Source: Geodermatophilus sp. DSM 44513 (GTDB lineage: Bacteria > Actinomycetota > Actinomycetes > Mycobacteriales > Geodermatophilaceae). Taken from it: DNA of 64,000 nucleotides. The translations under genes and the position numbers were made by a program. The stretch spans positions 3,658,001 through 3,722,000 of the forward strand of contig NZ_CP135963.1 of assembly GCF_032460525.1 (NCBI RefSeq), written 5' to 3'. The notes under the pieces are model-generated. The model was not told the origin of the DNA. It did not search any database and was given only the letters and a program-made list of their open reading frames with translations. Positions 1 to 64,000 of this stretch are shown piece by piece (position 1 is the stretch's first letter; each line of letters begins with the position of its first letter).

Positions 1-1
1 C

Positions 2-145
2 GCCGCGCGCGAGGCGGTGCAGGCCTGGCGCGGCGAGGGCTGCTGCGCCCCGGTCCGGCCGGGTGGGGACGGAGGAGATCCGCCCGCCGGGTGCGGCTGC
101 GCCGGCACCTGCTGCGCACCGGCGGCCGGGGCGGGCTGCCGGTGA
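2..145 (+). CDS. C-terminal end of an unidentified Cys-rich protein (partial)
   Basis: One frame enters from the left edge and stops at a TGA at 143-145. The 47 residues include ordinary-looking sequence (REAVQAWRGEGCC) followed by a glycine- and cysteine-rich tail (GCGCAGTCC). It may be the end of a gene whose body lies upstream of the window. The other two forward frames are Arg/Pro-rich and look like shadows. I do not recognise the family and the call rests on amino acid composition alone. Confidence 0.3.
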   Translation, partial: AAREAVQAWRGEGCCAPVRPGGDGGDPPAGCGCAGTCCAPAAGAGCR

Positions 146-172
146 CCGCAGGTCGGCGCGGGGCGCGACGGG

Positions 173-189
173 CCCCGGCTGTTCCGGGG
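173..189. terminator. Short GC hairpin between convergent genes
   Basis: A perfect 6-bp stem (CCCCGG/CCGGGG) with a 5-nt loop lies between the end of the partial forward gene and the end of the reverse hypothetical gene. It has no U tract, as is common in actinobacteria. The role is inferred from position only. Confidence 0.25.
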
Positions 190-233
190 ACTGCGGTGGC
201 GAGCTCGTGCCGTGCGCGCCAGGGCGCTGGTGG

Positions 234-779
234 TCACGTGGTCGATCGGCCAGTCAGTCGAGACCACCAGCCCCGCTTCTCCTGCAGGGGCACCGAGGGC
301 GGCCGGGCGGGTGGTCGAGCCTCTTCCAGGCCGACTCGGACCGCGACGACGTGCGTGTTCCACTCCATGCGCGCATCCAGGTCGGAGCGGTCACCCAGCA
401 GGTGGAGCAGGTCCCGTACCGCCTCACGATTCGCCCGCACGCTCGCGGCCGGAAGCTCGTTGATCACGCGTGCGGCTGCCGACCGGTCGTCCGGGGTGAC
501 CGGCTGCTCGGTGAGCCGCTGGCGGGCCTGTCCGAGGAGCCAGGCGGTCGCTGAGGGTGGCGGCGGGAACGGGTTGGGCTCGTAGGGCGCTGGTGAGGCA
601 CCTGTCGTGGTCCCGGTGGCCTGGCGGCTGGTGCGGAGTTGCCGCTCGAGGGTGTCGTTGGCGGCATGCCACTCGTGCTCGAGGACGTGGTCGTTCGGGT
701 TCGCAAACACGGGTGGGACGATCCCGTAGTCGTGTCCACGGGATGGGTCGGTGAACGGGTGCTGCCCGAACGGCTCCAC
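234..779 (-). CDS. Hypothetical protein, 181 aa
   Basis: I do not recognise this family. The frame is open further upstream, but that part is only the antisense-frame shadow of the acyl-CoA dehydrogenase. I chose the GTG at 777-779 because a GGGAG-type ribosome binding site sits about 6 nt before it and the protein then begins MEPFGQHPFTDP. No signal peptide or membrane segment is visible. The middle has a Pro/Thr/Ser-rich low-complexity linker (about residues 52-75). The C-terminal half is helical and charged and ends in a basic WWSRLTGRS motif. It lies 47 nt downstream of fadE on the same strand and could be cotranscribed with it. It is probably cytoplasmic; function unknown. Confidence 0.6.
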   Translation of the reverse strand: MEPFGQHPFTDPSRGHDYGIVPPVFANPNDHVLEHEWHAANDTLERQLRTSRQATGTTTGASPAPYEPNPFPPPPSATAWLLGQARQRLTEQPVTPDDRSAAARVINELPAASVRANREAVRDLLHLLGDRSDLDARMEWNTHVVAVRVGLEEARPPARPPSVPLQEKRGWWSRLTGRSTT

Positions 780-826
780 GTCCTGCTCCCATGGCCGGGG
801 TGCGGTGTACGCGAGGATGCCACCCC

Positions 827-1984
827 CTACTTCAGGAGCGACCTCGCGATCACCATGCGTTGCACCTGGTTGGTGCCCTCGTAGATCTGGGTGATCTTGG
901 CGTCGCGCATCATCCGCTCGACCGGGAAGTCCTGCGTGTAGCCCGCCCCGCCGAAGAGCTGGACGGCGTCCGTGGTGACCTGCATGGCGACGTCGGAGGC
1001 GAAGGCCTTGGCCGAGGCCGAGACCCGGCTGACGTCGGGGCGGCCCTGCTCGCCGGCGGCCGCGGCGACGTAGACCAGGTGGCGGGCCGCCTCGATCCGC
1101 ATCTCCATGTCGGCGAGCATGAACTGCACGCCCTGGAACTCGCTCACCGCCTTGCCGAACTGCCGGCGCTCCTTGACGTAGGCGACGGCGGCGTCCAGCG
1201 CGCCCTGGGCGATGCCGACGGCCTGGGCGCCGATGGTCGGCCGGGTGAAGTCCAGCGTGCGCAGCGCGGTGGTGAAGCCGGTGCCGGGCTCGCCGATGAC
1301 GCGGTCGGCCGGGATGGTGCAGCCGGTGAGGTACAGCTCGCAGGTGGGCGACCCCTTGATGCCCATCTTGCGCTCCTTGGGGCCGACCGCGAAGCCGGGG
1401 TCGTCCCGGTGGACGGCGAACGCGGAGATGCCCTTGGCCCCCGCCGTCGGGTCGGTGACCGCCATGATCGTGTACCACTCCGAGACGCCGGAGTTGGTGA
1501 TCCAGGCCTTGGTCCCGTCGAGCACCCAGGAGTCGCCGTCGCGGCGGGCGCGGGTGCGCATGGCCGCGGCGTCGGAGCCGGCCTCCCGCTCGGACAGCCC
1601 GTAGCTGATCATCGCCTCGCCGGTGGCGACCGGGCGCAGCACCCGCTGTTTGAGCTCCTCGGACCCGGCCAGGATCACCGGCATCGAGCCGAGCTTGTTG
1701 ACCGCGGGGATCAGCGAGGCGCTGGCGTCGACCCGGGCGACCTCCTCGATGACGATGCAGGTCGCGATGGCGTCGGCACCCTCGCCGCCGTAGGCCTCCG
1801 GGACGTGGGTGGCGTGGAAGCCGGCCGCGGTGAGGGCCTTCTGCGCCTCGACCGGGAAGCGCGAGTCGGCGTCCACCTCGGCGGCGTAGGGGGCGATCTC
1901 GCGTTCGGCGATGTCCCGCACCGCCTCGCGGACGGCCTCGTGCTCCTCGGTGAGGGCGTACAGCCCGGCAGCGTTGTTACCCAC
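827..1984 (-). CDS. fadE: Acyl-CoA dehydrogenase, FadE25-like
   Basis: This FAD flavoprotein introduces a trans-2 double bond into an acyl-CoA and passes electrons to electron-transfer flavoprotein. Its 385 residues match the usual family length. Both family signatures are visible: [17 protein letters not shown] in the middle domain, and [20 protein letters not shown] near the C terminus. The catalytic base is expected to be Glu369 in IYEGTNQ. The start is a GTG that overlaps the purE stop codon by 8 nt, so the two genes are probably translationally coupled. The order fadE-purE-purK is the one I recall around Rv3274c-Rv3276c in M. tuberculosis, which supports a FadE25-type assignment. The physiological substrate chain length or branching cannot be read from the sequence. 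Confidence 0.93.
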
Positions 1985-2525
1985 GGGTAGATGCTATGCC
2001 GCCGGCCTCCCCGTCGGCAGTGAGGCGCTCCTGGAGGGTGAGGTCGCGCGCGGCGACCTGGGCGGCGAGGTCGGCCTGGAACCGCTCGACGGCGGCCCGC
2101 AGCTGCGGGTCGCCCGCGGCGAGGATGCGGACGGCGAGCAGCCCGGCGTTGCGCCCCCCGCCGATGGAGACCGTCGCGACCGGCACCCCCGCGGGCATCT
2201 GCACGATCGACAGCAGGCTGTCCAACCCGTCGAGGCGGTCCAGCGCGCGCGGCACGCCGATCACCGGCAGCGGCGTGGCCGCCGCGACCATGCCGGGCAG
2301 GTGGGCCGCGCCCCCGGCGCCGGCGACGATCACCCGCAGCCCGCGCCCGGCGGCCGTCTCGGCGTACTCCAGCATCCGGCGCGGCGTGCGGTGCGCGGAG
2401 ACCACGTGCGCCTCGTACGGGACGCCGAACTCGGCCAGCGCGGCCGCCGCGGGCTCCATCACCGGCCAGTCGGAGTCGCTGCCCATGACGATGCCGACGA
2501 CTGCACTGCCGACGACCGGGTCCAC
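1977..2525 (-). CDS. purE: N5-carboxyaminoimidazole ribonucleotide mutase PurE
   Basis: Class I PurE converts N5-CAIR to CAIR in de novo purine synthesis, using the product of the adjacent purK. The 182-residue protein has the nucleotide-binding GSDSDW motif (residues 15-20) and the catalytic SAHRTP motif with His45, followed by the conserved glycine-rich stretches [12 protein letters not shown] and IGGGRNAG. I chose the GTG at 2523-2525, which has a GAGGAG ribosome binding site 6 nt upstream. A longer frame to 2561 would add 12 residues without family similarity. The gene is separated from purK by a 60-nt spacer holding a perfect hairpin, and overlaps fadE by 8 nt. Confidence 0.95.
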
Positions 2526-2548
2526 GCGGGGCTCCTCGCTGCTCGGGC

Positions 2549-2578
2549 GTCCCGCCAACATCGCGGTATTGGCGGGAC
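2549..2578. repeat. Perfect 10-bp inverted repeat between purK and purE
   Basis: GTCCCGCCAA at 2549-2558 pairs perfectly with TTGGCGGGAC at 2569-2578 around a 10-nt loop. It sits just after the purK stop and about 24 nt before the purE start, on the transcribed strand of the operon. It could act as an intercistronic attenuator or an RNA-stability element. The symmetry is seen directly; the role is inferred. Confidence 0.55.
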
Positions 2579-2585
2579 CTGGCGG

Positions 2586-3794
2586 TCAGTGCTCGGGGTC
2601 GTCGAAGGCGAACGCGGGGTCGATCTCGCCGTCGGCCAGGTAGCGGGCGGCCGCGGCCGCGCGGGCGCGCACCGCCGCCAGGTCGCTGCCCAGCGCCGTG
2701 ACGTGGCCGAGCTTGCGGCCGGGGCGCTGGCCCTTGCCGTACCAGTGCAGCTTCACGTCCGGCCAGTGCGCCATGAGGTGGTGCACCCGCTCGTCGAGCC
2801 CGGGGCCGGTCCAGCCCTCGGCGGAGGCCGCCCCGCCGAGCACGTTGGCCATCACCACGACCGGCGCGGTCATCGTGGTGGTGCCCAGCGGGTAGTCCAG
2901 GACGGCGCGCAGGTGCTGCTCGAACTGGCTGGTCCGCGAGCCCTCGATGGTCCAGTGCCCGGAGTTGTGCGGCCGCATCGCCAGCTCGTTGACCAGGACG
3001 CCGTCCGCCGTCTGGAACAGCTCGACGGCGAGCACCCCGACCACGCCGACCCGGTCGGCCACCCGCACCGCGAGCTCCTGGGCGGCGGTCGCGACCTCCT
3101 CGTCCAGCCCGGGCGCCGGCGCGACCACCTCGACGCAGACACCGTCGCGCTGCACGGTCTCCACCACCGGCCACACGGCGACCTGCCCGAACGGCGAGCG
3201 GGCGACGACGGCGGCCAGCTCGCGCACCAGCGGCACCCGCTCCTCGGCCAGCAGCGTGCCGTGCCGCTCCAGCAGCTCGGTGGCCGCGGCCGCGTCGTCC
3301 ACCACGAAGACGCCCTTGCCGTCGTAGCCGCCGCGCGGGGTCTTGAGCACCACCGGCCAGCCGTGCCGGTCGCCGAAGGCGGTGACCTCCCCGGCCGAGG
3401 ACACCGGCGCCCAGGCCGGCTGCGGCTCCCCGGCCGCGGCCAGCGCGCGGCGCAGCACCAGCTTGTCCTGGGCGTGCACCAGCGCGTCGGGGCCGGGCGC
3501 CACCCGGTGGCCGGCCGCCTCCAGGGCGCGCAGGTGGCCGGTGGGCACGTGCTCGTGGTCGAAGGTGACCACGGTGGCACCGTCGGCCAGCGCGAGCAGG
3601 GCGTCGAGGTCGCGGTGGTCGCCCAGGCGGACGTCGGCGGCCACGAGGGCGGCGGACTCGTCCGGGCCGGTGGACAGCACCCGCAGCGACTGGCCCAGCG
3701 CGACCGCGGCCTGGTGGGTCATCCGGGCGAGCTGGCCGCCCCCGACCATGGCGACGACGGGCAGCCCGGTGCGGGGGTCGGGACGGGCGGGCAC
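2586..3794 (-). CDS. purK: N5-carboxyaminoimidazole ribonucleotide synthase PurK
   Basis: PurK is the ATP-grasp enzyme that makes N5-CAIR from AIR, bicarbonate and ATP, feeding PurE. The 402-residue protein opens with the pre-ATP-grasp motif MVGGGQLARM, has the ATP-grasp lysine region VVLKTPRGGYDGKG, and has the metal-binding segment NELAMRPHNSGHWTIE. The GTG at 3792-3794 is chosen because the protein then starts right before the first conserved strand, and a TAGGCT box lies 8 nt upstream, as expected for a leaderless transcript. The frame open to 4118 upstream is antisense to the SGNH hydrolase gene and is not coding. It is the first gene of the purK-purE-fadE unit. Confidence 0.95.
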   Translation of the reverse strand: MPARPDPRTGLPVVAMVGGGQLARMTHQAAVALGQSLRVLSTGPDESAALVAADVRLGDHRDLDALLALADGATVVTFDHEHVPTGHLRALEAAGHRVAPGPDALVHAQDKLVLRRALAAAGEPQPAWAPVSSAGEVTAFGDRHGWPVVLKTPRGGYDGKGVFVVDDAAAATELLERHGTLLAEERVPLVRELAAVVARSPFGQVAVWPVVETVQRDGVCVEVVAPAPGLDEEVATAAQELAVRVADRVGVVGVLAVELFQTADGVLVNELAMRPHNSGHWTIEGSRTSQFEQHLRAVLDYPLGTTTMTAPVVVMANVLGGAASAEGWTGPGLDERVHHLMAHWPDVKLHWYGKGQRPGRKLGHVTALGSDLAAVRARAAAAARYLADGEIDPAFAFDDPEH

Positions 3795-3802
3795 GGTGGC
3801 CG

Positions 3803-3808
3803 AGCCTA
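3803..3808 (-). promoter_or_regulatory. Probable leaderless -10 box of purK
   Basis: TAGGCT on the reverse strand lies 8 nt before the purK GTG. TANNNT close to a start codon is the known pattern for actinobacterial leaderless transcripts. It overlaps the space between purK and the SGNH lipoprotein gene. Confidence 0.45.
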
Positions 3809-3816
3809 ACGACCGG

Positions 3817-4641
3817 TCAGCCGGCGGCGCCGGGGATGGCGGCGGCCAGCCGTTGCCCGACCAGCGCCACCACCTCCTCGACGGGGTGGATGCCGTCCTC
3901 GCTGGTGCCGGGCAGCCAGGCGCCGTCGACGGACAGGTCGGCCCACGGGTCGACGAACTCCCAGCCCTGCTCGGCGGCGAGCTCGGCCAGCCGCGCGTTG
4001 GTCGCGACCACCTCCTCGGCCACCTGGTCGTAGGGCGGGATGGCCGAGAGCAGCACCGGCGTCCCCGCGGCCGCGGTGATCGCCAGCAGGTTGTCCCGGA
4101 TGGTCTCCCAGGGCTCACCCGTGCCGACGTCGTTGGTGCCGGCCATGACCACGAGCACGTCGGCGTCCACGGTCACCAGGTCCTCCCGCATGACCGCCGT
4201 GGTGGCACCGGGGACGGCGTAGCCCCCGACGAAGGTCAGCTGCCCGGTGGTGTCGGCGAACGGGATCCAGGAGTACCGGTCGCGCACCGTCGTGCCCTCC
4301 ACCGCCGCGAAGCCCGCGGTGATCGAGTCGCCGACCACGGCGAACCGGACCCCGTCGTCCTGCCCGCCGGGTTCCGCGGCGGTCCCCTCGGCCGCAGCCG
4401 ACCCCTCGGCCGCCGGAGAGGACGAGGTCGGCGCGGAGGCCGGCGCGGAGGCCGACGCGGAGGCCGGTGCGGAGGCCGTCGGGGAGGCCGGTGTGGTGGG
4501 CTGCGCGGCCGGGTCGGCCGGCTCCTCCCGGGTGGCCGACCCGTCCCCGCACGACGGCAGGAGGACGAGCAGGCACACCGCGAGGGCCGCCGCCCGGAGC
4601 GGGCGACGGGTCGGGGCCGCACAGGATCCGGACGCGGTCAT
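3817..4641 (-). CDS. SGNH/GDSL-type esterase lipoprotein
   Basis: This is a predicted lipid-anchored extracellular hydrolase of the SGNH superfamily, acting on an ester or acyl group of unknown identity. A signal peptide ends in the lipobox LLPSC (Cys31 in the 274-residue form starting at the ATG 4639-4641). Residues about 40-100 are an Ala/Ser/Pro/Thr linker made partly by a 12-bp DNA repeat, typical of a wall-spanning spacer. The catalytic domain shows block I GDSITAG with the nucleophile Ser, block III GTNDVG with the oxyanion Asn, and block V DGIHP with the catalytic His. An upstream ATG at 4671 is possible but less likely. The gene is an insertion relative to the mycobacterial purK-Rv3277 order. 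Confidence 0.88.
   Translation of the reverse strand: MTASGSCAAPTRRPLRAAALAVCLLVLLPSCGDGSATREEPADPAAQPTTPASPTASAPASASASAPASAPTSSSPAAEGSAAAEGTAAEPGGQDDGVRFAVVGDSITAGFAAVEGTTVRDRYSWIPFADTTGQLTFVGGYAVPGATTAVMREDLVTVDADVLVVMAGTNDVGTGEPWETIRDNLLAITAAAGTPVLLSAIPPYDQVAEEVVATNARLAELAAEQGWEFVDPWADLSVDGAWLPGTSEDGIHPVEEVVALVGQRLAAAIPGAAG
4431..4490. repeat. 12-bp minisatellite, five units, in the lipoprotein linker
   Basis: Five consecutive 12-bp units of the form GCGCGGAGGCCG (with variation in the first bases) lie here. They encode the repeated Ala-Ser-Ala-Pro stretch of the SGNH lipoprotein. The in-frame unit length means copy-number changes would only lengthen or shorten the linker. Confidence 0.7.
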
Positions 4642-4734
4642 GGGTCCGAGTCTGACCCGGGAGCCGGGCACGTGCGGACCGCCCCGCGTCTCGGCGGTCC
4701 TCCCCTCCGTCCGGCCCGTCCCGGCGACGGCTCC

Positions 4735-4740
4735 TACGCT
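4735..4740 (+). promoter_or_regulatory. Probable leaderless -10 box of the GtrA gene
   Basis: TACGCT lies 6 nt upstream of the GTG at 4747, with no ribosome binding site in between. This fits a leaderless start. The SGNH lipoprotein gene diverges from the same 105-bp spacer. Confidence 0.45.
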
Positions 4741-4746
4741 GGCCCC

Positions 4747-5271
4747 GTGGGTCTACTGGAGGCGCTGGGGCGCCGCGCCGGCACGACGTGGCGGCTGCTC
4801 CTCAAGGAGGTCAGCGCGTTCGGCGTCGTGGGGGGCCTGACCCTGACCCTGGACCTCGGCCTGTTCCAGGTCCTCTACGCCCAGGCCGGCCTCGGGGCGG
4901 TCACGGCGAAGCTGCTGGCCACGGTGGTGGCGATGACCGTGGCCTACGTGGGTCACCGGTACTGGTCGTTCTCCCACCGGACCCGGACCGGGGTGCGCCG
5001 GGAGTACCTGCTGTTCGCCCTCGTGAACGGCTCCACGCTGCTGCTGGGGATGGCGATCGTGGCGTTCGTCCGCTACCCGCTGGACCAGTCCAGCGCGCTG
5101 GTCCTGCAGGCGGCCAACGCGTTCTCCATCGGGCTGGGGACGGTCATCCGGTTCCTGGCCTACCGCCGGTGGGTGTTCCCGGCCAAGGACGCCGCTCCTG
5201 CGGCGGCCGCCGCCGTGGCCGGCGAGGTCGCCGTCCCGGACCCGGCCACCACCGGCGACCGCGGACGCTGA
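4747..5271 (+). CDS. GtrA-family membrane protein
   Basis: The 174-residue protein has four hydrophobic segments spread over about residues 20-140 and the family pattern of a conserved VGHRYWSFSHRTR loop after the second segment and a matching AYRRWVFP after the fourth. GtrA proteins are small polytopic proteins proposed to flip polyprenyl-linked sugars across the membrane for wall glycan decoration. The C terminus is an Ala-rich hydrophilic tail. The GTG at 4747 begins the protein just before an amphipathic N-terminal helix. It corresponds in position to Rv3277 of M. tuberculosis. It ends 9 nt before the convergent sbcC stop. Confidence 0.88.
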   Translation: MGLLEALGRRAGTTWRLLLKEVSAFGVVGGLTLTLDLGLFQVLYAQAGLGAVTAKLLATVVAMTVAYVGHRYWSFSHRTRTGVRREYLLFALVNGSTLLLGMAIVAFVRYPLDQSSALVLQAANAFSIGLGTVIRFLAYRRWVFPAKDAAPAAAAAVAGEVAVPDPATTGDRGR

Positions 5272-5280
5272 CCGCCCCGG

Positions 5281-8241
5281 TCAGCCGGCCAGCCGGGACC
5301 CGTGCCGGCCGGTGACCACCTCCAGCCGGGTGGGGATGCGAGCGCGCAGCTCCTCCAGGTGGCTGATGACGCCGACCGTGCGGCCGCCGCGGCGCAGCTC
5401 GTCGAGGACGTCCATGACCGCGTCGAGGGCCAGCGCGTCGAGGGTGCCGAACCCCTCGTCGACGAACAGCGTGTCCACCTGGATGCCGCCGGCCTCCGCG
5501 GTGACCACGTCGGCCAGGCCGAGGGCCAGGGCGAGGGAGGCCATGAAGCTCTCCCCGCCGGACAGGGTCTTGGTGGGACGCCGGGTGCCGGTGTACTCGT
5601 CGAAGATGTCCAGGCCCAGCCCGCCGCGGGCGCCGTGGCGGGCCTGGGCGTCGCTGTGCCGGAAGGTGTAGCGCCGGCCGGACATCTCCTGCAGCCGCCG
5701 GCTGGCGACCTCGGCGACCTGCTCGAGCCGGGCGGCCAGCACGAAGGACTCCAGCCGCATGCGCCGCGTGTTCGCGCCGCGGCCGGCGACCAGGTCGGCC
5801 AGCCCGGTGACCTGCGCGGCCCAGGCGTGCCGCCCGGCGAGCTCCTCCTCCGCGGCCACCACGTCGCCGGCCAGCCCGTCGAGCGCCGCGGCGCACCGGC
5901 GGGCCTGGTCCAGGGCGGTCACCGCCTGCTCGCGGGCGGCGGTCGACGCGGCGCAGCGCTCGGCCAGCGCCGCGACGTCGGGCCGCTCGCCGAGGTCGGC
6001 CAGCTCGGGGTCGGCGAGCGTGGCGGCGGCCACCGAGCGGGCCTCGTCGTGCTCGCGCAGCCCGCGGTCGAGGGCGGCGAGCTCGCCGGCGGGCAGCAGC
6101 GCTGCCGCGGCGTCGAGGACGTCGGGGAAGCCGGCGGCCGCCGACCGCTCCGCCGCGGTGGTCTGCGCCGCGCCGGCCGCCTCCCGGGCGCGCACCGCCT
6201 CGGCCGCGGCGGCGACCGCGGCCTCGCACCGCTCGGCGGCGGCGGTCAGCCGCGCGACGCGGGCCGGCAGGTCCGCGTCCCCGCCGCGGACGGCGTCCAC
6301 GCGGGCCGCGGCCTCGGCGGCCCCGTGCTCGGCGGCGTCCCGCTCGGCGGTGCGCCGCTGCAGCCTCTCGCGGTCGGCGGCCAGGGCGGTGGCGGCCGCG
6401 TCGCGGCGCAGCTCGGCGGCGGCCAGCCCGGCGCGGGCGGCGGCCAGCCCGGCGGCCAGCGCTGCCACCTCCCGGTGCTCGGCGCGGGCGGCGGCGGCCT
6501 GCGCGGCCAGGTCCGCCGCCGCGGCGTCACCGGCGCGCGCCCGGAGCACCGCGAGCTCGCGCTCCTGCTCCTCCACGGCGCGGCCGGCCGCGGTGCGCCG
6601 CTCGTCGGCGGCGTCGACGGCGGCGCGGGCGTGCTCCTCGTCGTCGGCGGTGACCGGCGTGGGGGCCGGCCGGGCCGGGCGCGGGTGCTCGGTGGCGCCG
6701 CACACCGGGCAGTCCTCGCCGTCGACCAGGCCGACGGCGAGCTCGCCGGCCATGCCGTCGAGCCGGGCGGTGCGCACCTCCACCAGCCGCTCCCGCGCCT
6801 CGACCCAGGCCAGCCGGGCGCCGTGGGCCCCGGCGCGGGCGCGCTCGAGCCGGCCGGCGAGCGCGTCGGCGCGGGTGGCGGCGTCGAGGGCACCGCGGGC
6901 GGCCTCCTCGGCGGCGACCACGCCGGGCAGCCGGGCCGCCGCGGCCACGGCGGCGTCCAGGAGGGCCTGGGCGCCGGCCACCCGGCCCGGCTCCTCGGCC
7001 ACCACCCGGGCACCGTCGGCGCAGGCCGCCGCCAGCCGGTCGACCTCGCCGGTCAGCCGCGCCGCCTCGGCGGCCAGCTCGCCGGCCCGGGCGGCGTCGG
7101 GCAGCAGGGCCCGGGCGTGCGCGGCGGCATCGCGCAGCTCGCGCGCCGTCCCCGGGGCGGCGGGGCGGCCGTCGCCCACGGCGGCCCACCGGGCCTCGGC
7201 CTCCTCCCGCGCGTCCTGCGCCCCCTCGGCGGCCAGCGCCGCGCGGCCCCCGGCTTCCAGCACGTCGCGCAGCACCTCGGCGCGGCGGCCGGCGTCGGCT
7301 CGCGCGCGCAGCGGAGCGAGCTGCGGCTCGCGGGCGGCGAGCTCCTCGAGGCGGGCGCGGGCGCGGTCCCGCCGGGTGTGCCGGTCGGCCAGCGCCCGGG
7401 CGGCAGTGAGCTCGGCGTCGACCCGCGCGTCGGCCGCGGCCGCGGTCGCGGCGTCGGCCCCGGCCGCGGTGAGGCGCTCCGCGGCGCGCGCCCGCACCGC
7501 GCGCAGCCACGCCCCCACCGAGGCGCCGGGGCGGGCGCCGACCAGCTCGGGCGCCAGCTCCTCGGGCACCTCGACGTCGGCGATCTGGGCGACCCGGTGC
7601 AGCAGGGTGCTGATCCGGTGCCGGTCGCCGCGCAGGGCCTCCTCGGCCGCGCGCCGCTCACCGGCCAGCCAGTCCTCGGCGCGGGCGAAGCGGTCCACGT
7701 CGAACAGGGTGCGCAGCAGCCGGGCGCGGTCCTCCGGCTCGGCGCGCAGGAAGCGGGCGAAGTCACCCTGCGGCAGCAGCACCACCTGGCAGAACTGCTC
7801 GGCGGTCAGGCCCAGCCGCAGCCGCAGGTGCTCCGAGCCCTCGTCGATGCGGGTGCTCACCGGCTCCCACGTGGTGCCGTCCCACCGCTGCACGGTCAGC
7901 CGGGCCTGCTCGGTGGTCTCGCCGCTGCCCCGCTTCTTGGGCCGGGTCTGCTCCGGCCGGCGGACGACGAGCAGCCGCTCCCCGGCGAGGGTGAGCTCGC
8001 AGCGGACCTCGGTGCGGGTGGCGGCGTCGGCGTGGTCGCTGCGCAGCCGCTTCTCCTCGCCGCGCGCGCCCGGGACGGTGCCGTAGAGGGCGAACACGAC
8101 CGCGTCGAGCAGCGTCGTCTTGCCCGCCCCCGTCGGCCCCCACAGCAGGAACAGCCCGTCGCGGGCGACGGCGTCGACGTCGACGGTCTCGGTGCCGGCG
8201 AACGGGCCGAACGCGGTCAGCGACAGGGCGTGCAGCCTCAC
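5281..8241 (-). CDS. sbcC: Exonuclease subunit SbcC
   Basis: SbcC is the SMC/Rad50-like ATPase of the SbcCD nuclease, which cleaves DNA hairpins and processes double-strand ends. The 986 residues include an N-terminal Walker A (GPTGAGKTT, about residues 35-43) and long Ala/Arg/Glu-rich coiled coils on both sides of a central zinc-hook motif CPVC. The C-terminal lobe carries the ABC signature TLSGGESF and the Walker B VDTLFVDEGFGTLD. The GTG start overlaps the sbcD stop as GTGA. The coiled coil is extremely Ala-rich, so a large open frame on the opposite strand (5302-8388) is a shadow. No homologue is expected at this position in mycobacteria, so this pair is an insertion in the conserved order. 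Confidence 0.95.
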   Translation of the reverse strand: MRLHALSLTAFGPFAGTETVDVDAVARDGLFLLWGPTGAGKTTLLDAVVFALYGTVPGARGEEKRLRSDHADAATRTEVRCELTLAGERLLVVRRPEQTRPKKRGSGETTEQARLTVQRWDGTTWEPVSTRIDEGSEHLRLRLGLTAEQFCQVVLLPQGDFARFLRAEPEDRARLLRTLFDVDRFARAEDWLAGERRAAEEALRGDRHRISTLLHRVAQIADVEVPEELAPELVGARPGASVGAWLRAVRARAAERLTAAGADAATAAAADARVDAELTAARALADRHTRRDRARARLEELAAREPQLAPLRARADAGRRAEVLRDVLEAGGRAALAAEGAQDAREEAEARWAAVGDGRPAAPGTARELRDAAAHARALLPDAARAGELAAEAARLTGEVDRLAAACADGARVVAEEPGRVAGAQALLDAAVAAAARLPGVVAAEEAARGALDAATRADALAGRLERARAGAHGARLAWVEARERLVEVRTARLDGMAGELAVGLVDGEDCPVCGATEHPRPARPAPTPVTADDEEHARAAVDAADERRTAAGRAVEEQERELAVLRARAGDAAAADLAAQAAAARAEHREVAALAAGLAAARAGLAAAELRRDAAATALAADRERLQRRTAERDAAEHGAAEAAARVDAVRGGDADLPARVARLTAAAERCEAAVAAAAEAVRAREAAGAAQTTAAERSAAAGFPDVLDAAAALLPAGELAALDRGLREHDEARSVAAATLADPELADLGERPDVAALAERCAASTAAREQAVTALDQARRCAAALDGLAGDVVAAEEELAGRHAWAAQVTGLADLVAGRGANTRRMRLESFVLAARLEQVAEVASRRLQEMSGRRYTFRHSDAQARHGARGGLGLDIFDEYTGTRRPTKTLSGGESFMASLALALGLADVVTAEAGGIQVDTLFVDEGFGTLDALALDAVMDVLDELRRGGRTVGVISHLEELRARIPTRLEVVTGRHGSRLAG

Positions 8242-9401
8242 CGGGCCGCCTCCGCGCGGGCCGCCGCGCCCAGCGCGCGGGCGAGCAGCTCCCGCTCGGC
8301 CTCGCTGGCCCCGACCCCGCCGCGGACGTGCGTGACGAACTCCCCGGCCACCTCCAGGTCGCTGCGGCCGCGCAGCCGCTCCCGGTAGCTGCGCCCGTCA
8401 CCTGCCCCGCCGCCGGACCACTCCAGGTGCACGCAGTGCGCGAACCGGGTCTGCAGCCGGCGCATCGGGTCGGCCGGGCGGACGGCGTCGGTGAGCCGGG
8501 CGGAGACGAAGTGCTCCTCGGCGCCGGCGTGCGCCGGGTCGTCCAGCAGGGCCTCCAGGGTGCCGGTGAGCACGGTCAGCGGGCGCGGCGTGGGCAGCGG
8601 CAGCGCCCGCACGCCGGCCAGCCCGGCGGCGTCGAGGTCGACCAGCCACACCTGTTTCTGCTGCCCGGCCTCGCCGAACGAGTAGGCCAGCGGGGAGCCG
8701 CTGTAGCGCAGCCGCGGGCTGATCGTCTGCGGGCGGTGCAGGTGCCCCAGCGCCACGTAGTCGACCCCGTCGAACACCGGCGCGGGCACCAGGTCGACGC
8801 CGCCCACGCAGATGTCGCGCTCGCTGTCGCTGGGCACGCCGCCACCGACGAAGGCGTGCGCCAGGACCACCGACCGCACGCCGGGACGGCGGGCGAGGTC
8901 CGCGCGCACCCGGTCCATCGCCGCGGTGAGCACCGCCTCGTGCGAGCGCGCAATGCCGGCTTCCCGCCCGCCCCCACCCAGCTCGTGCCGGGCGAGCTCG
9001 GGCTCGAGGTAGGGCAGCCCGTGGACCGCCACCTGCCCGTGCTCGTCGCGCAGCAGCACCGGCTCGTGGAGCCGGTCGGTCGCGGCCCGGACGTGCAGGC
9101 CGGCCGCGGAGAGCAGGCCGGAGAAGGTGCCCAGCCGGCGCGCGGAGTCGTGGTTGCCCGGGGTGAGCACCACCTGTGCCCCCGCCCGCAGCAGCCGGCC
9201 GACCACCCGGTCGAGCACGGCCGTCGCGTCCGCCGACGGCACCGCCCGGTCGTAGACGTCACCGGCCACGACCACGACGTCCACCGACTCGGCGACGACG
9301 GCGTCGGCCAGCCCGGACAGCACCGCCTCCTGCTCGCGCAGCAGGTCCGCGCCGTGCAGGGTGCGGCCGAGGTGCCAGTCCGAGGTGTGCAGCAGCCGCA
9401 T
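8238..9401 (-). CDS. sbcD: Exonuclease subunit SbcD
   Basis: SbcD is the Mre11-type metallophosphoesterase subunit of SbcCD. The 387-residue protein shows the successive metal-binding motifs HTSDWHLG, AGDVYDRAV, TPGNHDS, and the late GHLHRPQ, with a C-terminal capping domain that would contact SbcC. The ATG at 9399-9401 is preceded at the canonical 7-nt distance by TAGCTT, so the transcript is probably leaderless. It overlaps sbcC by 4 nt, which points to translational coupling and equal dosage of the two subunits. Confidence 0.95.
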   Translation of the reverse strand: MRLLHTSDWHLGRTLHGADLLREQEAVLSGLADAVVAESVDVVVVAGDVYDRAVPSADATAVLDRVVGRLLRAGAQVVLTPGNHDSARRLGTFSGLLSAAGLHVRAATDRLHEPVLLRDEHGQVAVHGLPYLEPELARHELGGGGREAGIARSHEAVLTAAMDRVRADLARRPGVRSVVLAHAFVGGGVPSDSERDICVGGVDLVPAPVFDGVDYVALGHLHRPQTISPRLRYSGSPLAYSFGEAGQQKQVWLVDLDAAGLAGVRALPLPTPRPLTVLTGTLEALLDDPAHAGAEEHFVSARLTDAVRPADPMRRLQTRFAHCVHLEWSGGGAGDGRSYRERLRGRSDLEVAGEFVTHVRGGVGASEAERELLARALGAAARAEAAR

Positions 9402-9408
9402 GGGCGCG

Positions 9409-9414
9409 AAGCTA
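9409..9414 (-). promoter_or_regulatory. Probable leaderless -10 box of sbcD
   Basis: TAGCTT on the reverse strand is exactly 7 nt from the sbcD ATG. It lies only 2 nt from the stop codon of the upstream acyltransferase gene, so the sbcDC promoter would overlap the end of that gene. Confidence 0.5.
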
Positions 9415-9416
9415 GG

Positions 9417-10793
9417 TCAGGGGGCCGACAGGACCGTGCGGGGGGCGCCCTCGGCGTCGGCCCGCACCCGGGGCACCGGCAGCACCGCGGAGGGCCCCAG
9501 CGCGACGGCGGTCCGGGCGGCGGCGGCCCGGGCGGGCCGGACGGCGGGGCGCCCCGCGGCGTCCCGGGGGGCCGGGACCCCCTGCCGGCGGTCGCCGCGG
9601 GCCCAGCGGCCCGGCCCGCGGTCGCGCAGCAACAGCCGGCTGGGCTCCTCGACGAAGCGGTGCAGCAGGTGGGCGAGGACGAGGGCGGCCAGCAGCAGGT
9701 GCGGGACGAGCAGCGCGGACAGCCCGGTGCCGGGCGCGATGGCCGGCCACCACTCCATGTGCGTCCAGGCGATCTCGAACAGCGGGATGTGCACGAGGTA
9801 GAGGCTGAAGGAGATCCGGCCACCGTGGACCAGCGCGTCCCGGGACAGCACCCGGCTCAGCCCCTGGGTGGACAGCGCGAGCGCCCCGACCAGGACGGGG
9901 AACAGCACGACGACGACCCCGCCGTGCTCGGCGGTGCCCTGACCGCGCCAGTGGCCCCACCAGAGCCCGACCAGGATCTCCACGACGGCGAGCACGGCGA
10001 CCCCGGCGGCGACCCGCTCGACGCGCGGGGTCACCCGGATCCGCCGCACCGCCAGGCAGGTGAGGGCGCCGGCCAGGAAGCCGCCACCGATGCGCACCAG
10101 CCAGCTCCAGGCGAAGTACGGGTCACCGGTGGAGTAGCAGGCGGCGGCGAAGGGGACCAGCACGGCGACGGCGAGGCCGCCGGTGACCACCGGCGGCAGG
10201 TCGCGCAGCCGCCACAGGAGCAGGACCAGCAGCGGGAAGCACACGTAGGCCAGCCACTCCGCGCTGATCGACCAGGCGGCGCCGACCCACGAGGAGCCGT
10301 CGAACGCGGGCTGGTGCCACAGCTGCACCATGGCCAGCTGCTCGAGCCAGCTGCCGACGGTGACGGTGGGCTGGGTGTTCTGCCAGACGAGGAAGCCGTC
10401 GGGAGCCCGGCTCGCCTTGTACAGCAGCCACCCGCCGAAGGCGGTGGTGACCAGCGCGTAGACCGGCCACACCCGGCAGATGCGGGCCCACCAGAACCCG
10501 ACCGCCGCGCGGGCCGCCGGTCGCGGGCCCAGCCGGTCGAGGTAGGTCAGCGTGATGACGAACCCGCTCAGCACGTAGAACAGGTCGACCCCGAGCGCGC
10601 CGGTCTTGACCAGGGGCGCCAGCGGCTCCCAGACCGCCCGGTAGGCGTCACCGGGGGTGAACCAGAAGTGGAAGACGACCACCCACAGGGCGGCGACGAT
10701 GCGCAGCCCGGTCAGGGCCCGGATCTCCCCCGACGGCGCCGGAGCGGGCGGCCCGCCGGCCGCGGACGACGGAGCGTGCGACGGACGCACCAC
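9417..10793 (-). CDS. Acyltransferase family 3 (OafA/YrhL-like) membrane protein
   Basis: This 458-residue integral membrane protein belongs to the acyltransferase-3 family, which O-acylates exported sugars, lipids or wall polymers. The N-terminal motif LTGLRIVAALWVVVFHFWF holds the conserved Arg and His, and about ten hydrophobic segments follow up to residue 390. The phrase SFSLYLVHIPLFE, a family hallmark, lies near residue 330. The last 65 residues are Arg/Ala/Pro-rich and cytoplasmic-looking. The start is a GTG at 10791-10793. The acceptor is unknown. It may relate to the neighbouring GtrA protein in surface glycan modification, but this is only an inference from position. Confidence 0.88.
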   Translation of the reverse strand: MVRPSHAPSSAAGGPPAPAPSGEIRALTGLRIVAALWVVVFHFWFTPGDAYRAVWEPLAPLVKTGALGVDLFYVLSGFVITLTYLDRLGPRPAARAAVGFWWARICRVWPVYALVTTAFGGWLLYKASRAPDGFLVWQNTQPTVTVGSWLEQLAMVQLWHQPAFDGSSWVGAAWSISAEWLAYVCFPLLVLLLWRLRDLPPVVTGGLAVAVLVPFAAACYSTGDPYFAWSWLVRIGGGFLAGALTCLAVRRIRVTPRVERVAAGVAVLAVVEILVGLWWGHWRGQGTAEHGGVVVVLFPVLVGALALSTQGLSRVLSRDALVHGGRISFSLYLVHIPLFEIAWTHMEWWPAIAPGTGLSALLVPHLLLAALVLAHLLHRFVEEPSRLLLRDRGPGRWARGDRRQGVPAPRDAAGRPAVRPARAAAARTAVALGPSAVLPVPRVRADAEGAPRTVLSAP

Positions 10794-10933
10794 GTGTCAC
10801 CACCAGTCATCAGGTCACTACTTCCTGTGTGCGACCTGAGCGTATGGGTCACGGGACGGTCACGTGCAGCCGAAGCCCGACGAAGACCGGCGCGGTCGGT
10901 GGGCAGGAGTCGACAGGCGTCGTCCCACCCGCC

Positions 10934-11500
10934 TCACCAGCCCCAGCCCGGTCCCCCGTCGTGCACCGACGGGACGCGCTCGCGCTCCCGCCGGTCGGCG
11001 TCCTCCTCGACCAGCAGGACCAGCAGCTGCTGGACCTCCTCGCTGCCGGGCACCCGCTCGAGCACCGTGGGCCCGCCGTCCCCCACCGTGTCGATGGTCA
11101 ACGTGCCCGAGCCGACCAGCCGCTGGCCGAGCGTCTGCCGGTAGGAGACGTCGGCGACACGCGACAGCGCGATGTCGCGGCCGCGGCGGCCGAGCACGCC
11201 CTCGCGCAGCAGCAGCCGGTGGGTGGTGAGGACGTAGTGCGTGGTGCGCCAGCGCAGCACCGGCCGCAGGACGGCGAGGAGGAGGACCAGCAGGGCCAGC
11301 CCCGCGACGGCCGCCCGCACGGTGCCCTGCGCGGGACTGGAGGGCACCAGCGCCGCGGCGTAGGAGGTGCCCCCGACGACGAGCAGCAGGACGAGCACCG
11401 GCCGCGCCAGGGTCAGCCAGTGCGGGTGCAGGTGCCGGAGGACCTCTTCGTCGTCGGCGAGCAGCTTGTCCGGGTACGGCACGCGGACAGGATGACCCAC
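10934..11500 (-). CDS. Membrane protein with bacterial PH domain (Rv3278c-like)
   Basis: The 188-residue protein has two adjacent membrane helices (about residues 30-52 and 62-84), then a bacterial PH-like (bPH2) domain, recognised by THYVLTTHRLLLREG and the basic GRRGRDIALSRVADV stretch. Its N terminus (PDKLLADDEEVLRHLHPHW) resembles my memory of Rv3278c, which also sits next to birA. The function of these small PH membrane proteins is not established. GTG at 11498-11500 is used; a second GTG 18 nt further in is possible. The 136-nt spacer between this gene and birA is filled by repeat copy A. Confidence 0.82.
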   Translation of the reverse strand: MGHPVRVPYPDKLLADDEEVLRHLHPHWLTLARPVLVLLLVVGGTSYAAALVPSSPAQGTVRAAVAGLALLVLLLAVLRPVLRWRTTHYVLTTHRLLLREGVLGRRGRDIALSRVADVSYRQTLGQRLVGSGTLTIDTVGDGGPTVLERVPGSEEVQQLLVLLVEEDADRRERERVPSVHDGGPGWGW

Positions 11501-11520
11501 CGCGACCCGTCCACCAGGTC

Positions 11521-11640
11521 ACCGCGCGGTGTCGTGACGAGTGGGGGGCCGGAGGTCCTCCGCGAGGAACGACGCAGGGCTCACCGCAGGTCGGGAACGG
11601 CTCTTGGCCGCGGTGTCGTCCGGCAGGACGACAGTGTCAC
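11521..11640 (-). repeat. Structured dispersed repeat, copy A
   Basis: Read on the reverse strand from 11640, this is one of three copies of a roughly 115-125 bp element. It begins GTGACACTGTCG and contains the birA stop codon (TGA at 11639-11637) in its first bases. A perfect 8-bp hairpin (TGTCGTCC/GGACGACA, loop TGCC) lies at 11633-11614. Further blocks shared with the other copies are GACACCGCGGCCA, a CCGTTCCCGA segment, and the 3' part around GAGGACCTCCGG and CCCACTCGTCACGAC. It fills the birA-PH gene spacer. Confidence 0.8.
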
Positions 11641-12458
11641 CGCACGTGTCGCACGTCCCCGCTGGCCAGCGCGACGGTGCCGGCCGCCGTCCGGACGACG
11701 AGCCGGCCGTCCCAGTCCACGGACTCCGCGATCCCCTCCAGCACCGACCCGTCCGGCAGCGTGGCCGCCACCGGGGACCCGACGGTCGAGGACCAGGCCA
11801 GGTAGTCGCGGGCCAGCCCGGTGAGGACCGGGTCGCCGAGGGCCGCCGTCCAGGGCAGGTAACGGCGCTCCAGACCGCGCAGGAAGCCGAGCAGCACCGC
11901 CGCCCGGTCCACCGGGTGACCCGCGGCCAGCGCCAGCGAGGTGGCGGTGTCCGGCAGCTCGTCGGCGCGGGTGGAGACGTTGAGGCCCACGCCCACCACC
12001 ACCGCGCCGCCGCCCACCTCGGCGAGGATCCCGGCCAGCTTGGCGCCGTCCGCGGCGAGCAGGTCGTTGGGCCACTTCAGCGAGGCCCGCACGCCGGGCA
12101 CCTCGCCCACGGCCTCGGCCAGCGCGACGCCGGTGAGCAGCGGCAGCCACCCGCGGCGGGCGGCGGGGACGTCGGGGCGCAGCAGCACCGACACGGTGAG
12201 CCCCGCGCCCGGCGGGGAGGTCCAGGTGCGGTCCAGCCGGCCCCGGCCGGTGACCTGGTGCTCGGCCACCAGCACCGTCCCCTCGGGGGCGTCGCCGGCC
12301 GCCGCGTCGAGCAGCGCGGCGTTGGTGGAGCCGATCTCGGCCACCACCTCCAGCGACCGCCACAGCCCGCTGCCGGAGGTCAGCGCGGCGGCCAGCGCCG
12401 GGGCGTCGAGCGGGGCCCGGGCCGGGTCGGAGGAGGCGGACGACGACGGTTCGGGCAC
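11637..12458 (-). CDS. birA: Biotin--[acetyl-CoA carboxylase] ligase BirA
   Basis: The enzyme makes biotinyl-AMP and transfers biotin to the AccA3 lysine encoded 6 kb away. The 273-residue protein is a class I ligase: it starts directly with the catalytic domain and lacks the N-terminal winged helix that makes E. coli BirA a repressor. Motifs include the substrate-contact EIGSTN, the biotinyl-AMP loop [15 protein letters not shown], and a small C-terminal SH3-like domain. The GTG start at 12456-12458 lies 20 bp from the divergent accD5 start, and both seem to be served by one symmetric -10 sequence. The stop codon lies in repeat copy A. Confidence 0.93.
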
Positions 12459-12463
12459 TCCCC

Positions 12464-12470
12464 TACGCTA
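12464..12470. promoter_or_regulatory. Shared bidirectional -10 core between birA and accD5
   Basis: The 20-bp spacer between the two start codons contains TACGCTA. Read forward it gives TACGCT, 9 nt before the accD5 GTG; read in reverse it gives TAGCGT, 6 nt before the birA GTG. Both fit TANNNT boxes of leaderless transcripts and overlap by five bases. There is no room for separate promoters with leaders. Confidence 0.55.
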
Positions 12471-12478
12471 CGGAACCT

Positions 12479-14104
12479 GTGACGGTGGCTGAACGGGCAA
12501 GCGCCGGGGACGACGTCCCCGCCGACCTCGACCTGCACACGACCGCCGGCAAGCTGGCCGACCTCGAGCGCCGCGTCGGGGAGGCCGCGCACGCCGGCTC
12601 CGAGCGGGCCGTGGACAAGCAGCACGCCGCGGGCAAGATGACCGCCCGGGAGCGGATCGAGGCGCTGCTGGACCCGGGGTCGTTCACCGAGCTCGACGCG
12701 TTCGCCCGCCACCGCTCGACCAGCTTCGGCATGGAGGCCCGCCGCCCCCTCGGCGACGGCGTCGTCACCGGCCACGGCACCGTCGACGGCCGCCCGGTGT
12801 GCGTCTTCTCCCAGGACGTCACCGTCTTCGGCGGCAGCCTCGGCGAGGTCTACGGCGAGAAGATCGTCAAGGTGCTCGACCTCGCCATGCGCACCGGCTG
12901 CCCGGTCGTCGGCATCAACGAGGGCGGCGGCGCGAGAATCCAGGAGGGCGTGGTCTCCCTCGGTCTGTACGCGGAGATCTTCCGGCGCAACGTGCACGCC
13001 TCCGGCGTCGTCCCGCAGATCTCCCTGGTCATGGGCGCCGCCGCCGGCGGGCACGTCTACTCCCCCGCGCTCACCGACTTCGTGGTCATGGTCGACGGCA
13101 CCAGCCAGATGTTCATCACCGGCCCGGACGTGGTGAAGACCGTCACCGGCGAGGACGTGACGCTGGAGGACCTCGGCGGCGCCCGCACGCACAACACCCG
13201 CTCCGGCGTCGCCCACCACCTGGCCGAGGACGAGGACGACGCGCTCGACTACGTCAAGGCGCTGCTGTCCCACCTGCCCAGCAACAACCTCGACCCGCTG
13301 CCGGTCGTCGAGGTGCCCCCGGCCGACACCACGGCCGACGGCGTCACCGACACCGACCGCGAGCTCGACACGTTCGTCCCGGACTCGGCCAACACGCCCT
13401 ACGACATGCACACCGTCATCGAGCACGTGCTCGACGACGGCGAGTTCCTCGAGGTGCAGGCGCTGTTCGCGCCGAACATCGTGGTCGGCTTCGGCCGGGT
13501 CGAGGGCCGGCCGGTCGGTGTGGTGGCCAACCAGCCCACCCAGTTCGCCGGCACGCTGGACATCGACGCCAGCGAGAAGGCGGCGCGGTTCGTGCGCACC
13601 TGCGACGCGTTCAACGTGCCGGTGCTGACCTTCGTCGACGTCCCCGGGTTCCTGCCGGGCACCTCGCAGGAGTGGGAGGGCATCATCCGCCGCGGCGCGA
13701 AGCTGATCTACGCCTACGCCGAGGCGACCGTCCCGAAGATCACCGTGATCACCCGCAAGGCCTACGGCGGCGCCTACGACGTCATGGGCTCCAAGCACCT
13801 CGGCGCAGACCTGAACCTCGCCTGGCCGACCGCGCAGATCGCCGTCATGGGCGCCCAGGGTGCGGTGAACATCCTGTACCGCCGCGAGCTGGCCGACGCC
13901 GAGGACCCCGACGCCCGCCGCGCCGAGCTGATCACCGAGTACGAGGACGCGCTGCTGTCGCCCTACGTCGCCGCCGACCGCGGGTACGTCGACCAGGTGA
14001 TCCGCCCCTCGCACACCCGCATCGAGGTCACCAAGGGGCTGCGCCTGCTGGCCAACAAGCGCCAGACGCTGCCCCCCAAGAAGCACGGGAACATCCCGCT
14101 GTGA
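12479..14104 (+). CDS. accD5: Acyl-/propionyl-CoA carboxylase beta subunit (AccD5 type)
   Basis: This carboxyltransferase subunit moves the carboxyl group from biotin on AccA3 to propionyl-CoA (and perhaps acetyl-CoA), giving methylmalonyl-CoA. The 541 residues show both crotonase-fold carboxyltransferase domains, with [16 protein letters not shown] in the N-terminal half and [16 protein letters not shown] in the C-terminal half, and the typical C-terminal end KKHGNIPL. Propionyl-CoA use is suggested by orthology to AccD5 and by the mutAB-meaB genes in the same window. The GTG start follows a TACGCT box by 9 nt. The stop overlaps the first accE start candidate as GTGA. Confidence 0.94.
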
Positions 14105-14226
14105 CGACGACATCGTCGTCCTCCGGACGACCACCGCAGCCAGGTGCCGTCCCCGAGCCGCGTGGAGCCCATCCGTCGTTCGATCGCGGAGACCCTCCGG
14201 GCCCCCACTCCTCACGACCCCACGAC
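14101..14226 (+). repeat. Structured dispersed repeat, copy B, inside the accD5-accE5 junction
   Basis: This forward copy starts at the accD5 stop (GTGACGACG) and runs about 126 bp. Its hairpin is GTCGTCC/GGACGAC at 14115-14131. It shares CCAGGTGCCGTCCCCGAG with copy C and the 3' block around GACCCTCCGGGCCC and CCCACTCCTCACGAC with copy A. The repeat is read through in frame, so it encodes the first 40 or so residues of the longest accE5 frame. Confidence 0.8.
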
Positions 14227-14445
14227 GAACTCGCGTCGGCACCTCCCCTCCTACGGGTCGTGCGGGGCGAACCCACCGCGGAGGAGCTGGCCGCGCTCAC
14301 CGTCGTCGTGGCCGCGCTGGCACAGCGGCGGCGCCCGCGGCGCCGGCCGGCACCCGTCGGGGCCTGGTCGTGGCCCGCGGACGGCCACCGCCGGCCGCTG
14401 CAGCCGGGGCCCGGTGGCTGGCGCGCCTCGGGGAGGACGGCATGA
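14101..14445 (+). CDS. accE5: Acyl-CoA carboxylase epsilon subunit
   Basis: The small epsilon subunit stabilises the AccA3-AccD5 complex in actinobacteria. The conserved core is [18 protein letters not shown] near the middle, followed by an Arg/Pro linker and a C-terminal Trp-containing tail (WSWPADG). With the GTG at 14101, which overlaps the accD5 stop, the protein has 114 residues. Its first 40 residues are encoded by repeat copy B and are Ser/Pro/Gly-rich. A start at the GTG of 14260 within VVRGEP would give 61 residues and skip the repeat. The coupled start is consistent with the open frame, but the real N terminus is uncertain. The stop overlaps maf as ATGA. Confidence 0.82.
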
Positions 14446-15050
14446 GCGTGGACCGCAGGCTGGTGCTGGCCTCGGCGTCCCCGGCCCGCCTGGCCCTCAT
14501 GCGCCAGGCCGGGCTGGCGCCGGAGGTCGTGGTCAGCCAGGTCGACGAGTCCAGCGTGCGCGCCGCGCGGGTCGGCGAGCAGGTCGCCCTGCTGGCCGCC
14601 GCCAAGGCCCGCGCGGTCGCCGAGCGGGAGACCGACGCGCTCGTCGTCGGCGCGGACTCGCTGCTGGAGTTCCGCGGGAAGCCGCTGGGCAAGCCGGCCG
14701 ACGTCCAGGACGCCCGGGACCGCTGGCAGCGGATGAGCGGCCGCAGCGGCGTGCTGCACACCGGGCAGGCGCTGTTCGACGTCCGGGACGGCCAGGTGGT
14801 CAGCCGCGACGTCGCCGTCGTCTCCACCACCGTGCACTTCGCCAGCCCGACGCCGGCGGAGGTCGAGGCCTACCTGGCGACCGGCGAGCCGCTGGCCGTG
14901 GCCGGCGCGTTCACCCTCGACGGGCTCGGCGCGCCGTTCGTCCGCCGGGTGGACGGCGACCCGGCGGCGGTCGTGGGGCTGTCGCTGGCCACCCTGCGCA
15001 CCCAGCTGGCCAAGCGGGGTCTGGCGATCACCGACCTCTGGCGCCGCTGA
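14442..15050 (+). CDS. maf: Maf-like nucleotide pyrophosphatase
   Basis: Maf proteins hydrolyse non-canonical or specific nucleoside triphosphates (dTTP, UTP or m7GTP) to monophosphates. The 202-residue protein begins with the hallmark LASASPARLALM, which binds the phosphates, and contains the acidic GADSLLEF and KPADVQDARD segments. The ATG overlaps the accE5 stop by 4 nt (ATGA). Maf follows accE5 in M. tuberculosis too, as I recall. The substrate class cannot be fixed from sequence alone. Confidence 0.93.
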   Translation: MSVDRRLVLASASPARLALMRQAGLAPEVVVSQVDESSVRAARVGEQVALLAAAKARAVAERETDALVVGADSLLEFRGKPLGKPADVQDARDRWQRMSGRSGVLHTGQALFDVRDGQVVSRDVAVVSTTVHFASPTPAEVEAYLATGEPLAVAGAFTLDGLGAPFVRRVDGDPAAVVGLSLATLRTQLAKRGLAITDLWRR

Positions 15051-15119
15051 GGTCACCACCGTCCCGACTGCCCCACGATCCGTTGCCCGCCGGTGAGCGC
15101 GCTGTGACCATCTGGTGCC

Positions 15120-16775
15120 GTGGGTGGGCCGGCCAGGACGTGGACCCACGTCCTCGTCGTCCTCGCGGTCGTGGCGGCGGTCACCGGACTGGTCCCCGGG
15201 ACCTCCCGGGCAGCCGGTCTGCAGGACCGGGTGGACGCTGCGGGCAGGTCGGCCGCGGGACAGGGCGTGACACTCGGCTTCGCCGTCCTCGACCGGTTGA
15301 CCGGGGAGTACGCCGACAACGGGCCGGCGGCGCACCAGCGGATCGAGTCGGCGTCGGTCGTCAAGGTGTTCATGGCCGACAGCCTGCTGCGCCGCCGCGA
15401 CCTCGGGCAGATCGTCCTCCGGCCGGCCGACCTGGACGCCCTGGGTCGCGTGCTCCGCTCGTCGGACGACGCCGCCGCCAACCGGTTCTGGAGCGGCTAC
15501 GGGGCCAACGGCCTGGTGAGCGACGTGATCGCGCGCTACGGGCTGGGCGAGACCGGGTTGACCTCCAACGTCCGGTACTGGGGCAACACCCTGATCACCG
15601 CCCATGACGTGGTCCGCTACTACGACGGCCTGCTCAGCGGCGCCGGCGGGCTGTCGGCCGGCAGCCGGGACTTCGTCCTGGACCAGCTGCGGCAGTCCAC
15701 CCCGCGCGGCACGGACGGCCACTGGCAGTGGTTCGGCCTGCGCGACGGGCTCCCCGGCGAGGGCGTCATCGCCCAGAAGCAGGGCTGGATGTGTTGCGTC
15801 AACGGGTCGGTGTACCGGCACTCCACCGGGGTCGTCGGGCCGGACGCGCGCTTCGTGGTCGCCGCGCTGGCCAGGGAGCCGTCGGTGCGGGGTGGCCCCC
15901 ACCTGGAGGCGGCGGTCACCGCAGCGGTGCGCCAGTCCTTCCCCGAGGGACACACCCCCCGGCTGACCGGCATCGACCAGGCCTGGCTGCGCACCGGCGG
16001 CCGGGGCGGGCGCCTGGGCCCGCCGGTGGCGCCCGAGGTGGGGACCGCCGGTGGCGCCGGTGCCTTCCGCTGGTACCAGCGGGGGGCGGTCTACTGGTCG
16101 CCGCCGACGGGCGCGCACTGGCTGGCTGGCGGCATCCTCGACGCCTGGGTCGCCCAGGGCTTCGAGACCGGCCGCCTGGGCTTCCCGGTCACCGACGAGG
16201 TCGCCCTGCCCGGCGGCGCCTTCTCCTGGTTCCAGCGCGGGGCGGTCTACTGGTCGCCGCCGACCGGCGCGCACTGGGTGACCGGCGGCATCCTCGACGC
16301 CTGGGTCGCCCAGGGCTTCGAGACCGGACCGCTCGGCTACCCGGTCACCGACGAGGTCGCCCTGCCCGGCGGCCGCGGCGCGTTCTCCTGGTTCCAGGGG
16401 GGCGCGGTCTACTGGTCGCCGTCCACCGGGGCACACTGGACGACCGGGGCCGTCCTCGACGCCTGGGTCGCCCAGGGCTTCGAGACCGGACCGCTCGGCC
16501 ACCCGGTCGGCGACCACGTCACGACCCCGGACGGCGCCTTCACCTGGTTCGAGGGGGGCGCGGTCTACTGGTCGCCGTCCACCGGGGCGCACCGGATCAC
16601 CGGGGCCGTCCTCGACGCCTGGGTCGCCCAGGGCTTCGAGACCGGACCGCTCGGCTACCCGACCAGCGACCCGTACCCGGTGCCGGGCGGGACCCGCACC
16701 GACTTCGAGGGCGGCAGCCTGGTCCTCGACGCGGACACCGACCGGGTGACGACGGTGTCCGGGCCCGCCGCATGA
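15120..16775 (+). CDS. Secreted beta-lactamase-fold serine hydrolase with four LGFP-type repeats
   Basis: The 551-residue exported protein has a signal peptide (about residues 1-31). Its N-terminal domain has the serine hydrolase motif SVVK (Ser79-Lys82), a plausible second motif SDD (115-117), and a KQGW near where a KTG would stand. The C-terminal 230 residues are four near-identical repeats of about 52 residues with VYWSP.TGAH and DAWVAQGFETGPLGYP, the LGFP pattern. LGFP repeats are known in wall proteins of mycolic-acid actinobacteria, where they are thought to bind wall glycan. The protein is probably a wall-bound penicillin-recognising or hydrolase-like protein; activity is uncertain because motif 3 is atypical. 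It is an insertion between maf and accA3. Confidence 0.82.
   Translation: MGGPARTWTHVLVVLAVVAAVTGLVPGTSRAAGLQDRVDAAGRSAAGQGVTLGFAVLDRLTGEYADNGPAAHQRIESASVVKVFMADSLLRRRDLGQIVLRPADLDALGRVLRSSDDAAANRFWSGYGANGLVSDVIARYGLGETGLTSNVRYWGNTLITAHDVVRYYDGLLSGAGGLSAGSRDFVLDQLRQSTPRGTDGHWQWFGLRDGLPGEGVIAQKQGWMCCVNGSVYRHSTGVVGPDARFVVAALAREPSVRGGPHLEAAVTAAVRQSFPEGHTPRLTGIDQAWLRTGGRGGRLGPPVAPEVGTAGGAGAFRWYQRGAVYWSPPTGAHWLAGGILDAWVAQGFETGRLGFPVTDEVALPGGAFSWFQRGAVYWSPPTGAHWVTGGILDAWVAQGFETGPLGYPVTDEVALPGGRGAFSWFQGGAVYWSPSTGAHWTTGAVLDAWVAQGFETGPLGHPVGDHVTTPDGAFTWFEGGAVYWSPSTGAHRITGAVLDAWVAQGFETGPLGYPTSDPYPVPGGTRTDFEGGSLVLDADTDRVTTVSGPAA
16065..16690 (+). repeat. Four recent tandem repeats of about 156-162 bp in the LGFP gene
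   Basis: The four LGFP units are also near identical in DNA. The stretch encoding DAWVAQGFETG is the same in every copy, as far as I can align by eye. This points to recent tandem amplification and possible copy-number variation between strains. Confidence 0.75.
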
Positions 16776-17308
16776 GGTCCCGGCAGGCGGTGCTCGTGGT
16801 GGCGGCGCTGGTGTGCGTCGGCTGCACGGCCGGGCCGACCGCCACGCCCCCGACCGCCACGCCCCCGACCGCCACGCCCCTGACCGCCACGCCCCTGACC
16901 GCCACGCCCCCGACCGCCACGCCCCCGACCGCCACGCCCGCCCTGCCCGGACTGGCCGGGCCGGGAGAGGCGGCCGTGGTCGGGACGCTCCCCACCGGGA
17001 TCGCGGACGGATCGGTCGTCGTCTCCTACGCAGGCCTCGGAGAGGTCCGCGCCCCCATGTCCGGCACGTGCGCGCACGCCGGGGCACGGACCACCGTCCG
17101 CGGCTCAGCGGACGGCGCCGCGGTGGAGCTCGCCTTCGGGCCGGAGGGCGCCGTGCTGACCCTCGACGACGTCGGCCTGCGGTCGACGGCCGCCGTGGCC
17201 GCGGGCGACCTGGCGGTCGACGGCGTGCGGCTGCACCTGACCGCGCCGCTGGTGGCCGACGGGCAGGTCATCGGGGACGTCGACCTCGACGTGACCTGCA
17301 CCGGCTGA
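16772..17308 (+). CDS. Lipoprotein with TPPTA-repeat stalk
   Basis: The 178-residue protein has a short signal peptide ending in the lipobox VCVGC. A stalk of seven TPPTA or TPLTA pentads follows, and then a globular domain of about 115 residues with only two cysteines beyond the lipobox (in SGTCAH and in the terminal DVTCTG). The end resembles small mycobacterial lipoprotein antigens such as LpqH in layout (beta-rich domain closing on VTC), but the similarity is too weak to assign. The ATG overlaps the stop of the LGFP gene (ATGA), so both proteins are likely made together and both go to the cell envelope. Function unknown. Confidence 0.8.
   Translation: MRSRQAVLVVAALVCVGCTAGPTATPPTATPPTATPLTATPLTATPPTATPPTATPALPGLAGPGEAAVVGTLPTGIADGSVVVSYAGLGEVRAPMSGTCAHAGARTTVRGSADGAAVELAFGPEGAVLTLDDVGLRSTAAVAAGDLAVDGVRLHLTAPLVADGQVIGDVDLDVTCTG
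16836..16940 (+). repeat. 15-bp minisatellite, seven units
   Basis: Seven units of CGACCGCCACGCCCC (two have T in place of the first C) lie in direct tandem and encode the Thr/Pro stalk of the lipoprotein. Because the unit is 15 bp, gain or loss of units keeps the frame. Confidence 0.85.
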
Positions 17309-17389
17309 CCGTGCCGCGTCGCCCGGTCGCAGGTGCGCCGTCGCCGGATGACTACAGTCCGACCGGTCCACGAACCAGGGAGGGCACCG

Positions 17390-19153
17390 GTGCAGAAGGT
17401 CCTGATCGCCAACCGGGGCGAGATCGCCGTCCGGGTCGCCCGTGCCTGCCGGGACGCCGGGCTGACCAGCGTGGCGGTCTACGCCGAGCCCGACCGGGAC
17501 GCGCTGCACGTCCGCACGGCCGACGAGGCCTACGCCCTCGGGGGGACGACGCCCGGCGACTCCTACCTGGTGATCGACAAGGTGCTCGCCGCGGCGGAGC
17601 AGTCCGGCGCCGACGCCGTGCACCCCGGGTACGGCTTCCTGTCGGAGAACGCCGACTTCGCCCGGGCGGTCATCGACGCCGGGCTGACCTGGATCGGCCC
17701 CTCCCCCGAGGCGATCGTCGCGCTCGGCGACAAGGTCCAGGCGCGGCACATCGCCACCCGGGTCGGCGCCCCCCTCGTGCCCGGCACCACCGACCCGGTC
17801 TCCGGCGCCGACGAGGTCATCGCCTTCGCCGAGGAGCACGGGCTGCCGGTGGCCATCAAGGCGGCCTTCGGCGGCGGCGGGCGCGGGCTCAAGGTCGCCC
17901 GCACCACCGACGAGATCCCCGAGCTGTTCGACTCCGCCGTCCGCGAGGCCGTGGCCGCCTTCGGCCGCGGCGAGTGCTTCGTCGAGCGGTTCCTGGACCA
18001 GCCGCGGCACGTCGAGGCACAGGTGCTCGCCGACACCCACGGCACCGTGATCGTCGTCGGCACCCGCGACTGCTCGCTGCAGCGGCGCAACCAGAAGCTG
18101 GTCGAGGAGGCCCCGGCGCCGTTCCTCACCGACGAGCAGCGCGAGCGCATCCACTCCTCGGCCAAGGCCATCTGCGCCGAGGCCGGCTACTCCGGCGCCG
18201 GCACCGTGGAGTACCTGGTCGGCGCCGACGGCTCGATCTCCTTCCTGGAGGTCAACACCCGGCTGCAGGTCGAGCACCCGGTCAGCGAGGAGACCTCCGG
18301 CCTGGACCTGGTGCGCCAGCAGTTCCGCATCGCCGAGGGCCTGCCGCTGGAGGTCACCGAGGACCCGACCCCGCGCGGGCACAGCATCGAGTTCCGGATC
18401 AACGCCGAGGACGCCGGCCGCGGCTTCGTCCCCGCGCCCGGCCCGGTGACCCGGCTGGAGGTCCCGCAGGGCCCCGGCGTGCGCTGGGACTCCGGCGTCG
18501 AGGCCGGCGGCGAGGTCGCCGGCGCGTTCGACTCGATGCTGGCCAAGCTGGTCGTCACCGGCGCCACGCGCACCGAGGCCCTGGAGCGGGCCCGCCGGGC
18601 GCTGGACGAGCTGGTCGTCGAGGGCATGCCGACGGTCGTCCCGTTCCACCGGGCCGTCGTCCGCGACGAGGCGTTCACCAGCGAGCCGTTCCGGGTGCAC
18701 ACCCGCTGGATCGAGACCGGGTGGGACAACCAGGTCCCGCCGTACACCGCCGCCCCGGCTGCGGGCGAGGAGCCCGAGGAGCGGCAGACGGTCGTCGTCG
18801 AGGTCGGCGGACGCCGCCTGGAGGTGTCGCTGCCCGCCGGCCTGGCCGCCGGCGGGGGGGCCCCGGCCGCCGCCGGTGGTGGGGCCAGGCCGCGCAGGCG
18901 CAGCGGCGGGCACGGCGCGGCGGCGGCGTCCGGGGACGCCCTGACCAGCCCCATGCAGGGGACGATCGTCAAGGTCGCCGTCGCCGACGGGGACACCGTG
19001 GCCGAGGGCGACCTGGTCGTCGTCCTGGAGGCCATGAAGATGGAGCAGTCCATCACCGCGCACAAGGCCGGCACGGTCGGCGGGCTGTCCGCCGAGGTCG
19101 GCGCCACGGTCACCAGCGGCGCGGTCATCTGCACCATCGCCGACGCCGGCTGA
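17390..19153 (+). CDS. accA3: Acyl-CoA carboxylase alpha subunit: biotin carboxylase plus BCCP (AccA3 type)
   Basis: AccA3 carboxylates its own biotin using ATP and bicarbonate and then works with AccD5 and AccE5. The 587-residue protein has the biotin carboxylase N-terminal motif [17 protein letters not shown], the ATP-grasp glycine loop FGGGGRGLK, and the catalytic [11 protein letters not shown] Gly/Ala/Arg linker (about residues 480-510) leads to the BCCP domain with the biotinylation site EAMKM (Lys550). I chose the GTG at 17390-17392, which has an AGGGAGGG ribosome binding site 5 nt upstream. The longer frame to 17333 adds non-conserved sequence. It lies 2.3 kb from maf because of the two inserted envelope genes. 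Confidence 0.95.
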
Positions 19154-19158
19154 GGACG

Positions 19159-19187
19159 GGCGGCGCGACCGGGCCGGTCGCGCCGCC
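19159..19187. terminator. Bidirectional terminator hairpin, accA3 / protease gene
   Basis: GGCGGCGCGACC pairs perfectly with GGTCGCGCCGCC (12 bp) around the loop GGGCC. It starts 6 nt after the accA3 stop and ends 9 nt before the stop of the convergent protease gene, so it could serve both. There is no U tract. Confidence 0.65.
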
Positions 19188-19195
19188 GGTCCGGG

Positions 19196-21292
19196 TCAGC
19201 CGGGGCGGCGCACCCCGAGGGTGTCCACGCCGTCGGCGTTCCAGTCCCCGGTGAAGGCGGTGTCGGTGACCTCGCCGTAGGCGACCTGGCGGTCCGCCGG
19301 GCCGGTCGTGAGGCTCGCGCGCAGGTGGTAGACGTTGCCCCGGCGCACCGCGACGGTGTCGCCGCGCTGGTCGGTGCCCCACCGGCCGACCAGCACCGTG
19401 TCGGCCGGGTCCCCGTAGCCGAAGACGGCGTCGGCCACGCCCGTGGTCAGCCCGTTGCGCACGTGGTAGACCGCGCCGCGGCGGACCGTGAGGCTGTCCG
19501 CGCGGTCGCCGTCCCAGTCGCCGACGAGCACCACGTCGCCGGGGTCGCCGTAGGCGAAGGAGCTGTCGGCCACGCCGGTCTGCAGCGAGTTCTTCACCAG
19601 GAAGAGGTTGCCGCGCCGCACGGCCAGGGTGTCCCGGCCGTCGCCGTCCCAGTCACCGACCAGGACCGTGTCGCCCGGGTCGCCGTAGGCGATCGTGCGG
19701 TCGGCCGGCCCGGAGGTGTTCTGGTCCCGGAGGTGGAAGACGTTGCCCCGCCGAACCGCCAGCGTGTCGACGCCGTCGCCGTTCCAGTCGCCGACCAGGA
19801 CGGTGTCCAGCGGGCCGCCGTAGCCGAAGACGCGGTCGGCGATGCCGGTGAACCGGTCGTTGAGGTAGTAGGTGGCGCCCGTCCCGCCGATCCCACCGGC
19901 GTCCGGGCCGGCCGGCGCGGCCGGCGGCGGAGCCGGCTGCCCGCTGACCTCGACCCGGGCACCGCCCGCGTTCGCCTCGAGCACCTGCACGGTGAAGCCG
20001 CCCACGGTCACCGGCACCCCGCCGGGCAGCACCGCGGAGGTGTCCGCGGCCCACTGCGCCGACCGGGAGGGCGTGCCGTCCAGCAGCAGCGAGGTCTCCT
20101 CGCCGTCACCGGCCAGCCGCAGGCCCACCCCGGAGGGCAGCCGCCGGTAGTTCGCCGAGGTGCCCAGCCAGGCGTCCTGCCCGGTCGGTGTGCGGTACTC
20201 CAGCCAGTAGACGTCACCGTCGGCGTCGGCCAGCCGGACCGCGCGGGTGCCGGTGCGGGCACCGGCCGGGGCGAGCACGAACTGCGCCGGCGGGGCGCCG
20301 GCGGAGACGGTGGGCGCCGCACCGGCGGGCAGCACCCCGAGCCGGGCGGCGTGCGCGGCGTTGAGCGAGCCCATCTGCTCCCAGGAGACCCCCATGAGGT
20401 CGTACCAGTCGGCGTAGCGCTCCACCCCGCACGCGCCGGTGTCGACGGTGCCGTCGCAGCGCAGCCGGGAGGCGTGGCCGAGACCGAGGTTGTGCCCGAG
20501 CTCGTGGGCGACCAGGGACGTCACCGTCCGGTTCACCAGCGCCCGGCCGCCGGAGGTGACCGACCGGCCCACCTCGGCGAGCCCGGCGCTGCACCCGGAC
20601 GCCGTCGTGGGGACGTACACCAGCAGGTGCCGGTTGGGGCCGCGGACCCAGCCGGTGCGCGCCGCGGCCTCCGCCCACAGCCCGTAGGGGTCCTCGCACC
20701 CCGCGGCGGCGCTGTACCACCCGGACGCGGCGGTCACGCCGAACCGGACGGCGCCGTCGGTCTGCGCGGCCCAGAAGGCGGACACCGGGCCGTCGACGGC
20801 GGCCGCGACGTCCGCGGGGGTCCGCCCGTCGGGCGTCGCCCCGGCCGGCACCACGAGCGCCACGGTCACCTCGTGCGTCGTGCCCGGCGCCGCACGGGAC
20901 AGCAGCGGGTCCGCGGGCGCGGCGGCCACGACCTCCGCGGCCAGCACGTCGACGGCCGGCTCGAGCCCCTCGGCGACGGCGGCGTCGACGACCGAGCCGC
21001 CCAGCGTCACCTCGACCGTCGCGCCGACCTCGACCGCGGCCACGTCCTCGGTGGGCACGCGGACCGCGGCGCCGGTGTCCGGCTCGATCCAGCTCAGCAG
21101 CGCGTCCTCGTGCCCGCCCGGGTCGTCCTCGTGGTCCCCGGGGGCCGGCTCGGCGTACGCCTGGACCAGTTCGCCGACCACGGTGTCGCCCGGGACCGGC
21201 TGCTCCACGGCAGCGGCAACGGGAGGGGCCAGGACGGCTCCGGCGAGGACGGCGACGCTGACGGCGGTCAGCGGCCAGGAGTGCAGGCGCAC
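19196..21292 (-). CDS. Secreted metzincin-like zinc protease with five FG-GAP/VCBS-type repeats
   Basis: This 698-residue exported protein has a signal peptide (about 1-28). A pro-like N-terminal domain precedes the zinc site HELGHNLGLGH (His263, His267, His273), with the Met-turn motif YDLMGVSW some 40 residues later; this is the metzincin arrangement. The region before the site (HLLVYVP, ALVNRTVTS) resembles M12/gametolysin-like proteases. The last 220 residues hold five repeats of the type DTVLVGDWNGDGVDTLAVRRG, which form beta-propeller blades that often bind calcium or glycans. It is a paralogue of the next gene, sharing about the first 450 residues. The substrate is unknown. The two proteins are likely secreted into the medium or held at the surface. 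Confidence 0.82.
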   Translation of the reverse strand: MRLHSWPLTAVSVAVLAGAVLAPPVAAAVEQPVPGDTVVGELVQAYAEPAPGDHEDDPGGHEDALLSWIEPDTGAAVRVPTEDVAAVEVGATVEVTLGGSVVDAAVAEGLEPAVDVLAAEVVAAAPADPLLSRAAPGTTHEVTVALVVPAGATPDGRTPADVAAAVDGPVSAFWAAQTDGAVRFGVTAASGWYSAAAGCEDPYGLWAEAAARTGWVRGPNRHLLVYVPTTASGCSAGLAEVGRSVTSGGRALVNRTVTSLVAHELGHNLGLGHASRLRCDGTVDTGACGVERYADWYDLMGVSWEQMGSLNAAHAARLGVLPAGAAPTVSAGAPPAQFVLAPAGARTGTRAVRLADADGDVYWLEYRTPTGQDAWLGTSANYRRLPSGVGLRLAGDGEETSLLLDGTPSRSAQWAADTSAVLPGGVPVTVGGFTVQVLEANAGGARVEVSGQPAPPPAAPAGPDAGGIGGTGATYYLNDRFTGIADRVFGYGGPLDTVLVGDWNGDGVDTLAVRRGNVFHLRDQNTSGPADRTIAYGDPGDTVLVGDWDGDGRDTLAVRRGNLFLVKNSLQTGVADSSFAYGDPGDVVLVGDWDGDRADSLTVRRGAVYHVRNGLTTGVADAVFGYGDPADTVLVGRWGTDQRGDTVAVRRGNVYHLRASLTTGPADRQVAYGEVTDTAFTGDWNADGVDTLGVRRPG

Positions 21293-21381
21293 GAGGTCTC
21301 CAGACGACGGGGGACGACCCTCTCCTCATCGGCGCACACGGCTCGTAACTGGAGGCGGACCGTCCGTGTGGGTGACCGCGG

Positions 21382-23103
21382 TCAGGTCCGGCGACGCCAC
21401 CGGCGCACGAGGGTCCAGGCGGCCGCGCCGGCCACGCCGACCCCGGACAGCAGCGCGAGCGCCGGCGCCTCGCCGCTCGCCGTCCGTCCCGCCGCCGGCA
21501 CCGGCGCCGGCGCGTCGACGCCGGCCGGCAGTGCGGTCGCCGGCGGGTCCGACGGGACCGGTCCGGCGCCGGGGGCAGTGGTGCCGGCGTCCGCGGCCGC
21601 CGGCGGCGCCGCCGGTCCGGCTGTGTGCAGCGGCGCGGCCGGCGCGGCGGCCAGCACCTCGGGGGTGGTCCCCGGGGGCAGCGGCGTCACCGGGACGGCG
21701 GCGCCGGCGGCGGGGACGACGGTCAGCGCCGCGCCCGCCGCGGTGACGGCGTCCACGGTGACGGTGAAGGCCCCGCCGGCGACGGCCACCGGCAGGCCGA
21801 CGGGCAGTGCGGACTGCCAGTCGTCGTCCCACCGCGCGGCCGGCGACGGGGTGCCGTCGAGCAGCAGCGCGGTGTCCGGCATCCCACCGGTGCGGCGCAG
21901 CAGGACGCCGGCGTCCAGGGCGAACCGGTTGTCGGCCGAGCCGAGCCAGGCGTCCCGGCCGGTGGCGGTGCGCAGCTCCAGCCAGTACGTACCGCCGGTC
22001 GCGTCGGTCAGCCGCACCGCCCGGGTGCCCGAGCGGGCCGACAGCGGGGCGAGGGTGACCGGCGTCGCCGGCCCGCCCGCCGCGACGGGCAGCTGGGCGT
22101 CGGCCGGCAGCACGCCCAGCTGGGCCGCCTGCGGGGCGCTGAGCGACCCGACGGAGTCCCAGGAGGCGCCCATGACGTCGTAGTGGTCGCGGTAGGGGGC
22201 GGTGCGGCAGGCGCCGGTCTCCACGGCGGCGTCGCACTGGTGCGCCGAGGAGTGCCCGAGGCCGAAGTTGTGGCCCAGCTCGTGGGCGATCACCGACGGC
22301 AGCACGTCGCGGACGTACACCCGCCCGCCGGAACCGACCCCGGTGCCCACCTGGCCGAGCGCGTAGGAGCAGCCGGCGAGGTCGCGCGGCAGGCTGCTGA
22401 CGTAGACGAGCAGGTGCCGGCCCGGCCCGGCCTGGAAGCCGGTGCGCTCGGCGACCTCGTCCCACAGCGCGGTCGGGTCCGCGCAGCCGGCCGCGGTCCG
22501 CACCCAGTCGTGTGCGGCGGTCACACCCAGCCGGACGGCACCGCCGGTCTCCTCGGCCCAGAAGCCCGCGACCGGCCCGTCGACGGCGTCGACCACCGAG
22601 GCCAGCGTCGCGCCGTCCACCGTGCCACCGGCCGGGACGGCCATGGCCACGGTGACCTGGTTGGTGAGGCCCGCGACCCGCGCGGCACGGACCTCCGGCG
22701 CCGTCTGCAGCAGCGTGCTGGCCAGCACGTCGCGAGCCGGCTCCAGGCCCTCCTGCGCCGCGACGTCGGTGACCTGCCCGCCCACGGTGACCTCGACGGT
22801 GGAGCCGACCGGCAGGCCGGCCACCGCGTCGGTGGGCACCCGGACGGCCTCACCCGACGCGTCCTGCACCCAGGTCAGCGGCGCCTCGGCGTGCTCCTCC
22901 TCCGCGGCCGAGCCGGCCAGGCCGGCCTCGGGCCAGGCTCGGACGACCTCGCCGACGACCGTGTCGGCCACGGGGGCGGGGGCCGCCTCGGCCCGGGCGG
23001 CCGTCGCCGGCACCGCGAGGGAGAGGGCCAGCACGGTCGCCACGCCGGCCAGCGCGCGCAGCGAGCGGCGGCGGGGGGCGGGGGCGAACCGGTGAGGGTG
23101 CAT
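21382..23103 (-). CDS. Surface-anchored metzincin-like zinc protease, paralogue of the neighbour
   Basis: The 573-residue protein has an Arg-rich signal peptide, the zinc motif HELGHNFGLGH (His274, His278, His284) and a Met-turn YDVMGASW. It follows the same domain plan as the downstream paralogue up to about residue 450. The C terminus differs: instead of propeller repeats it has a Pro/Ala linker, a hydrophobic segment (ALALLSGVGVAGAAAW) and a basic tail RRWRRRT. No LPXTG is visible, so it may simply stay in the membrane. The pair therefore looks like a tandem duplication that split into an anchored form and a released form. The gene starts with an ATG at 23103. Confidence 0.82.
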   Translation of the reverse strand: MHPHRFAPAPRRRSLRALAGVATVLALSLAVPATAARAEAAPAPVADTVVGEVVRAWPEAGLAGSAAEEEHAEAPLTWVQDASGEAVRVPTDAVAGLPVGSTVEVTVGGQVTDVAAQEGLEPARDVLASTLLQTAPEVRAARVAGLTNQVTVAMAVPAGGTVDGATLASVVDAVDGPVAGFWAEETGGAVRLGVTAAHDWVRTAAGCADPTALWDEVAERTGFQAGPGRHLLVYVSSLPRDLAGCSYALGQVGTGVGSGGRVYVRDVLPSVIAHELGHNFGLGHSSAHQCDAAVETGACRTAPYRDHYDVMGASWDSVGSLSAPQAAQLGVLPADAQLPVAAGGPATPVTLAPLSARSGTRAVRLTDATGGTYWLELRTATGRDAWLGSADNRFALDAGVLLRRTGGMPDTALLLDGTPSPAARWDDDWQSALPVGLPVAVAGGAFTVTVDAVTAAGAALTVVPAAGAAVPVTPLPPGTTPEVLAAAPAAPLHTAGPAAPPAAADAGTTAPGAGPVPSDPPATALPAGVDAPAPVPAAGRTASGEAPALALLSGVGVAGAAAWTLVRRWRRRT

Positions 23104-23258
23104 CCCCCCTGTCCTCGGCGGCCCGCGCGCGGGTCGGCACCGGTGGCCGGCGATCCAGTCGAACCCGCTGTCACACCCGCCCCGCGGTCCTCCCGGCGTC
23201 CCGGCAGCCTCCCTGGCGACGTGCCGGCACGGCCCACGGGCCCCACCCGTTCGGGTGT

Positions 23259-23264
23259 CCTAGG
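23259..23264. repeat. Target site duplication of the IS element, left
   Basis: CCTAGG directly precedes the left end (TGTACT) of the element and is repeated directly after the right end. It matches the NCTAGN target known for IS481. Confidence 0.85.
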
Positions 23265-24378
23265 TGTACTGACCGGAGACGTTGGTCGAGGGCGTGCAAT
23301 CACAGGATCTGATTGACGGATGTTGTGAGGGAGGACCTCCGGGCGTGGAGTGGAGCTGCTGAAGGCGACCACTGCACGACACCGGAGGTCCTCGTGCTCC
23401 ACGCTAATGCCGCACTGACACCACGCCAGCGGCTGCAGATGGCCCGACTCATCGTCGAGGAGAAGTGGCCGGCGACGCGGGCCGCCGAGCGCTTCGGTGT
23501 CTCGGCAACCACCGCCCGGCGCTGGGCCGACCGCTACCGCACCGAAGGCGCCGCCGGCATGACCGACCGCTCCAGCCGGCCCCACACCAGCCCGACCAAG
23601 ACCGATCCGGCGAGGACGAAGCGGATCGTGTCGCTGCGGCTGCGTAAGCGCTGGGGGCCGGTTCGGTTGGCCGCCGAGACTGGCGTGGCGCCCTCCACGG
23701 CCGGAGCGGTGCTGCGCCGCTGCAGCATCGGCCGGCTGTCTCGTCTCGAGCGCCGCGAGCGGGTGGTCGTGCGCTATGAACGCGAGGCGCCCGGTGAGCT
23801 GCTGCACGTCGACGTGAAGAAGCTGGGCAACATCCCCGCCGGCGGCGGGTGGCGCTTCCTCGGCCGGGTCCAGGGCAAAGTCAACCGGCACCTCGACGGC
23901 GGCCGGGCCCGAAGCCGCTATCGCAACCCGCTGATGGGCCACGGGTTCATCCACGTCGTCCTCGACGACCACTCTCGACTGGCCTACGCCGAAATCTGTG
24001 AGGACGAGACCGGCCCCACCGCCGCCGCGGTGCTGCGCCGGGCGGCCGACTGGTTCGCCGCTCGCGGGGTGACCGCTCGCCGGGTGCTGACCGACAACGG
24101 CGGCTGCTACCGCAGTCGCAACTGGGCCGCTGCCTGCGCCGAGCTGGGCATCGCTGCGAAGCGGACCCGGCCCTACCGGCCGCAGACCAACGGCAAGGTC
24201 GAGCGGTTCAACCGCACCATGACCAGCGAATGGGCCTTCGCCCAGCTGTTCACCAGCGAAGCCGACCGCCGCGCGGCCTTCCCTGGTTGGCTACACGCCT
24301 ACAACCACCACCGGCCCCACACCGGCATCGGCGGCCACCCGCCCATCAGCCGCCTGACCAACCTCCCCGGTCAGTACA
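23265..24378 (+). mobile_element. Intact IS481-family insertion sequence, 1114 bp
   Basis: The element starts TGTACTGACCGG and ends with its inverted complement. The terminal inverted repeats span about 23 bp (23265-23287 and 24356-24378) with two mismatches. It is bordered on both sides by the 6-bp duplication CCTAGG. It carries one transposase gene reading left to right. The transposase frame runs through the right inverted repeat and stops at the TAG of the duplicated CTAG. It inserted between the surface protease gene and lpdA. Intact ends, an exact duplication and an uninterrupted frame suggest a recent insertion. Confidence 0.92.
23331..23393 (+). promoter_or_regulatory. Hairpin that sequesters the transposase ribosome binding site
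   Basis: GAGGACCTCCGG at 23331-23342 is perfectly complementary to CCGGAGGTCCTC at 23382-23393 (12 bp, 39-nt loop). The second arm contains the GGAGG Shine-Dalgarno and ends directly against the GTG start codon. Transcripts entering from outside the element would fold this and block translation; a transcript starting inside the loop would not. The pairing is seen in sequence; the function is inferred from similar control in other insertion sequences. Confidence 0.65.
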
Positions 24379-24383
24379 CCTAG
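23394..24383 (+). CDS. IS481-family transposase
   Basis: The 329-residue DDE transposase begins with helix-turn-helix segments (ARLIVEEKWPATRAAERFGV, then SATTARRWADRYR). Its rve integrase-type catalytic core has Asp140 (LLHVDVKK), Asp234 (VLTDNGGCYRS) and Glu270 (TNGKVERFNRT). The spacing of the second Asp and the Glu is 35 residues, as expected for DD(35)E. The GTG at 23394 is favoured by the GGAGG ribosome binding site 6 nt upstream, although the frame extends to 23313. The C terminus (RLTNLPGQYT) is encoded by the right inverted repeat and the stop codon belongs to the duplicated target. All catalytic residues are present, so it is probably active. Confidence 0.93.
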   Translation: MLHANAALTPRQRLQMARLIVEEKWPATRAAERFGVSATTARRWADRYRTEGAAGMTDRSSRPHTSPTKTDPARTKRIVSLRLRKRWGPVRLAAETGVAPSTAGAVLRRCSIGRLSRLERRERVVVRYEREAPGELLHVDVKKLGNIPAGGGWRFLGRVQGKVNRHLDGGRARSRYRNPLMGHGFIHVVLDDHSRLAYAEICEDETGPTAAAVLRRAADWFAARGVTARRVLTDNGGCYRSRNWAAACAELGIAAKRTRPYRPQTNGKVERFNRTMTSEWAFAQLFTSEADRRAAFPGWLHAYNHHRPHTGIGGHPPISRLTNLPGQYT

Positions 24384-24384
24384 G
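24379..24384. repeat. Target site duplication of the IS element, right
   Basis: CCTAGG follows the right end of the element. It holds two stop codons: TAG at 24381-24383 for the transposase, and the complementary TAG at 24382-24380 for lpdA. Confidence 0.85.
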
Positions 24385-25783
24385 CGAGCGCGTCGGCCCG
24401 CATCAGCCGCCGGCCGGCCTCGGTGATCGACCCGGACAGCGACGGGTAGATCGCGAAGGTCTGCGCCAGGTCGCTGACCGTCAGCCCCTTGGTGACCGCC
24501 AGCGCGATCGGCAGCACCAGCTCGGAGGCCCCCGGGGCGACCACCACGCCGCCGACGACCACGCCGGTCGCCTGCCGGGCGAAGAGCTTGACGAACCCGT
24601 CGTGCAGGTCGGCCATCTTGGCCCGCGCGTTGGTGGCCAGCGGCAGCCGCACCACCTCGATGTCGGCACCCTCGGGCATGGTCTTCTCCTGCACCCCGAC
24701 GGTGGCGATCTCCGGGTGGGTGAAGACGTTGGCCGACACCGTCTTGAGCCGGATCGGGGTGACCGCCTCGCCGAGCGCGTGCCACATCGCGATCCGGCCC
24801 TGCATCGCAGCGACCGACGCCAGCTGGAACACCCCGGTGACGTCGCCGGCGGCGTACACCCCGGACACGCTGGTCCGCGAGACGCGGTCGACGACCACGT
24901 GCCCGGACGGCGAGAGCTCCACGCCGGTGCCCTCCAGGTTCAGCCCGGCGGTGTTGGGCACGGTGCCGACGGTCATCAGCGCGTGCGAGCCCTCGACGGT
25001 GCGCCCGTCGGTCAGCTCGACCACCACGCCCTTCTCGGTGCGCCGCACCCCGGCGGCGCGCCCGCGCTCCAGCCGGCCGCCGCGGGACTGGAAGACGTCC
25101 TCGAGCACCTCGGCGGCGTCGGGGTCCTCCCCGGGCAGCACCCGGTCGCGCGAGGACACCAGGGTGACCGGGACGCCGGCCTCCAGGTAGCCGGAGGCGA
25201 ACTCCGCGCCGGTCACCCCGGAGCCGACGACCACCAGGTGCTCGGGCATCTCGTCGATGTCGTAGACGTCGCGCCAGTCGAGGATCCGCTCGTGGTCGGG
25301 CTCGGCGCCGGGCAGCACGCGCGGGTCGGCGCCGGTGGCGACGAGGACGACGTCGCACTCCAGCGTCTCGGTGACCGTGCCCTCGGCGTCCAGCACCTCC
25401 ACCCGGTGCTCGGCCAGGCCGCGGCGCTCGTCGGAGAGCCGGCCCTGCCCGGCCACGACCCGCACGCCCTCGCTGACCAGCCGCGCCCGGACGTCGGCGG
25501 ACTGCGCCACCGCCAGGCCCTTGACCCGCTGGTTGACCGCGGCCAGGTCGATGCCGACGGTGGTCAGCTCCGAGCCGCGCACGCCGAGGGAGGTCGAGTC
25601 CCGGACGCTGCTCATCACGCCGGCCGAGGCGATGAAGGTCTTCGAGGGGACGCAGTCGGTGAGCACGCTGGCCCCGCCGATGCCGTCCCGCTCCACCACG
25701 GCGACCTGCGCACCGAGGGATGCGGCGACCAGCGCGGCCTCGTAGCCGGCCGGTCCGCCACCGATGATCACGATGCGGGTCAT
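24380..25783 (-). CDS. lpdA: Flavoprotein disulfide reductase-family NAD(P)H quinone reductase LpdA
   Basis: The 467-residue FAD/NAD(P) protein has the FAD-binding IIGGGPAGYEAALVA, the NAD-binding VVVGSGVTGAEFA, and the FAD motif GVYAAGDVTG. It is not a true lipoamide dehydrogenase. The redox disulfide CxxxxC is broken, with Ser39 in place of the first cysteine and only Cys44 kept (GGASVLTDCVPSK). The usual C-terminal HAHPTLSE is replaced by AIYPSLSG, so the catalytic His and Glu are gone. The M. tuberculosis orthologue Rv3303c is known to lack these residues and to reduce quinones. The ATG at 25783 is preceded by GAAGGG. The stop codon lies in the target duplication of the IS element, which left the frame intact. 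Confidence 0.9.
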   Translation of the reverse strand: MTRIVIIGGGPAGYEAALVAASLGAQVAVVERDGIGGASVLTDCVPSKTFIASAGVMSSVRDSTSLGVRGSELTTVGIDLAAVNQRVKGLAVAQSADVRARLVSEGVRVVAGQGRLSDERRGLAEHRVEVLDAEGTVTETLECDVVLVATGADPRVLPGAEPDHERILDWRDVYDIDEMPEHLVVVGSGVTGAEFASGYLEAGVPVTLVSSRDRVLPGEDPDAAEVLEDVFQSRGGRLERGRAAGVRRTEKGVVVELTDGRTVEGSHALMTVGTVPNTAGLNLEGTGVELSPSGHVVVDRVSRTSVSGVYAAGDVTGVFQLASVAAMQGRIAMWHALGEAVTPIRLKTVSANVFTHPEIATVGVQEKTMPEGADIEVVRLPLATNARAKMADLHDGFVKLFARQATGVVVGGVVVAPGASELVLPIALAVTKGLTVSDLAQTFAIYPSLSGSITEAGRRLMRADALA

Positions 25784-25884
25784 GGGAGCCCTTCAAGTGC
25801 GCTGGGGACACGTGCTGCCGCCATTGTCCCCGCCGGACAGGGCCGTGGTGCCGAACTCGCCGGGAGGGTCTCGCCACACCGCCG

Positions 25885-25890
25885 TAGGCT
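25885..25890 (+). promoter_or_regulatory. Probable leaderless -10 box of the cyclotransferase gene
   Basis: TAGGCT lies exactly 7 nt before the ATG at 25898, the canonical spacing for leaderless actinobacterial transcripts. The gene diverges from lpdA across 114 bp. Confidence 0.55.
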
Positions 25891-25897
25891 GGCCGGG

Positions 25898-26371
25898 ATG
25901 GGCCTCTACGCCGCCTACGGGTCGAACATGGACCCCGCCCAGATGCTCCGGCGCTGTCCCTCCTCCCCGCACACCGGCACCGGCTGGATCAACGGCTGGC
26001 GGCTGACCTTCGGGGGCGAGGAGCTGGGCTGGGAGGGTGCGCTGGCCACCCTCGTCCCGGACGACACCACCCCGGGCGAGGCGCTGTCCCCCGGCGTCTT
26101 CGTCGCCCTCTACGACCTCACCGAGGCCGACGAGCAGGCCCTGGACGCCTGGGAGGGCGCCGACTCCGGCCTGTACCGCAAGCTGCGCCTGCAGGTGCAC
26201 ACCCTGACCGGGGACCGGGTCGCCTACGTGTACGTGCTCGACGCCTTCGAGGGCGGGCTGCCGTCGGCGCGGTACCTGGGCGCGCTGGCCGACGCTGCTG
26301 AGGCCGCCGGCGCCCCCGACGACTACCTCGCCGAGCTCCGCACCCGGGAGTGCCGCTCCACCGGCGTCTGA
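25898..26371 (+). CDS. Gamma-glutamylcyclotransferase-fold protein (Rv3304-like)
   Basis: The 157-residue protein has the hallmark N-terminal substrate loop LYAAYGSNMDP and a conserved acidic catalytic region near DAWEGADSGLYRK, where Glu of WEG would be the general acid/base. These small enzymes release 5-oxoproline from gamma-glutamyl compounds, but actual substrates vary widely within the fold. It diverges from lpdA as Rv3304 does from Rv3303c, by my recollection. The protein is cytoplasmic with no signal peptide. Downstream lies a short C-rich tract with three tandem TCCCCGCCC units, then the first 70-bp palindrome. Confidence 0.85.
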   Translation: MGLYAAYGSNMDPAQMLRRCPSSPHTGTGWINGWRLTFGGEELGWEGALATLVPDDTTPGEALSPGVFVALYDLTEADEQALDAWEGADSGLYRKLRLQVHTLTGDRVAYVYVLDAFEGGLPSARYLGALADAAEAAGAPDDYLAELRTRECRSTGV

Positions 26372-26403
26372 GCCGCCCCCTCCCCGCCCTCCCCGCCCTC
26401 CCC

Positions 26404-26473
26404 GCGATCATGGACGTCGGGAAGCGACACGCCGCGCCGAGCCCGCGTGTCGCTTCCCGGACCTCATGATCGC
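26404..26473. repeat. 70-bp palindromic element, copy 1
   Basis: The outer arms GCGATCATG and CATGATCGC pair perfectly (9 bp). The inner arms GGGAAGCGACACGC and GCGTGTCGCTTCCC pair perfectly (14 bp) around a 12-nt loop, with a 6-nt unpaired stretch on each side in between. The TGA stop of the DUF559 gene lies within the right outer arm. A closely similar copy lies on the other side of that gene at 27460-27529. Confidence 0.85.
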
Positions 26474-27378
26474 CAGGTGCCGGGGCGCAGGCCGAGGGCG
26501 CGGGCGGTGACCGCCAGCATCCGTCGGTGCTCGCGGTAGACGTCGGCGCCGGTGAAGTGCAGCAGCGTCCAGCGGTGTTCCGTCAGCCAGTTGTGCCAGT
26601 GCCGGTGCCGGTCGGCGCGCAGCTGCTGCGGCGTCATGTGCGCCTCCTGGCCGTCGAACTCCGCGCCGACCCGTTCCGTGCGCCAGCCGACGTCCAACCA
26701 CCGGGCGCGACCGCCGGCTGCCACCTCGACCTGCAGGTCCGGAGCCGGGAAACCGGCGGCGAGGAACCGCCAGCGCATCCGGGACTCCATCGGGGAGTCG
26801 ACCCGCGGATCGGCGTGCGGCACCAGCCACCGCAGCCGGACGACCTGCCGCAGTCCGGCCTGCAGGTCCGCCGCCGCGGCGAGGCCGGCCCGGGTACAGG
26901 CGCCGGACCGGAGTGCGGCGTCCAGCGTGGCCAGCCCGTCGATGGCGGGGGTCAGCCGCACCACGTCGCACGCCGTCCGGGCGGCCGGCGTGCACCAGAC
27001 ACCGTCGACCAGCACGGCGTCCTGCGTGCCGAGGGACGACGGGTGGACCTGGATCCCCGGCCGCCGGCGGTTGCCCAGCTCGGGCGGCCCGAGGAAGTGC
27101 AGCGTCTCCGGGCCCAGGACGTCGAAGCCCCACAGGGCGGCCGCCGTCGAGTGGCACGCGACCAGGTCGCCGCCGACCGCGAGCGCCGCGGCGCGCACCA
27201 GCAGGGCGGGCGTGTCCGGGACCTCGCCGTCGACGAGCACCCCGCGGAAGCGGCTGCGGCGCCAGCGGCCGCTGCGGACGAGCGCGCGGAGCTCGGTGTC
27301 GCCGCAGTGGTCGAGGGCCTGGGCGGTCGTGAACACCCCGCCCTGGGCGGCGATCGTGCGGTAGAGGGCGACGTCCAC
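26464..27378 (-). CDS. AbiEi-like / DUF559 endonuclease-fold protein
   Basis: The 304-residue protein has an N-terminal winged-helix segment of the AbiEi antitoxin type (GGVFTTAQALDHCG, then RSGRWRRSRFRGVLV). The middle has the family phrase PAARTACDVVRL. The C-terminal domain resembles DUF559/Vsr-like PD-(D/E)XK nucleases, with WLDVGWRTERVGAEFDGQEAH carrying the candidate acidic residues, and WTLLHFTGADV near the end. Such stand-alone genes are frequent in actinobacteria, and neither toxin partner nor activity is established. No toxin gene is adjacent. It is flanked on both sides by the same 70-bp palindrome, one of which contains its stop codon, suggesting the gene and palindromes move or are maintained together. 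The start is a GTG at 27376-27378. Confidence 0.78.
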   Translation of the reverse strand: MDVALYRTIAAQGGVFTTAQALDHCGDTELRALVRSGRWRRSRFRGVLVDGEVPDTPALLVRAAALAVGGDLVACHSTAAALWGFDVLGPETLHFLGPPELGNRRRPGIQVHPSSLGTQDAVLVDGVWCTPAARTACDVVRLTPAIDGLATLDAALRSGACTRAGLAAAADLQAGLRQVVRLRWLVPHADPRVDSPMESRMRWRFLAAGFPAPDLQVEVAAGGRARWLDVGWRTERVGAEFDGQEAHMTPQQLRADRHRHWHNWLTEHRWTLLHFTGADVYREHRRMLAVTARALGLRPGTWRS

Positions 27379-27459
27379 ACCCGGCAGCGTCGGACCCGAC
27401 CTAGGAGGAGCGGAGCCAGCGGCCGGTTCTGTGGATCACCGCGGTCCTGTGGACGCCCG

Positions 27460-27529
27460 ACGATCACGGGCTGCGGGAAGCGACACGCCGCGCCGGCCCG
27501 GCGTGTCGTGTCCCGGGCGCCATGATCGC
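27460..27529. repeat. 70-bp palindromic element, copy 2
   Basis: This copy has inner arms GGGAAGCGACACGCC and GGCGTGTCGTGTCCC (13 of 15 pairs) and outer arms CGATCACG and CATGATCG (7 of 8 pairs). It is similar to copy 1 along its whole length. It lies between the DUF559 gene start and the end of the metX-like gene, so it could also form the transcript end of the latter. Confidence 0.82.
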
Positions 27530-27543
27530 GGCCGAGAGGAGGG

Positions 27544-28593
27544 TCAGGTCGACAGCAGGCCCCGCAGCGCGTCGTCCACCTGCTCGAGGTAGGCCGGGGT
27601 CAGCCCGAACAGGGAGGCGTGGCCGTGCACGTCCTCGATGACCCGCAGCTCGCTGCCGGGGATCAGCGCCTGCTCGGCGGCGCAGTCCTCGGGCGGGAAG
27701 AACCGGTCGGTGCTGATCGGCATGACCAGGGTCTTCGCCGTGATCCGGCCCAGGGCCGCGGCGAGGTCCCCGCCGGTGTGCCGGCTGACGTCGCCGTGCT
27801 GCCACTTCCACGCCTGGGTGAGCAGGTCCCCGGCGTCCATCGGGGCGAAGTAGGCCTCCAGGAAGCCGATCACGAAGTCCTCCGGCGAGCTGAACCCCAG
27901 CGCCCGCCAGTGCTCCCCGGTCCAGAAGTCGTTGGACAGCACGTACAGCGCGAACAGCCCTGCGTGCCGCTGCAGCCCGCCGCGGACGTCCTCGCTGTCG
28001 CGGTACCAGCCGCCGGCGTACCCGGGGTCGGAGGTGAGCGCGTCGACCAGTGTCTGGGTGAACAGGACGCAGTGCTGGTAGCTGCGGGCGGTGCCGGCCA
28101 GCGGCGCGGCCCGCTTCACCCGGTCCGGGAACCGCACGGCCCACTCGTAGGTCTGCTGGGCGCCCATCGACCCGCCGAACACCAGCGCCAGCTCCTCCAC
28201 GCCGAGCACCTCGCGCAGCAGCCGTTCCTGGGCCACGACGTCGTCCCCGATGCGCACCCGCGGGAAGCGGGCCCGCCCGTAGGGCCCGGCGGTGTTGTGC
28301 GGCGAGCTGCCGAGCCCGCTGCCGAGCTGGTTGACCAGGACGACGAAGTGCTCTGCCGGGTCGATCGCCCGGCCCGGGCCGACGTAGGTGTCCCGCATGA
28401 CCGAGTGGTTGCCGGAGTACCAGCTGGTGACCAGCACCGCGTTGTCCTTCGCCGCGTTCAGCGTGCCCAGCGTCTGGTAGGCCAGCTGGCAGCCGCGGAG
28501 CGTGGCGCCCTCCTCCAGCGGGAGGTCGCCGAGGTCGGCGACCTGGAAGTCGCCGTGGACCGCGGCGGAGTAGTACGGGTTCTCGATCGGCAC
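27544..28593 (-). CDS. MetX-like alpha/beta hydrolase
   Basis: The 349-residue alpha/beta-hydrolase is related to homoserine O-acetyltransferase (MetX). The nucleophile elbow is GGSMGAQQ, the acid lies in PISTDRFFPPEDC, and the His in DVHGHASLFG. True MetX enzymes have GGSLGGMQ and an extended lid; here the elbow departs from that and the context is not methionine synthesis. It is therefore best treated as a MetX-family hydrolase or acyltransferase of unknown substrate. It has no signal peptide. It is 76 nt downstream of meaB on the same strand and may be cotranscribed. The start is a GTG at 28591-28593. Confidence 0.85.
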   Translation of the reverse strand: MPIENPYYSAAVHGDFQVADLGDLPLEEGATLRGCQLAYQTLGTLNAAKDNAVLVTSWYSGNHSVMRDTYVGPGRAIDPAEHFVVLVNQLGSGLGSSPHNTAGPYGRARFPRVRIGDDVVAQERLLREVLGVEELALVFGGSMGAQQTYEWAVRFPDRVKRAAPLAGTARSYQHCVLFTQTLVDALTSDPGYAGGWYRDSEDVRGGLQRHAGLFALYVLSNDFWTGEHWRALGFSSPEDFVIGFLEAYFAPMDAGDLLTQAWKWQHGDVSRHTGGDLAAALGRITAKTLVMPISTDRFFPPEDCAAEQALIPGSELRVIEDVHGHASLFGLTPAYLEQVDDALRGLLST

Positions 28594-28669
28594 GGGTCGG
28601 CCTCGTCTCGGCGGCGGGAGCGGACCGCGGGCACGGCCCCGCCCGGACGCTAGCGAGCCGTGACGGCCC

Positions 28670-29665
28670 TCACACCTCGGGTGCGGCGAGGAAGGTCTCC
28701 AGCAGCTGCCGGGCGGCCAGCGCGGGGGTCAGCTCGCCGGCCAGCACCGCCTTCTCCAGCTCCGGTGCGGCGGCCCGCACGCCGGGGTGCGCGCGCAGCC
28801 GGTGCTCCAGCCCGTCGCGCACCAGCTGCCGGGTCCAGCGCACCTGCTGCGAGCGTCGCCGCTCCTCGAACGCCCCGGACGCGCGCGCCCGCTCCTGGTG
28901 CTCGACCAGCTTGGCCCACACCTCGTCCAGGCCCTGGCCGGTGAGCCCGGCGCAGGTGAGCACCGGGACGTCCCACTCCTCGTCGTGCCCGCGCAGCATC
29001 CGGATCGCCCCCGCCAGCTCGCGGGCGGCCTTGCGGGCGGGCATCGCCTGGTCCCCGTCGGCCTTGTTCACCGCGATCACGTCGGCGATCTCCAGGATGC
29101 CGCGCTTGATGCCCTGCAGCTGGTCACCGGTGCGGGCCAGCGTCAGGAACAGGAAGGAGTCGACCATCTCCGCGACGGTGGTCTCCGACTGCCCGACGCC
29201 CACGGTCTCCACCAGGACGACGTCGTGGCCGGCCGCCTCGACGACGACCATCGACTCCCGGGTGGCCTGGGCGACCCCGCCGAGCGTGCCCGACGTCGGG
29301 GAGGGCCGGACGAACGCCGCCGGGTCGACGGCCAGCCGCGCCATGCGCGTCTTGTCCCCCAGGATCGACCCGCCCGAGCGCGCCGACGACGGGTCGACGG
29401 CGAGGACGGCGACCCGCGACCCGGCCGCCGTCAGCGTCACCCCGAGCTGGTCGATGAACGTCGACTTGCCCACCCCGGGCACGCCGCTGATCCCCACCCG
29501 CCGGGCGCCGCCGGTGTGCGGCAGCAGCTCGACCAGCAGCTCCTGAGCCCGCTCCCGGTGGTCGGCCCGCCGCGACTCGACCAGCGTGATGGCGCGCGCC
29601 ACCGCCCGCCGGTCCCCGGCGAGCACCCTCTCGGCCAGAGCTGGGACGTCGGTCTCCCGACCCAT
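28670..29665 (-). CDS. meaB: Methylmalonyl-CoA mutase-associated GTPase MeaB
   Basis: MeaB is a G3E-family GTPase that protects and reloads the adenosylcobalamin of methylmalonyl-CoA mutase. The 331-residue protein has Walker A GVPGVGKST, the DPSSARSGGSILGDKTRM segment typical of the family, VETVGVGQSE, and the base-specificity NKAD. The C-terminal helices fit the dimerisation arm. Its ATG overlaps the mutB stop by one base (TGATG). The very long open frame that continues upstream is the wrong frame over mutB and rejoins mutA only by chance. Confidence 0.95.
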   Translation of the reverse strand: MGRETDVPALAERVLAGDRRAVARAITLVESRRADHRERAQELLVELLPHTGGARRVGISGVPGVGKSTFIDQLGVTLTAAGSRVAVLAVDPSSARSGGSILGDKTRMARLAVDPAAFVRPSPTSGTLGGVAQATRESMVVVEAAGHDVVLVETVGVGQSETTVAEMVDSFLFLTLARTGDQLQGIKRGILEIADVIAVNKADGDQAMPARKAARELAGAIRMLRGHDEEWDVPVLTCAGLTGQGLDEVWAKLVEHQERARASGAFEERRRSQQVRWTRQLVRDGLEHRLRAHPGVRAAAPELEKAVLAGELTPALAARQLLETFLAAPEV

Positions 29666-31887
29666 CAGTGCCCGAGCTGGGCGGACAGCGTGCGCAGCAG
29701 CTCCTGCGCCGCCTCGGCGATGACCGTGCCGGGCGGGAACACCGCGGCGGCACCCATCTCGCGCAGCGTCGGGACGTCGTCGGGCGGGATCACCCCGCCG
29801 ACCACGATGAGCACGTCGTCGGCGCCCAGGTCGGCCAGCGCCTGCTTGAGCGCCGGCACCAGCGTCAGGTGCCCGGCGGCCAGCGAGGAGACGCCGACGA
29901 CGTGCACGTCGGCCTCCACCGCCTGCCGGGCGACCTCCTCCGGCGTCTGGAACAGCGGGCCGACGTCGACGTCGAAGCCGAGGTCGGCGAAGGCGGTCGC
30001 GATGACCTTCTGCCCGCGGTCGTGGCCGTCCTGGCCCATCTTGGCGACCAGGATGCGCGGGCGGCGTCCCTCGGACTCGGCGAACGCCTCGGCCATCCGC
30101 CGGGTCTCCTCCATCGGGCCGGAGGCCCCGGCCTCCTGTCGGTACACCCCGGAGATGGTGCGCACCTGGCCGGCGTGCCGCCCGTAGACCTCCTCCAGCG
30201 CGTCGGAGATCTCCCCGACGGTCGCCCGGGCGCGCGCCGCGTCCACGGCCAGCTTCAGCAGGTTGGCGTCCAGCTCCCGGCCGCGGCGTCCCTCGGCGGC
30301 GGCGCGGGCGGCGTCGGTGAGCCGGCGCAGCGCGTCGGCCACAGCGGCGGCGTCCCGGGAGGACCGCAGCTCGGCCAGCTTGGCCTTCTGCTGGGCGAGC
30401 ACGTCGGCGTTGTCGACCCGCAGCACCTCGATCGCCTCGTCGGCCTCCACCCGGTACTTGTTGACGCCGATCACCGGCTGGCGGCCGGAGTCGATGCGCG
30501 CCTGGGTGCGGGCGGCGGCCTCCTCGATGCGCAGCTTCGGGATGCCGTCGTCGATGGCCTGCGCCATGCCGCCGTGCTCGGCGACCTCCTCGATGTGCGC
30601 CCAGGCGCGCCGGGCCAGGTCGTAGGTCAGCCTCTCCACGTAGGCCGAGCCGCCCCACGGGTCGATGACCCGCGTCGTCCCGGACTCCTGCTGCAGCAGC
30701 AGCTGGGTGTTGCGGGCGATCCGCGCGGAGAAGTCCGTGGGCAGGGCCAGCGCCTCGTCCAGGGCGTTGGTGTGCAGCGACTGGGTGTGCCCCTGGGTGG
30801 CGGCCATGGCCTCCAGGCAGGTGCGGACGACGTTGTTGTAGACGTCCTGCGCGGTCAGCGACCAGCCCGAGGTCTGCGAGTGGGTGCGCAGCGCCAGCGA
30901 CTTCGGGTTCTGCCCCCCGGCCTCCTTGACCAGCCGGGCCCACAGCAGCCGCCCGGCGCGCAGCTTGGCGACCTCCATGAAGAAGTTCATGCCGATCGCC
31001 CAGAAGAAGGACAGCCGCGGCGCGAACCCGTCGACGTCGATCCCGGCGTCCTTGCCCGCCGCCAGGTACTCCACGCCGTCGGCCAGCGTGTAGGCCAGCT
31101 CCAGGTCCGCCGTCGCCCCGGCCTCCTGGATGTGGTAGCCGGAGATGGAGATCGAGTTGAACCGCGGCATCTGCTGGGAGGTGAACGCGAAGATGTCGCT
31201 GATGATCTGCATCGAGGGCTTGGGCGGGTAGATGTAGGTGTTGCGGACCATGAACTCCTTGAGGATGTCGTTCTGGATGGTCCCGGTGAGTTGCTCCGGG
31301 GCCACCCCCTGCTCCTCCGCGGCCAGCACGTACAGCGCGAGCACCGGCAGGACGGCGCCGTTCATGGTCATCGACACGCTCATCCGGTCCAGCGGGATGC
31401 CGTCGAACAGCTGCCGCATGTCCAGGATTGAGTCGATCGCCACCCCGGCCATCCCGACGTCGCCCACCACCCGCGGGTGGTCGGAGTCGTAGCCGCGGTG
31501 GGTGGGCAGGTCGAAGGCCACCGACAGGCCCTTCTGCCCGGCGGCCAGGTTGCGCCGGTAGAAGGCGTTGGACTCCGTGGCGGTGGAGAAGCCGGCGTAC
31601 TGGCGGACCGTCCACGGCTGGGTGGTGTACATCGTCGGGTAGGGCCCGCGCAGGTACGGCGGGGCGCCCGGGTAGGTCTCCAGGAAGTCCAGCCCGCGCA
31701 GGTCCGCCGGGGTGTACAGCGGCGGGACGGCGATGCCCTCGGGGGTCTCCCAGGTCGCCTCCTCCACGCCGCGGCCGCTGGTCTCCTTGAACGCCTTGGC
31801 CCAGTCGTCGGCCGACGCCGTGGCCGCGGGGCGGCCCAGCTCGGCCGTGCCCCAGTCGATGGAGCCGAAGTCGGGGATGCCGCTCAT
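29665..31887 (-). CDS. mutB: Methylmalonyl-CoA mutase large (catalytic) subunit
   Basis: MutB with MutA and adenosylcobalamin interconverts methylmalonyl-CoA and succinyl-CoA. The 740-residue subunit has the TIM-barrel catalytic domain with [32 protein letters not shown] and [11 protein letters not shown]. The C-terminal cobalamin domain has the base-off motif MGQDGHDRG (DxHxxG), then SSLAAGH and [10 protein letters not shown]. It starts at the ATG 31885-31887, overlapping the mutA stop as ATGA, and is coupled to meaB downstream. It would accept methylmalonyl-CoA made by the AccA3-AccD5-AccE5 complex elsewhere in the window, after epimerisation by an enzyme not seen here. Confidence 0.96.
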
Positions 31888-33844
31888 GCCGGGACCTCCT
31901 GGGTGCCGTTCGCGGGCGAGGGGCTGGTGCCGAGCTGCTGGTGGACCTGCTGCAGGACGTCGAGTGCGTCGCACCCGGCGTACACGTACCCGTCGACGCC
32001 GTCGACCTGCAGCGACGGCTTGCCGGCCAGCCACACGCTGGTGGCCCCGGCGGCGCGCAGCTCCGCGGCCAGCGCGGCCGCGGAGTCGGCGTAGTCCCGG
32101 TCGGTGCCGCAGATGCAGGCGACCGTCGTCCCGGCGTCGGCGAGGCCGGAGGTGCCGTCCCCGGACGGCGTCGCGATGCCGCCGGCCTGGAACAGGTTGC
32201 TGGCGAAGGAGGCCCGCGCGGTGTGCCGGGCGACCGACCCGATGGTCGCCAGGTACACCTGCGGCCGGGTCGGGGCGGCGTCGGCGCGGTCGCGCAGGTC
32301 CTCGAAGGCCTGCGCGGCCCGCACGCGGGGCAGCCCGCCGGTGGGGCGCAGGTCCGCGGCCGGCTGCCGCGCGGGCAGCTTCTCGGCGAGGTTCGGGAAC
32401 TCGCTGACGCCGGTGATCGCGTCGGTGCGGTGCGCCAGCCGCTCGGTGCGGGCGTCCCAGGCGGCGGCGATGCGGTCGCCCACCAGGCCGGAGTCCAGCG
32501 CGGCGGCCAGCCCGCCGGCCCGCTCGATCTCGGTGAACCAGTCCCACGCCGCCGCGCCAGGGCGTCGGTGAGCGACTCGACGTACCAGGAGCCGCCGCCC
32601 GGGTCGAGCACGCGGGCCAGGTGCGCCTCCTCGACCAGCAGGTTCTGGGTGTTGCGGGCGATCCGGCGGGAGAAGGCGTCGGGCAGGCCGGCCGCGGCGT
32701 CGAAGGGCTGGACCGTGACGACGTCCGCGCCGCCCACGCCCGCGGCGAAGCAGGCCACCGTCGTCCGCAGCATGTTGACCCACGGGTCGCGCCGCGTGGT
32801 CATCACCGACGAGGTGACCGCGTGCTGCCGCTGGCCGCGGGCCTCCGGCGAGGCGCCGCCGACCTCCCCCACCCGGTCCCACAGCCGGCGCGCGGCGCGC
32901 AGCCCGGCGATGGTCGTGAACTGGTCGGCGCTCGCGGCGTAGCGGAACTCCAGCTGGGCGAACGCCTCGTCCAGGCCGAGCCCGCCGTCGGTGAGCGCCC
33001 GCAGGTAGGCCACGCCGGCGGCCAGCGAGCAGCCGAGTTCCTCCACCGCGGAGGCCCCGGCGTCTGAGAAGACCGTGCCGTCGACGACGACGGTGCGCCA
33101 CCCGGCCGGCGCGCGGCGGGCCATGCCCGCCAGCCCGGTGAGGTCCTGCGCCTGCCCCGAGGCGGCGTGCACGCCGAGCGGGTCCAGGCCCAGCGACCCG
33201 CCGGCCGCGAGGTCGGTGCGCCCGTCCACCAGGGCGAGCAGCGCCTCGGCGGCCGCCACCCCGCCGGAGACCGCCACGGGCGCCAGGTCCAGGTACACGT
33301 CGGCGAGGACCTCGCCCAGCGCGTCGGCCGGGACCGCCCCCTCCCCCACCTCCAGCCACAGCGAGGTGACGCCGTTCTCCAGGTCGGCGGCGATCGCCTC
33401 CCGGGTCAGCCCGACGTCGGGGTGGGCGTGCCGCTGCCGGATGTCCCAGCTGCCCGACGCCCCGCCCACCGCGCCCCCGGCGGCGGAGACGGCGCCCGAC
33501 CCGGCCGGGCCGACCGCGGGGCGGGCGCCGCGGACGAAGGGGGTCAGGCCCGGGACGCCGACCGCGGTGGGCAGGTCCCCGGCGTCCTCGGCGGTGTAGA
33601 GCGGGGCCACGCTGACGCCGGTGGCCACCGGCACCCGCAGCGCGTCCTCCACCGGGTCGGGCAGGTCCTCCCGGCCGGCCTTGCGCAGCACCGCGGCCAC
33701 CATCTCCCGCCACCGCTCGCGGGTGGCGGGCGGGTAGTCGGCGGCGAGGCGGAGGTCGTCGGGGACCTCGTGCTCGACGGGCGCCCCTCCCCCGCCTGGC
33801 ACCGCGTCGCCGGGTGTGGCGGTCTGGTGGTCGGTGGCACTCAT
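31884..33844 (-). pseudogene. mutA: Methylmalonyl-CoA mutase small subunit, broken by a one-base frameshift
   Basis: The gene reads well in one frame from the ATG 33842-33844 (MSATDHQTAT) to about residue 430 ([11 protein letters not shown]). It then continues in another frame ([18 protein letters not shown]) to the stop at 31884, overlapping mutB as ATGA. The break is at about 32550-32556. On the coding strand the sequence reads CTGGCGCGGCGGCGTGG; one extra G in the GC run would restore a protein of about 653 residues with normal small-subunit length and motifs. Everything else is intact, including the ribosome binding site (GGGAG) and coupling to mutB. It may be a real mutation or a base-call error in a GC-rich run. 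Confidence 0.9.
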
Positions 33845-33881
33845 CGGCGCACTCCCGGGTCGTCGGTGTCGGGGTCAGTCT

Positions 33882-35126
33882 CTACCGGCGGTGGCCCCGA
33901 CCGGAACGCCCCGGCCGCAGCGAGGGGCCCGACGGCGTGCTGCCGGCGTCGGCGGCCAGCGCGTGCAGGGCGGTGCGGGCCAGCAGCCGGACGCCGACGC
34001 CGATGGCACGCTCGTCGACGTCGAAGGTGCCCCGGTGCAGGTCCAGCTCGGGGCCCCCGCCGTGCGTGCCCAGCCGGGCCAGCGCGATGGGCAGCACGTC
34101 GGCGAAGCAGCCGAAGTCCTCCCCGCCCATGCTCTGCGGCGAGGCCCGCAGGCCGTCGGGGCCGACGGTCTGCAGCGCGGCCGAGCGCAGCAGCGCGACC
34201 GAGCGGGGGTCGTTGACCACCGGGGGGACCCCGCGGGTGTAGTCGACCTGCACCTGCGCGCCGGTGGTCGCGGCGACCTTCTGCACCAGCGAGCGCAGCA
34301 GCGCCTCGGCGTCCTTCCAGGTCTCGCGGTCCAGCACCCGCACCGTGCCGCGCAGGTGTCCGCGCTGCGGGATGGCGTTGGCCGCGACGCCGGCGTCGAC
34401 CGCCCCCCACACCAGCGACATGCCGGCCCGCGGGTCGACCTGACGGGACATCAGCGCGGGCAGGTCGGTGATCAGCCGACCGAGCGCGTCGACCAGGTCG
34501 ACGGTCAGCTGCGGCCGGGCGGTGTGCCCGCCAGGGCCGGTGAGCGTGACGTCCATCCGGTCGCAGGCCGCGGTGATGGCGCCGGTGCGCAGGCCGACGG
34601 TGCCGACCGGGAGGGAGGGGTCGCAGTGCAGCGCGAAGGCGCGGGAGGCCCCGTCCAGGACGCCGGCGGCGACCACCTGGGTGGCACCGCCGGGCACCGT
34701 CTCCTCGGCCGGCTGGAACACGCACCGGACGGTGCCCGGCAGCGCGTCCAGCTCGGCCAGGGCCAGCGTCACCCCCAGCAGGACGGTGGTGTGCACGTCG
34801 TGCCCGCAGGCGTGGCAGGTGTCCTCGCGGACCGACGCGTAGGGCACGTCCTTGAGGTCGGCCAGCGGCAGCGCGTCGATGTCGGCGCGCAGCACCACGA
34901 CCGGTTCCCCGGACCCCACCTCGACGACCAGGCCGGTGCCACTGTACAACCGCCGGGGGGCCAGGCCCGCGTCGCGCAGCCGCTGCTCCAGGTGCGACGT
35001 CGTCTCGAACTCGGCGAAGGCCAGCTCCGGGTGGGCGTGCAGGTGCCGGCGGACGGCGACCAGCTGCTCGTGGTGCGTGGCGGCCCACTCGTCGACGGCC
35101 GTGCCGAGCTTGTCCAGGTCGGTCAC
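33882..35126 (-). CDS. M20-family amidohydrolase (AmiA1/AmiB1-like)
   Basis: The 414-residue cytoplasmic metallohydrolase belongs to peptidase family M20D (IAA-amino acid or hippurate hydrolase type). It has the metal-binding segments LRADIDALPL, HACGHDVHTT and FQPAEETVPGGA, and the dimerisation-domain GPGGHTARP. It would hydrolyse an N-acyl or aryl amino acid. The GTG at 35124-35126 overlaps the upstream gene's stop as GTGA, so I prefer it to the alternative start at 35147. An M20 pair (amiA1, amiB1) lies at this place in M. tuberculosis by my recollection; here there is one. Confidence 0.9.
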   Translation of the reverse strand: MTDLDKLGTAVDEWAATHHEQLVAVRRHLHAHPELAFAEFETTSHLEQRLRDAGLAPRRLYSGTGLVVEVGSGEPVVVLRADIDALPLADLKDVPYASVREDTCHACGHDVHTTVLLGVTLALAELDALPGTVRCVFQPAEETVPGGATQVVAAGVLDGASRAFALHCDPSLPVGTVGLRTGAITAACDRMDVTLTGPGGHTARPQLTVDLVDALGRLITDLPALMSRQVDPRAGMSLVWGAVDAGVAANAIPQRGHLRGTVRVLDRETWKDAEALLRSLVQKVAATTGAQVQVDYTRGVPPVVNDPRSVALLRSAALQTVGPDGLRASPQSMGGEDFGCFADVLPIALARLGTHGGGPELDLHRGTFDVDERAIGVGVRLLARTALHALAADAGSTPSGPSLRPGRSGRGHRR

Positions 35127-36337
35127 GCCGCATGACCCCCGGCGCACTGGGCGGGGCCGGGCACCGGCGGCGTGCCGGTGGGTCCGCTGCCGGGCAGCGG
35201 CTGGGTGGGCAGGCCGTCCCGCAGCTCGGCCAGCAGGCCGTCGACGACGGCGGTCAGGTCACCGCCGGTCGCCGCGGCGACGGCGCGCTGCCGCTGGTAG
35301 GAGGCGCCGACGGCCAGGATGCGGTGCACGTCGGCCAGCTCGGCCTCGCAGCCCAGCCGGCGGGCGGTGGGCTCCAGCTCCTCGACCAGGTCGGCGATGG
35401 CCTGGCGGACGGGGAGCACGGTGCCCTTGTCGTCGACGACGACGTCGGCGTCCAGGCCGTAGCGCGCGGCCCGCCACTTGTTCTCCCGCAGCACCCAGGA
35501 CGCCGGCACCGGCAGCGTGTAGCCGCGGTCGAGCTGGGTGTCGAACTGCTCGACCAGGCACTGCGACAGCGCCGCGACCGCGCCCACCTCGTCGAGGGTG
35601 GGCAGCCCGTCGCAGATGCGCAGCTCGACGGTGCCGAAGTCCGGGTGCGGGCGGACGTCCCACCACACCTCGCGGACGCTCTCGATGGCGCGCGTGGAGA
35701 TCAGCGTCTCCATGTACTCCTCGAACCGCTCCCAGCCGGACAGCTGGTAGGGCAGGCCGGCGGTCGGCATCCCCTCGAACACCTTGGAGCGGGCCGAGGC
35801 CAGGCCGGTGTCGCAGCCCACCCAGAACGGGGAGGACGCCGACAGCGCCAGGAAGTGCGGCACGTACTGGGTGAGCGCGTTGACGATCGGGATGGCCTTC
35901 CCCGGCGACCGGACGCCGACGTGCACGTGCACCCCGAAGATCTGCAGCCGGCGGGCCAGCCACTGCATGCGCTCGACCAGCTGCTGGTAGCGCTCCTTGG
36001 GCGAGATCTGCTGGGTCTGCCAGTCGGTGATCGGGTGGGTGCCGGCGCACATCAGGCCCAGCCCGCGGCGCGCGGCCGCCGCCTGCACCTCGGCGACCGT
36101 GCCGGCCAGGTCGGCCTTGGCCTCCGCGACGGTGCCGCAGACCCCGGTGATGACCTCGATCGTCGACTGCAGCAGCTCGTGCTTGGCCCGCGGGTGCTCC
36201 TCGGCGCCCTCGGGGCGCAGCTCCTCGAGGATCTCCACCGCGCCCGCGGTCAGCTGCCGGGTCTGCAGGTCGACGAGCTGCAGCTCCCACTCCACGCCGA
36301 GACTGGCGCGCTCGGAGGACCGGAACGGGATCTGCAC
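35123..36337 (-). CDS. GCS2-family carboxylate-amine ligase (YbdK-like)
   Basis: The 404-residue protein belongs to glutamate-cysteine ligase family 2, group YbdK. Family motifs are GVEWELQLVD at the N terminus, FGVHVHVG in the middle, and WWDVRPHPDFGTVELRICD. These enzymes couple a carboxylate and an amine with ATP; in vitro glutamate-cysteine ligase activity is usually weak and the natural substrate is not known. The translational coupling (GTGA) to the M20 amidohydrolase suggests a ligase/hydrolase pair acting on related amides. The last 30 residues are Pro/Gly-rich and probably disordered. ATG start at 36337. Confidence 0.9.
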   Translation of the reverse strand: MQIPFRSSERASLGVEWELQLVDLQTRQLTAGAVEILEELRPEGAEEHPRAKHELLQSTIEVITGVCGTVAEAKADLAGTVAEVQAAAARRGLGLMCAGTHPITDWQTQQISPKERYQQLVERMQWLARRLQIFGVHVHVGVRSPGKAIPIVNALTQYVPHFLALSASSPFWVGCDTGLASARSKVFEGMPTAGLPYQLSGWERFEEYMETLISTRAIESVREVWWDVRPHPDFGTVELRICDGLPTLDEVGAVAALSQCLVEQFDTQLDRGYTLPVPASWVLRENKWRAARYGLDADVVVDDKGTVLPVRQAIADLVEELEPTARRLGCEAELADVHRILAVGASYQRQRAVAAATGGDLTAVVDGLLAELRDGLPTQPLPGSGPTGTPPVPGPAQCAGGHAA

Positions 36338-36395
36338 CCTGCGAGTCTAAGAGGACCCGCCTGTCCCCCACCTCTCGCGAGCTCGCGGCGGGCCC

Positions 36396-37931
36396 CTACA
36401 GGCGGGCCACCGTGTCGGCCGGCGGAACGACGGCCGCCTGGAGAGCCACCTCCGCCGGCTCGTCCACCCGGGACGCCGGCCGCGGCAGCCAGCGGTCGGC
36501 CGGCACCCGCGCGCGCACCGCCGCGACGGCACCCCGGCCGTACCGGTCGTCGTCCACCAGCACGCTGCACAGGTCCCGGCCCACGACGAGGACCGCGCGG
36601 CCGTCCGGGCCGGGCAGGGCGGCCTCCACCCGCTCCCACGGGACGGCGTGCACGTCGCCGTCCGGGTCGCGGGAGGCCAGCTCCCGCTCCCCCACCACGA
36701 GCGCGACCCGCTCCCCGGGCGAGACCAGCCGGGCCAGCAGCGACGGGCGGAAGGTCCGGCCCGGCGGCAGCCGGTCCTGCACCGCGCACACGGACCGGCG
36801 CACCACCGGCTCCCCGGGCCCCGCGTAGGCGCAGTCCTCGGGCACCGCGAGCACCGCGGTGGGCAGGGTGGCGCGCAGCGCGGCGGCGACCCGCTCCGGG
36901 CCGGTCGCCCGCCAGGCGGCGAGCACGTCGTGCACGGGGCGGAACGGCAGGCCGGCGACCGCGCAGTAGGCCGCGTCGGCCAGCTCGGACTCCACGACGA
37001 CGCGCTCGTCGGCGTCCAGCTCCTCGGCGAAGCCGTCGACCGCGTGCGCCAGCTCGGCGCCGCTGGGGCCGGCGTCGGCCAGGGACGTGCAGGCGCCCCA
37101 GAGCAGCCCGGCCACCTCGGCCTCCTGGCCGGGGCGGGCGTCGACGACGACGGCGACCTCCCGGCGGTCCGCGGACAGGTCGAGGGCCAGGGAGTCGACG
37201 CAGTAGCTCAGGCCCCGGGCCAGGCGGGCGGTGTCGCGCAACCGCTCCTTGAGCACCTCGACGCCGAGGGTGAGTGCCGGGTCGGCGGCGCCGCCGGCGG
37301 TGAGCAGCAGGCCGACGCCGGAGCGGCCGGCGCGGGTCCACACCGGCCCGGTCTGCGGCCGGGAGGCCGGGACGGGGCGCTCCGGGCGCGGGCCGGGCGG
37401 CAGGGGCAGCCGCAGGCCGGGCGGCACCGGGCCGCTGACCCACAGCGCGGCGTTGCCCCGGACGAACCAGCGGCGGGCGTGCGCGCGCACGGTCTGCTCG
37501 GTGAGCCACTCCGGGCCGGGCCCCGCCGCGACGACCAGGCCGGGGCCGGTCAGCCCGAAGCGGGCCGCCCACAGCCCGGCCGCGGTGGCGTGCGGCGTGC
37601 TGCAGCTCTCCGCCTGCAGGACGCCGACCTCGACGTCCAGCCGCTCGGTGGGCAGGTCGGCCAGCGCCCGGCAGACGCCCTCGAGGAACGCACCGACCGC
37701 CTCCGGCCGCCCGGTGGCGCCGAAGGTGGTGGTGTCGACGTCGGTGACGGCGGTGCAGCGCAGGTGGGTGCGCGGCAGCGCGGCCATGGCCAGGTGCTCG
37801 ACGAGGTGGGTGACCTCGATGGTCGCGAAGGTCTCGTCGCGCAGCCCGACACCGAAGACCAGGCTGGCGGTGGTCCGCGCCGGGCCGTCGGCGCTGAACA
37901 CCGGGACGCCGTCGATGTGGGTGCGCTGCAC
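36396..37931 (-). CDS. M16-family peptidase-like protein
   Basis: The 511-residue protein has the inverted zinc motif HXXEH of M16 (pitrilysin/insulinase) peptidases as [10 protein letters not shown] near residue 43. The first strand [12 protein letters not shown] precedes it, as in the family. Downstream GLRLPLPP and a second M16-like half with weak similarity follow. It is longer than one M16 half (about 220 residues), so it may hold both halves, the second inactive. I chose the GTG at 37929-37931 because the protein then begins just before the first beta strand. It diverges from pnp across 123 bp. The substrate is unknown and no signal peptide is seen. Confidence 0.72.
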
Positions 37932-38041
37932 GCCGTCCCATCGGCAATCGGGCCCGCGGCCTCCAGCGGACACGCCCGCGGCGGGACGGGTGGGGTCCGT
38001 GTGCCGCCGCGGTCCCTGCGTCGGCGGCCGCCCGCTGGCGC

Positions 38042-38047
38042 TAGCGT
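38042..38047 (+). promoter_or_regulatory. Probable leaderless -10 box of the purine nucleoside phosphorylase gene
   Basis: TAGCGT lies exactly 7 nt before the GTG at 38055, with no ribosome binding site between them. Confidence 0.55.
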
Positions 38048-38054
38048 CGCCACC

Positions 38055-38876
38055 GTGAGCGCACCCCCCGCGACCGACCCCGCGGCCGACCCCGAGACCC
38101 TGGCCGCGCGCGCGGCCGACGAGCTGACCCGCGCGCTCGGCGGCGACCACGAGGTGGCCGTCGTCATGGGCTCGGGCTGGGCACCGGCCGCCGACGCCTT
38201 CGGCACGGTCGAGGGCAGCGTGGCGGTCGCCGACCTCCCCGGTTTCACCGCACCGACGGCGGTGGGTCACGGCGGGCAGGTGCGCTCGGTGCGGGTGGGC
38301 GAGCGCCGGGTGCTGCTCTTCCTCGGCCGCACCCACCTCTACGAGGGCCGCGGCGTGGAGCCGGTGGTGCACGGCGTCCGGACGGCGGCGGCGGCCGGCG
38401 TGCGCACCGTCGTCCTCACCAACGCCGCGGGTGGGCTGTCCCCCGACCACCGGGTCGGCCAGGCGGTGCTGATCGGTGACCACCTCAACCTCACCGCCCG
38501 CTCCCCGCTGGTCGGCGCCACCTTCGTCGACCTCACCGACCTGTACTCGGGCCGGCTGCGGTCGCTGGCCCGCGAGCTGGACCCGGCGCTGACCGAGGGC
38601 GTCTACGCGGCGCTGCCCGGGCCGCACTACGAGACGCCGGCGGAGATCCGCATGCTGCGCACCCTGGGCGCGGACCTGGTCGGGATGTCCACGGCGCTGG
38701 AGGCGATCGCCGCGCGGGCCGCCGGCCTGGAGGTGCTCGGGCTGTCGATGGTCACCAACGCCGCGGCCGGCATCACCGGGGAGAAGCTGGACCACGAGGA
38801 GGTGCTCGCCGCGGGGCGGGCGGCCGCCGGCCGGCTGGGCGAGTTCCTGGTGCGGTTCATCGGGCGCCTCCCGTGA
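38055..38876 (+). CDS. punA: Purine nucleoside phosphorylase, trimeric type
   Basis: The enzyme splits inosine and guanosine (and deoxy forms) with phosphate to base and (deoxy)ribose-1-phosphate. The 273-residue length and motifs fit the trimeric PNP family: [48 protein letters not shown] and VTNAAAGI. The GTG start follows a TAGCGT box by 7 nt. It corresponds to deoD (Rv3307) in the mycobacterial order. The next gene is separated only by 37 nt that contain a perfect AT-containing palindrome. Confidence 0.94.
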
Positions 38877-38882
38877 CCGCGT

Positions 38883-38894
38883 TTATCGCGATAA
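38883..38894. promoter_or_regulatory. Perfect 12-bp palindrome TTATCGCGATAA
   Basis: This AT-containing palindrome stands out in very GC-rich surroundings. It lies just after the phosphorylase stop and about 20 bp before the GTG of the dehydrogenase gene. It looks like a dimeric repressor site. I cannot assign a regulator. Confidence 0.45.
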
Positions 38895-38913
38895 TGGCTG
38901 TCGGAGGACGGTC

Positions 38914-39777
38914 GTGAGCGGGCCGGTGCTGCTCACCGGGGCGGCCGGGCGGATCGGCACGGTGCTGCGCGGCGGGCTGCCCGAGCGCGGCTGGGCGCTG
39001 CGCTCGCTGGACGTCGTCCCGCTGACCGACACCCGGCCCGGCGAGGAGCACCTCGTCGCCGACGTCACCGACCTCGCCGCGGTGCTGGACGCCACGCAGG
39101 GCGCCGACGCCGTCGTCCACCTGGCCGGGGTCTCCGGTGAGTCGACCTGGGCGGCGGTCTCGCACGCCAACATCGAGGGCACCTGGTGCGTGCTGGAGGC
39201 CGCGCGGCGGGCCGGCGTCCCCCGGGTGGTGCTCGCGTCGAGCAACCACGCCACCGGCTTCACCCCCCGCCCCGGGTCCGGGTTGCTGCGCGAGACCGAC
39301 GCCCTCCCGCGGCCGGACACCTTCTACGGGGTCACCAAGGTCGCCACCGAGGCGCTCGGCGCGCTGTACGCCGACCGCTACGGCCTGGACGTGGTGTGCC
39401 TGCGCATCGGCAGCGCCACCCCCGAGCCGACGACGACGCGGCAGCTGTCCACCTGGCTGTCCCCCGGCGACCAGGTGGGCCTGGTCGACGCGGCCCTGCG
39501 CGCGCCGGCCCCCGGCTTCGCCGTGGTCTGGGGGATCTCGGCCAACACCCGCGCCTGGTGGGACCTCACCGCCGCCCGGGCGCTGGGCTACGACCCGCAG
39601 GACGACGCCGAGGTGTTCGCCGCGGCGCTGGTCGAGGCCGACGGAGAGCCCGACCCGGCCGACCCGGTGCACGCCCGGGTGGGCGGTGAGTTCACGACGG
39701 CGGAGTTCGACGCCGAGCACCTCGGGCCACCGCTGCCGCGCGGGGACATCGCGCCCGGGAGCGGGGCCGGCGGGTGA
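38914..39777 (+). CDS. NAD-dependent epimerase/dehydratase, uronate dehydrogenase-like
   Basis: The 287-residue extended SDR protein has the NAD-binding motif LLTGAAGRIG and the catalytic Ser-Tyr-Lys set with SSNHATGF, then YGVTK. The SSNH phrase and the length resemble uronate dehydrogenases that oxidise glucuronate or galacturonate to aldarolactones. The GTG has a GGAGGA ribosome binding site 5-6 nt upstream. It ends in GTGA overlap with pmmB. It is not part of the mycobacterial order, so it is an insertion between the phosphorylase and pmmB. The palindrome upstream suggests its own control. Confidence 0.8.
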   Translation: MSGPVLLTGAAGRIGTVLRGGLPERGWALRSLDVVPLTDTRPGEEHLVADVTDLAAVLDATQGADAVVHLAGVSGESTWAAVSHANIEGTWCVLEAARRAGVPRVVLASSNHATGFTPRPGSGLLRETDALPRPDTFYGVTKVATEALGALYADRYGLDVVCLRIGSATPEPTTTRQLSTWLSPGDQVGLVDAALRAPAPGFAVVWGISANTRAWWDLTAARALGYDPQDDAEVFAAALVEADGEPDPADPVHARVGGEFTTAEFDAEHLGPPLPRGDIAPGSGAGG

Positions 39778-41423
39778 GCGCCCGGGAGCGGGGCGGAGCG
39801 GTGAGCCTGCTGGACCGGGCCCGGGAGTGGGCCGCCGCCGACCCGCACGACGGCGACCGCGCGGAGGTCGAGGCGCTGGTCGAGGCCGGGGACACCGCGG
39901 AGCTGGCGCGCCGCTTCGCCGGGCCGCTGACCTTCGGCACCGCCGGCCTGCGCGGCCCGCTGCGCGCCGGGCCGGCCGGGATGAACGCCGCCGTGGTCTC
40001 CCGCGCGGCCGCGGGCCTGGGCCGGTGGCTGACCGACTCCGGGCACGCGGGCGGCGGCGTGGTCGTCGGCTTCGACGCCCGCCGCCGGTCCGACGAGTTC
40101 GCCCGCGTCTCGGCCGCGGTGCTCTCCGCGGCGGGCTTCGCCGTCCGGGTGCTGCCCCGGCCGCTGCCCACGCCGGTGCTGGCCTTCGCCGTCCGGCACC
40201 TGGGCTGCGTGGCGGGGGTGATGGTCACGGCCAGCCACAACCCGCCCGACGACAACGGCTACAAGGTCTACCTCGGCGACGGCGCGCAGCTGGTGCCGCC
40301 GGCCGACCGGGAGATCGAGGCGGCCATCGCCGCCGTCGGGCCGGCCCGCGACGTGCCCACGTCGGAGGACTGGACGGCCCTCGGCGACGACGTCGCCACC
40401 GACTACGTCACCGCGGTCGTGCGGGCCCTGCAGCCCGAGCAGGTCCCCGGCCGCGACCGGCTCACCGTCGCCTACACCGCGATGCACGGCGTGGGTGCCG
40501 GGACCACCCGCGCGCTGTTCGCCGCCGCGGGCCTCGCGCCGCCGACGGGCGTGCCCGAGCAGGAGCAGCCCGACCCGGCGTTCCCGACCGTCGCCTTCCC
40601 CAACCCCGAGGAGCCCGGGGCGGTGGACCGGCTGACCGCGCTGGCCGCGCGGGTGGGCGCCGACGTGGCCATCGCCCAGGACCCCGACGCCGACCGCTGC
40701 TCGGTGGTCTGCGGCGGCCGGCAGCTGACCGGGGACGAGGTGGGCGGGCTGCTCGCCGACTGGCTGCTGCGCCGCGGGGTGCGCGGCACGTACGCGGCGT
40801 CGCTGGTGAGCGGCTCGCTGCTGCACGGCCTGGCCGGGGCGCACGGCGTGCGGTTCGCCGAGACGCCGACCGGGTTCAAGTGGATCGTCCGCGCCGGCAC
40901 CGACGACGAGCCGCTGGTCTTCGGCTACGAGGAGGCACTGGGCTACGCCGTCGCGCCGCAGGTGGTGAAGGACAAGGACGGCATCTCTGCCGCGCTGGCG
41001 GTCGCGCTGCTGGCCGCGGAGCTCGCGGCCTCCGGGCGCACGCTGACCGACCGCCTCGACGAGCTGGCCGTCGAGCACGGGCTGTTCGCCACCGGGCAGC
41101 TGTCGGTGCGGGTGGAGGACCTCGCGCGGATCGGGGAGATGATGGCGCGGGTGCGGTCCGCGCCGCCGGCCCGGCTGCTGGACCGCGAGGTGGTCGCCAC
41201 CGACCTGGCGCAGGAGACCCCCGCGGTGGACGCCGTCCGGCTGCTCGGCGACGGCGTCCGGGTCATCGTGCGGCCCAGCGGCACCGAGCCCAAGCTCAAG
41301 GCCTACCTGGAGACCGTCGTCCCGGTGCACGAGGACGCCGGGCTGATCGCCGCCCGCGGCCGCGGGGCCGACGAGCTCGACCGGCTCCGCGACGAGGTGT
41401 CGGCGGCACTGGGGCTGTCGTGA
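39774..41423 (+). CDS. pmmB: Phosphomannomutase/phosphopentomutase-type alpha-D-phosphohexomutase
   Basis: The 549-residue enzyme has the phosphoserine loop TASHNP (Ser154), the metal loop DPDADR, the sugar-binding region GYEEALGYAV, and the phosphate-binding RPSGTEPKLKAY. It would move phosphate within hexose or pentose phosphates. Next to a purine nucleoside phosphorylase, a role as phosphopentomutase for (deoxy)ribose-1-phosphate is plausible, as for PGM2-like enzymes of this length. A second start at the GTG of 39801 (VSLLDRAREW), with a GGGGCGGAG in front, is also possible and would shorten it by 9 residues. Confidence 0.9.
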   Translation: MSARERGGAVSLLDRAREWAAADPHDGDRAEVEALVEAGDTAELARRFAGPLTFGTAGLRGPLRAGPAGMNAAVVSRAAAGLGRWLTDSGHAGGGVVVGFDARRRSDEFARVSAAVLSAAGFAVRVLPRPLPTPVLAFAVRHLGCVAGVMVTASHNPPDDNGYKVYLGDGAQLVPPADREIEAAIAAVGPARDVPTSEDWTALGDDVATDYVTAVVRALQPEQVPGRDRLTVAYTAMHGVGAGTTRALFAAAGLAPPTGVPEQEQPDPAFPTVAFPNPEEPGAVDRLTALAARVGADVAIAQDPDADRCSVVCGGRQLTGDEVGGLLADWLLRRGVRGTYAASLVSGSLLHGLAGAHGVRFAETPTGFKWIVRAGTDDEPLVFGYEEALGYAVAPQVVKDKDGISAALAVALLAAELAASGRTLTDRLDELAVEHGLFATGQLSVRVEDLARIGEMMARVRSAPPARLLDREVVATDLAQETPAVDAVRLLGDGVRVIVRPSGTEPKLKAYLETVVPVHEDAGLIAARGRGADELDRLRDEVSAALGLS

Positions 41424-42112
41424 CCGTCCGCGCGCTGGTCTTCGACGTGTTCGGCACCGTGGTCGACTGGCGCGCCGGGGTCGCCCGGGAGGCGCGCCGG
41501 CTGCTCGGCCCGGCGGTGGACGGTGACGCGCTGGCCGACGACTGGCGCGGCCGCTACGTGCCGTCGATGCAGCGGGTGCGCGCCGGTGACCTGCCGTGGA
41601 CGCCGCTGGACGCCCTGCACCGCGCGTCGCTGGACGACGTGCTGGCCGACGCCGGGCTGGCGGACGTGGGTGCCGACGTGCGGGCGGAGCTGGTGCTCGC
41701 CTGGCACCGGCTGGACCCGTGGCCCGACGTCGTCCCGGGGCTCACCCGGCTGCAGCGGTCGCACGTGCTCGCGCCGCTGTCCAACGGCAACGTCGCGCTG
41801 CAGGTGGACCTGGCGCGCCGGTCGGGGCTGCCGTGGGACTGCGTGCTGGGCGCGGAGGTGGTGCGGCACTACAAGCCCGACCCGGAGGTCTACGACTCCG
41901 CGGCGCAGCTGCTCGCGGTGCCGCCGTCGTCGGTGGTCATGGTCGCCGCGCACGTCGACGACCTGGCGGCGGCGCGGGCGCGCGGGCTGCGGACGGCCTA
42001 CGTGCACCGGCCCGCGGAGTTCGGCGGCCGCGTGGTGCCACCGGCCGCCGACCCGGACGCCGACTGGTCGGTCGGCTCGTTCGAGGAGCTGGCCGACCGG
42101 CTCGGCTGCTGA
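41420..42112 (+). CDS. HAD-superfamily hydrolase, haloacid dehalogenase type II-like
   Basis: The 230-residue protein has HAD motif I FDVFGTVVDW, with the nucleophile Asp, motif II PLSNGN, and the lysine of motif III HYKPDPEVY. The final acidic motif appears as AAHVDDL, which differs slightly from the usual GDD/AAHxxDL but keeps AAH..DL as in type II haloacid dehalogenases. It may act on haloacids or be a general phosphatase or dehalogenase-like protein. The GTG overlaps the pmmB stop by 4 nt (GTGA). Confidence 0.88.
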   Translation: MTVRALVFDVFGTVVDWRAGVAREARRLLGPAVDGDALADDWRGRYVPSMQRVRAGDLPWTPLDALHRASLDDVLADAGLADVGADVRAELVLAWHRLDPWPDVVPGLTRLQRSHVLAPLSNGNVALQVDLARRSGLPWDCVLGAEVVRHYKPDPEVYDSAAQLLAVPPSSVVMVAAHVDDLAAARARGLRTAYVHRPAEFGGRVVPPAADPDADWSVGSFEELADRLGC

Positions 42113-42225
42113 CCCGTCGCCGGCCCCCAGGACACGAGTCGGTCACACCAGGTGGCGGGCGTCACGCCCGGTGCTAGCGTTCCCGCCGATCCTGACCGGT
42201 ACCCAACTCAGAAGGACACCACTCG

Positions 42226-43269
42226 ATGCCACGAGGTCCCCAGCACGACGTCGCCCGTCTCCGCCGCTCCCGCTCGGTGATCGGCCTGGCCGCGGCCACG
42301 CTGACGCTCGCCGCGTGCGGCGGTGGCGGCGGCGGTGGCGGCGGCGGGGAGGACGCCGCGGCCTCCTACCCGGACGGCGACATCACCTTCGTGGTGCCCT
42401 TCTCCGCCGGTGGGCCGACGGACACGGTCACCCGGCTCATCGCGGACCCCATGGGCGCGGAGCTCGGTCAGCCGATCGTCGTCCAGAACGTCGAGGGCGC
42501 CGGCGGCACCATCGCGGCCGGTCAGGTGGCCGAGGCCGAGCCGGACGGCTACACCGTCCTGATGCACCACATCGGCATGTCCACAGCGCCGTCGCTGTAC
42601 AGCGACCTGTCCTACGCGCCGCTGGAGGACTTCAAGACCGTCGGCCTGGTCACCGAGGTGCCCATGACGATCGTGGCGCGCAACGACCTGGGGCCGACCA
42701 CGCTCGAGGAGCTGGTCACCTACGTCCAGGAGAACCAGGACACCGTGACGATCGCCAACGCCGGCGTCGGCGCCGCCTCGCAGCTGTGCGGGCTGCTCTT
42801 CCAGCAGGCGACGGACACCACCCTCACCGAGGTGGCCTACGAGGGGACCGGCCCGGCCCTGACCGACCTGGTCGGCGGGCAGGTCGACATCATGTGCGAC
42901 CAGACCACGAACACCACCGGCCAGATCCAGTCCGGTGAGATCACCGGCTACGCGGTGACCACGCCGGAGCGGGTGGAGAGCCTGCCCGACCTGCCGACCA
43001 CCGCCGAGGCGGGCCTGCCCGACCTCGAGGTCGGCGTGTGGCACGGCCTGTACGTGCCGGCCGAGACCCCGGACGCGATCGTGCAGGAGCTCACCGCCGC
43101 GCTGCAGGTGGCCCTCACCGACCAGAACGTGATCGACCAGCTCGCCGAGCTCGGTGCCACGCCGTCGCCGGAGTCCGACGCGACGCCGGAGGCGCACACC
43201 GAGCAGCTGTCCAGCCAGATCGACCTCTGGCAGCCCATCATCGAGGAGGCCGGGGTCTCCGCGGACTGA
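42226..43269 (+). CDS. tctC: Tripartite tricarboxylate transporter substrate-binding lipoprotein TctC
   Basis: The 347-residue extracytoplasmic binding protein has a signal peptide with lipobox LAAC (Cys31) followed by ten consecutive glycines as a flexible linker. The domain begins with ITFVVPFSAGGPTDTVTR, typical of the Bug/TctC family that binds carboxylic acids. It delivers the ligand to TctAB encoded just downstream. The ATG at 42226 has AGAAGGA about 9 nt upstream. A TAGCGT (42175-42180) could be its -10 box, giving a leader of roughly 40 nt. A long hairpin after the stop suggests it is made in excess over the membrane subunits. Confidence 0.92.
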   Translation: MPRGPQHDVARLRRSRSVIGLAAATLTLAACGGGGGGGGGGEDAAASYPDGDITFVVPFSAGGPTDTVTRLIADPMGAELGQPIVVQNVEGAGGTIAAGQVAEAEPDGYTVLMHHIGMSTAPSLYSDLSYAPLEDFKTVGLVTEVPMTIVARNDLGPTTLEELVTYVQENQDTVTIANAGVGAASQLCGLLFQQATDTTLTEVAYEGTGPALTDLVGGQVDIMCDQTTNTTGQIQSGEITGYAVTTPERVESLPDLPTTAEAGLPDLEVGVWHGLYVPAETPDAIVQELTAALQVALTDQNVIDQLAELGATPSPESDATPEAHTEQLSSQIDLWQPIIEEAGVSAD

Positions 43270-43279
43270 CGCCCGTGGT

Positions 43280-43319
43280 GGTGGGGCGGTGCGTTCCGCG
43301 GGGAACGCACCGCCCCACC
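43280..43319 (+). terminator. 18-bp perfect hairpin between tctC and tctB (attenuator)
   Basis: The left arm 43280-43297 (GGTGGGGCGGTGCGTTCC) pairs perfectly with 43302-43319 across a 4-nt loop. It lies 11 nt after the tctC stop and 28 nt before tctB. It would protect the tctC mRNA end or stop part of the polymerases. This gives more binding protein than permease. Confidence 0.8.
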
Positions 43320-43347
43320 GCCGTCCCCGACACCTGAGGACGCACGC

Positions 43348-43809
43348 ATGAGACTGCAGGACGCACGCAAGGACCTCCTCGCGGGCGCGGTGTTCACCGG
43401 CCTGGGCCTGGCCTTCGCCATCACCTCGACGACCTACGAGATCGGCACCCCGCTGCGCATGGGCCCGGGGTTCTTCCCGCTGGTCCTCGGCGGGGTGCTG
43501 GTCGTGCTGGGCGTCTCGATCGCCGTCACCGGCGTCCTCGCCCGCGAGGGCGGCGACCTGGGCACGGTGCCGTGGCGGGCGCTCGTGCTGCTGATCGCCG
43601 CCATCCTGTTCTTCGGTGCCACGGTGCGCGACCTCGGCCTGGTGCCCGCCCTGTTCGTCACGGTCCTGCTGGCCGCCCTGGCCGGTCGCGGCGTCCGGGT
43701 CGTCCCGGCCGTGGTGATCGCCACGAGCCTGACCGCGCTCAGCGTGCTGATCTTCGTGGTCGCGCTGCAGCTGCGGCTGCCGCTCATCGGCCCCTGGCTC
43801 GGGGGCTGA
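43348..43809 (+). CDS. tctB: Tripartite tricarboxylate transporter small membrane subunit TctB
   Basis: The 153-residue protein has four hydrophobic segments (about residues 9-28, 40-60, 75-92, 100-140), as usual for TctB, which pairs with the large permease TctA. The early motif MGPGFFPLVLGGVLVVLG is characteristic. The ATG at 43348 follows a CCTGAGGAC ribosome binding site. It ends 7 nt before tctA, so the two membrane subunits are probably translated together. Confidence 0.9.
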   Translation: MRLQDARKDLLAGAVFTGLGLAFAITSTTYEIGTPLRMGPGFFPLVLGGVLVVLGVSIAVTGVLAREGGDLGTVPWRALVLLIAAILFFGATVRDLGLVPALFVTVLLAALAGRGVRVVPAVVIATSLTALSVLIFVVALQLRLPLIGPWLGG

Positions 43810-43816
43810 CCGGCCG

Positions 43817-45382
43817 ATGGGACTCCTCGACAGCCTCGCCCTCGGTTTCGACACGGCGTTCACGCCGGTCAACCTGCTGTTCTGCCTGATCGGGGTGGCG
43901 CTGGGCACCGCGGTCGGCGTGCTGCCCGGCATCGGGCCGACCGCAACCATGGCCCTGCTGCTGCCGATCACCTTCGGCTTCGAGCCGTCCACCTCGCTGA
44001 TCATGCTGGCCGGCATCTACTACGGCGCCCAGTACGGCGGGTCGACGACGGCCATCCTGATCAACCTGCCCGGGGAGTCCTCGGCGGCCGTGACGGCCAT
44101 CGACGGCCACGAGATGGCCAAGCAGGGCCGCGCCGGCAAGGCCCTGGCCACCGCGGCCCTGGGCTCCTTCTTCGCCGGCAGCGTGGCCACGCTCTTCGTG
44201 GCGCTGCTGGCCACCCCGCTGTCCCGGTTGGCGCTGAACTTCGGGCCGGCCGAGCTCGCCTCGCTGATCCTGCTCGGGCTGATCGCCTCGATCACGCTGG
44301 CCAGCGGCTCGACGCTCAAGGCGCTGGCCATGATCGTGCTCGGCCTGCTGCTGGGCACCGTCGGCCAGGACATCGCCACCGGCACGCCGCGGTTCACCTT
44401 CGGCCAGCGGGAGCTCTACGACGGCCTGGACTTCGTCTCCCTCGCGGTCGGCCTGTTCGGCGTGGCCGAGATCCTCCGCAACCTCGAGGGCTCGATGGTC
44501 CGGTCGGTCGTGGTCAAGAAGGTCCAGGACCTCTGGCTCCGCAAGGAGGACTACCGGCGGATCCGGATGCCCGTGCTGCGCGGCACGGCGCTGGGCTCGG
44601 CGCTCGGCGTCCTGCCCGGCGCCGGTCACGTCCTCGCCTCGTTCATGTCCTACTCCACGGAGAAGCGCGCCGCGAAGAACCCGCAGGAGTTCGGCCGGGG
44701 CGCCATCGAGGGCGTCGCGGGGCCGGAGTCGGCGAACAACGCCGCCGCGCAGACCTCCTTCATCCCGCTGCTCACCCTGGGCCTGCCGGCGAACGCGGTC
44801 ATGGCGCTGCTCGTCGGGGCGCTGATCATCCAGGGCATCGTCCCGGGCCCCGACGTCATCAACGAGGAGCCCGAGGTCTTCTGGGGCCTGATCGTCTCCT
44901 TCTGGATCGGCAACCTGTTCCTCCTGCTGCTCAACCTGCCGCTGATCGGGCTGTGGGTGAAGATGCTGACCATTCCCTACCGCTGGCTGTTCCCGGCGAT
45001 CATCGGGTTCGCGGCGATCGGCACCTTCTCGATCAACCTCAACGCCTTCGACGTCTACGCCATCGCCTTCTTCGCACTCCTGGGCTACGGGCTGATCAAG
45101 CTGGGGTGCGAGCCGGCCCCGCTGCTGCTGGGGTTCGTCCTGGGGCCGCTGCTGGAGGAGAACGTGCGGCGCGCGCTGACCATCTCCCAGGGCGACGCGA
45201 CGACGTTCGTGACCCGGCCGCTGTCGCTCACCCTCCTCGTCCTGGCGGTGGTGGCCTTCTTCGTCGCCGTGCTGCCCGCGGTGCGCCGCAAGCGCGAGGT
45301 GGTGTTCGTCGAGGACGACGACGGCCCCCACCCGCCGCAGCCCGCGCAGGCCGGGACCCGGGACGGCGCGTCGCGCCCCTGA
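43817..45382 (+). CDS. tctA: Tripartite tricarboxylate transporter large permease TctA
   Basis: The 521-residue permease has about 11-12 hydrophobic segments and the TctA signatures GVLPGIGPTATMALLLP and YYGAQYGGSTTAILINLPGE near the N terminus. A second copy of the pattern occurs in the C-terminal half (GPESANNAAAQTSFIPLLTLG). It moves carboxylates with Na+ or H+ after loading by TctC. The last 40 residues are a soluble basic and Pro-rich tail (VRRKREVVFVEDDDG). A palindrome after the stop may end the transcript. Confidence 0.93.
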   Translation: MGLLDSLALGFDTAFTPVNLLFCLIGVALGTAVGVLPGIGPTATMALLLPITFGFEPSTSLIMLAGIYYGAQYGGSTTAILINLPGESSAAVTAIDGHEMAKQGRAGKALATAALGSFFAGSVATLFVALLATPLSRLALNFGPAELASLILLGLIASITLASGSTLKALAMIVLGLLLGTVGQDIATGTPRFTFGQRELYDGLDFVSLAVGLFGVAEILRNLEGSMVRSVVVKKVQDLWLRKEDYRRIRMPVLRGTALGSALGVLPGAGHVLASFMSYSTEKRAAKNPQEFGRGAIEGVAGPESANNAAAQTSFIPLLTLGLPANAVMALLVGALIIQGIVPGPDVINEEPEVFWGLIVSFWIGNLFLLLLNLPLIGLWVKMLTIPYRWLFPAIIGFAAIGTFSINLNAFDVYAIAFFALLGYGLIKLGCEPAPLLLGFVLGPLLEENVRRALTISQGDATTFVTRPLSLTLLVLAVVAFFVAVLPAVRRKREVVFVEDDDGPHPPQPAQAGTRDGASRP

Positions 45383-45389
45383 CCGGCTG

Positions 45390-45403
45390 CCACCGGCCGG
45401 TGG
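45390..45403. terminator. Perfect palindrome between convergent tctA and oxidoreductase genes
   Basis: CCACCGGCCGGTGG lies in the 24-bp space between the two stop codons. It is perfectly symmetric, so either strand could fold it, but with essentially no loop the true hairpin would be shorter. Terminator role is inferred from position. Confidence 0.4.
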
Positions 45404-45406
45404 TGC

Positions 45407-46297
45407 TCAGCCGCTGACGGGCTCCCGGCAGCCGGAGTCCAGTGCGCGGGCGGCGGTGGCCAGCACCGCCACGACGTCCCGCGCGAAGCCGACGTCGCAC
45501 GGGTGGGTCCCGCCGGTCACCGCGGCGGCGGCCAGCTCGTCGACCGCGACGGAGAAGGACTCCACCGGGCCCTCGATGTCCGGAAGCAGCACCAGCCGGC
45601 CGGCGTCCCCGTGCACGGAGAACTCGATGCCGGTGGACAGCGGCGCGGCGGTGTGCGACAGCGTCACCGTCGAGGCCACCCCCGGGGTGGCGTGCTGCAG
45701 CACCAGGTGCACGGTGTCCCCCGCCCCGGCGCCGGCCTGCACCGACACCACCGGGCCCAGGCTGGGCGCCAGCAGCGACAGGGCGTGCGGGCCGATGTCC
45801 CACAGCGCGCCGTGCTGCCGGCGCCAGGCGGAGTCGAAGGGGCTGCCGGCCAGCGCGGAGAGCCACGAGCCCGCGCCGCCGGCCAGCCGGGTGCGGGCGG
45901 CCTGGGCCAGCCAGGTCGACGTCCCGGCCTGGAAGCGGAAGGTGAAGAACACCACCGAGGCGACGGCGGACGAGCGCACCGCGGCGACCACCCGGTCGGC
46001 CTCCCCGAGCGAGAGCCCGATCGGCTTCTCCAGCAGCAGGTGCTTCCCGGCGGCCGCGGCCTGCTCGGCGAGCTCCACCTGCACCGACGGCGGGACCGCG
46101 ATCGCCACGGCGTCGACCCGCGCCAGGAGCGCGGCCAGGTCGGAGGTGCCGGGGACGTCGAACTCGGCTCCGAGCGCCGCGGCCCGGCCCGGGTCGCGGC
46201 CCCAGACGCCGACCAGCTCGGCGGTCGGGTGCGCGGCCAGGGCAGCCGCGTGGACCGTCCGCGCCCAGTGACCGGTGCCCAGCACCCCGAAGCGCAC
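45407..46297 (-). CDS. Gfo/Idh/MocA-family oxidoreductase
   Basis: The 296-residue NAD(P)-dependent dehydrogenase has the N-terminal Rossmann motif GVLGTGHWA and the family phrase KHLLLEKPIGLSLGEAD, whose EKP contains the catalytic lysine. The C-terminal half is the alpha/beta substrate domain, with WDIGPHALSL containing the expected Asp and His. The substrate is likely a sugar, cyclitol or related alcohol, not identifiable here. I chose the GTG at 46295-46297, 2 nt after the upp stop; an upstream extension lacks conserved sequence. Confidence 0.9.
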   Translation of the reverse strand: MRFGVLGTGHWARTVHAAALAAHPTAELVGVWGRDPGRAAALGAEFDVPGTSDLAALLARVDAVAIAVPPSVQVELAEQAAAAGKHLLLEKPIGLSLGEADRVVAAVRSSAVASVVFFTFRFQAGTSTWLAQAARTRLAGGAGSWLSALAGSPFDSAWRRQHGALWDIGPHALSLLAPSLGPVVSVQAGAGAGDTVHLVLQHATPGVASTVTLSHTAAPLSTGIEFSVHGDAGRLVLLPDIEGPVESFSVAVDELAAAAVTGGTHPCDVGFARDVVAVLATAARALDSGCREPVSG

Positions 46298-46299
46298 GG

Positions 46300-46923
46300 T
46301 CAGACCGCCCCGAACTGCCGGTCGCCGGCGTCCCCGAGGCCCGGGACGATGTAGGCCTTGTCGTCGAGCCCCTCGTCGACCGAGGCGGTGAACACCCGCA
46401 GCGGCAGTCCGCTGTCCTCCAGCCGGCGGATCCCCTCTGGTGCGGCCAGGGCGCACAGCACGGTGATCGCGGTGGCCCCGCGCTCGGTCAGCAGCCCGCA
46501 GCAGTGCACCAGCGACCCGCCGGTGGCCAGCATCGGGTCCAGCACGAACACCTGCCGGTCGACGAGCGACTCCGGCAGGGACGCCATGTAGGCCTTCGGC
46601 TGGAAGGTGTGCTCGTTGCGCGCCAGGCCGACGAAGCCCATCTGCGACTCCGGCAGCATCCCGTGCGCGGTGTCGGCCATGCCGAGCCCCGCGCGCAGCA
46701 CCGGCACGATGAGCGGCGGCGCGGCCAGCCGGTAGCCGGTGGTGGCCGTGACCGGCGTGGTGATCGACTCCTCGGCGATCGGCAGGTCGCGGGTGGCCTC
46801 GTAGACCAGCATCTGGGTCAGCTCGGCCAGCGCCGCGCGGAACGCCGCGTTGTCAGTCCGCTCGTCACGCATGCGGGTCAGACGGGCACGGGCCAGCGGG
46901 TGGTCGACCACGGTGAGCTGCAC
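46300..46923 (-). CDS. upp: Uracil phosphoribosyltransferase
   Basis: Upp makes UMP from uracil and PRPP and lets the cell reuse uracil released from nucleosides. The 207-residue protein begins [22 protein letters not shown] ([16 protein letters not shown] is seen), and has [10 protein letters not shown] and the PRPP-binding loop [14 protein letters not shown], and ends with the uracil-binding [11 protein letters not shown]. The GTG at 46921-46923 is preceded at 7 nt by TACGGT on the reverse strand, a leaderless arrangement. It is the orthologue of Rv3309c in position. Confidence 0.94.
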
Positions 46924-46930
46924 GGGCGCC

Positions 46931-46936
46931 ACCGTA
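46931..46936 (-). promoter_or_regulatory. Probable leaderless -10 box of upp
   Basis: TACGGT on the reverse strand is exactly 7 nt from the upp GTG and has no ribosome binding site between. It lies in the 41-bp gap after the phosphatase gene. Confidence 0.5.
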
Positions 46937-46964
46937 GCGGCCCCGGTCGGCCCACCCGGACGGG

Positions 46965-47711
46965 TCAGGGGGACCCGGTCGGCGACCCGAGGCTCCCCCG
47001 CCAGCTGTACAGCGCCTCCCGGGCGGCGGGGTCCAGGCTGCTGCGCGTGAGCACGTCGGCCAGGTCCAGCCCGGTCAGCGCCGCCCGGAAGGCCCCCTCG
47101 GTCGTGGTGCCGTGCGACCGGCACAGCGCCTCCAGGTCCGCCTCCTCGTCCGGCCGCCCGGTCGCCCGGGCCCGTTCGGGCGCCAGCCGGACCGTCTCCA
47201 GGTAGTCCTCGACGACGGCGTCGGGGTGCACCCGTGCCGCAGCCAGCAGCAGGAGCGCCACCATCCCCGTGCGGTCGCGGCCGGACACGCAGTGGAACAG
47301 CACCCCACCCGGCGGGGCCAGGACGATCGCGGAGAGAGCGGCCCCGGCGCGCTCGGGCATCGCCGCCAGGTGGGGGAGGTAGTACAGCGCCGTCCCCATG
47401 AGCCCGGTGGGCCAGTAGTGCTGCCAGAAGTCCTGGTCCTCCAGGCCGTCCAGGTCGACGTGGACCGTCCGCACCCAGTCCGGCCGCGTGCCGGTGTCCG
47501 CCGCCCGTTCCCCGGCCTGCCGCAGGTCCACGACGGTCCGGATCCCCGCTGCGCGCACCTGCTCCCACCCGGCGGGGGTCAGCCGGTCGACGTCCTCCGA
47601 GCGGGAGAAGACGCCGCGCGGCGTGGTCGTCCCGTCCGTCCGCCGGAGGCCGCCGAGGTCGCGGGCGTTGACCAGGCCCTCGGCGCGCAGCACGCGATCG
47701 ATCCCGCCCAC
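46965..47711 (-). CDS. Tyrosine/dual-specificity-type protein phosphatase
   Basis: The 248-residue protein belongs to the PTP-like family known from MptpB (Y_phosphatase3). It starts with the typical [13 protein letters not shown], has a general acid candidate in the DLDGLED region, and the P-loop signature [10 protein letters not shown] (HCx5R). It could dephosphorylate phosphotyrosine or phosphoinositides. There is no signal peptide in the form starting at the GTG 47709-47711. It is separated from upp by 41 bp, both reverse. Confidence 0.88.
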
Positions 47712-47854
47712 GGCAGCACAGTCTCCCCGTCTCCGCCGTCGGGGTGGTCGGGCGGGGGCCGCGGCGGCCGCTCCCCGGGCGACGTCCGCCCCCGCCTCCG
47801 GGTGCCCGGCCTCGCGCTGCAGCACGAGGACGGGCACCCCCCGGCGCGGGTGGT

Positions 47855-47916
47855 GCAGCGGCGACCGCCTCCCCCGCCTCGCACGGAGGGGTGGGAGGCG
47901 GTCGGCGCGCCGCTGC
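47855..47916 (+). promoter_or_regulatory. Long imperfect hairpin in the deoC leader
   Basis: The inner arms GACCGCCTCCC (47863-47873) and GGGAGGCGGTC (47893-47903) pair perfectly over 11 bp. The outer arms GCAGCGGCG (47855-47863) and CGCCGCTGC (47908-47916) pair over 8-9 bp with a 4-nt bulge. It ends just before the GGGGAG ribosome binding site of deoC. The rest of the 225-bp spacer 47712-47936 is GC-rich and shows no gene. A regulatory role is inferred. Confidence 0.5.
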
Positions 47917-47936
47917 GGCAGGGGAGAATGCCCCGC

Positions 47937-48950
47937 ATGACCCACGTGCTCGACCCGGACGCGCCCGCGGCGGGGATCGCGCCGCGGCGCCAACCACCGG
48001 CGCCGTACGGCGACGTGACCCGCTCCGACGCCGCCTTCCGCGCCTTCCTGCACGGCCTGCCCGGGGTGGACCAGGTCGGCGCGGAGGCCCGCGCCGCCGT
48101 GCTCGCCAGCCGGTCGATCAAGACCACCGCCAAGGCGTGGGCGATCGACACCGCCATCTCGATGATCGACCTCACCACGCTCGAGGGTGCCGACACCCCG
48201 GGCAGGGTGCGCAGCCTGGCCGCCAAGGCCCGCCGTCCCGACCCCACCGACCCGACCTGCCCGCCGGTGGCCGCGGTCTGCGTCTACGGCGACCTGGCCG
48301 GCGTCGCCAAGGAGGCGCTGGCCGGCACGGGCATCGCCGTCGCCGCCGTGGCCACCGCGTTCCCCAGCGGCCGGGCCAGCCGGGCGGTCAAGCTGGCCGA
48401 CGTCCGGGACGCCGTGGCGAACGGCGCCGACGAGATCGACATGGTCATCGACCGCGGCGCCTTCCTGGCCGGCCGCTACCTCGACGTGTTCGACGAGGTC
48501 GTCGCCGTCAAGGAGGCGTGTTCCCGGCCTGACGGCGCCGCCCCCGCCCACCTCAAGGTGATCCTGGAGACCGGCGAGCTGGTCACCCTCGACAACGTGC
48601 GCCGCGCCTCCTGGCTGGCGATGCTCGCCGGCGGCGACTTCATCAAGACCTCCACCGGCAAGATCTCCCCCGCGGCCACCCTGCCGGTGTGCCTGGTGAT
48701 GATGGAGGCGGTGCGCGACTTCCGCGCCGCCACCGGCCGCCAGGTGGGCGTCAAGCCCGCCGGCGGCATCCGCACGACGAAGGACGCGATCCGGCACCTG
48801 GTGCTGGTCAACGAGGTCGCGGGGCCGGACTGGCTGACCCCCGACTGGTTCCGGATCGGCGCCTCCAGCCTGCTCAACGACCTGCTCCTGCAGCGGCAGA
48901 AGCTGCACACCGGCCACTACTCCGGCCCCGACCACGTATCGGTGGACTGA
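47937..48950 (+). CDS. deoC: Deoxyribose-phosphate aldolase
   Basis: DeoC splits 2-deoxyribose-5-phosphate to acetaldehyde and glyceraldehyde-3-phosphate. The 337-residue protein carries the Schiff-base lysine in DFIKTSTGK (Lys237) and the second active-site lysine in VKPAGGIRT (Lys273). It is longer than E. coli DeoC because of an N-terminal extension of about 70 residues, as in metazoan and other actinobacterial forms. The ATG at 47937 has a GGGGAG 10 nt upstream; the ATG 9 nt earlier is too close to it. The aldehyde dehydrogenase genes behind it would remove acetaldehyde. Confidence 0.93.
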
Positions 48951-50422
48951 TGACCGACACCCCGCCCAGCCCGGCCCAGCCCACGAGCCCGTTCCAGTAC
49001 GCCCCCGCGCCCGAGTCGCGGTCCATCGTCGACCTCGCGCCGTCGCACGGCCTGTTCGTCGACGGCGAGTTCGTCGACGCCACCGGGACGCCGTTCAAGA
49101 CGGTGAACCCGGCCACCGAGGAGGTGCTGTCGGAGATCGCCTGCGCCTCCGACGCCGACGTCGACCGCGCCGTGAAGGCCGCCCGCCGCGCGTTCACCCG
49201 CACCTGGGGGCCGATGCGCCCGGCCGACCGCGGCAAGTACCTGTTCCGCATCGCCCGGCTGCTGCAGGAACGGGCGCGGGAGTTCGCCGTCCTGGAGTCC
49301 CTGGACAACGGCAAGCCGATCCGGGAGTCCCGCGACGTCGACGTGCCGCTGGCCGCGGCGCACTTCTTCTACCACGCCGGGTGGGCGGACAAGCTGGACT
49401 GGGCGGGCCTGGGCCCCGGCCCGCGGCCGCTGGGCGTGGCCGGTCAGGTGATCCCGTGGAACTTCCCGCTGCTCATGCTGGCGTGGAAGGTCGCCCCGGC
49501 GCTGGCCACCGGCAACACCGTCGTCCTCAAGCCGGCGGAGACCACGCCGCTGACCGCGCTGCTGTTCGCCGAGGTGTGCCGGCAGGCCGACCTGCCGCCG
49601 GGCGTGGTGAACATCGTGACCGGCGCCGGCGACACCGGGCGGGCCGTCGTGGAGCACGCGGACGTCGACAAGGTCGCCTTCACCGGGTCGACCGAGGTGG
49701 GCCGCTCCATCGCCCGCGCCGTCGCCGGCACGGCCAAGCGGCTCACCCTCGAGCTCGGCGGCAAGGCGGCCAACATCGTCTTCGACGACGCCCCGATCGA
49801 CCAGGCCGTCGAGGGCATCGTGCAGGGCATCTTCTTCAACCAGGGGCACGTCTGCTGCGCGGGCAGCCGGCTGCTGGTGCAGGAGAACGTGCACGACGAG
49901 GTGATCGCCTCGCTGCAGCGGCGGATCGGCACGCTGCGCCTGGGCGACCCGCTGGACAAGAACACCGACATCGGCGCGATCAACTCCGCGGAGCAGCTCG
50001 CCCGCATCCGGGAGCTGTCCGACATCGGGGAGGCCGAGGGCGCGCACCGCTGGCAGCCGGCCTGCGAGCTGCCCGACCGCGGCTTCTGGTTCCCGCCGAC
50101 GGTGTTCACCGAGGTCTCCCCCGCGCACCGGATCGCCCGCGACGAGGTCTTCGGCCCGGTGCTGTCGGTGCTGACCTTCCGGACGCCGGACGAGGCGGTG
50201 GCCAAGGCGAACAACAGCACCTACGGGCTGTCGGCCGGCGTGTGGACCGAGAAGGGCTCGCGCATCCTCGCCGTCACCGACCGGCTGCGCGCCGGCGTGG
50301 TGTGGGCGAACGCGTTCAACCAGTTCGACCCGACCTCGCCGTTCGGCGGTTACAAGCAGTCCGGCTACGGCCGCGAGGGCGGCCGGCAGGGGCTGGCCGC
50401 GTACCTGGAGGGTGCCCAGTGA
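48950..50422 (+). CDS. Aldehyde dehydrogenase
   Basis: The 490-residue NAD(P)-dependent enzyme has the complete ALDH signature set: VIPWNFPLLM (cofactor), FTGSTEVGRSI, the general base Glu in TLELGGKAAN, the nucleophile Cys in GHVCCAGSRLL, and the C-terminal PFGGYKQSGYGREGG. It overlaps deoC by one base (TGATG). The likely job is oxidation of the acetaldehyde from DeoC to acetate. The end overlaps the next ALDH-like gene by 4 nt (GTGA). Confidence 0.94.
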   Translation: MTDTPPSPAQPTSPFQYAPAPESRSIVDLAPSHGLFVDGEFVDATGTPFKTVNPATEEVLSEIACASDADVDRAVKAARRAFTRTWGPMRPADRGKYLFRIARLLQERAREFAVLESLDNGKPIRESRDVDVPLAAAHFFYHAGWADKLDWAGLGPGPRPLGVAGQVIPWNFPLLMLAWKVAPALATGNTVVLKPAETTPLTALLFAEVCRQADLPPGVVNIVTGAGDTGRAVVEHADVDKVAFTGSTEVGRSIARAVAGTAKRLTLELGGKAANIVFDDAPIDQAVEGIVQGIFFNQGHVCCAGSRLLVQENVHDEVIASLQRRIGTLRLGDPLDKNTDIGAINSAEQLARIRELSDIGEAEGAHRWQPACELPDRGFWFPPTVFTEVSPAHRIARDEVFGPVLSVLTFRTPDEAVAKANNSTYGLSAGVWTEKGSRILAVTDRLRAGVVWANAFNQFDPTSPFGGYKQSGYGREGGRQGLAAYLEGAQ

Positions 50423-51285
50423 GTGATCGCCTGGCGGTGCGCAAGACCTACAAGCTCTACCTGGGCGGGGCCTTCCCGCGCTCGGAGTCCGGGCGCACCT
50501 ACGAGGTCACCGACGCGAGGGGCGCCTTCCTCGCCAACGCCGCGCAGGCCTCCCGCAAGGACGCCCGGGACGCCGTCGTCGCAGCCCGCGCCGCGTTCGG
50601 GAAGTGGTCCGGGGCCACCGCCTACAACCGCGGCCAGGTGCTCTACCGGGTGGCGGAGGTGATGGAGGGCCGGCACGCGCAGTTCTGCGAGGAGGTGGCC
50701 GCCGGGGAGGGGTCGTCCTCCTCCCGGGCGCGCGCCGCCGTCGACGCCGCGATCGACCGCTGGGTCTGGTACGCCGGGTGGACCGACAAGCTCGGCGCCG
50801 TCCTCGGCGGGGCCAACCCGGTCGCCGGCCCGTACTTCGACTTCTCACTGCCCGAGCCCACCGGCGTGGTCGCCGTCCTCGCCCCGCAGCGCTCCTCGCT
50901 GCTCGGCCTGGTCAGCGTGCTGGCGCCGGTGCTGGCCGGTGGCAACACCGCCGTCGTCGTGACCTCGCGGGCACGGCCGCTGCCGGCGGTCACCCTCGGG
51001 GAGGTGCTGGCCACCAGCGACGTCCCCGGCGGGGTGGTCAACCTGCTCACCGGCGACGCCGGCGAGCTCGGCCCGTGGCTGGCCGAGCACGACGACGTCG
51101 ACGCCGTCGACCTCACCGGGGCGCCGGCCGACCGCGCCATGGAGCTCGAGCGCCTCGCCGCGGGCAGCATCAAGCGGGTCGTGCGGCCGCCGGCCGAGGA
51201 ACCGGACTGGTCGGCCGACCCGGGCCTGGGCCGGCTCACCCCGTTCCTGGAGACCAAGACGGTCTGGCACCCGATGGGCTTGTGA
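50419..51285 (+). CDS. Short aldehyde dehydrogenase-like protein without the catalytic cysteine half
   Basis: The 288-residue protein aligns with the N-terminal cofactor-binding part of aldehyde dehydrogenases (YKLYLGGAFPRSESGRTYEV, then WVWYAGWTDKLG, VVAVLAPQRSSLLGL). It then ends after about residue 250 in KTVWHPMGL. The PWNFP motif is replaced by APQRSS, the general base and the nucleophilic cysteine are missing, and there is no C-terminal domain. It is not a random truncation: the end is in frame, codon use is normal, and the GTG start overlaps the full ALDH. A similar partner next to deoC is, as I recall, present in other actinobacteria. It may be a non-catalytic partner of the full-length enzyme. 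Confidence 0.85.
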   Translation: MSDRLAVRKTYKLYLGGAFPRSESGRTYEVTDARGAFLANAAQASRKDARDAVVAARAAFGKWSGATAYNRGQVLYRVAEVMEGRHAQFCEEVAAGEGSSSSRARAAVDAAIDRWVWYAGWTDKLGAVLGGANPVAGPYFDFSLPEPTGVVAVLAPQRSSLLGLVSVLAPVLAGGNTAVVVTSRARPLPAVTLGEVLATSDVPGGVVNLLTGDAGELGPWLAEHDDVDAVDLTGAPADRAMELERLAAGSIKRVVRPPAEEPDWSADPGLGRLTPFLETKTVWHPMGL

Positions 51286-51340
51286 CGGCCCGGTCGGGGG
51301 TGCGGGCGGGGACCAGCCCCATCGGGCAGGATCGGGACCC

Positions 51341-52774
51341 GTGGCCCGGCCCAGCATCGTCCCCATCGCCCTGACCGTCGACGACCGCACCGGGTTCACC
51401 CTGTGGGCCCCGCCCTGGGTGGAGGACGGCGAGGAGTGGCAGGCCTTCCTCGGCACCTCCGACGACGACGGCACGGCCGGCAGCGCCCGCGTGCACCTGT
51501 TCCCGACACCGGCCGCGCTCGCCGCCTTCTGCCGCACCCGCACCGACCACGACCTCGCCGACCACCCGGTCTGGCCGGTCGTGGTCGGGCTGGGCGCCGA
51601 TGACCTGACGCCGGACGACGACCACCGCTACGACCTCGACGGCGTCTACGACATCGCCGCCGAGGACCCCGACCGGTGGGCGGTGGAGGAGCTGGCGGCC
51701 GACATCGACATCGTCACCCGGCTGGCCGAGTGCCTCGACACGGGCGAGGACACCGGCGAGGACGCCGACGAGGACACCGACGAGGACGCCGACGAGCCGG
51801 GTGACGACGAGGACGACATCGAGCTGGAGCGGCGCCCCGGCGGGTCGTCCCGCGACGGGGAGTTCGGCGCGCTCGCCGAGCTGGTCGCCCGGCCGGAGAT
51901 CGGGTCGCTCGGCCTCGGCGTCGAGGCCTTCCTCGGCCGCTCGGGCGAGGACGCCTGGGTCGGCGTGGGCGCCGCGCTCGACGACCTCTGGGAGGACGTC
52001 ATCGAGGAGCTCGGCGCGCACCTGGACTGGACCGGCGGGGGCACGGTCGACGTCGCCGACTACCCGCCGGCCGGCGAGGCCGACGACGAGTACGAGGACG
52101 ACGACGCCGAGGACGCCGCCCCGGCGGTCCGCCCCACCGGCGGAGCGACGGCGGCCACGGCCGGCGTCAGCACCATCGCCCGCCCGGGGCGGCTGTCCGC
52201 ACCGGAGGCGGAGGTGGCGAAGGCGGCGGCGTTCTGGGAGGCCGTCGGTATCCTGCCGGTGGAGATCGTCGTCCCCGAGGGGGCCGGGGTGACGCTGCGC
52301 TGCTACGTCGAGGACCGGGCGCGCTTCCTCGGCCGGGACGGCGAGGTGTTCCTGTTCCCCTCCCCGGCCGAGCTCACCCGCTTCTGCCGAGGCGAGGAGG
52401 CCCACGACCTGACCGACATCGCCTCCTGGCCGGAGGTCGCCGACACCGACACCCGGCCGCTGCCGGCCGACCAGGACCGCTACGACCTCACCGAGCTCAC
52501 CGAGGTGCTGGCCGAGGTCAGCGGCGGTGCGGCCGGGCTGGTCGACCACCGGGTGCTCGCCCAGCAGGTCGAGGGGGTGCGCGACGTCGCCGAGTACGCC
52601 GGGTTGACCCGGGTCGACGCGCTGCTGCGCCCCGACGCGCCGCTGGGCCGGGCCGTCGCCCGCAGCGAGCGGGTCCCGGACGCGCCGCTGACCGCCGAGG
52701 ACGCCGCCGTGCTGCGCCCCGCCTGGGACGAGGTCGTCACCGCGGTGAGCGGGGCCCTGGTCTTCCGCGACTAG
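51341..52774 (+). CDS. Actinobacterial hypothetical protein with two homologous halves
   Basis: The 477-residue protein has an internal duplication. The N-terminal half has ARVHLFPTPAALAAFCR, then HDLADHPVWPVV and DDDHRYDLDGVYDI. The C-terminal half repeats this as GEVFLFPSPAELTRFCR, then HDLTDIASWPEV and DQDRYDLTELTEVL. An acidic Asp/Glu linker with a repeated GED/DED pattern (about residues 130-155) and a Thr/Ala linker join them. It is cytoplasmic and very acidic. I recognise it as a common uncharacterised actinobacterial protein type but know no function. The GTG at 51341 is used; the hairpin after the stop may be a shared terminator. Confidence 0.85.
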   Translation: MARPSIVPIALTVDDRTGFTLWAPPWVEDGEEWQAFLGTSDDDGTAGSARVHLFPTPAALAAFCRTRTDHDLADHPVWPVVVGLGADDLTPDDDHRYDLDGVYDIAAEDPDRWAVEELAADIDIVTRLAECLDTGEDTGEDADEDTDEDADEPGDDEDDIELERRPGGSSRDGEFGALAELVARPEIGSLGLGVEAFLGRSGEDAWVGVGAALDDLWEDVIEELGAHLDWTGGGTVDVADYPPAGEADDEYEDDDAEDAAPAVRPTGGATAATAGVSTIARPGRLSAPEAEVAKAAAFWEAVGILPVEIVVPEGAGVTLRCYVEDRARFLGRDGEVFLFPSPAELTRFCRGEEAHDLTDIASWPEVADTDTRPLPADQDRYDLTELTEVLAEVSGGAAGLVDHRVLAQQVEGVRDVAEYAGLTRVDALLRPDAPLGRAVARSERVPDAPLTAEDAAVLRPAWDEVVTAVSGALVFRD

Positions 52775-52780
52775 CGCAGA

Positions 52781-52826
52781 CACGGCAGCGGCCGGCCCCG
52801 GGGAACCGGGACCGGCCGCTGCCGTG
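52781..52826. terminator. Bidirectional terminator hairpin
   Basis: CACGGCAGCGGCCGG at 52781-52795 pairs perfectly with CCGGCCGCTGCCGTG at 52812-52826 (15 bp, 16-nt loop). It lies between the convergent 477-residue gene and the helicase gene and could stop both transcripts. Confidence 0.75.
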
Positions 52827-52886
52827 CGGCCCGTCGCCTCCCACCGCCGCGAGCTCGCGAGCGGTGAGGGCGACGGGGTCCTCCGT

Positions 52887-54407
52887 CTACTCGCCGGGCC
52901 GACGGCCCTGACCGCGGTACGGGCTGGACCGGCGCTCACCGGAGCCGGACCGCTCACCGTAGGAGCGCTCCCCGTTCCCGCGGGAACGCTCGCCGAACGC
53001 CGGCCGGTCGCCGTACGCCGGCCGGTCGCCGTCCCGGCGTGGCCGCTCGCCGTGGGGACGACGCGGGCGGTCGCCGTCGCGGCGCGGACGCTCGCCGTCG
53101 CGGCGGGGACGCCGGCCACCGGGGCCACCGGTGGGACGGCGGGACTCCCGCACCGGGCGCTCCACCGGCTCGACGTGCACGCCGCTGGAGACCAGCTCGG
53201 CCAGCGGGGCGTCGCCCGGGCGCACCCGGGAGACCTCCGGCTCGACCTTGGCCTGGCGGAACCGGCGCTTGGCCTGGCCCACCTGGTCGGGCAGCAGCAG
53301 CGACACGACCACGCCACCGGCGCCGGCGCGGGCGGTGCGGCCCGAGCGGTGCAGGTAGGTCTTGTGGTCGGCCGGCGGGTCGTAGTGCAGCACCAGCGAG
53401 ACGTCGTCGACGTGGATGCCGCGGGCGGCGACGTCGGTGGCGACGAGCACCGGGCTGCGGGCGTCGGTGAACTCCTCCAGCGCCCGGCGACGGGCACCCT
53501 GCGGCAGCCCGCCGTGGATGACCTCGGCCTTGATGCCCGCGGCCTGCAGGTTCGCGCCCAGCCGGTCGGCACCGAGCTGGGTGCGCACGAAGACCAGGGT
53601 GCGGCCCGGGCGGGCGGCCAGCAGCTCGGTCACCGGCACCTTGTCGCGGAAGGCGACGCTGTAGGCCAGGTGCTCGGCCGGCGGCGCGTCGTCCCCGGCG
53701 CGCTTGACCTCGTGGCGGGCCGGGTCCTTGAGGTAGCGGCGGACCAGGGTGTCGACCTCGCCGTCCAGCGTGGCCGAGAACAGCAGCCGCTGGCCGTCGG
53801 GGCGGGTCTGGTCGAGCAGCTCCTGCACGACCGGCAGGAAGCCGAGGTCGGACATGAAGTCGGCCTCGTCGATGACGGTCACGGAGACCTCGTCGAGGGT
53901 GACCTCGCCCTGGCCGATGAGGTCCTGCAGCCGGCCGGGGGTGGCGATGACGGCGTCCACGCCGCGGCGCAGCTGCTGGATCTGGCGGTACATCGACGCA
54001 CCGCCGTAGACGGTGGTCAGCTGCACGCCGATCGACTGGCCGAGCGGGGCGAGGTTGTCGAACACCTGCTGGGCGAGCTCGCGGGTCGGCACGAGGACCA
54101 GCGCGCGGGGGGCGCGCGGGCCGCGCCGGGCGGTCTGGCCCAGGCGGGTGAGCAGGGGCAGGCCGAAGGCCAGCGTCTTGCCCGAGCCGGTGGCGGCCTT
54201 GCCCAGCACGTCCCGCCCGGTGAGGGCGTCGGGCAGGGCAGAGGCCTGGATGGCGAAGGGGTGCCGGATGCCGCGCCGCTCCAACGCGGTCACCAGCTGC
54301 TGGGGCAGGCCCAGCTGGGCGAAGGTCGGGCCGCTCGGGGTCTCGGCGGCCGGGACCTCCGGGGTCTCGGGGGTGGTCGGGACGTCGACGGTGTCGAACG
54401 TGGTCAT
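52887..54407 (-). CDS. DEAD-box RNA helicase
   Basis: The 506-residue ATP-dependent RNA helicase shows the Q motif region (FAQLGLPQQLVTAL), motif I ATGSGKT, PTRELAQQ, GGASMYRQ, TPGRL, motif II DEAD, motif III SAT, and ARGIHVDD and HRSGRTARAG in the second RecA domain. The C-terminal 120 residues are an Arg/Gly/Asp-rich tail with repeats of GERPRRDGDRP type, typical of RNA-binding tails. It is likely a ribosome-assembly or cold-stress helicase. The ATG at 54405-54407 is used; the upstream frame is not conserved. The 214-bp region 54408-54621 upstream holds only its leader and promoter, and I see no other gene there. Confidence 0.94.
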   Translation of the reverse strand: MTTFDTVDVPTTPETPEVPAAETPSGPTFAQLGLPQQLVTALERRGIRHPFAIQASALPDALTGRDVLGKAATGSGKTLAFGLPLLTRLGQTARRGPRAPRALVLVPTRELAQQVFDNLAPLGQSIGVQLTTVYGGASMYRQIQQLRRGVDAVIATPGRLQDLIGQGEVTLDEVSVTVIDEADFMSDLGFLPVVQELLDQTRPDGQRLLFSATLDGEVDTLVRRYLKDPARHEVKRAGDDAPPAEHLAYSVAFRDKVPVTELLAARPGRTLVFVRTQLGADRLGANLQAAGIKAEVIHGGLPQGARRRALEEFTDARSPVLVATDVAARGIHVDDVSLVLHYDPPADHKTYLHRSGRTARAGAGGVVVSLLLPDQVGQAKRRFRQAKVEPEVSRVRPGDAPLAELVSSGVHVEPVERPVRESRRPTGGPGGRRPRRDGERPRRDGDRPRRPHGERPRRDGDRPAYGDRPAFGERSRGNGERSYGERSGSGERRSSPYRGQGRRPGE

Positions 54408-54621
54408 GCGGGTGTGGGACTCCGATGCTGCTCGGGCGCGTCCCGTGGTGAGTGCGCGGACACCGGCGACCGGCGTCCCCACTGGCGATCGCTCACGTCA
54501 GCTGTGACGCCCGGATCTGCACGGATGCGCTCATGCCCGGACGGACCGTCCGGGAGGATGACCGGCGTGTGCCGGTACACCCACCGTAGCAGCGCGGCCG
54601 GCACCGGCATTCCGGCCGTGA

Positions 54622-55698
54622 TCAGGCTCGCAGCGCCGCGTACCCCGGCCGGACGACGTCGGTGAGGAGCCGGGAACGCTGCGCCTCGTCCACGAACGCG
54701 GCGGCCAGCGTCCGCTCGGTCACCGTGGCGGCGTCGTCCCAGCCCCAGCCGAACTGGCCCGCGGTGTCGGTGAGCTCGCTGCTCGCCGAGACGCCGCTCA
54801 TCAGCCGGTTGTCGGTGTTGACGGTGACCGCGAAGCCCAGCCGGTGCAGCAGGCCGACCGGGTGGGCGGCCAGCGACGGGTACGCGCCGGTCTGCACGTT
54901 GGACGACGGGGCCACCTCCAGGGGCACCTGCTCGTCGAGCACCCGGCGCGCCACCGGGCCCAGGGTGCCGTCCTCGCCCACCTCGTCGGCGATCCGCACC
55001 CCGTGCCCGAGCCGCTCGGCGCGGGCGCCGTCCAGGGCGGCGACGATGCTGTCGATCCCGGCGGCCTCACCGGCGTGCACGGTGCGGTGCGCGCCGGCGC
55101 GGTCCAGCAGCGCGATGGCCGAGGGGTGGCGGTCGGGCGGGAAGCCGATCTCCGGGCCGGCCAGGTCGAAGCCGACCACCCCGGCGTCGCGGTGGCGCAC
55201 GACCAGGCCGGCGACCTCGTCCCACCGGTCGGCCTGCCGCATCGCGCACAGCAGCGTGCCGACGGTGATCGGCGTGCCCTGCGCGGCGGCCTGCGCGCTG
55301 CCCTGCGCGAACCCGTCGAGGATCGCCTCCACGGCCTCCTCGATCGGCGTCCCACCGGCGGTCAGCAGCTCGGGAGCCATGCGGACCTCGGCGTAGACGA
55401 CGCCGTCGGCGGCCAGGTCGAGGGCGCACTCGGCGGCGACCCGGGCGACCGCCGCGGGCCGCTGCATCACCGCGACGGTGTGCGCGAAGGTCTCCAGGTA
55501 GCGCACCAGCGAGCCGGAGTCCGCGGCCTGGCGGAACCAGCGGCCCAGGGCCTCGGCGTCACCGGCGGGGAGGTCCCGGTAGCCGGCCTCGTCGGCGAGC
55601 TCGAGCACCGTCTGCGGCCGCAGCCCGCCGTCGAGGTGGTCGTGCAGCAGCACCTTCGGGGCGCGGCGGATCGAGTCGGCGTTCAGCGGTGCGGGCAC
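54622..55698 (-). CDS. add: Adenosine deaminase
   Basis: Add converts adenosine and deoxyadenosine to inosine forms, feeding the purine nucleoside phosphorylase. The 358-residue protein has the zinc-binding HDHLDGGLRP, the catalytic HAGEAAG with Glu, RLGHGVRI, SSNVQTG and the zinc Asp in VNTDNRLMSG. The start is the GTG at 55696-55698, which has GACAAT 6 nt upstream as a possible leaderless -10 box. The frame open further upstream has no conserved sequence. It is the counterpart of Rv3313c. Confidence 0.94.
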   Translation of the reverse strand: MPAPLNADSIRRAPKVLLHDHLDGGLRPQTVLELADEAGYRDLPAGDAEALGRWFRQAADSGSLVRYLETFAHTVAVMQRPAAVARVAAECALDLAADGVVYAEVRMAPELLTAGGTPIEEAVEAILDGFAQGSAQAAAQGTPITVGTLLCAMRQADRWDEVAGLVVRHRDAGVVGFDLAGPEIGFPPDRHPSAIALLDRAGAHRTVHAGEAAGIDSIVAALDGARAERLGHGVRIADEVGEDGTLGPVARRVLDEQVPLEVAPSSNVQTGAYPSLAAHPVGLLHRLGFAVTVNTDNRLMSGVSASSELTDTAGQFGWGWDDAATVTERTLAAAFVDEAQRSRLLTDVVRPGYAALRA

Positions 55699-55742
55699 GC
55701 GGTGATTGTCGTCCGCGGGCCCCGCCCGGTTGAGCCGGGAGG

Positions 55743-56558
55743 TCAGCCCTCCCGGTCCTGCCAGCGGAAGGTGAGCAGGCACAGCACCAGGCCGGCCACG
55801 CACCACAGGCCCAGCACCACCGCCACGGTGCCCAGCTCCCAGGACCCGGCCGGCTCGCGGGCGGCCAGGGCGTCGGGCAGGAACACCGACCGCAGCCCCT
55901 GGGCCAGCCACTTCACCGGGAACACCGCGGCGACGTCCTGCAGCCACCCGGGCACCTGGTCGAAGGGCATGAACACGCCGGAGACGAACTCCAGCACCAG
56001 CGCGATTGGGGTGACCGTCGCCGACGCCGACCGGCCGTTGCGGGCCAGCGTGGACACCACGATCCCCAGCAGCGTGCAGGCGGCCGCGCCGAGCACCGAC
56101 ACCCAGGCGAAGGTCAACCAGTCGGCACCGGCGGGCAGCTCGATGCCGTACACCAGGACGCCGACCAGCAGCAGCAGCACGATGGTCGCCACGGCCACCG
56201 CGAGCACCTGCACGACCTTGCCGACGAAGTAGGCGCTGGCCGGCATGGGCGTGCCGCGCAGGCTCTTCAGCGTCCCGTCCGAGCGCTCCGCGGCGATGTG
56301 GATGGCCATGTTCTGCAGGCTGGCGCCCACGATCCCGGCGGTGATGACCCCGGCCATGAAGTACTGCGGGAAGTCCACGCCGGCGCCCACGTCGTAGTCG
56401 AGGACGGCGCCCAGGCCGAGCAGCAGGATGACTGGGAAGACCAGGGTGAAGACCACCGACTCCCGCTGGCGGAAGAACTCCTTGAGCTCGACGCCGGCAC
56501 GGCTGGCGTAGACCCGGCCGAGCGGGGGCAGCGCGGTGCGCTCCGGAGCGGTGGTCAC
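55743..56558 (-). CDS. ABC-2 type transporter permease
   Basis: The 271-residue membrane protein has the six-helix ABC-2 topology: a first segment VVFTLVFPVILLLGLGAVL, a second at FMAGVITAGIVGAS, two central helices, and a last helix VVLGLWCVAGLVLCLL. It lacks a substrate-specific motif. It partners with the ATPase encoded just upstream, whose stop overlaps its start by 4 nt (GTGA). It would export a drug, lipid or polymer. Confidence 0.9.
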   Translation of the reverse strand: MTTAPERTALPPLGRVYASRAGVELKEFFRQRESVVFTLVFPVILLLGLGAVLDYDVGAGVDFPQYFMAGVITAGIVGASLQNMAIHIAAERSDGTLKSLRGTPMPASAYFVGKVVQVLAVAVATIVLLLLVGVLVYGIELPAGADWLTFAWVSVLGAAACTLLGIVVSTLARNGRSASATVTPIALVLEFVSGVFMPFDQVPGWLQDVAAVFPVKWLAQGLRSVFLPDALAAREPAGSWELGTVAVVLGLWCVAGLVLCLLTFRWQDREG

Positions 56559-57460
56559 GCGTGCTCCCCGATCATCTTGAGGTAGACGTCCTCCAGCGTC
56601 GGGCGGGCCACGGTCAGCCCGGGCACCTCACCCGGGAAGCGGGCGGCCAGCTCCTGCACGAACGCGGTCGGCGCGGCGGTCTCCGCGGTGCGCCGGACGC
56701 CGTCCTGCAGCCAGCTGACCACGGCCGGCGCGCTGCCCCGCCCGCCCAGCGCGGTGGGGACGGCGACCTCGGCGAGCCGGCCCCGGGCGAGGACGCCGAC
56801 CCGGTCGGCCAGCGTCTCGGCCTCGTCCAGGTAGTGCGTGGTGAGCAGCATCGTGGTGCCGAGGTCGCGCAGCGAGCGCAGCAGCGCCCAGAACTGCCGC
56901 CGCGCCTCGGGGTCGAAGCCGGTGGTCGGCTCGTCGAGGAACAGCAGCCGCGGCCGGCCGACGATGCCCAGGGCCACGTCCAGCCGGCGGCGCTGGCCGC
57001 CGGACAGCGTGCGGCCGCGAGCGCGGGCCTGCCCGGTGAGCCCGACCAGCTCCAGCACCTCGTCGGGGTCGCGCGGCTCGGCGAAGCAGGCCGCCCGGGC
57101 CTCCAGCAGCTCGCGCACCGACAGCTGGCTGTCCCCGCCGCCGGACTGCAGCACGATGCCCACCTGCGCCTTCCAGCGCCGCCCGCCCCGCGCCGGGTCC
57201 ACGCCCAGGACGCGCACCTCGCCGCCGTCCCGCCGCCGGTAGCCCTCCAGCACCTCCACCGTGGTGGTCTTGCCCGCGCCGTTGGGCCCGAGCAGCGCGA
57301 AGATCTCGCCGCGGTGGATGTCCAGGTCCAGCCCGTCGACGGCCACCCGGTCGCCGTAGCGCTTGACCAGGCCGCGGACGCTGATGGCGGCGTCCGGGGC
57401 CAGCGGGTCCCCCGGCTGCGGCCGGCCGTCGGCCGGGGCCGCGGGGCGCGTACTCGTCAC
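56555..57460 (-). CDS. ABC-2 type transporter ATP-binding protein
   Basis: The 301-residue ATPase has Walker A GPNGAGKTTT, the signature LSGGQRRRLDVALG, Walker B LLFLDEPTTGFDPE and the H-loop THYLDEAE, of the DrrA/CcmA daunorubicin-resistance type. The C-terminal domain ends KMIGEHA. I chose the GTG at 57458-57460 because GGGAG sits upstream of it. A GTG at 57476-57478 would add 6 residues and begin 2 nt from repeat copy C, with no ribosome binding site. Repeat copy C fills the region upstream of the gene. Confidence 0.92.
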   Translation of the reverse strand: MTSTRPAAPADGRPQPGDPLAPDAAISVRGLVKRYGDRVAVDGLDLDIHRGEIFALLGPNGAGKTTTVEVLEGYRRRDGGEVRVLGVDPARGGRRWKAQVGIVLQSGGGDSQLSVRELLEARAACFAEPRDPDEVLELVGLTGQARARGRTLSGGQRRRLDVALGIVGRPRLLFLDEPTTGFDPEARRQFWALLRSLRDLGTTMLLTTHYLDEAETLADRVGVLARGRLAEVAVPTALGGRGSAPAVVSWLQDGVRRTAETAAPTAFVQELAARFPGEVPGLTVARPTLEDVYLKMIGEHA

Positions 57461-57479
57461 GGGTGCCGAGTCTCCCACC

Positions 57480-57600
57480 GTGACACTGTCGGCCTACCGG
57501 CCGACACCGCGGCCAGGTGCCGTCCCCGAGCTGCGTGGAGCCCCACGCCGCACCCGGTGAGGACCCTCCGGGCCCGTCCCCGGGCACGGCCCCCGCAGGG
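57480..57600 (+). repeat. Structured dispersed repeat, copy C
   Basis: This forward copy begins GTGACACTGTCGG and has the 8-bp hairpin TGTCGGCC/GGCCGACA (57487-57506, loop TACC). It then matches copy A (GACACCGCGGCCA) and copy B (GGTGCCGTCCCCGAG, GCGTGGAGCCC), and ends with GAGGACCCTCCGGGCCC. The region 57461-57622 between the ABC gene and deoA holds only this element. Confidence 0.8.
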
Positions 57601-57622
57601 CGGCGTACCTCTGCCCCCCCTG

Positions 57623-58900
57623 TCAGGCGGTGATGCGGTCGAGCACCAGCGGCAGCGGCACGTCGTCGGTGTCGACGCCGACCGCGCCCTCCAGGGCCTC
57701 CAGCGCCCGCGGGATGCGCGCCGGGTCGTCGGTGTGCAGCTCCAGCAGCGGCTGCCCCGCGGTCACCCGCTCCCCCACCGTCGCCGTCCAGGTGACGCCG
57801 GCCGCGGCCGACACCGGGTCCTCCCTGCGGGCCCGGCCGGCACCCAGCCGCCAGGCCGCGACCCCGAGGGCGTAGGCGTCCAGCCGGGTGAGCGTGCCGG
57901 TCGCGGGGGCCGTCACCACGTGCCGCTGGGCTGGCTGCGGCAGCGGGGCGTCGGGGTCCCCGCCCTGCGCGGCGACCATCCGCCGCCACACGTCCATGGC
58001 CCGCCCGTCGGCCAGGGCCGCGGCCGGGTCGACGTCGCCCCGCCCGGCGCCGGCCAGCATCTCCCGGGCCAGCGCCAGGGTCAGCTCCACGAGGTCCGCC
58101 GGGCCGCCGCCGGCCAGCACCTCGACGGACTCGGCCACCTCGACGGCGTTGCCCGCGGCACGGCCCAGCGGCCGGTCCATCGCGGTCACCAGCGCCACCG
58201 TGCGCACCCCGGCCGCCTGGCCCAGGCCGACCATCGTGCGGGCCAGCTCGCGGGAGTCCTCGGCGGACTTCATGAACGCCCCGGAGCCGGTCTTCACGTC
58301 CAGCACCAGCGCGCCGGCGCCCTCGGCGATCTTCTTGCTCATGATCGAGCTGGCGATCAGCGGGATGGACTCGACGGTGCCGGTGACGTCGCGCAGCGCG
58401 TACAGCTCCTTGTCCGCCGGGGCGAGGTCCGCGCCGGCGGCGCAGACGACCGCGCCCACCTCGCGCAGCTGCGCCAGGTAGGCCTCCTCGTGCACGTCGG
58501 CCCGCCAGCCCGGGATCGACTCCAGCTTGTCCAGCGTGCCGCCGGTGTGGCCCAGCCCGCGGCCGGACAGCTGCGGCACCGCCACCCCGCAGGCGGCGAC
58601 CAGCGGCGCGAGCGGCAGCGTGGTCTTGTCCCCGACCCCGCCGGTGGAGTGCTTGTCCGCGGTCGGGCGGCCCAGGGAGGAGAGGTCCTTGCGCTCGCCG
58701 GAGTCGATCATCGCCTGGGTCCAGGCGGCCAGCTCACCGCCGTCCATGCCGCGGAAGAACACCGCCATGAGCAGCGCGCTCATCTGCTCGCCGGGCACCG
58801 CGCCGCGGGTGTGGGCGTCGATGACCCAGCGGATCTGCTCCGCGCTGAGCCGCCCGCCGTCCCGCTTGGTGCGGATGACGTCGATCGCGTCGAAGGTCAC
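57623..58900 (-). CDS. deoA: Thymidine phosphorylase
   Basis: DeoA releases thymine (or uracil) and deoxyribose-1-phosphate from pyrimidine deoxynucleosides. The 425-residue protein has the phosphate-binding ADKHSTGGVGDKTTL, SGRGLGHTGGTLDKLE, and the substrate-contacting SSIMSKKIAEG. The start is the GTG at 58898-58900, overlapping the cdd stop as GTGA; the upstream extension of the frame is a shadow. Its products feed DeoC after phosphopentomutase. Confidence 0.95.
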   Translation of the reverse strand: MTFDAIDVIRTKRDGGRLSAEQIRWVIDAHTRGAVPGEQMSALLMAVFFRGMDGGELAAWTQAMIDSGERKDLSSLGRPTADKHSTGGVGDKTTLPLAPLVAACGVAVPQLSGRGLGHTGGTLDKLESIPGWRADVHEEAYLAQLREVGAVVCAAGADLAPADKELYALRDVTGTVESIPLIASSIMSKKIAEGAGALVLDVKTGSGAFMKSAEDSRELARTMVGLGQAAGVRTVALVTAMDRPLGRAAGNAVEVAESVEVLAGGGPADLVELTLALAREMLAGAGRGDVDPAAALADGRAMDVWRRMVAAQGGDPDAPLPQPAQRHVVTAPATGTLTRLDAYALGVAAWRLGAGRARREDPVSAAAGVTWTATVGERVTAGQPLLELHTDDPARIPRALEALEGAVGVDTDDVPLPLVLDRITA

Positions 58901-59301
58901 CGCGCGGCCGCCCTCTCCAGGTCGTCGGGGCCGAAGGCGTCGGGCAGCACCTCGCGCATCGGCACGATCCCGAGCGACACCGTCTCGAGGAGCAGGTCCG
59001 GGCCGCCGTGCTCCCACAGCAGCTGCCGGCACCGGCCGCAGGGCATGAGCGGCTGCCCGTCCCCGCCGACGCAGGCCACCGCGACCAGCCGGCCGCCGCC
59101 GGTGCGGGCCAGGTCGCTGACCATCCCGCACTCGGCGCACAGGGCCAGCCCGTAGGAGGCGTTCTCCACGTTGCACCCGGTGACCACCCGGCCGTCGTCC
59201 ACCAGCCCGGCGACACCGACGGGGAAGCGCGAGTAGGGCGCGTAGGCGTGCGTCATCGCCTCCCGGGCCTCCTGGCGCAGCCGCCCCCAGTCGACGTCCA
59301 C
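58897..59301 (-). CDS. cdd: Cytidine deaminase
   Basis: Cdd deaminates cytidine and deoxycytidine to uridine forms. The 134-residue length matches the tetrameric T-CDA class. Zinc ligands are the Cys in LCAECG and the two in PCGRCRQ, with the catalytic Glu in CAE, and the N-terminal substrate motif is AYAPYSRFPVG and NVENASYG. The GTG at 59299-59301 overlaps the permease stop by one base (TAGTG), so the enzyme is coupled to the nucleoside importer. Confidence 0.95.
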   Translation of the reverse strand: MDVDWGRLRQEAREAMTHAYAPYSRFPVGVAGLVDDGRVVTGCNVENASYGLALCAECGMVSDLARTGGGRLVAVACVGGDGQPLMPCGRCRQLLWEHGGPDLLLETVSLGIVPMREVLPDAFGPDDLERAAAR

Positions 59302-60578
59302 TAGTGCTCCCCCCGCCGGTAGACCAGACCGTCGGCCTTGGGTGGGCGCAGCCGCTGGGAGGCCAGCGACAGCACCAGCAGCGTGGTGAGGTGCGGGGTG
59401 AAGAAGACGATGCCCTCGGGCAGCCGCTCGACGGTGAGGAAGCCGACGAGCGCAGCCACCGCAAAGGCCCCGGCGAGCACGGCTTGCACGATCTTGCGGC
59501 GCCGCGCCTGGTAGGCGGCGACCCCGGCGAGCAGGACGGCGACGAGCAGCAGCAGCGCGACGACCGCGGTCTGGCTGCGCAGCTGCAGGGCGTCGGCGAA
59601 GCCGAACAGGCCCGCGCCGGCCGCCAGCCCGCCGGGCCGCCAGTTGCCGAAGATCAGCGCGGCCAGGCCGATGAAGCCGCGGCCGCCGGTCTGCCCCTCG
59701 CGGTAGATGCCGGCGACGAAGACGAGGAAGACACCGCCCAGGCCGGCCAGGGCCCCGGACACGATGACCGCCAGGTACTTCAGCCGGTAGACCGGCACGC
59801 CCAGGGAGTCCGCGGCGGCGGGGTTCTCCCCGCAGGCGCGCAGCCGCAGGCCGAAGGCGGTCCGCCACAGCAGCAGGTAGGAGACCGGGACGAGCAGCAC
59901 GGCCGCCAGGGTGAGCAGGCCCACCCCGCTCGTCAGCCCGCGCAGCAGCCCGGCCAGGTCGCTGACGCCGAACCAGCCCTGGCGCTCCAGGTCGCCGAGC
60001 AGGTCCGGGCCGGAGGACAGCACCGGCAGGGAGAACGACGGCGGCTCGCTGGACAGCGACGGGGACTGGGTCGGGCCGCCGCCGCTGCCCTCGGTGAACA
60101 GCAGCTCGGACAGGAAGCGGACGACGCCCTCGGCGAGGATGTTGATCGCCACGCCGGAGACGACGTGGTCCACGCCGAAGGTGACCGTGGCGATCGCGTG
60201 CAGCAGGCCGCCGGCCGCGCCGAAGACCAGCCCGCCGACCACCGCGCCGGCCCAGCCCCACTGGTAGCCGGCCCAGCCGGCGCCCCAGGTGCCGAGGATC
60301 ATCATCCCCTCGAGGCCGATGTTGACCACGCCCGCGCGTTCGGACCACAGCCCGCCGAGGGCCGCCAGGCCGATGGGGACGGCGAGCAGCAGGGCCGCGG
60401 ACAGGGTCGAGGACGAGGTGAGCTCCTGCTCGCCGGAGACCACCCGGACCAGCGAGAACAGCAGCCACAGGCCGGCGAGCAGCCAGACCACCCGCCGGGC
60501 CCGGCCGCCGCCCATGAGCAGGTCGGTGAGCGGGCCACGGCTGGGCTGCCCGGTGCGGGTGGGTGCCTGGGTGCTCAT
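59301..60578 (-). CDS. Nucleoside ABC transporter permease, second
   Basis: The 425-residue permease has about 10 hydrophobic segments and belongs to the BPD-transp-2 family used by BmpA-type nucleoside importers. Family phrases are ERAGVVNIGLEGMMILG and ENPAAADSLGVPVYRLKY. The start overlaps the other permease's stop as ATGA and the end overlaps cdd by one base. The last 40 residues carry an additional helix pair and a basic tail. It forms the membrane channel together with the other permease. Confidence 0.93.
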   Translation of the reverse strand: MSTQAPTRTGQPSRGPLTDLLMGGGRARRVVWLLAGLWLLFSLVRVVSGEQELTSSSTLSAALLLAVPIGLAALGGLWSERAGVVNIGLEGMMILGTWGAGWAGYQWGWAGAVVGGLVFGAAGGLLHAIATVTFGVDHVVSGVAINILAEGVVRFLSELLFTEGSGGGPTQSPSLSSEPPSFSLPVLSSGPDLLGDLERQGWFGVSDLAGLLRGLTSGVGLLTLAAVLLVPVSYLLLWRTAFGLRLRACGENPAAADSLGVPVYRLKYLAVIVSGALAGLGGVFLVFVAGIYREGQTGGRGFIGLAALIFGNWRPGGLAAGAGLFGFADALQLRSQTAVVALLLLVAVLLAGVAAYQARRRKIVQAVLAGAFAVAALVGFLTVERLPEGIVFFTPHLTTLLVLSLASQRLRPPKADGLVYRRGEH

Positions 60579-61780
60579 CGCCGCACGTCCTCGGGGGTGC
60601 CGGGGACACCGGTCTGCACCCGCTGCCCGCCGTCGGGGGCCGTGGGCGGGGCCGCGCCGTCCGCGCCCGGGTCGGGGCCGGGACCGTCGGTCGCGCCGGC
60701 CCGCTCGGCGGAGCGCAGCGCCAGCCGGCGGGCGATCTCGTTGGCGACGACGACGGCGAGCACGATCGTGCCCTGGATGATCGTGACGACCGAGGCCGGG
60801 ATGTCGGCGAACTGCAGCGGCAGCGCCGCGCGGTCGAGGAAGGCGAACAGCAGCGCGGCCAGCGCGATGCCCAGCGGGGAGCTGCGGCCCAGCAGCGCGA
60901 CGGCGATGCCGAGGAAGCCCAGCCCCGCGGTGAACTCGGTGCCGTAGTCGTACTGCACGCCGAGCAGGTCCGGCAGGCCGATCAGCCCGGCGATGGCCCC
61001 GGAGATGAGCATCGTCTTGACCACCATGCCCCGGGCGTCGACGCCGCTGGCCGTGGCCGCCGACGGCGACAGGCCGGTGGCCCGCAGGTCGAAGCCGAAG
61101 CGGGTGCGCTGCAGCAGCACCGCGACGACGACGCCGACCACCACGGCGACCGGCAGGAAGCCGTGCAGGGCGCTGCGCGGCTCGGCCAGGCCCAGCGCGG
61201 TGAGCAGCCCGTTGAGGCTGGGCACCCGGCCGGACTCGGGGATCTCGCTGGTGGTGATGATCGAGGCACCCGGCGGGCTGCCGCGCAGCGGGCCGGTGAG
61301 CAGGAAGGACGCCAGGCCCAGCGCGATGAAGTTGAGCATGATCGAGCTGATGACCTCGCTGACGCCGCGGGTCACCTTGAGCACGCCGACGATGCCGGCC
61401 CACAGCGCGCCGACCGCCATCGCCACGACGACGATGAGCAGCACGTGCAGCGGGCCGGGCAGCGCGACGGCGGCGCCGACCGCGGCGGCCAGGATGGTCG
61501 CCAGCCGGTACTGGCCCTCCACGCCGATGTTGAACAGGCCCATCCGGAACGCGACGGCGACGGCCAGCCCGGCCAGGAACAGCGGCACCGCCCGGTTGAG
61601 GATGACCACGATCGACTGCACCTGCTGCGACGGGCTGTCGCCGAGGTCGGTCATGACGCCGAACGCCCGGGCCGGGTCCTCCCCGATGAGCGCGATGACC
61701 ACCGCGGAGATGACCAGCGCGACGACGACGGCGAGCACCGGGCCGAACAGCGACAGCGCCACCCGGCGCAGACCACTCAT
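60575..61780 (-). CDS. Nucleoside ABC transporter permease, first
   Basis: The 401-residue permease is of the same family as its neighbour, with the typical FRMGLFNIGVEGQYRLATIL near residue 80 and TGLSPSAATASGVDARGMVV after the middle. It has about 9-10 hydrophobic segments and a Pro/Gly-rich C-terminal tail. The ATG at 61778-61780 overlaps the ATPase stop as ATGA. Both permeases are needed in known members of this importer type. Confidence 0.93.
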   Translation of the reverse strand: MSGLRRVALSLFGPVLAVVVALVISAVVIALIGEDPARAFGVMTDLGDSPSQQVQSIVVILNRAVPLFLAGLAVAVAFRMGLFNIGVEGQYRLATILAAAVGAAVALPGPLHVLLIVVVAMAVGALWAGIVGVLKVTRGVSEVISSIMLNFIALGLASFLLTGPLRGSPPGASIITTSEIPESGRVPSLNGLLTALGLAEPRSALHGFLPVAVVVGVVVAVLLQRTRFGFDLRATGLSPSAATASGVDARGMVVKTMLISGAIAGLIGLPDLLGVQYDYGTEFTAGLGFLGIAVALLGRSSPLGIALAALLFAFLDRAALPLQFADIPASVVTIIQGTIVLAVVVANEIARRLALRSAERAGATDGPGPDPGADGAAPPTAPDGGQRVQTGVPGTPEDVRR

Positions 61781-63345
61781 GCCGCACCCGCCGTGCGCGC
61801 GCCGGTCATGTGCCCGCCCAGCTCCTCGGGGGTGACCTGGCCGGGGTCCAGGGTGGCCACCAGCCGCCCGCGCAGCATGACGTGCAGGGTGTCGGACAGG
61901 CCGATCAGCTCGTCGAGGTCGGCGGAGACCAGCACGATGCCCAGCCCCTCGGCGCGGGCGTCCTTGAGCAGCTCCCAGATCACCGCCTGGGCGCCGACGT
62001 CCACCCCCCGGGTCGGGTGGGCGGCGACCAGCAGCCGCGGGCCGGCGCTCATCTCGCGGCCGACGATCAGCTTCTGCTGGTTGCCGCCGGACAGCGCGAC
62101 GGCGAGGGTGTCCGGCCCCGGGGCGCGGACGTCGTACTCGCGCATGATGCGGGCGGTGTCGGCGCGGGCGCCGCGGCGGTCGATGAAGGGGCCCTTGACC
62201 GCCGGTGGGCGGGTCTGGTGGCCGAGGATGCGGTTCTCCCACAGCGGCGCGTCCAGCAGCATGCCCTGGCGGTGCCGGTCCTCGGGGATGAAGCCGACGC
62301 CGGCCTCCCGGCGGGCGCGGGTGCTCCAGCCGGTGACGTCCTGCCCGCCGAGCAGCACCGTGCCGGCGGCCAGGGGGCGCAGCCCCATGACGGCGTCGAC
62401 GAGCTCGGCCTGGCCGTTGCCCTCGACGCCGGCGATGCCGACGACCTCGCCCTCGCGCACGGTGAGCGTGACGTCGTCCACCACCGGGCGCGCCCCAGCG
62501 TCGCGCACCGTCACGCCGGTCAGCTGCAGCACCGGGGTCTCGCGCACGGTCGACTCGCGGGTCTCCGGGGTGGGCAGCTCGGCGCCGACCATCAGCTCGG
62601 CCAGCTGGCGGGCCGTCGTCGTGCGCGGGTCGGCGGTGCCCACGGTGGTGCCGCGGCGGATGACGGTGATCGCGTCGGCGACCCGGCGGACCTCGTCGAG
62701 CTTGTGGGAGATGAACACGACCGTCAGGCCCTCCCGCTTGAGCTCGGCGAGGTTGGCGAACAGCTCGTCGACCTCCTGGGGCACGAGGACGGCGGTCGGC
62801 TCGTCGAGGATCAGGATGCGGGCGTCGCGGTAGAGCACCTTGGCGATCTCCACGCGCTGCCGGTCGCCGACGCCGAGGTCCTCCACGAGGGCGTCCGGCT
62901 GCAGCCCCAGGGCGTAGCGGTCGGAGATGTCGGTGATCCGGCGGCGGGCCTCGGCGAGGTCCAGCCGGCCGCCGCGGGTGGGCTCGCTGCCCAGGACGAC
63001 GTTCTCCAGGACGGTGAAGTTGTCGGCCAGCATGAAGTGCTGGTGGACCATGCCGATGCCGGCGGCGATCGCGTCGGCCGGGCTGCGCAGGACCACCTCG
63101 CGGCCGTCGACGAGGATCTGCCCCTCGTCGGGGCGGTGCTCGCCGTAGAGGGTCTTCATCAGCGTCGACTTGCCGGCGCCGTTCTCGCCCACGACGGCGT
63201 GCACCTCGCCGCGGCGCACCCGCAGCTCGATGTCGCGGTTGGCCACGACGCCCGGGAACCGCTTGGTGATCCCGCGCAGCTCGACGGCGAGTGGGGCCTC
63301 GGCCGCCGCCGGCCGGCCGTGCGCTGGCGGGTCCGTTGCCGCCAT
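61777..63345 (-). CDS. Nucleoside ABC transporter ATP-binding protein (two ABC domains)
   Basis: The 522-residue ATPase is a fused tandem. The first domain has Walker A GENGAGKST (from residue 53), LGVGDRQRVEIAKVLYRD as a degenerate signature, and Walker B ILILDEPTAVL. The second has GVEGNGQAELVDAVMG (no GKS/T), a good LSGGNQQKLIVGRE signature and LLVAAHPTRGVDVG. This asymmetry is usual in RbsA/YufO-type importers. It has a strong GAGGAGG ribosome binding site before the ATG at 63343-63345. It sits behind bmpA, separated by two hairpins. Confidence 0.94.
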   Translation of the reverse strand: MAATDPPAHGRPAAAEAPLAVELRGITKRFPGVVANRDIELRVRRGEVHAVVGENGAGKSTLMKTLYGEHRPDEGQILVDGREVVLRSPADAIAAGIGMVHQHFMLADNFTVLENVVLGSEPTRGGRLDLAEARRRITDISDRYALGLQPDALVEDLGVGDRQRVEIAKVLYRDARILILDEPTAVLVPQEVDELFANLAELKREGLTVVFISHKLDEVRRVADAITVIRRGTTVGTADPRTTTARQLAELMVGAELPTPETRESTVRETPVLQLTGVTVRDAGARPVVDDVTLTVREGEVVGIAGVEGNGQAELVDAVMGLRPLAAGTVLLGGQDVTGWSTRARREAGVGFIPEDRHRQGMLLDAPLWENRILGHQTRPPAVKGPFIDRRGARADTARIMREYDVRAPGPDTLAVALSGGNQQKLIVGREMSAGPRLLVAAHPTRGVDVGAQAVIWELLKDARAEGLGIVLVSADLDELIGLSDTLHVMLRGRLVATLDPGQVTPEELGGHMTGARTAGAA

Positions 63346-63496
63346 GCCGGCACCTCCTCAGCTCGTGGGCCCGCCGGGAGGCGGGCGGTCACGGGTGGGA
63401 CACCGGCCGGCGGGGTCGTCCGCCGCCGGGTCTCCGGCCCTGGGACTCGTGGGTATGGTGCCGCATCCCCGGCGGTCCGCAGGGGTCCGGGAGCGG

Positions 63497-63529
63497 CGCG
63501 GGCCCGGGCGGTGAGCGCCCGGGCCCGCG
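63497..63529 (-). terminator. 14-bp perfect hairpin between bmpA and the ATPase gene
   Basis: CGCGGGCCCGGGCG pairs with CGCCCGGGCCCGCG around the loop GTGAG. With the second hairpin nearer to bmpA, it lies in a 226-bp spacer and would lower read-through from the binding-protein gene to the rest of the operon. The rest of the spacer shows no gene. Confidence 0.7.
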
Positions 63530-63544
63530 TCGCAGGCACCTCCA

Positions 63545-63567
63545 CCGTGCGGGTGTCCCCCGCACGG
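63545..63567 (-). terminator. 9-bp perfect hairpin just after bmpA
   Basis: CCGTGCGGG pairs with CCCGCACGG around the loop TGTCC, 4 nt beyond the bmpA stop. It is probably a 3' stabilising or attenuating structure. Confidence 0.6.
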
Positions 63568-63571
63568 GGTG

Positions 63572-64000
63572 TCACTCGATCGTCGTCGGGACCGTGATGG
63601 TGCCGTCGGTGATCTGCTGGGCGAAGCCGTCGACGTCGTCCTGGATGTCGTCGATGAAGCCGCCGGACGTGGCCAGCGCGATGCCCTCGGTGGACAGGTC
63701 GTTGAGCACGTCGGTGGCACCGGTGACGTTGCCCTCGGCGTAGTCGTTGATGAACTGCTCGACGGCGTTGTCGACCCGCTTGAGCATCGACGTCATGATC
63801 ACCGCCTGCAGCGCCGGGTCGCTGACGGTCAGGAACTGGTCGGAGTCGACCCCGATCGCGCGGTTGCCGGAGGCCGCGGCGGCCTGGAAGACGCCGATGC
63901 CCGAGCCGCCCGCCGCGTGGTAGACGATGTCGGCCCCGGCGTCGTACATGCCCTGGGCCACGATCTGGCCGCGGGCCGGGTCGCTGAAGCCGGAGAAGTC
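63572..64000 (-). CDS. bmpA: BmpA/PnrA-type nucleoside-binding protein, C-terminal part (cut by the window edge)
   Basis: The last 142 residues lie in the window and the rest is beyond the right edge. The visible part has the family phrases YDAGADIVYHAAGGSGIGVFQAA-like (ADIVYHAAGGSGIG is seen), VDSDQF, and VIMTSMLKRVDNAV. These are characteristic of basic membrane proteins that bind purine and other nucleosides at the outer face. It is the first visible gene of the importer operon, upstream of ATPase, permeases, cdd and deoA. Confidence 0.9.
   Translation of the reverse strand, partial: DFSGFSDPARGQIVAQGMYDAGADIVYHAAGGSGIGVFQAAAASGNRAIGVDSDQFLTVSDPALQAVIMTSMLKRVDNAVEQFINDYAEGNVTGATDVLNDLSTEGIALATSGGFIDDIQDDVDGFAQQITDGTITVPTTIE

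Follow-up and report, generated by a model that had tools for sequence, protein, structure and literature searches.

REP of the GTAG and CGTC superfamilies are small palindromic repeats situated at gene 3′ ends, next to convergent or co-directional genes; as set out in passages of PMC3733652, a stop codon can come from the repeat end, some repeats lie within open reading frames, and the CGTC REPs have no dedicated transposase. BOX repeats of Streptococcus are folded elements in which an end module is followed by variable tandem internal units and a further end module; the excerpts of PMC3049150 used here report that copies can form open reading frames, that the terminal repeats resemble an IS and that the repeats were judged parasitic. 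MIRU are tandem-capable units of 46-101 bp at 41 loci, which are reported to insert at start codons with the frame kept open and carry an open reading frame of their own coupled to the next gene (extracts of PMC12548453 and PMC3914561). Rickettsia palindromic elements (RPE) are in-frame palindromic insertions that add residues to proteins, according to part of PMC3733652.

Here we analyse a repeat found in the window, by which we mean the whole 64-kb stretch of Geodermatophilus DNA under study. We take it, with a probability of about 0.8, to be a dispersed, non-autonomous palindromic repeat of the type of REP, BOX and MIRU that is specific to the Geodermatophilaceae, a family of soil bacteria, and served by a putative mover. 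This reading is supported by two hairpins and a conserved linker, many copies, patchy occupancy of orthologous sites, a place on the sense strand behind stop codons, often with a TGA of the element's own, head-to-tail growth and a frame that is open into accE. A preliminary description of the locus had offered a small mobile palindromic element as one option, which is supported by the dispersed copies, their presence or absence at orthologous sites, the occurrence of both orientations at one site and the limitation to one family. The element seems to be undescribed, while resembling known kinds of bacterial repeats, and it adds an abundant, apparently new repeat to a whole bacterial family.

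Compared with REP as presented in those passages of PMC3733652, the element shares its location at gene 3′ ends, its convergent or co-directional neighbours and the stop codon supplied by the element end and, where the CGTC REPs have no dedicated transposase, none of the Y1 kind was found for it. It differs in being longer (two hairpins plus linker, ∼110-140 nt, against 20-40 bp), in having neither the GTAG tag nor the AT-first stem pairs of the CGTC REPs, and in forming head-to-tail arrays. When tested for a REP terminal tag, its upstream consensus was ACAYY, and the GTC of a CGTC-like string fell within the stem. A word search of PMC3733652 returned 0 occurrences of actinobacter, Frankia or three Geodermatophilaceae genera. 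Mobilization of the element as a REP by RAYT (Y1 tyrosine transposase) would suit this niche, including the stop-supplying ends that PMC3733652 describes in the part consulted, but PF01797 (Y1/RAYT transposase) was detected in 0/112 family genomes and, in a further search, in 0/1 genome, the same profile matching 5/14 named genomes as a positive control. The lack of a GTAG tag and the head-to-tail rather than opposite orientation of neighbouring copies also stand against a RAYT-driven REP, which is largely refuted and in our estimation very improbable.

With BOX, to the extent covered by the PMC3049150 excerpts, the element has in common end modules and a tandem internal unit, a comparison of plan rather than of letters and between different hosts; it differs in that no IS partner and, by eye, no terminal inverted repeats were seen. 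Its likeness to MIRU, again drawn from extracts and concerning arrangement rather than letters, lies in similar size, tandem growth and a stop/start overlap with open frame at accD/accE; unlike MIRU, 71 of the 86 copies with a called downstream gene face a convergent gene, and coding was seen at the accD/accE site alone. The in-frame palindromic insertion at that one site also recalls RPE as outlined in part of PMC3733652, most copies of the element being extragenic.

The preliminary view that no named element matches holds as far as Rfam, phage, plasmid and open-licence PubMed Central literature were compared, with no paper describing the element among those listed from the last. Known Rfam RNAs were rejected: the window gave no match above cut-off, and eight loci searched at E up to 1 yielded three sub-threshold matches that lie outside the element. 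One weak match to the cspA thermoregulator (L005:783-1123; 30.6 bits against a cut-off of 78) is probably due to chance. Phage or plasmid cargo was likewise rejected for want of any match, among records from which those near the window's genome were possibly left out.

Anatomy of the element and its copies in the window

In the copies listed, the element begins with (TGA)CAYY, followed by hairpin 1, the linker ACCGCGGCCAGGTGCCGTCCCC and a variable stretch with TGAGCC or GGAGCC; its 3′ part comprises hairpin 2, whose apex ACCCTCCGGG lies within a longer variable stem, and often a 3′ module like CTCGCAGGGCGGCTCACC. Hairpin 1 has a 7-bp stem and a loop of mostly 3 or 4 nt. Divergence is 4.4% in the linker, as against 11.1% over the body as a whole and 14.5% in the stem. 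By eye, TGAGCC and the 3′ module form a candidate pairing. A unit of linker plus hairpin 2, lacking hairpin 1, can recur in head-to-tail order, as in L005, where the unit measures 86 bp and is present in 3.2 copies, and further arrays occur in L028, L031, L039, L050 and L052. Copies less than 150 nt apart were co-oriented head-to-tail in 44/44 distinct pairs (55/55 including duplicates).

The three copies of the preliminary description were recovered at the places and on the strands given in Table 1. They had been said to be related along most of their length, and over most of it they align with 78% mean column identity (175 columns including flanks); in a whole-genome search with copy C, copies A and B returned E-values of 5.1e-17 and 1.7e-13, respectively, which rules out chance. 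The compensatory change reported between copies A and C was also found, the sixth pair of the 8-bp stem drawn at that time being T-A in A and G-C in C with pairing kept. No tRNA was found in the window.

Table 1. Coordinates of the element copies, their parts and neighbouring genes in the window.
Feature	Position	Strand	Remarks
Copy A	11531..11639	-	First three bases TGA (11639-11637) = stop of the biotin-protein ligase gene
Copy A hairpin 1	11615..11632	-	GTCGTCC TGCC GGACGAC
Copy A hairpin 2	11531..11573	-	GTCG...GGAGGACCTCCGGCCCCC...CGAC; only the apex corresponds to model helix 2; outer stem by eye
Biotin-protein ligase gene (PF03099, PF02237; birA)	11637..12458	-	Host gene upstream of copy A
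Copy B	about 14108..14218	+	Between accD and accE, in frame into accE
Copy B hairpin 1	14115..14131	+	GTCGTCC TCC GGACGAC
Copy B conserved linker ACCGCAGCCAGGTGCCGTCCCC	14133..14154	+	
Copy B hairpin 2	14175..14218	+	Ends by eye
accD-type carboxyl transferase (PF01039)	12479..14104	+	Host gene upstream of copy B; TGA overlaps accE GTG start
accE (PF13822 from residue 49)	14101..14445	+	Preceding 48 residues mainly from copy B; translation predicted
Copy C including 3′ module	57481..about 57609	+	Antisense to both neighbours
Copy C hairpin 1	57488..57505	+	GTCGGCC TACC GGCCGAC
Copy C conserved linker ACCGCGGCCAGGTGCCGTCCCC	57506..57527	+	
Copy C 3′ module CCCGCAGGGCGGCGTACC	57592..57609	+	By eye; in many, not all, element copies
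Pyrimidine nucleoside phosphorylase-like gene	57623-59464	-	Neighbour of copy C
ABC ATPase gene	56555-57478	-	Neighbour of copy C

Copy number and distribution

The copy C query gave 33 matches (E <= 1e-3) in the window's genome, a single contig of 4,628,844 bases, one of which (E 2.8e-4) spans hairpin 2 only. After merging of tandem neighbours these matches lie at 28 places, and the earlier term 'three-copy' is therefore an undercount. E-values between different sites of this genome reached 6.6e-39. Genome searches of the same type found 7-45 matches in each of 25/25 genus genomes; outside the genus, 3/16 genomes returned a lone weak match (E between about 3e-4 and 6e-4) that looks like chance. 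The best 11-40 candidates per genome were scored, making these copy numbers lower bounds.

R1, a covariance model derived from 34 copies, matched 101/112 Geodermatophilaceae genomes, in nine of 12 genera. Within an order-wide sample, R1 matched 50 of the 298 genomes, 49 of them Geodermatophilaceae and one other, and at least two family members in this sample had no match. The exact linker pattern occurs in at least 120 stretches of GTDB genomes; among the linker matches listed, 80/80 titles read Geodermatophilus, Blastococcus, Modestobacter or Geodermatophilaceae bacterium, and all three genera belong to this family. Loci L285 and L284, from two genus mates of the window's genome, are 100% identical to L099 of G. 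chilensis (over 4001 bases) and L143 of G. poikilotrophus (over 3301 bases), respectively. The one non-family match (G248:C8:1481-1613, L340) comes from a genome of 240 contigs that is 86% complete with 4% contamination. Over long stretches, the surrounding DNA shares 72-82% identity with Geodermatophilaceae loci, a resemblance that points to a contaminant contig as its likely, though not proven, source.

The genomes are GC-rich, their spacers hold other palindromes, and these features, with the weak matches outside the genus, might suggest unrelated GC-rich terminator hairpins that are alike by chance or composition. Such hairpins are nevertheless refuted by the E-values between sites of one genome, by conservation of the unpaired linker and by near-confinement to one family, and we give them practically no weight. 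Local duplication of just three loci, or a chance likeness among them, is ruled out by the same genome-wide and family-wide matches.

Position relative to genes and stop codons

We tabulated the neighbours of 172 copies taken from loci L001-L213. Those numbered L086-L205 had been collected by the exact linker pattern, so that intact linkers are favoured. The upstream gene was in sense orientation for 134 copies, antisense for 11 and uncalled for 27; the downstream gene was convergent (antisense) for 71, co-directional (sense) for 15 and uncalled for 86, the 'downstream' stretch in arrays possibly being a further unit. Of 432 test pieces taken from its own training genes, the frame caller got 369 right. 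In a 454-kb control segment, a convergent gene faces 122/418 gene 3′ ends and, among ends with a spacer of at least 90 nt, 40/122.

Among the 134 sense upstream genes, 105 have stop codons that start between −19 and −4 of hairpin 1; in 46 of these the start falls at −7 precisely, where the element TGA lies (45 TGA, 1 TAA); nine stop further upstream, and 20 frames run on to end inside the element. Host stops outside the element (−25 to −4) are TGA in 49/61 cases, which is close to the background rate (356/419), and the TGA at −7 thus looks element-supplied rather than a host target. Where the stop comes earlier or the upstream gene is antisense, T at −7 is present in 26/67 copies and not strongly conserved. 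The target of MIRU is DTGA. A host TGA stop as insertion target of the element is unsupported by these counts; selection against damage explains the gene-end bias well, and targeting, though conceivable, is not needed.

Location directly behind stop codons, the sense-strand bias and the convergent neighbours would also be expected of a structured RNA acting at the 3′ ends of mRNAs (in termination, processing or stability) and held in place by selection at each site. Against this, copy C lies antisense to the genes on either side, and no U-tract follows either hairpin in the copies compared by eye, so that nothing resembling the T-run of an intrinsic terminator was seen in those listed.

Gain and loss at orthologous sites

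The four sites examined (A, B, C and a further site, 3746) were selected for carrying a copy in the window's genome. Among 25 genus genomes they were occupied in 2, 9, 3 and 5, respectively, and copies thus come and go; empty sites in relatives had been a point raised in the preliminary description. The copies at site 3746 run in sense orientation in two genomes and in the opposite orientation in three, two more degenerate starts (L273, L278) having been seen by eye and left uncounted by the profile. Occupancy is patchy on a four-gene tree as well: G008, the sister of the window's genome, is without copies A, B, C and 3746 and has in common with it another copy (L019, L036 in G008).

Site A is occupied in G000 and G012 and empty in G008. 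The two A copies look orthologous, though the genomes are not sisters, and transfer, recurrent insertion or reuse of the site, or loss must be allowed. In both element-bearing genes the element TGA is the stop codon, and both end 6 codons before the commonest end (16/26 orthologue rows); at site 3746, G008 has a TAG stop where the window's genome has the element TGA. Up to 26 site clusters are common to several loci or species at 84% upstream identity, a figure tallied before the body-identity filter; some copies are therefore old or sites recur. The same-site listing with the pair L019/L036 holds false pairs at low upstream identity. Such sites in common suit a structured RNA retained by selection, but absence of the element from at least 20/25 genomes at three of the four sites does not.

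In comparisons of empty with occupied sites, the 5′ junction was sharp in several cases. The 3′ spacer was often unalignable, and clean insertion is consequently well seen at accD/accE only. No consistent target duplication was found in these comparisons; site A of the window's own genome shows a possible duplication of GCGGTGAC, which by eye is absent in G012.

Under the mobile-element reading, we suggest as the most likely course that hairpin-bearing DNA would be transposed in trans by a putative recombinase, and that insertions would survive where they do least harm, behind genes and for the most part where two genes converge, with the 5′ TGA and the open frame of the element softening the damage. 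Arrays may then grow by unequal recombination and copies slowly be lost, and an inserted element would be transcribed as the 3′-end hairpin of the upstream gene. No mobile parent with the halves of the element as its ends was found in the loci analysed: 25 left-only and nine right-only matches gave just two half-pairs, 132 nt apart. The natural presence/absence pairs offer a test of how palindromic repeats without a known transposase move.

Conserved pairing and its possible causes

Hairpin 1 has 7/7 pairs in 158 of the 172 distinct copies and 6/7 in 11, and the pairing that the preliminary description saw kept in its copies is thus kept in most others. Further covariation was sought in alignment A3 (107 distinct rows), where hairpin 1 is 98.1% paired with two-sided changes in 6/7 of its pairs. 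In A3 overall, 94.5% of cells pair compared with 82.5% in shuffles, and 11/13 pairs show two-sided changes; the observed values were reached by 0/500 shuffles, and slid controls brought pairing down to 33-61%. A3 was fitted to the covariance model, which favours pairing, whereas hairpin 1 was tallied independently over the 172 copies. RNAalifold on the first alignment gave 11 pairs only; the mixture of 3- and 4-nt loops had put part of hairpin 1 out of register there, a fault mended by the model-based alignment. Folding of single copies showed no clear gain over shuffles (z −0.29, −0.32 and −1.63), and the structural evidence is therefore comparative, not energetic.

Between same-site copies in different loci, 62 pair positions showed changes in both partners and 12 in a single partner (67 pairs of copies, not independent of each other, with upstream identity >= 0.84 and body identity >= 0.78, copies whose hairpin does not start with G and end with C having been left out). 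Stem cells over 185 copies (n=1295) comprise 1269 Watson-Crick pairs, 6 G-T, 9 A-C and 11 others. G-T is thus as rare as A-C, though RNA selection should spare G-T; with numbers this small, its scarcity points weakly to a DNA-level cause. Constraint on, or renewal of, a DNA palindrome fits the conservation of pairing at least as well as RNA selection does. Of the earlier proposal of selection on folded RNA or DNA, the conserved pairing and the excess of two-sided changes stand, but the tolerance of wobbles typical of RNA is missing.

It is quite conceivable, if at somewhat under even odds, that the stem covariation was produced at the DNA level, by conversion between copies or by template switching from arm to arm, and not by selection on pairing; this view of its cause is compatible with a mobile element. 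In its favour, the same-site copies L033 and L035 (from G006 and G004) have bodies 96% identical and differ in hairpin 1 by three whole paired swaps, a few discrete stem types keep recurring among the 172 copies, and wobbles are rare. Selection for pairing after insertion would look much alike, however, and the dependence among copy pairs and the small wobble counts weigh against the argument too. The presence/absence pairs also offer a test of whether RNA selection or renewal of DNA palindromes lies behind compensatory change in repeat hairpins, and covariation by itself is no proof of a functional RNA.

As to a structured RNA at mRNA 3′ ends, the option named in the preliminary description alongside the mobile element, conserved pairing, its retention at the same sites and the strong conservation of the linker speak for it, and an RNA role is possible. 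Wobbles are not in excess, however, and single copies fold no better than shuffles; weighing these points together with those on position and occupancy, we consider this explanation rather unlikely.

The accD/accE site as predicted coding sequence

Relatives that lack the element have an accE start, GTG or ATG, which either overlaps the accD stop or lies downstream of it. In 8/9 genomes that bear the element at this site, the frame is open from the accD/accE overlap through the element into accE, and the ninth (L302) has a separate ATG after the element. The accE extension (region 14101-14240), encoded mainly by copy B, is predicted to be translated. The annotated end of birA and start of accE can be repeat-made. 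By eye, other repeats seem to extend accE in frame in G008, G014 and, nested, G012 (loci L283, L288 and L293), suggesting that the accE N-terminus is permissive.

A more specific version of the mobile-element reading, which strikes us as a distinctly long shot, would be a stop-landing mobile hairpin that brings its own stop codon, is moved by a putative non-Y1 recombinase, has hairpin 1 renewed as a whole DNA palindrome by arm-to-arm copying or exchange and repeatedly becomes coding at accD/accE. If it were true, covariation would arise without RNA selection.

Other palindromic repeats

A second dispersed palindromic repeat, GGAAGGACC..TGCCCCCCAC..CTCGCA.GCTCG..GCGGG.CCCTGCA, is in places fused to hairpin 1 and the linker, and takes over after the linker in L016, L026 and the last unit of L005. 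It has 14 matches in segment 3528001-3982000 of the window's own genome and five in G008:C14:1-400000. At sites C and 3746, relatives (L312, L314, L318, L323, L332, L268 and L275) carry other long near-perfect palindromes, examples seen by eye being GATCATGG...CCATGATC and GAGATCTGCACAGTGG...CCACTGTGCAGATCTC.
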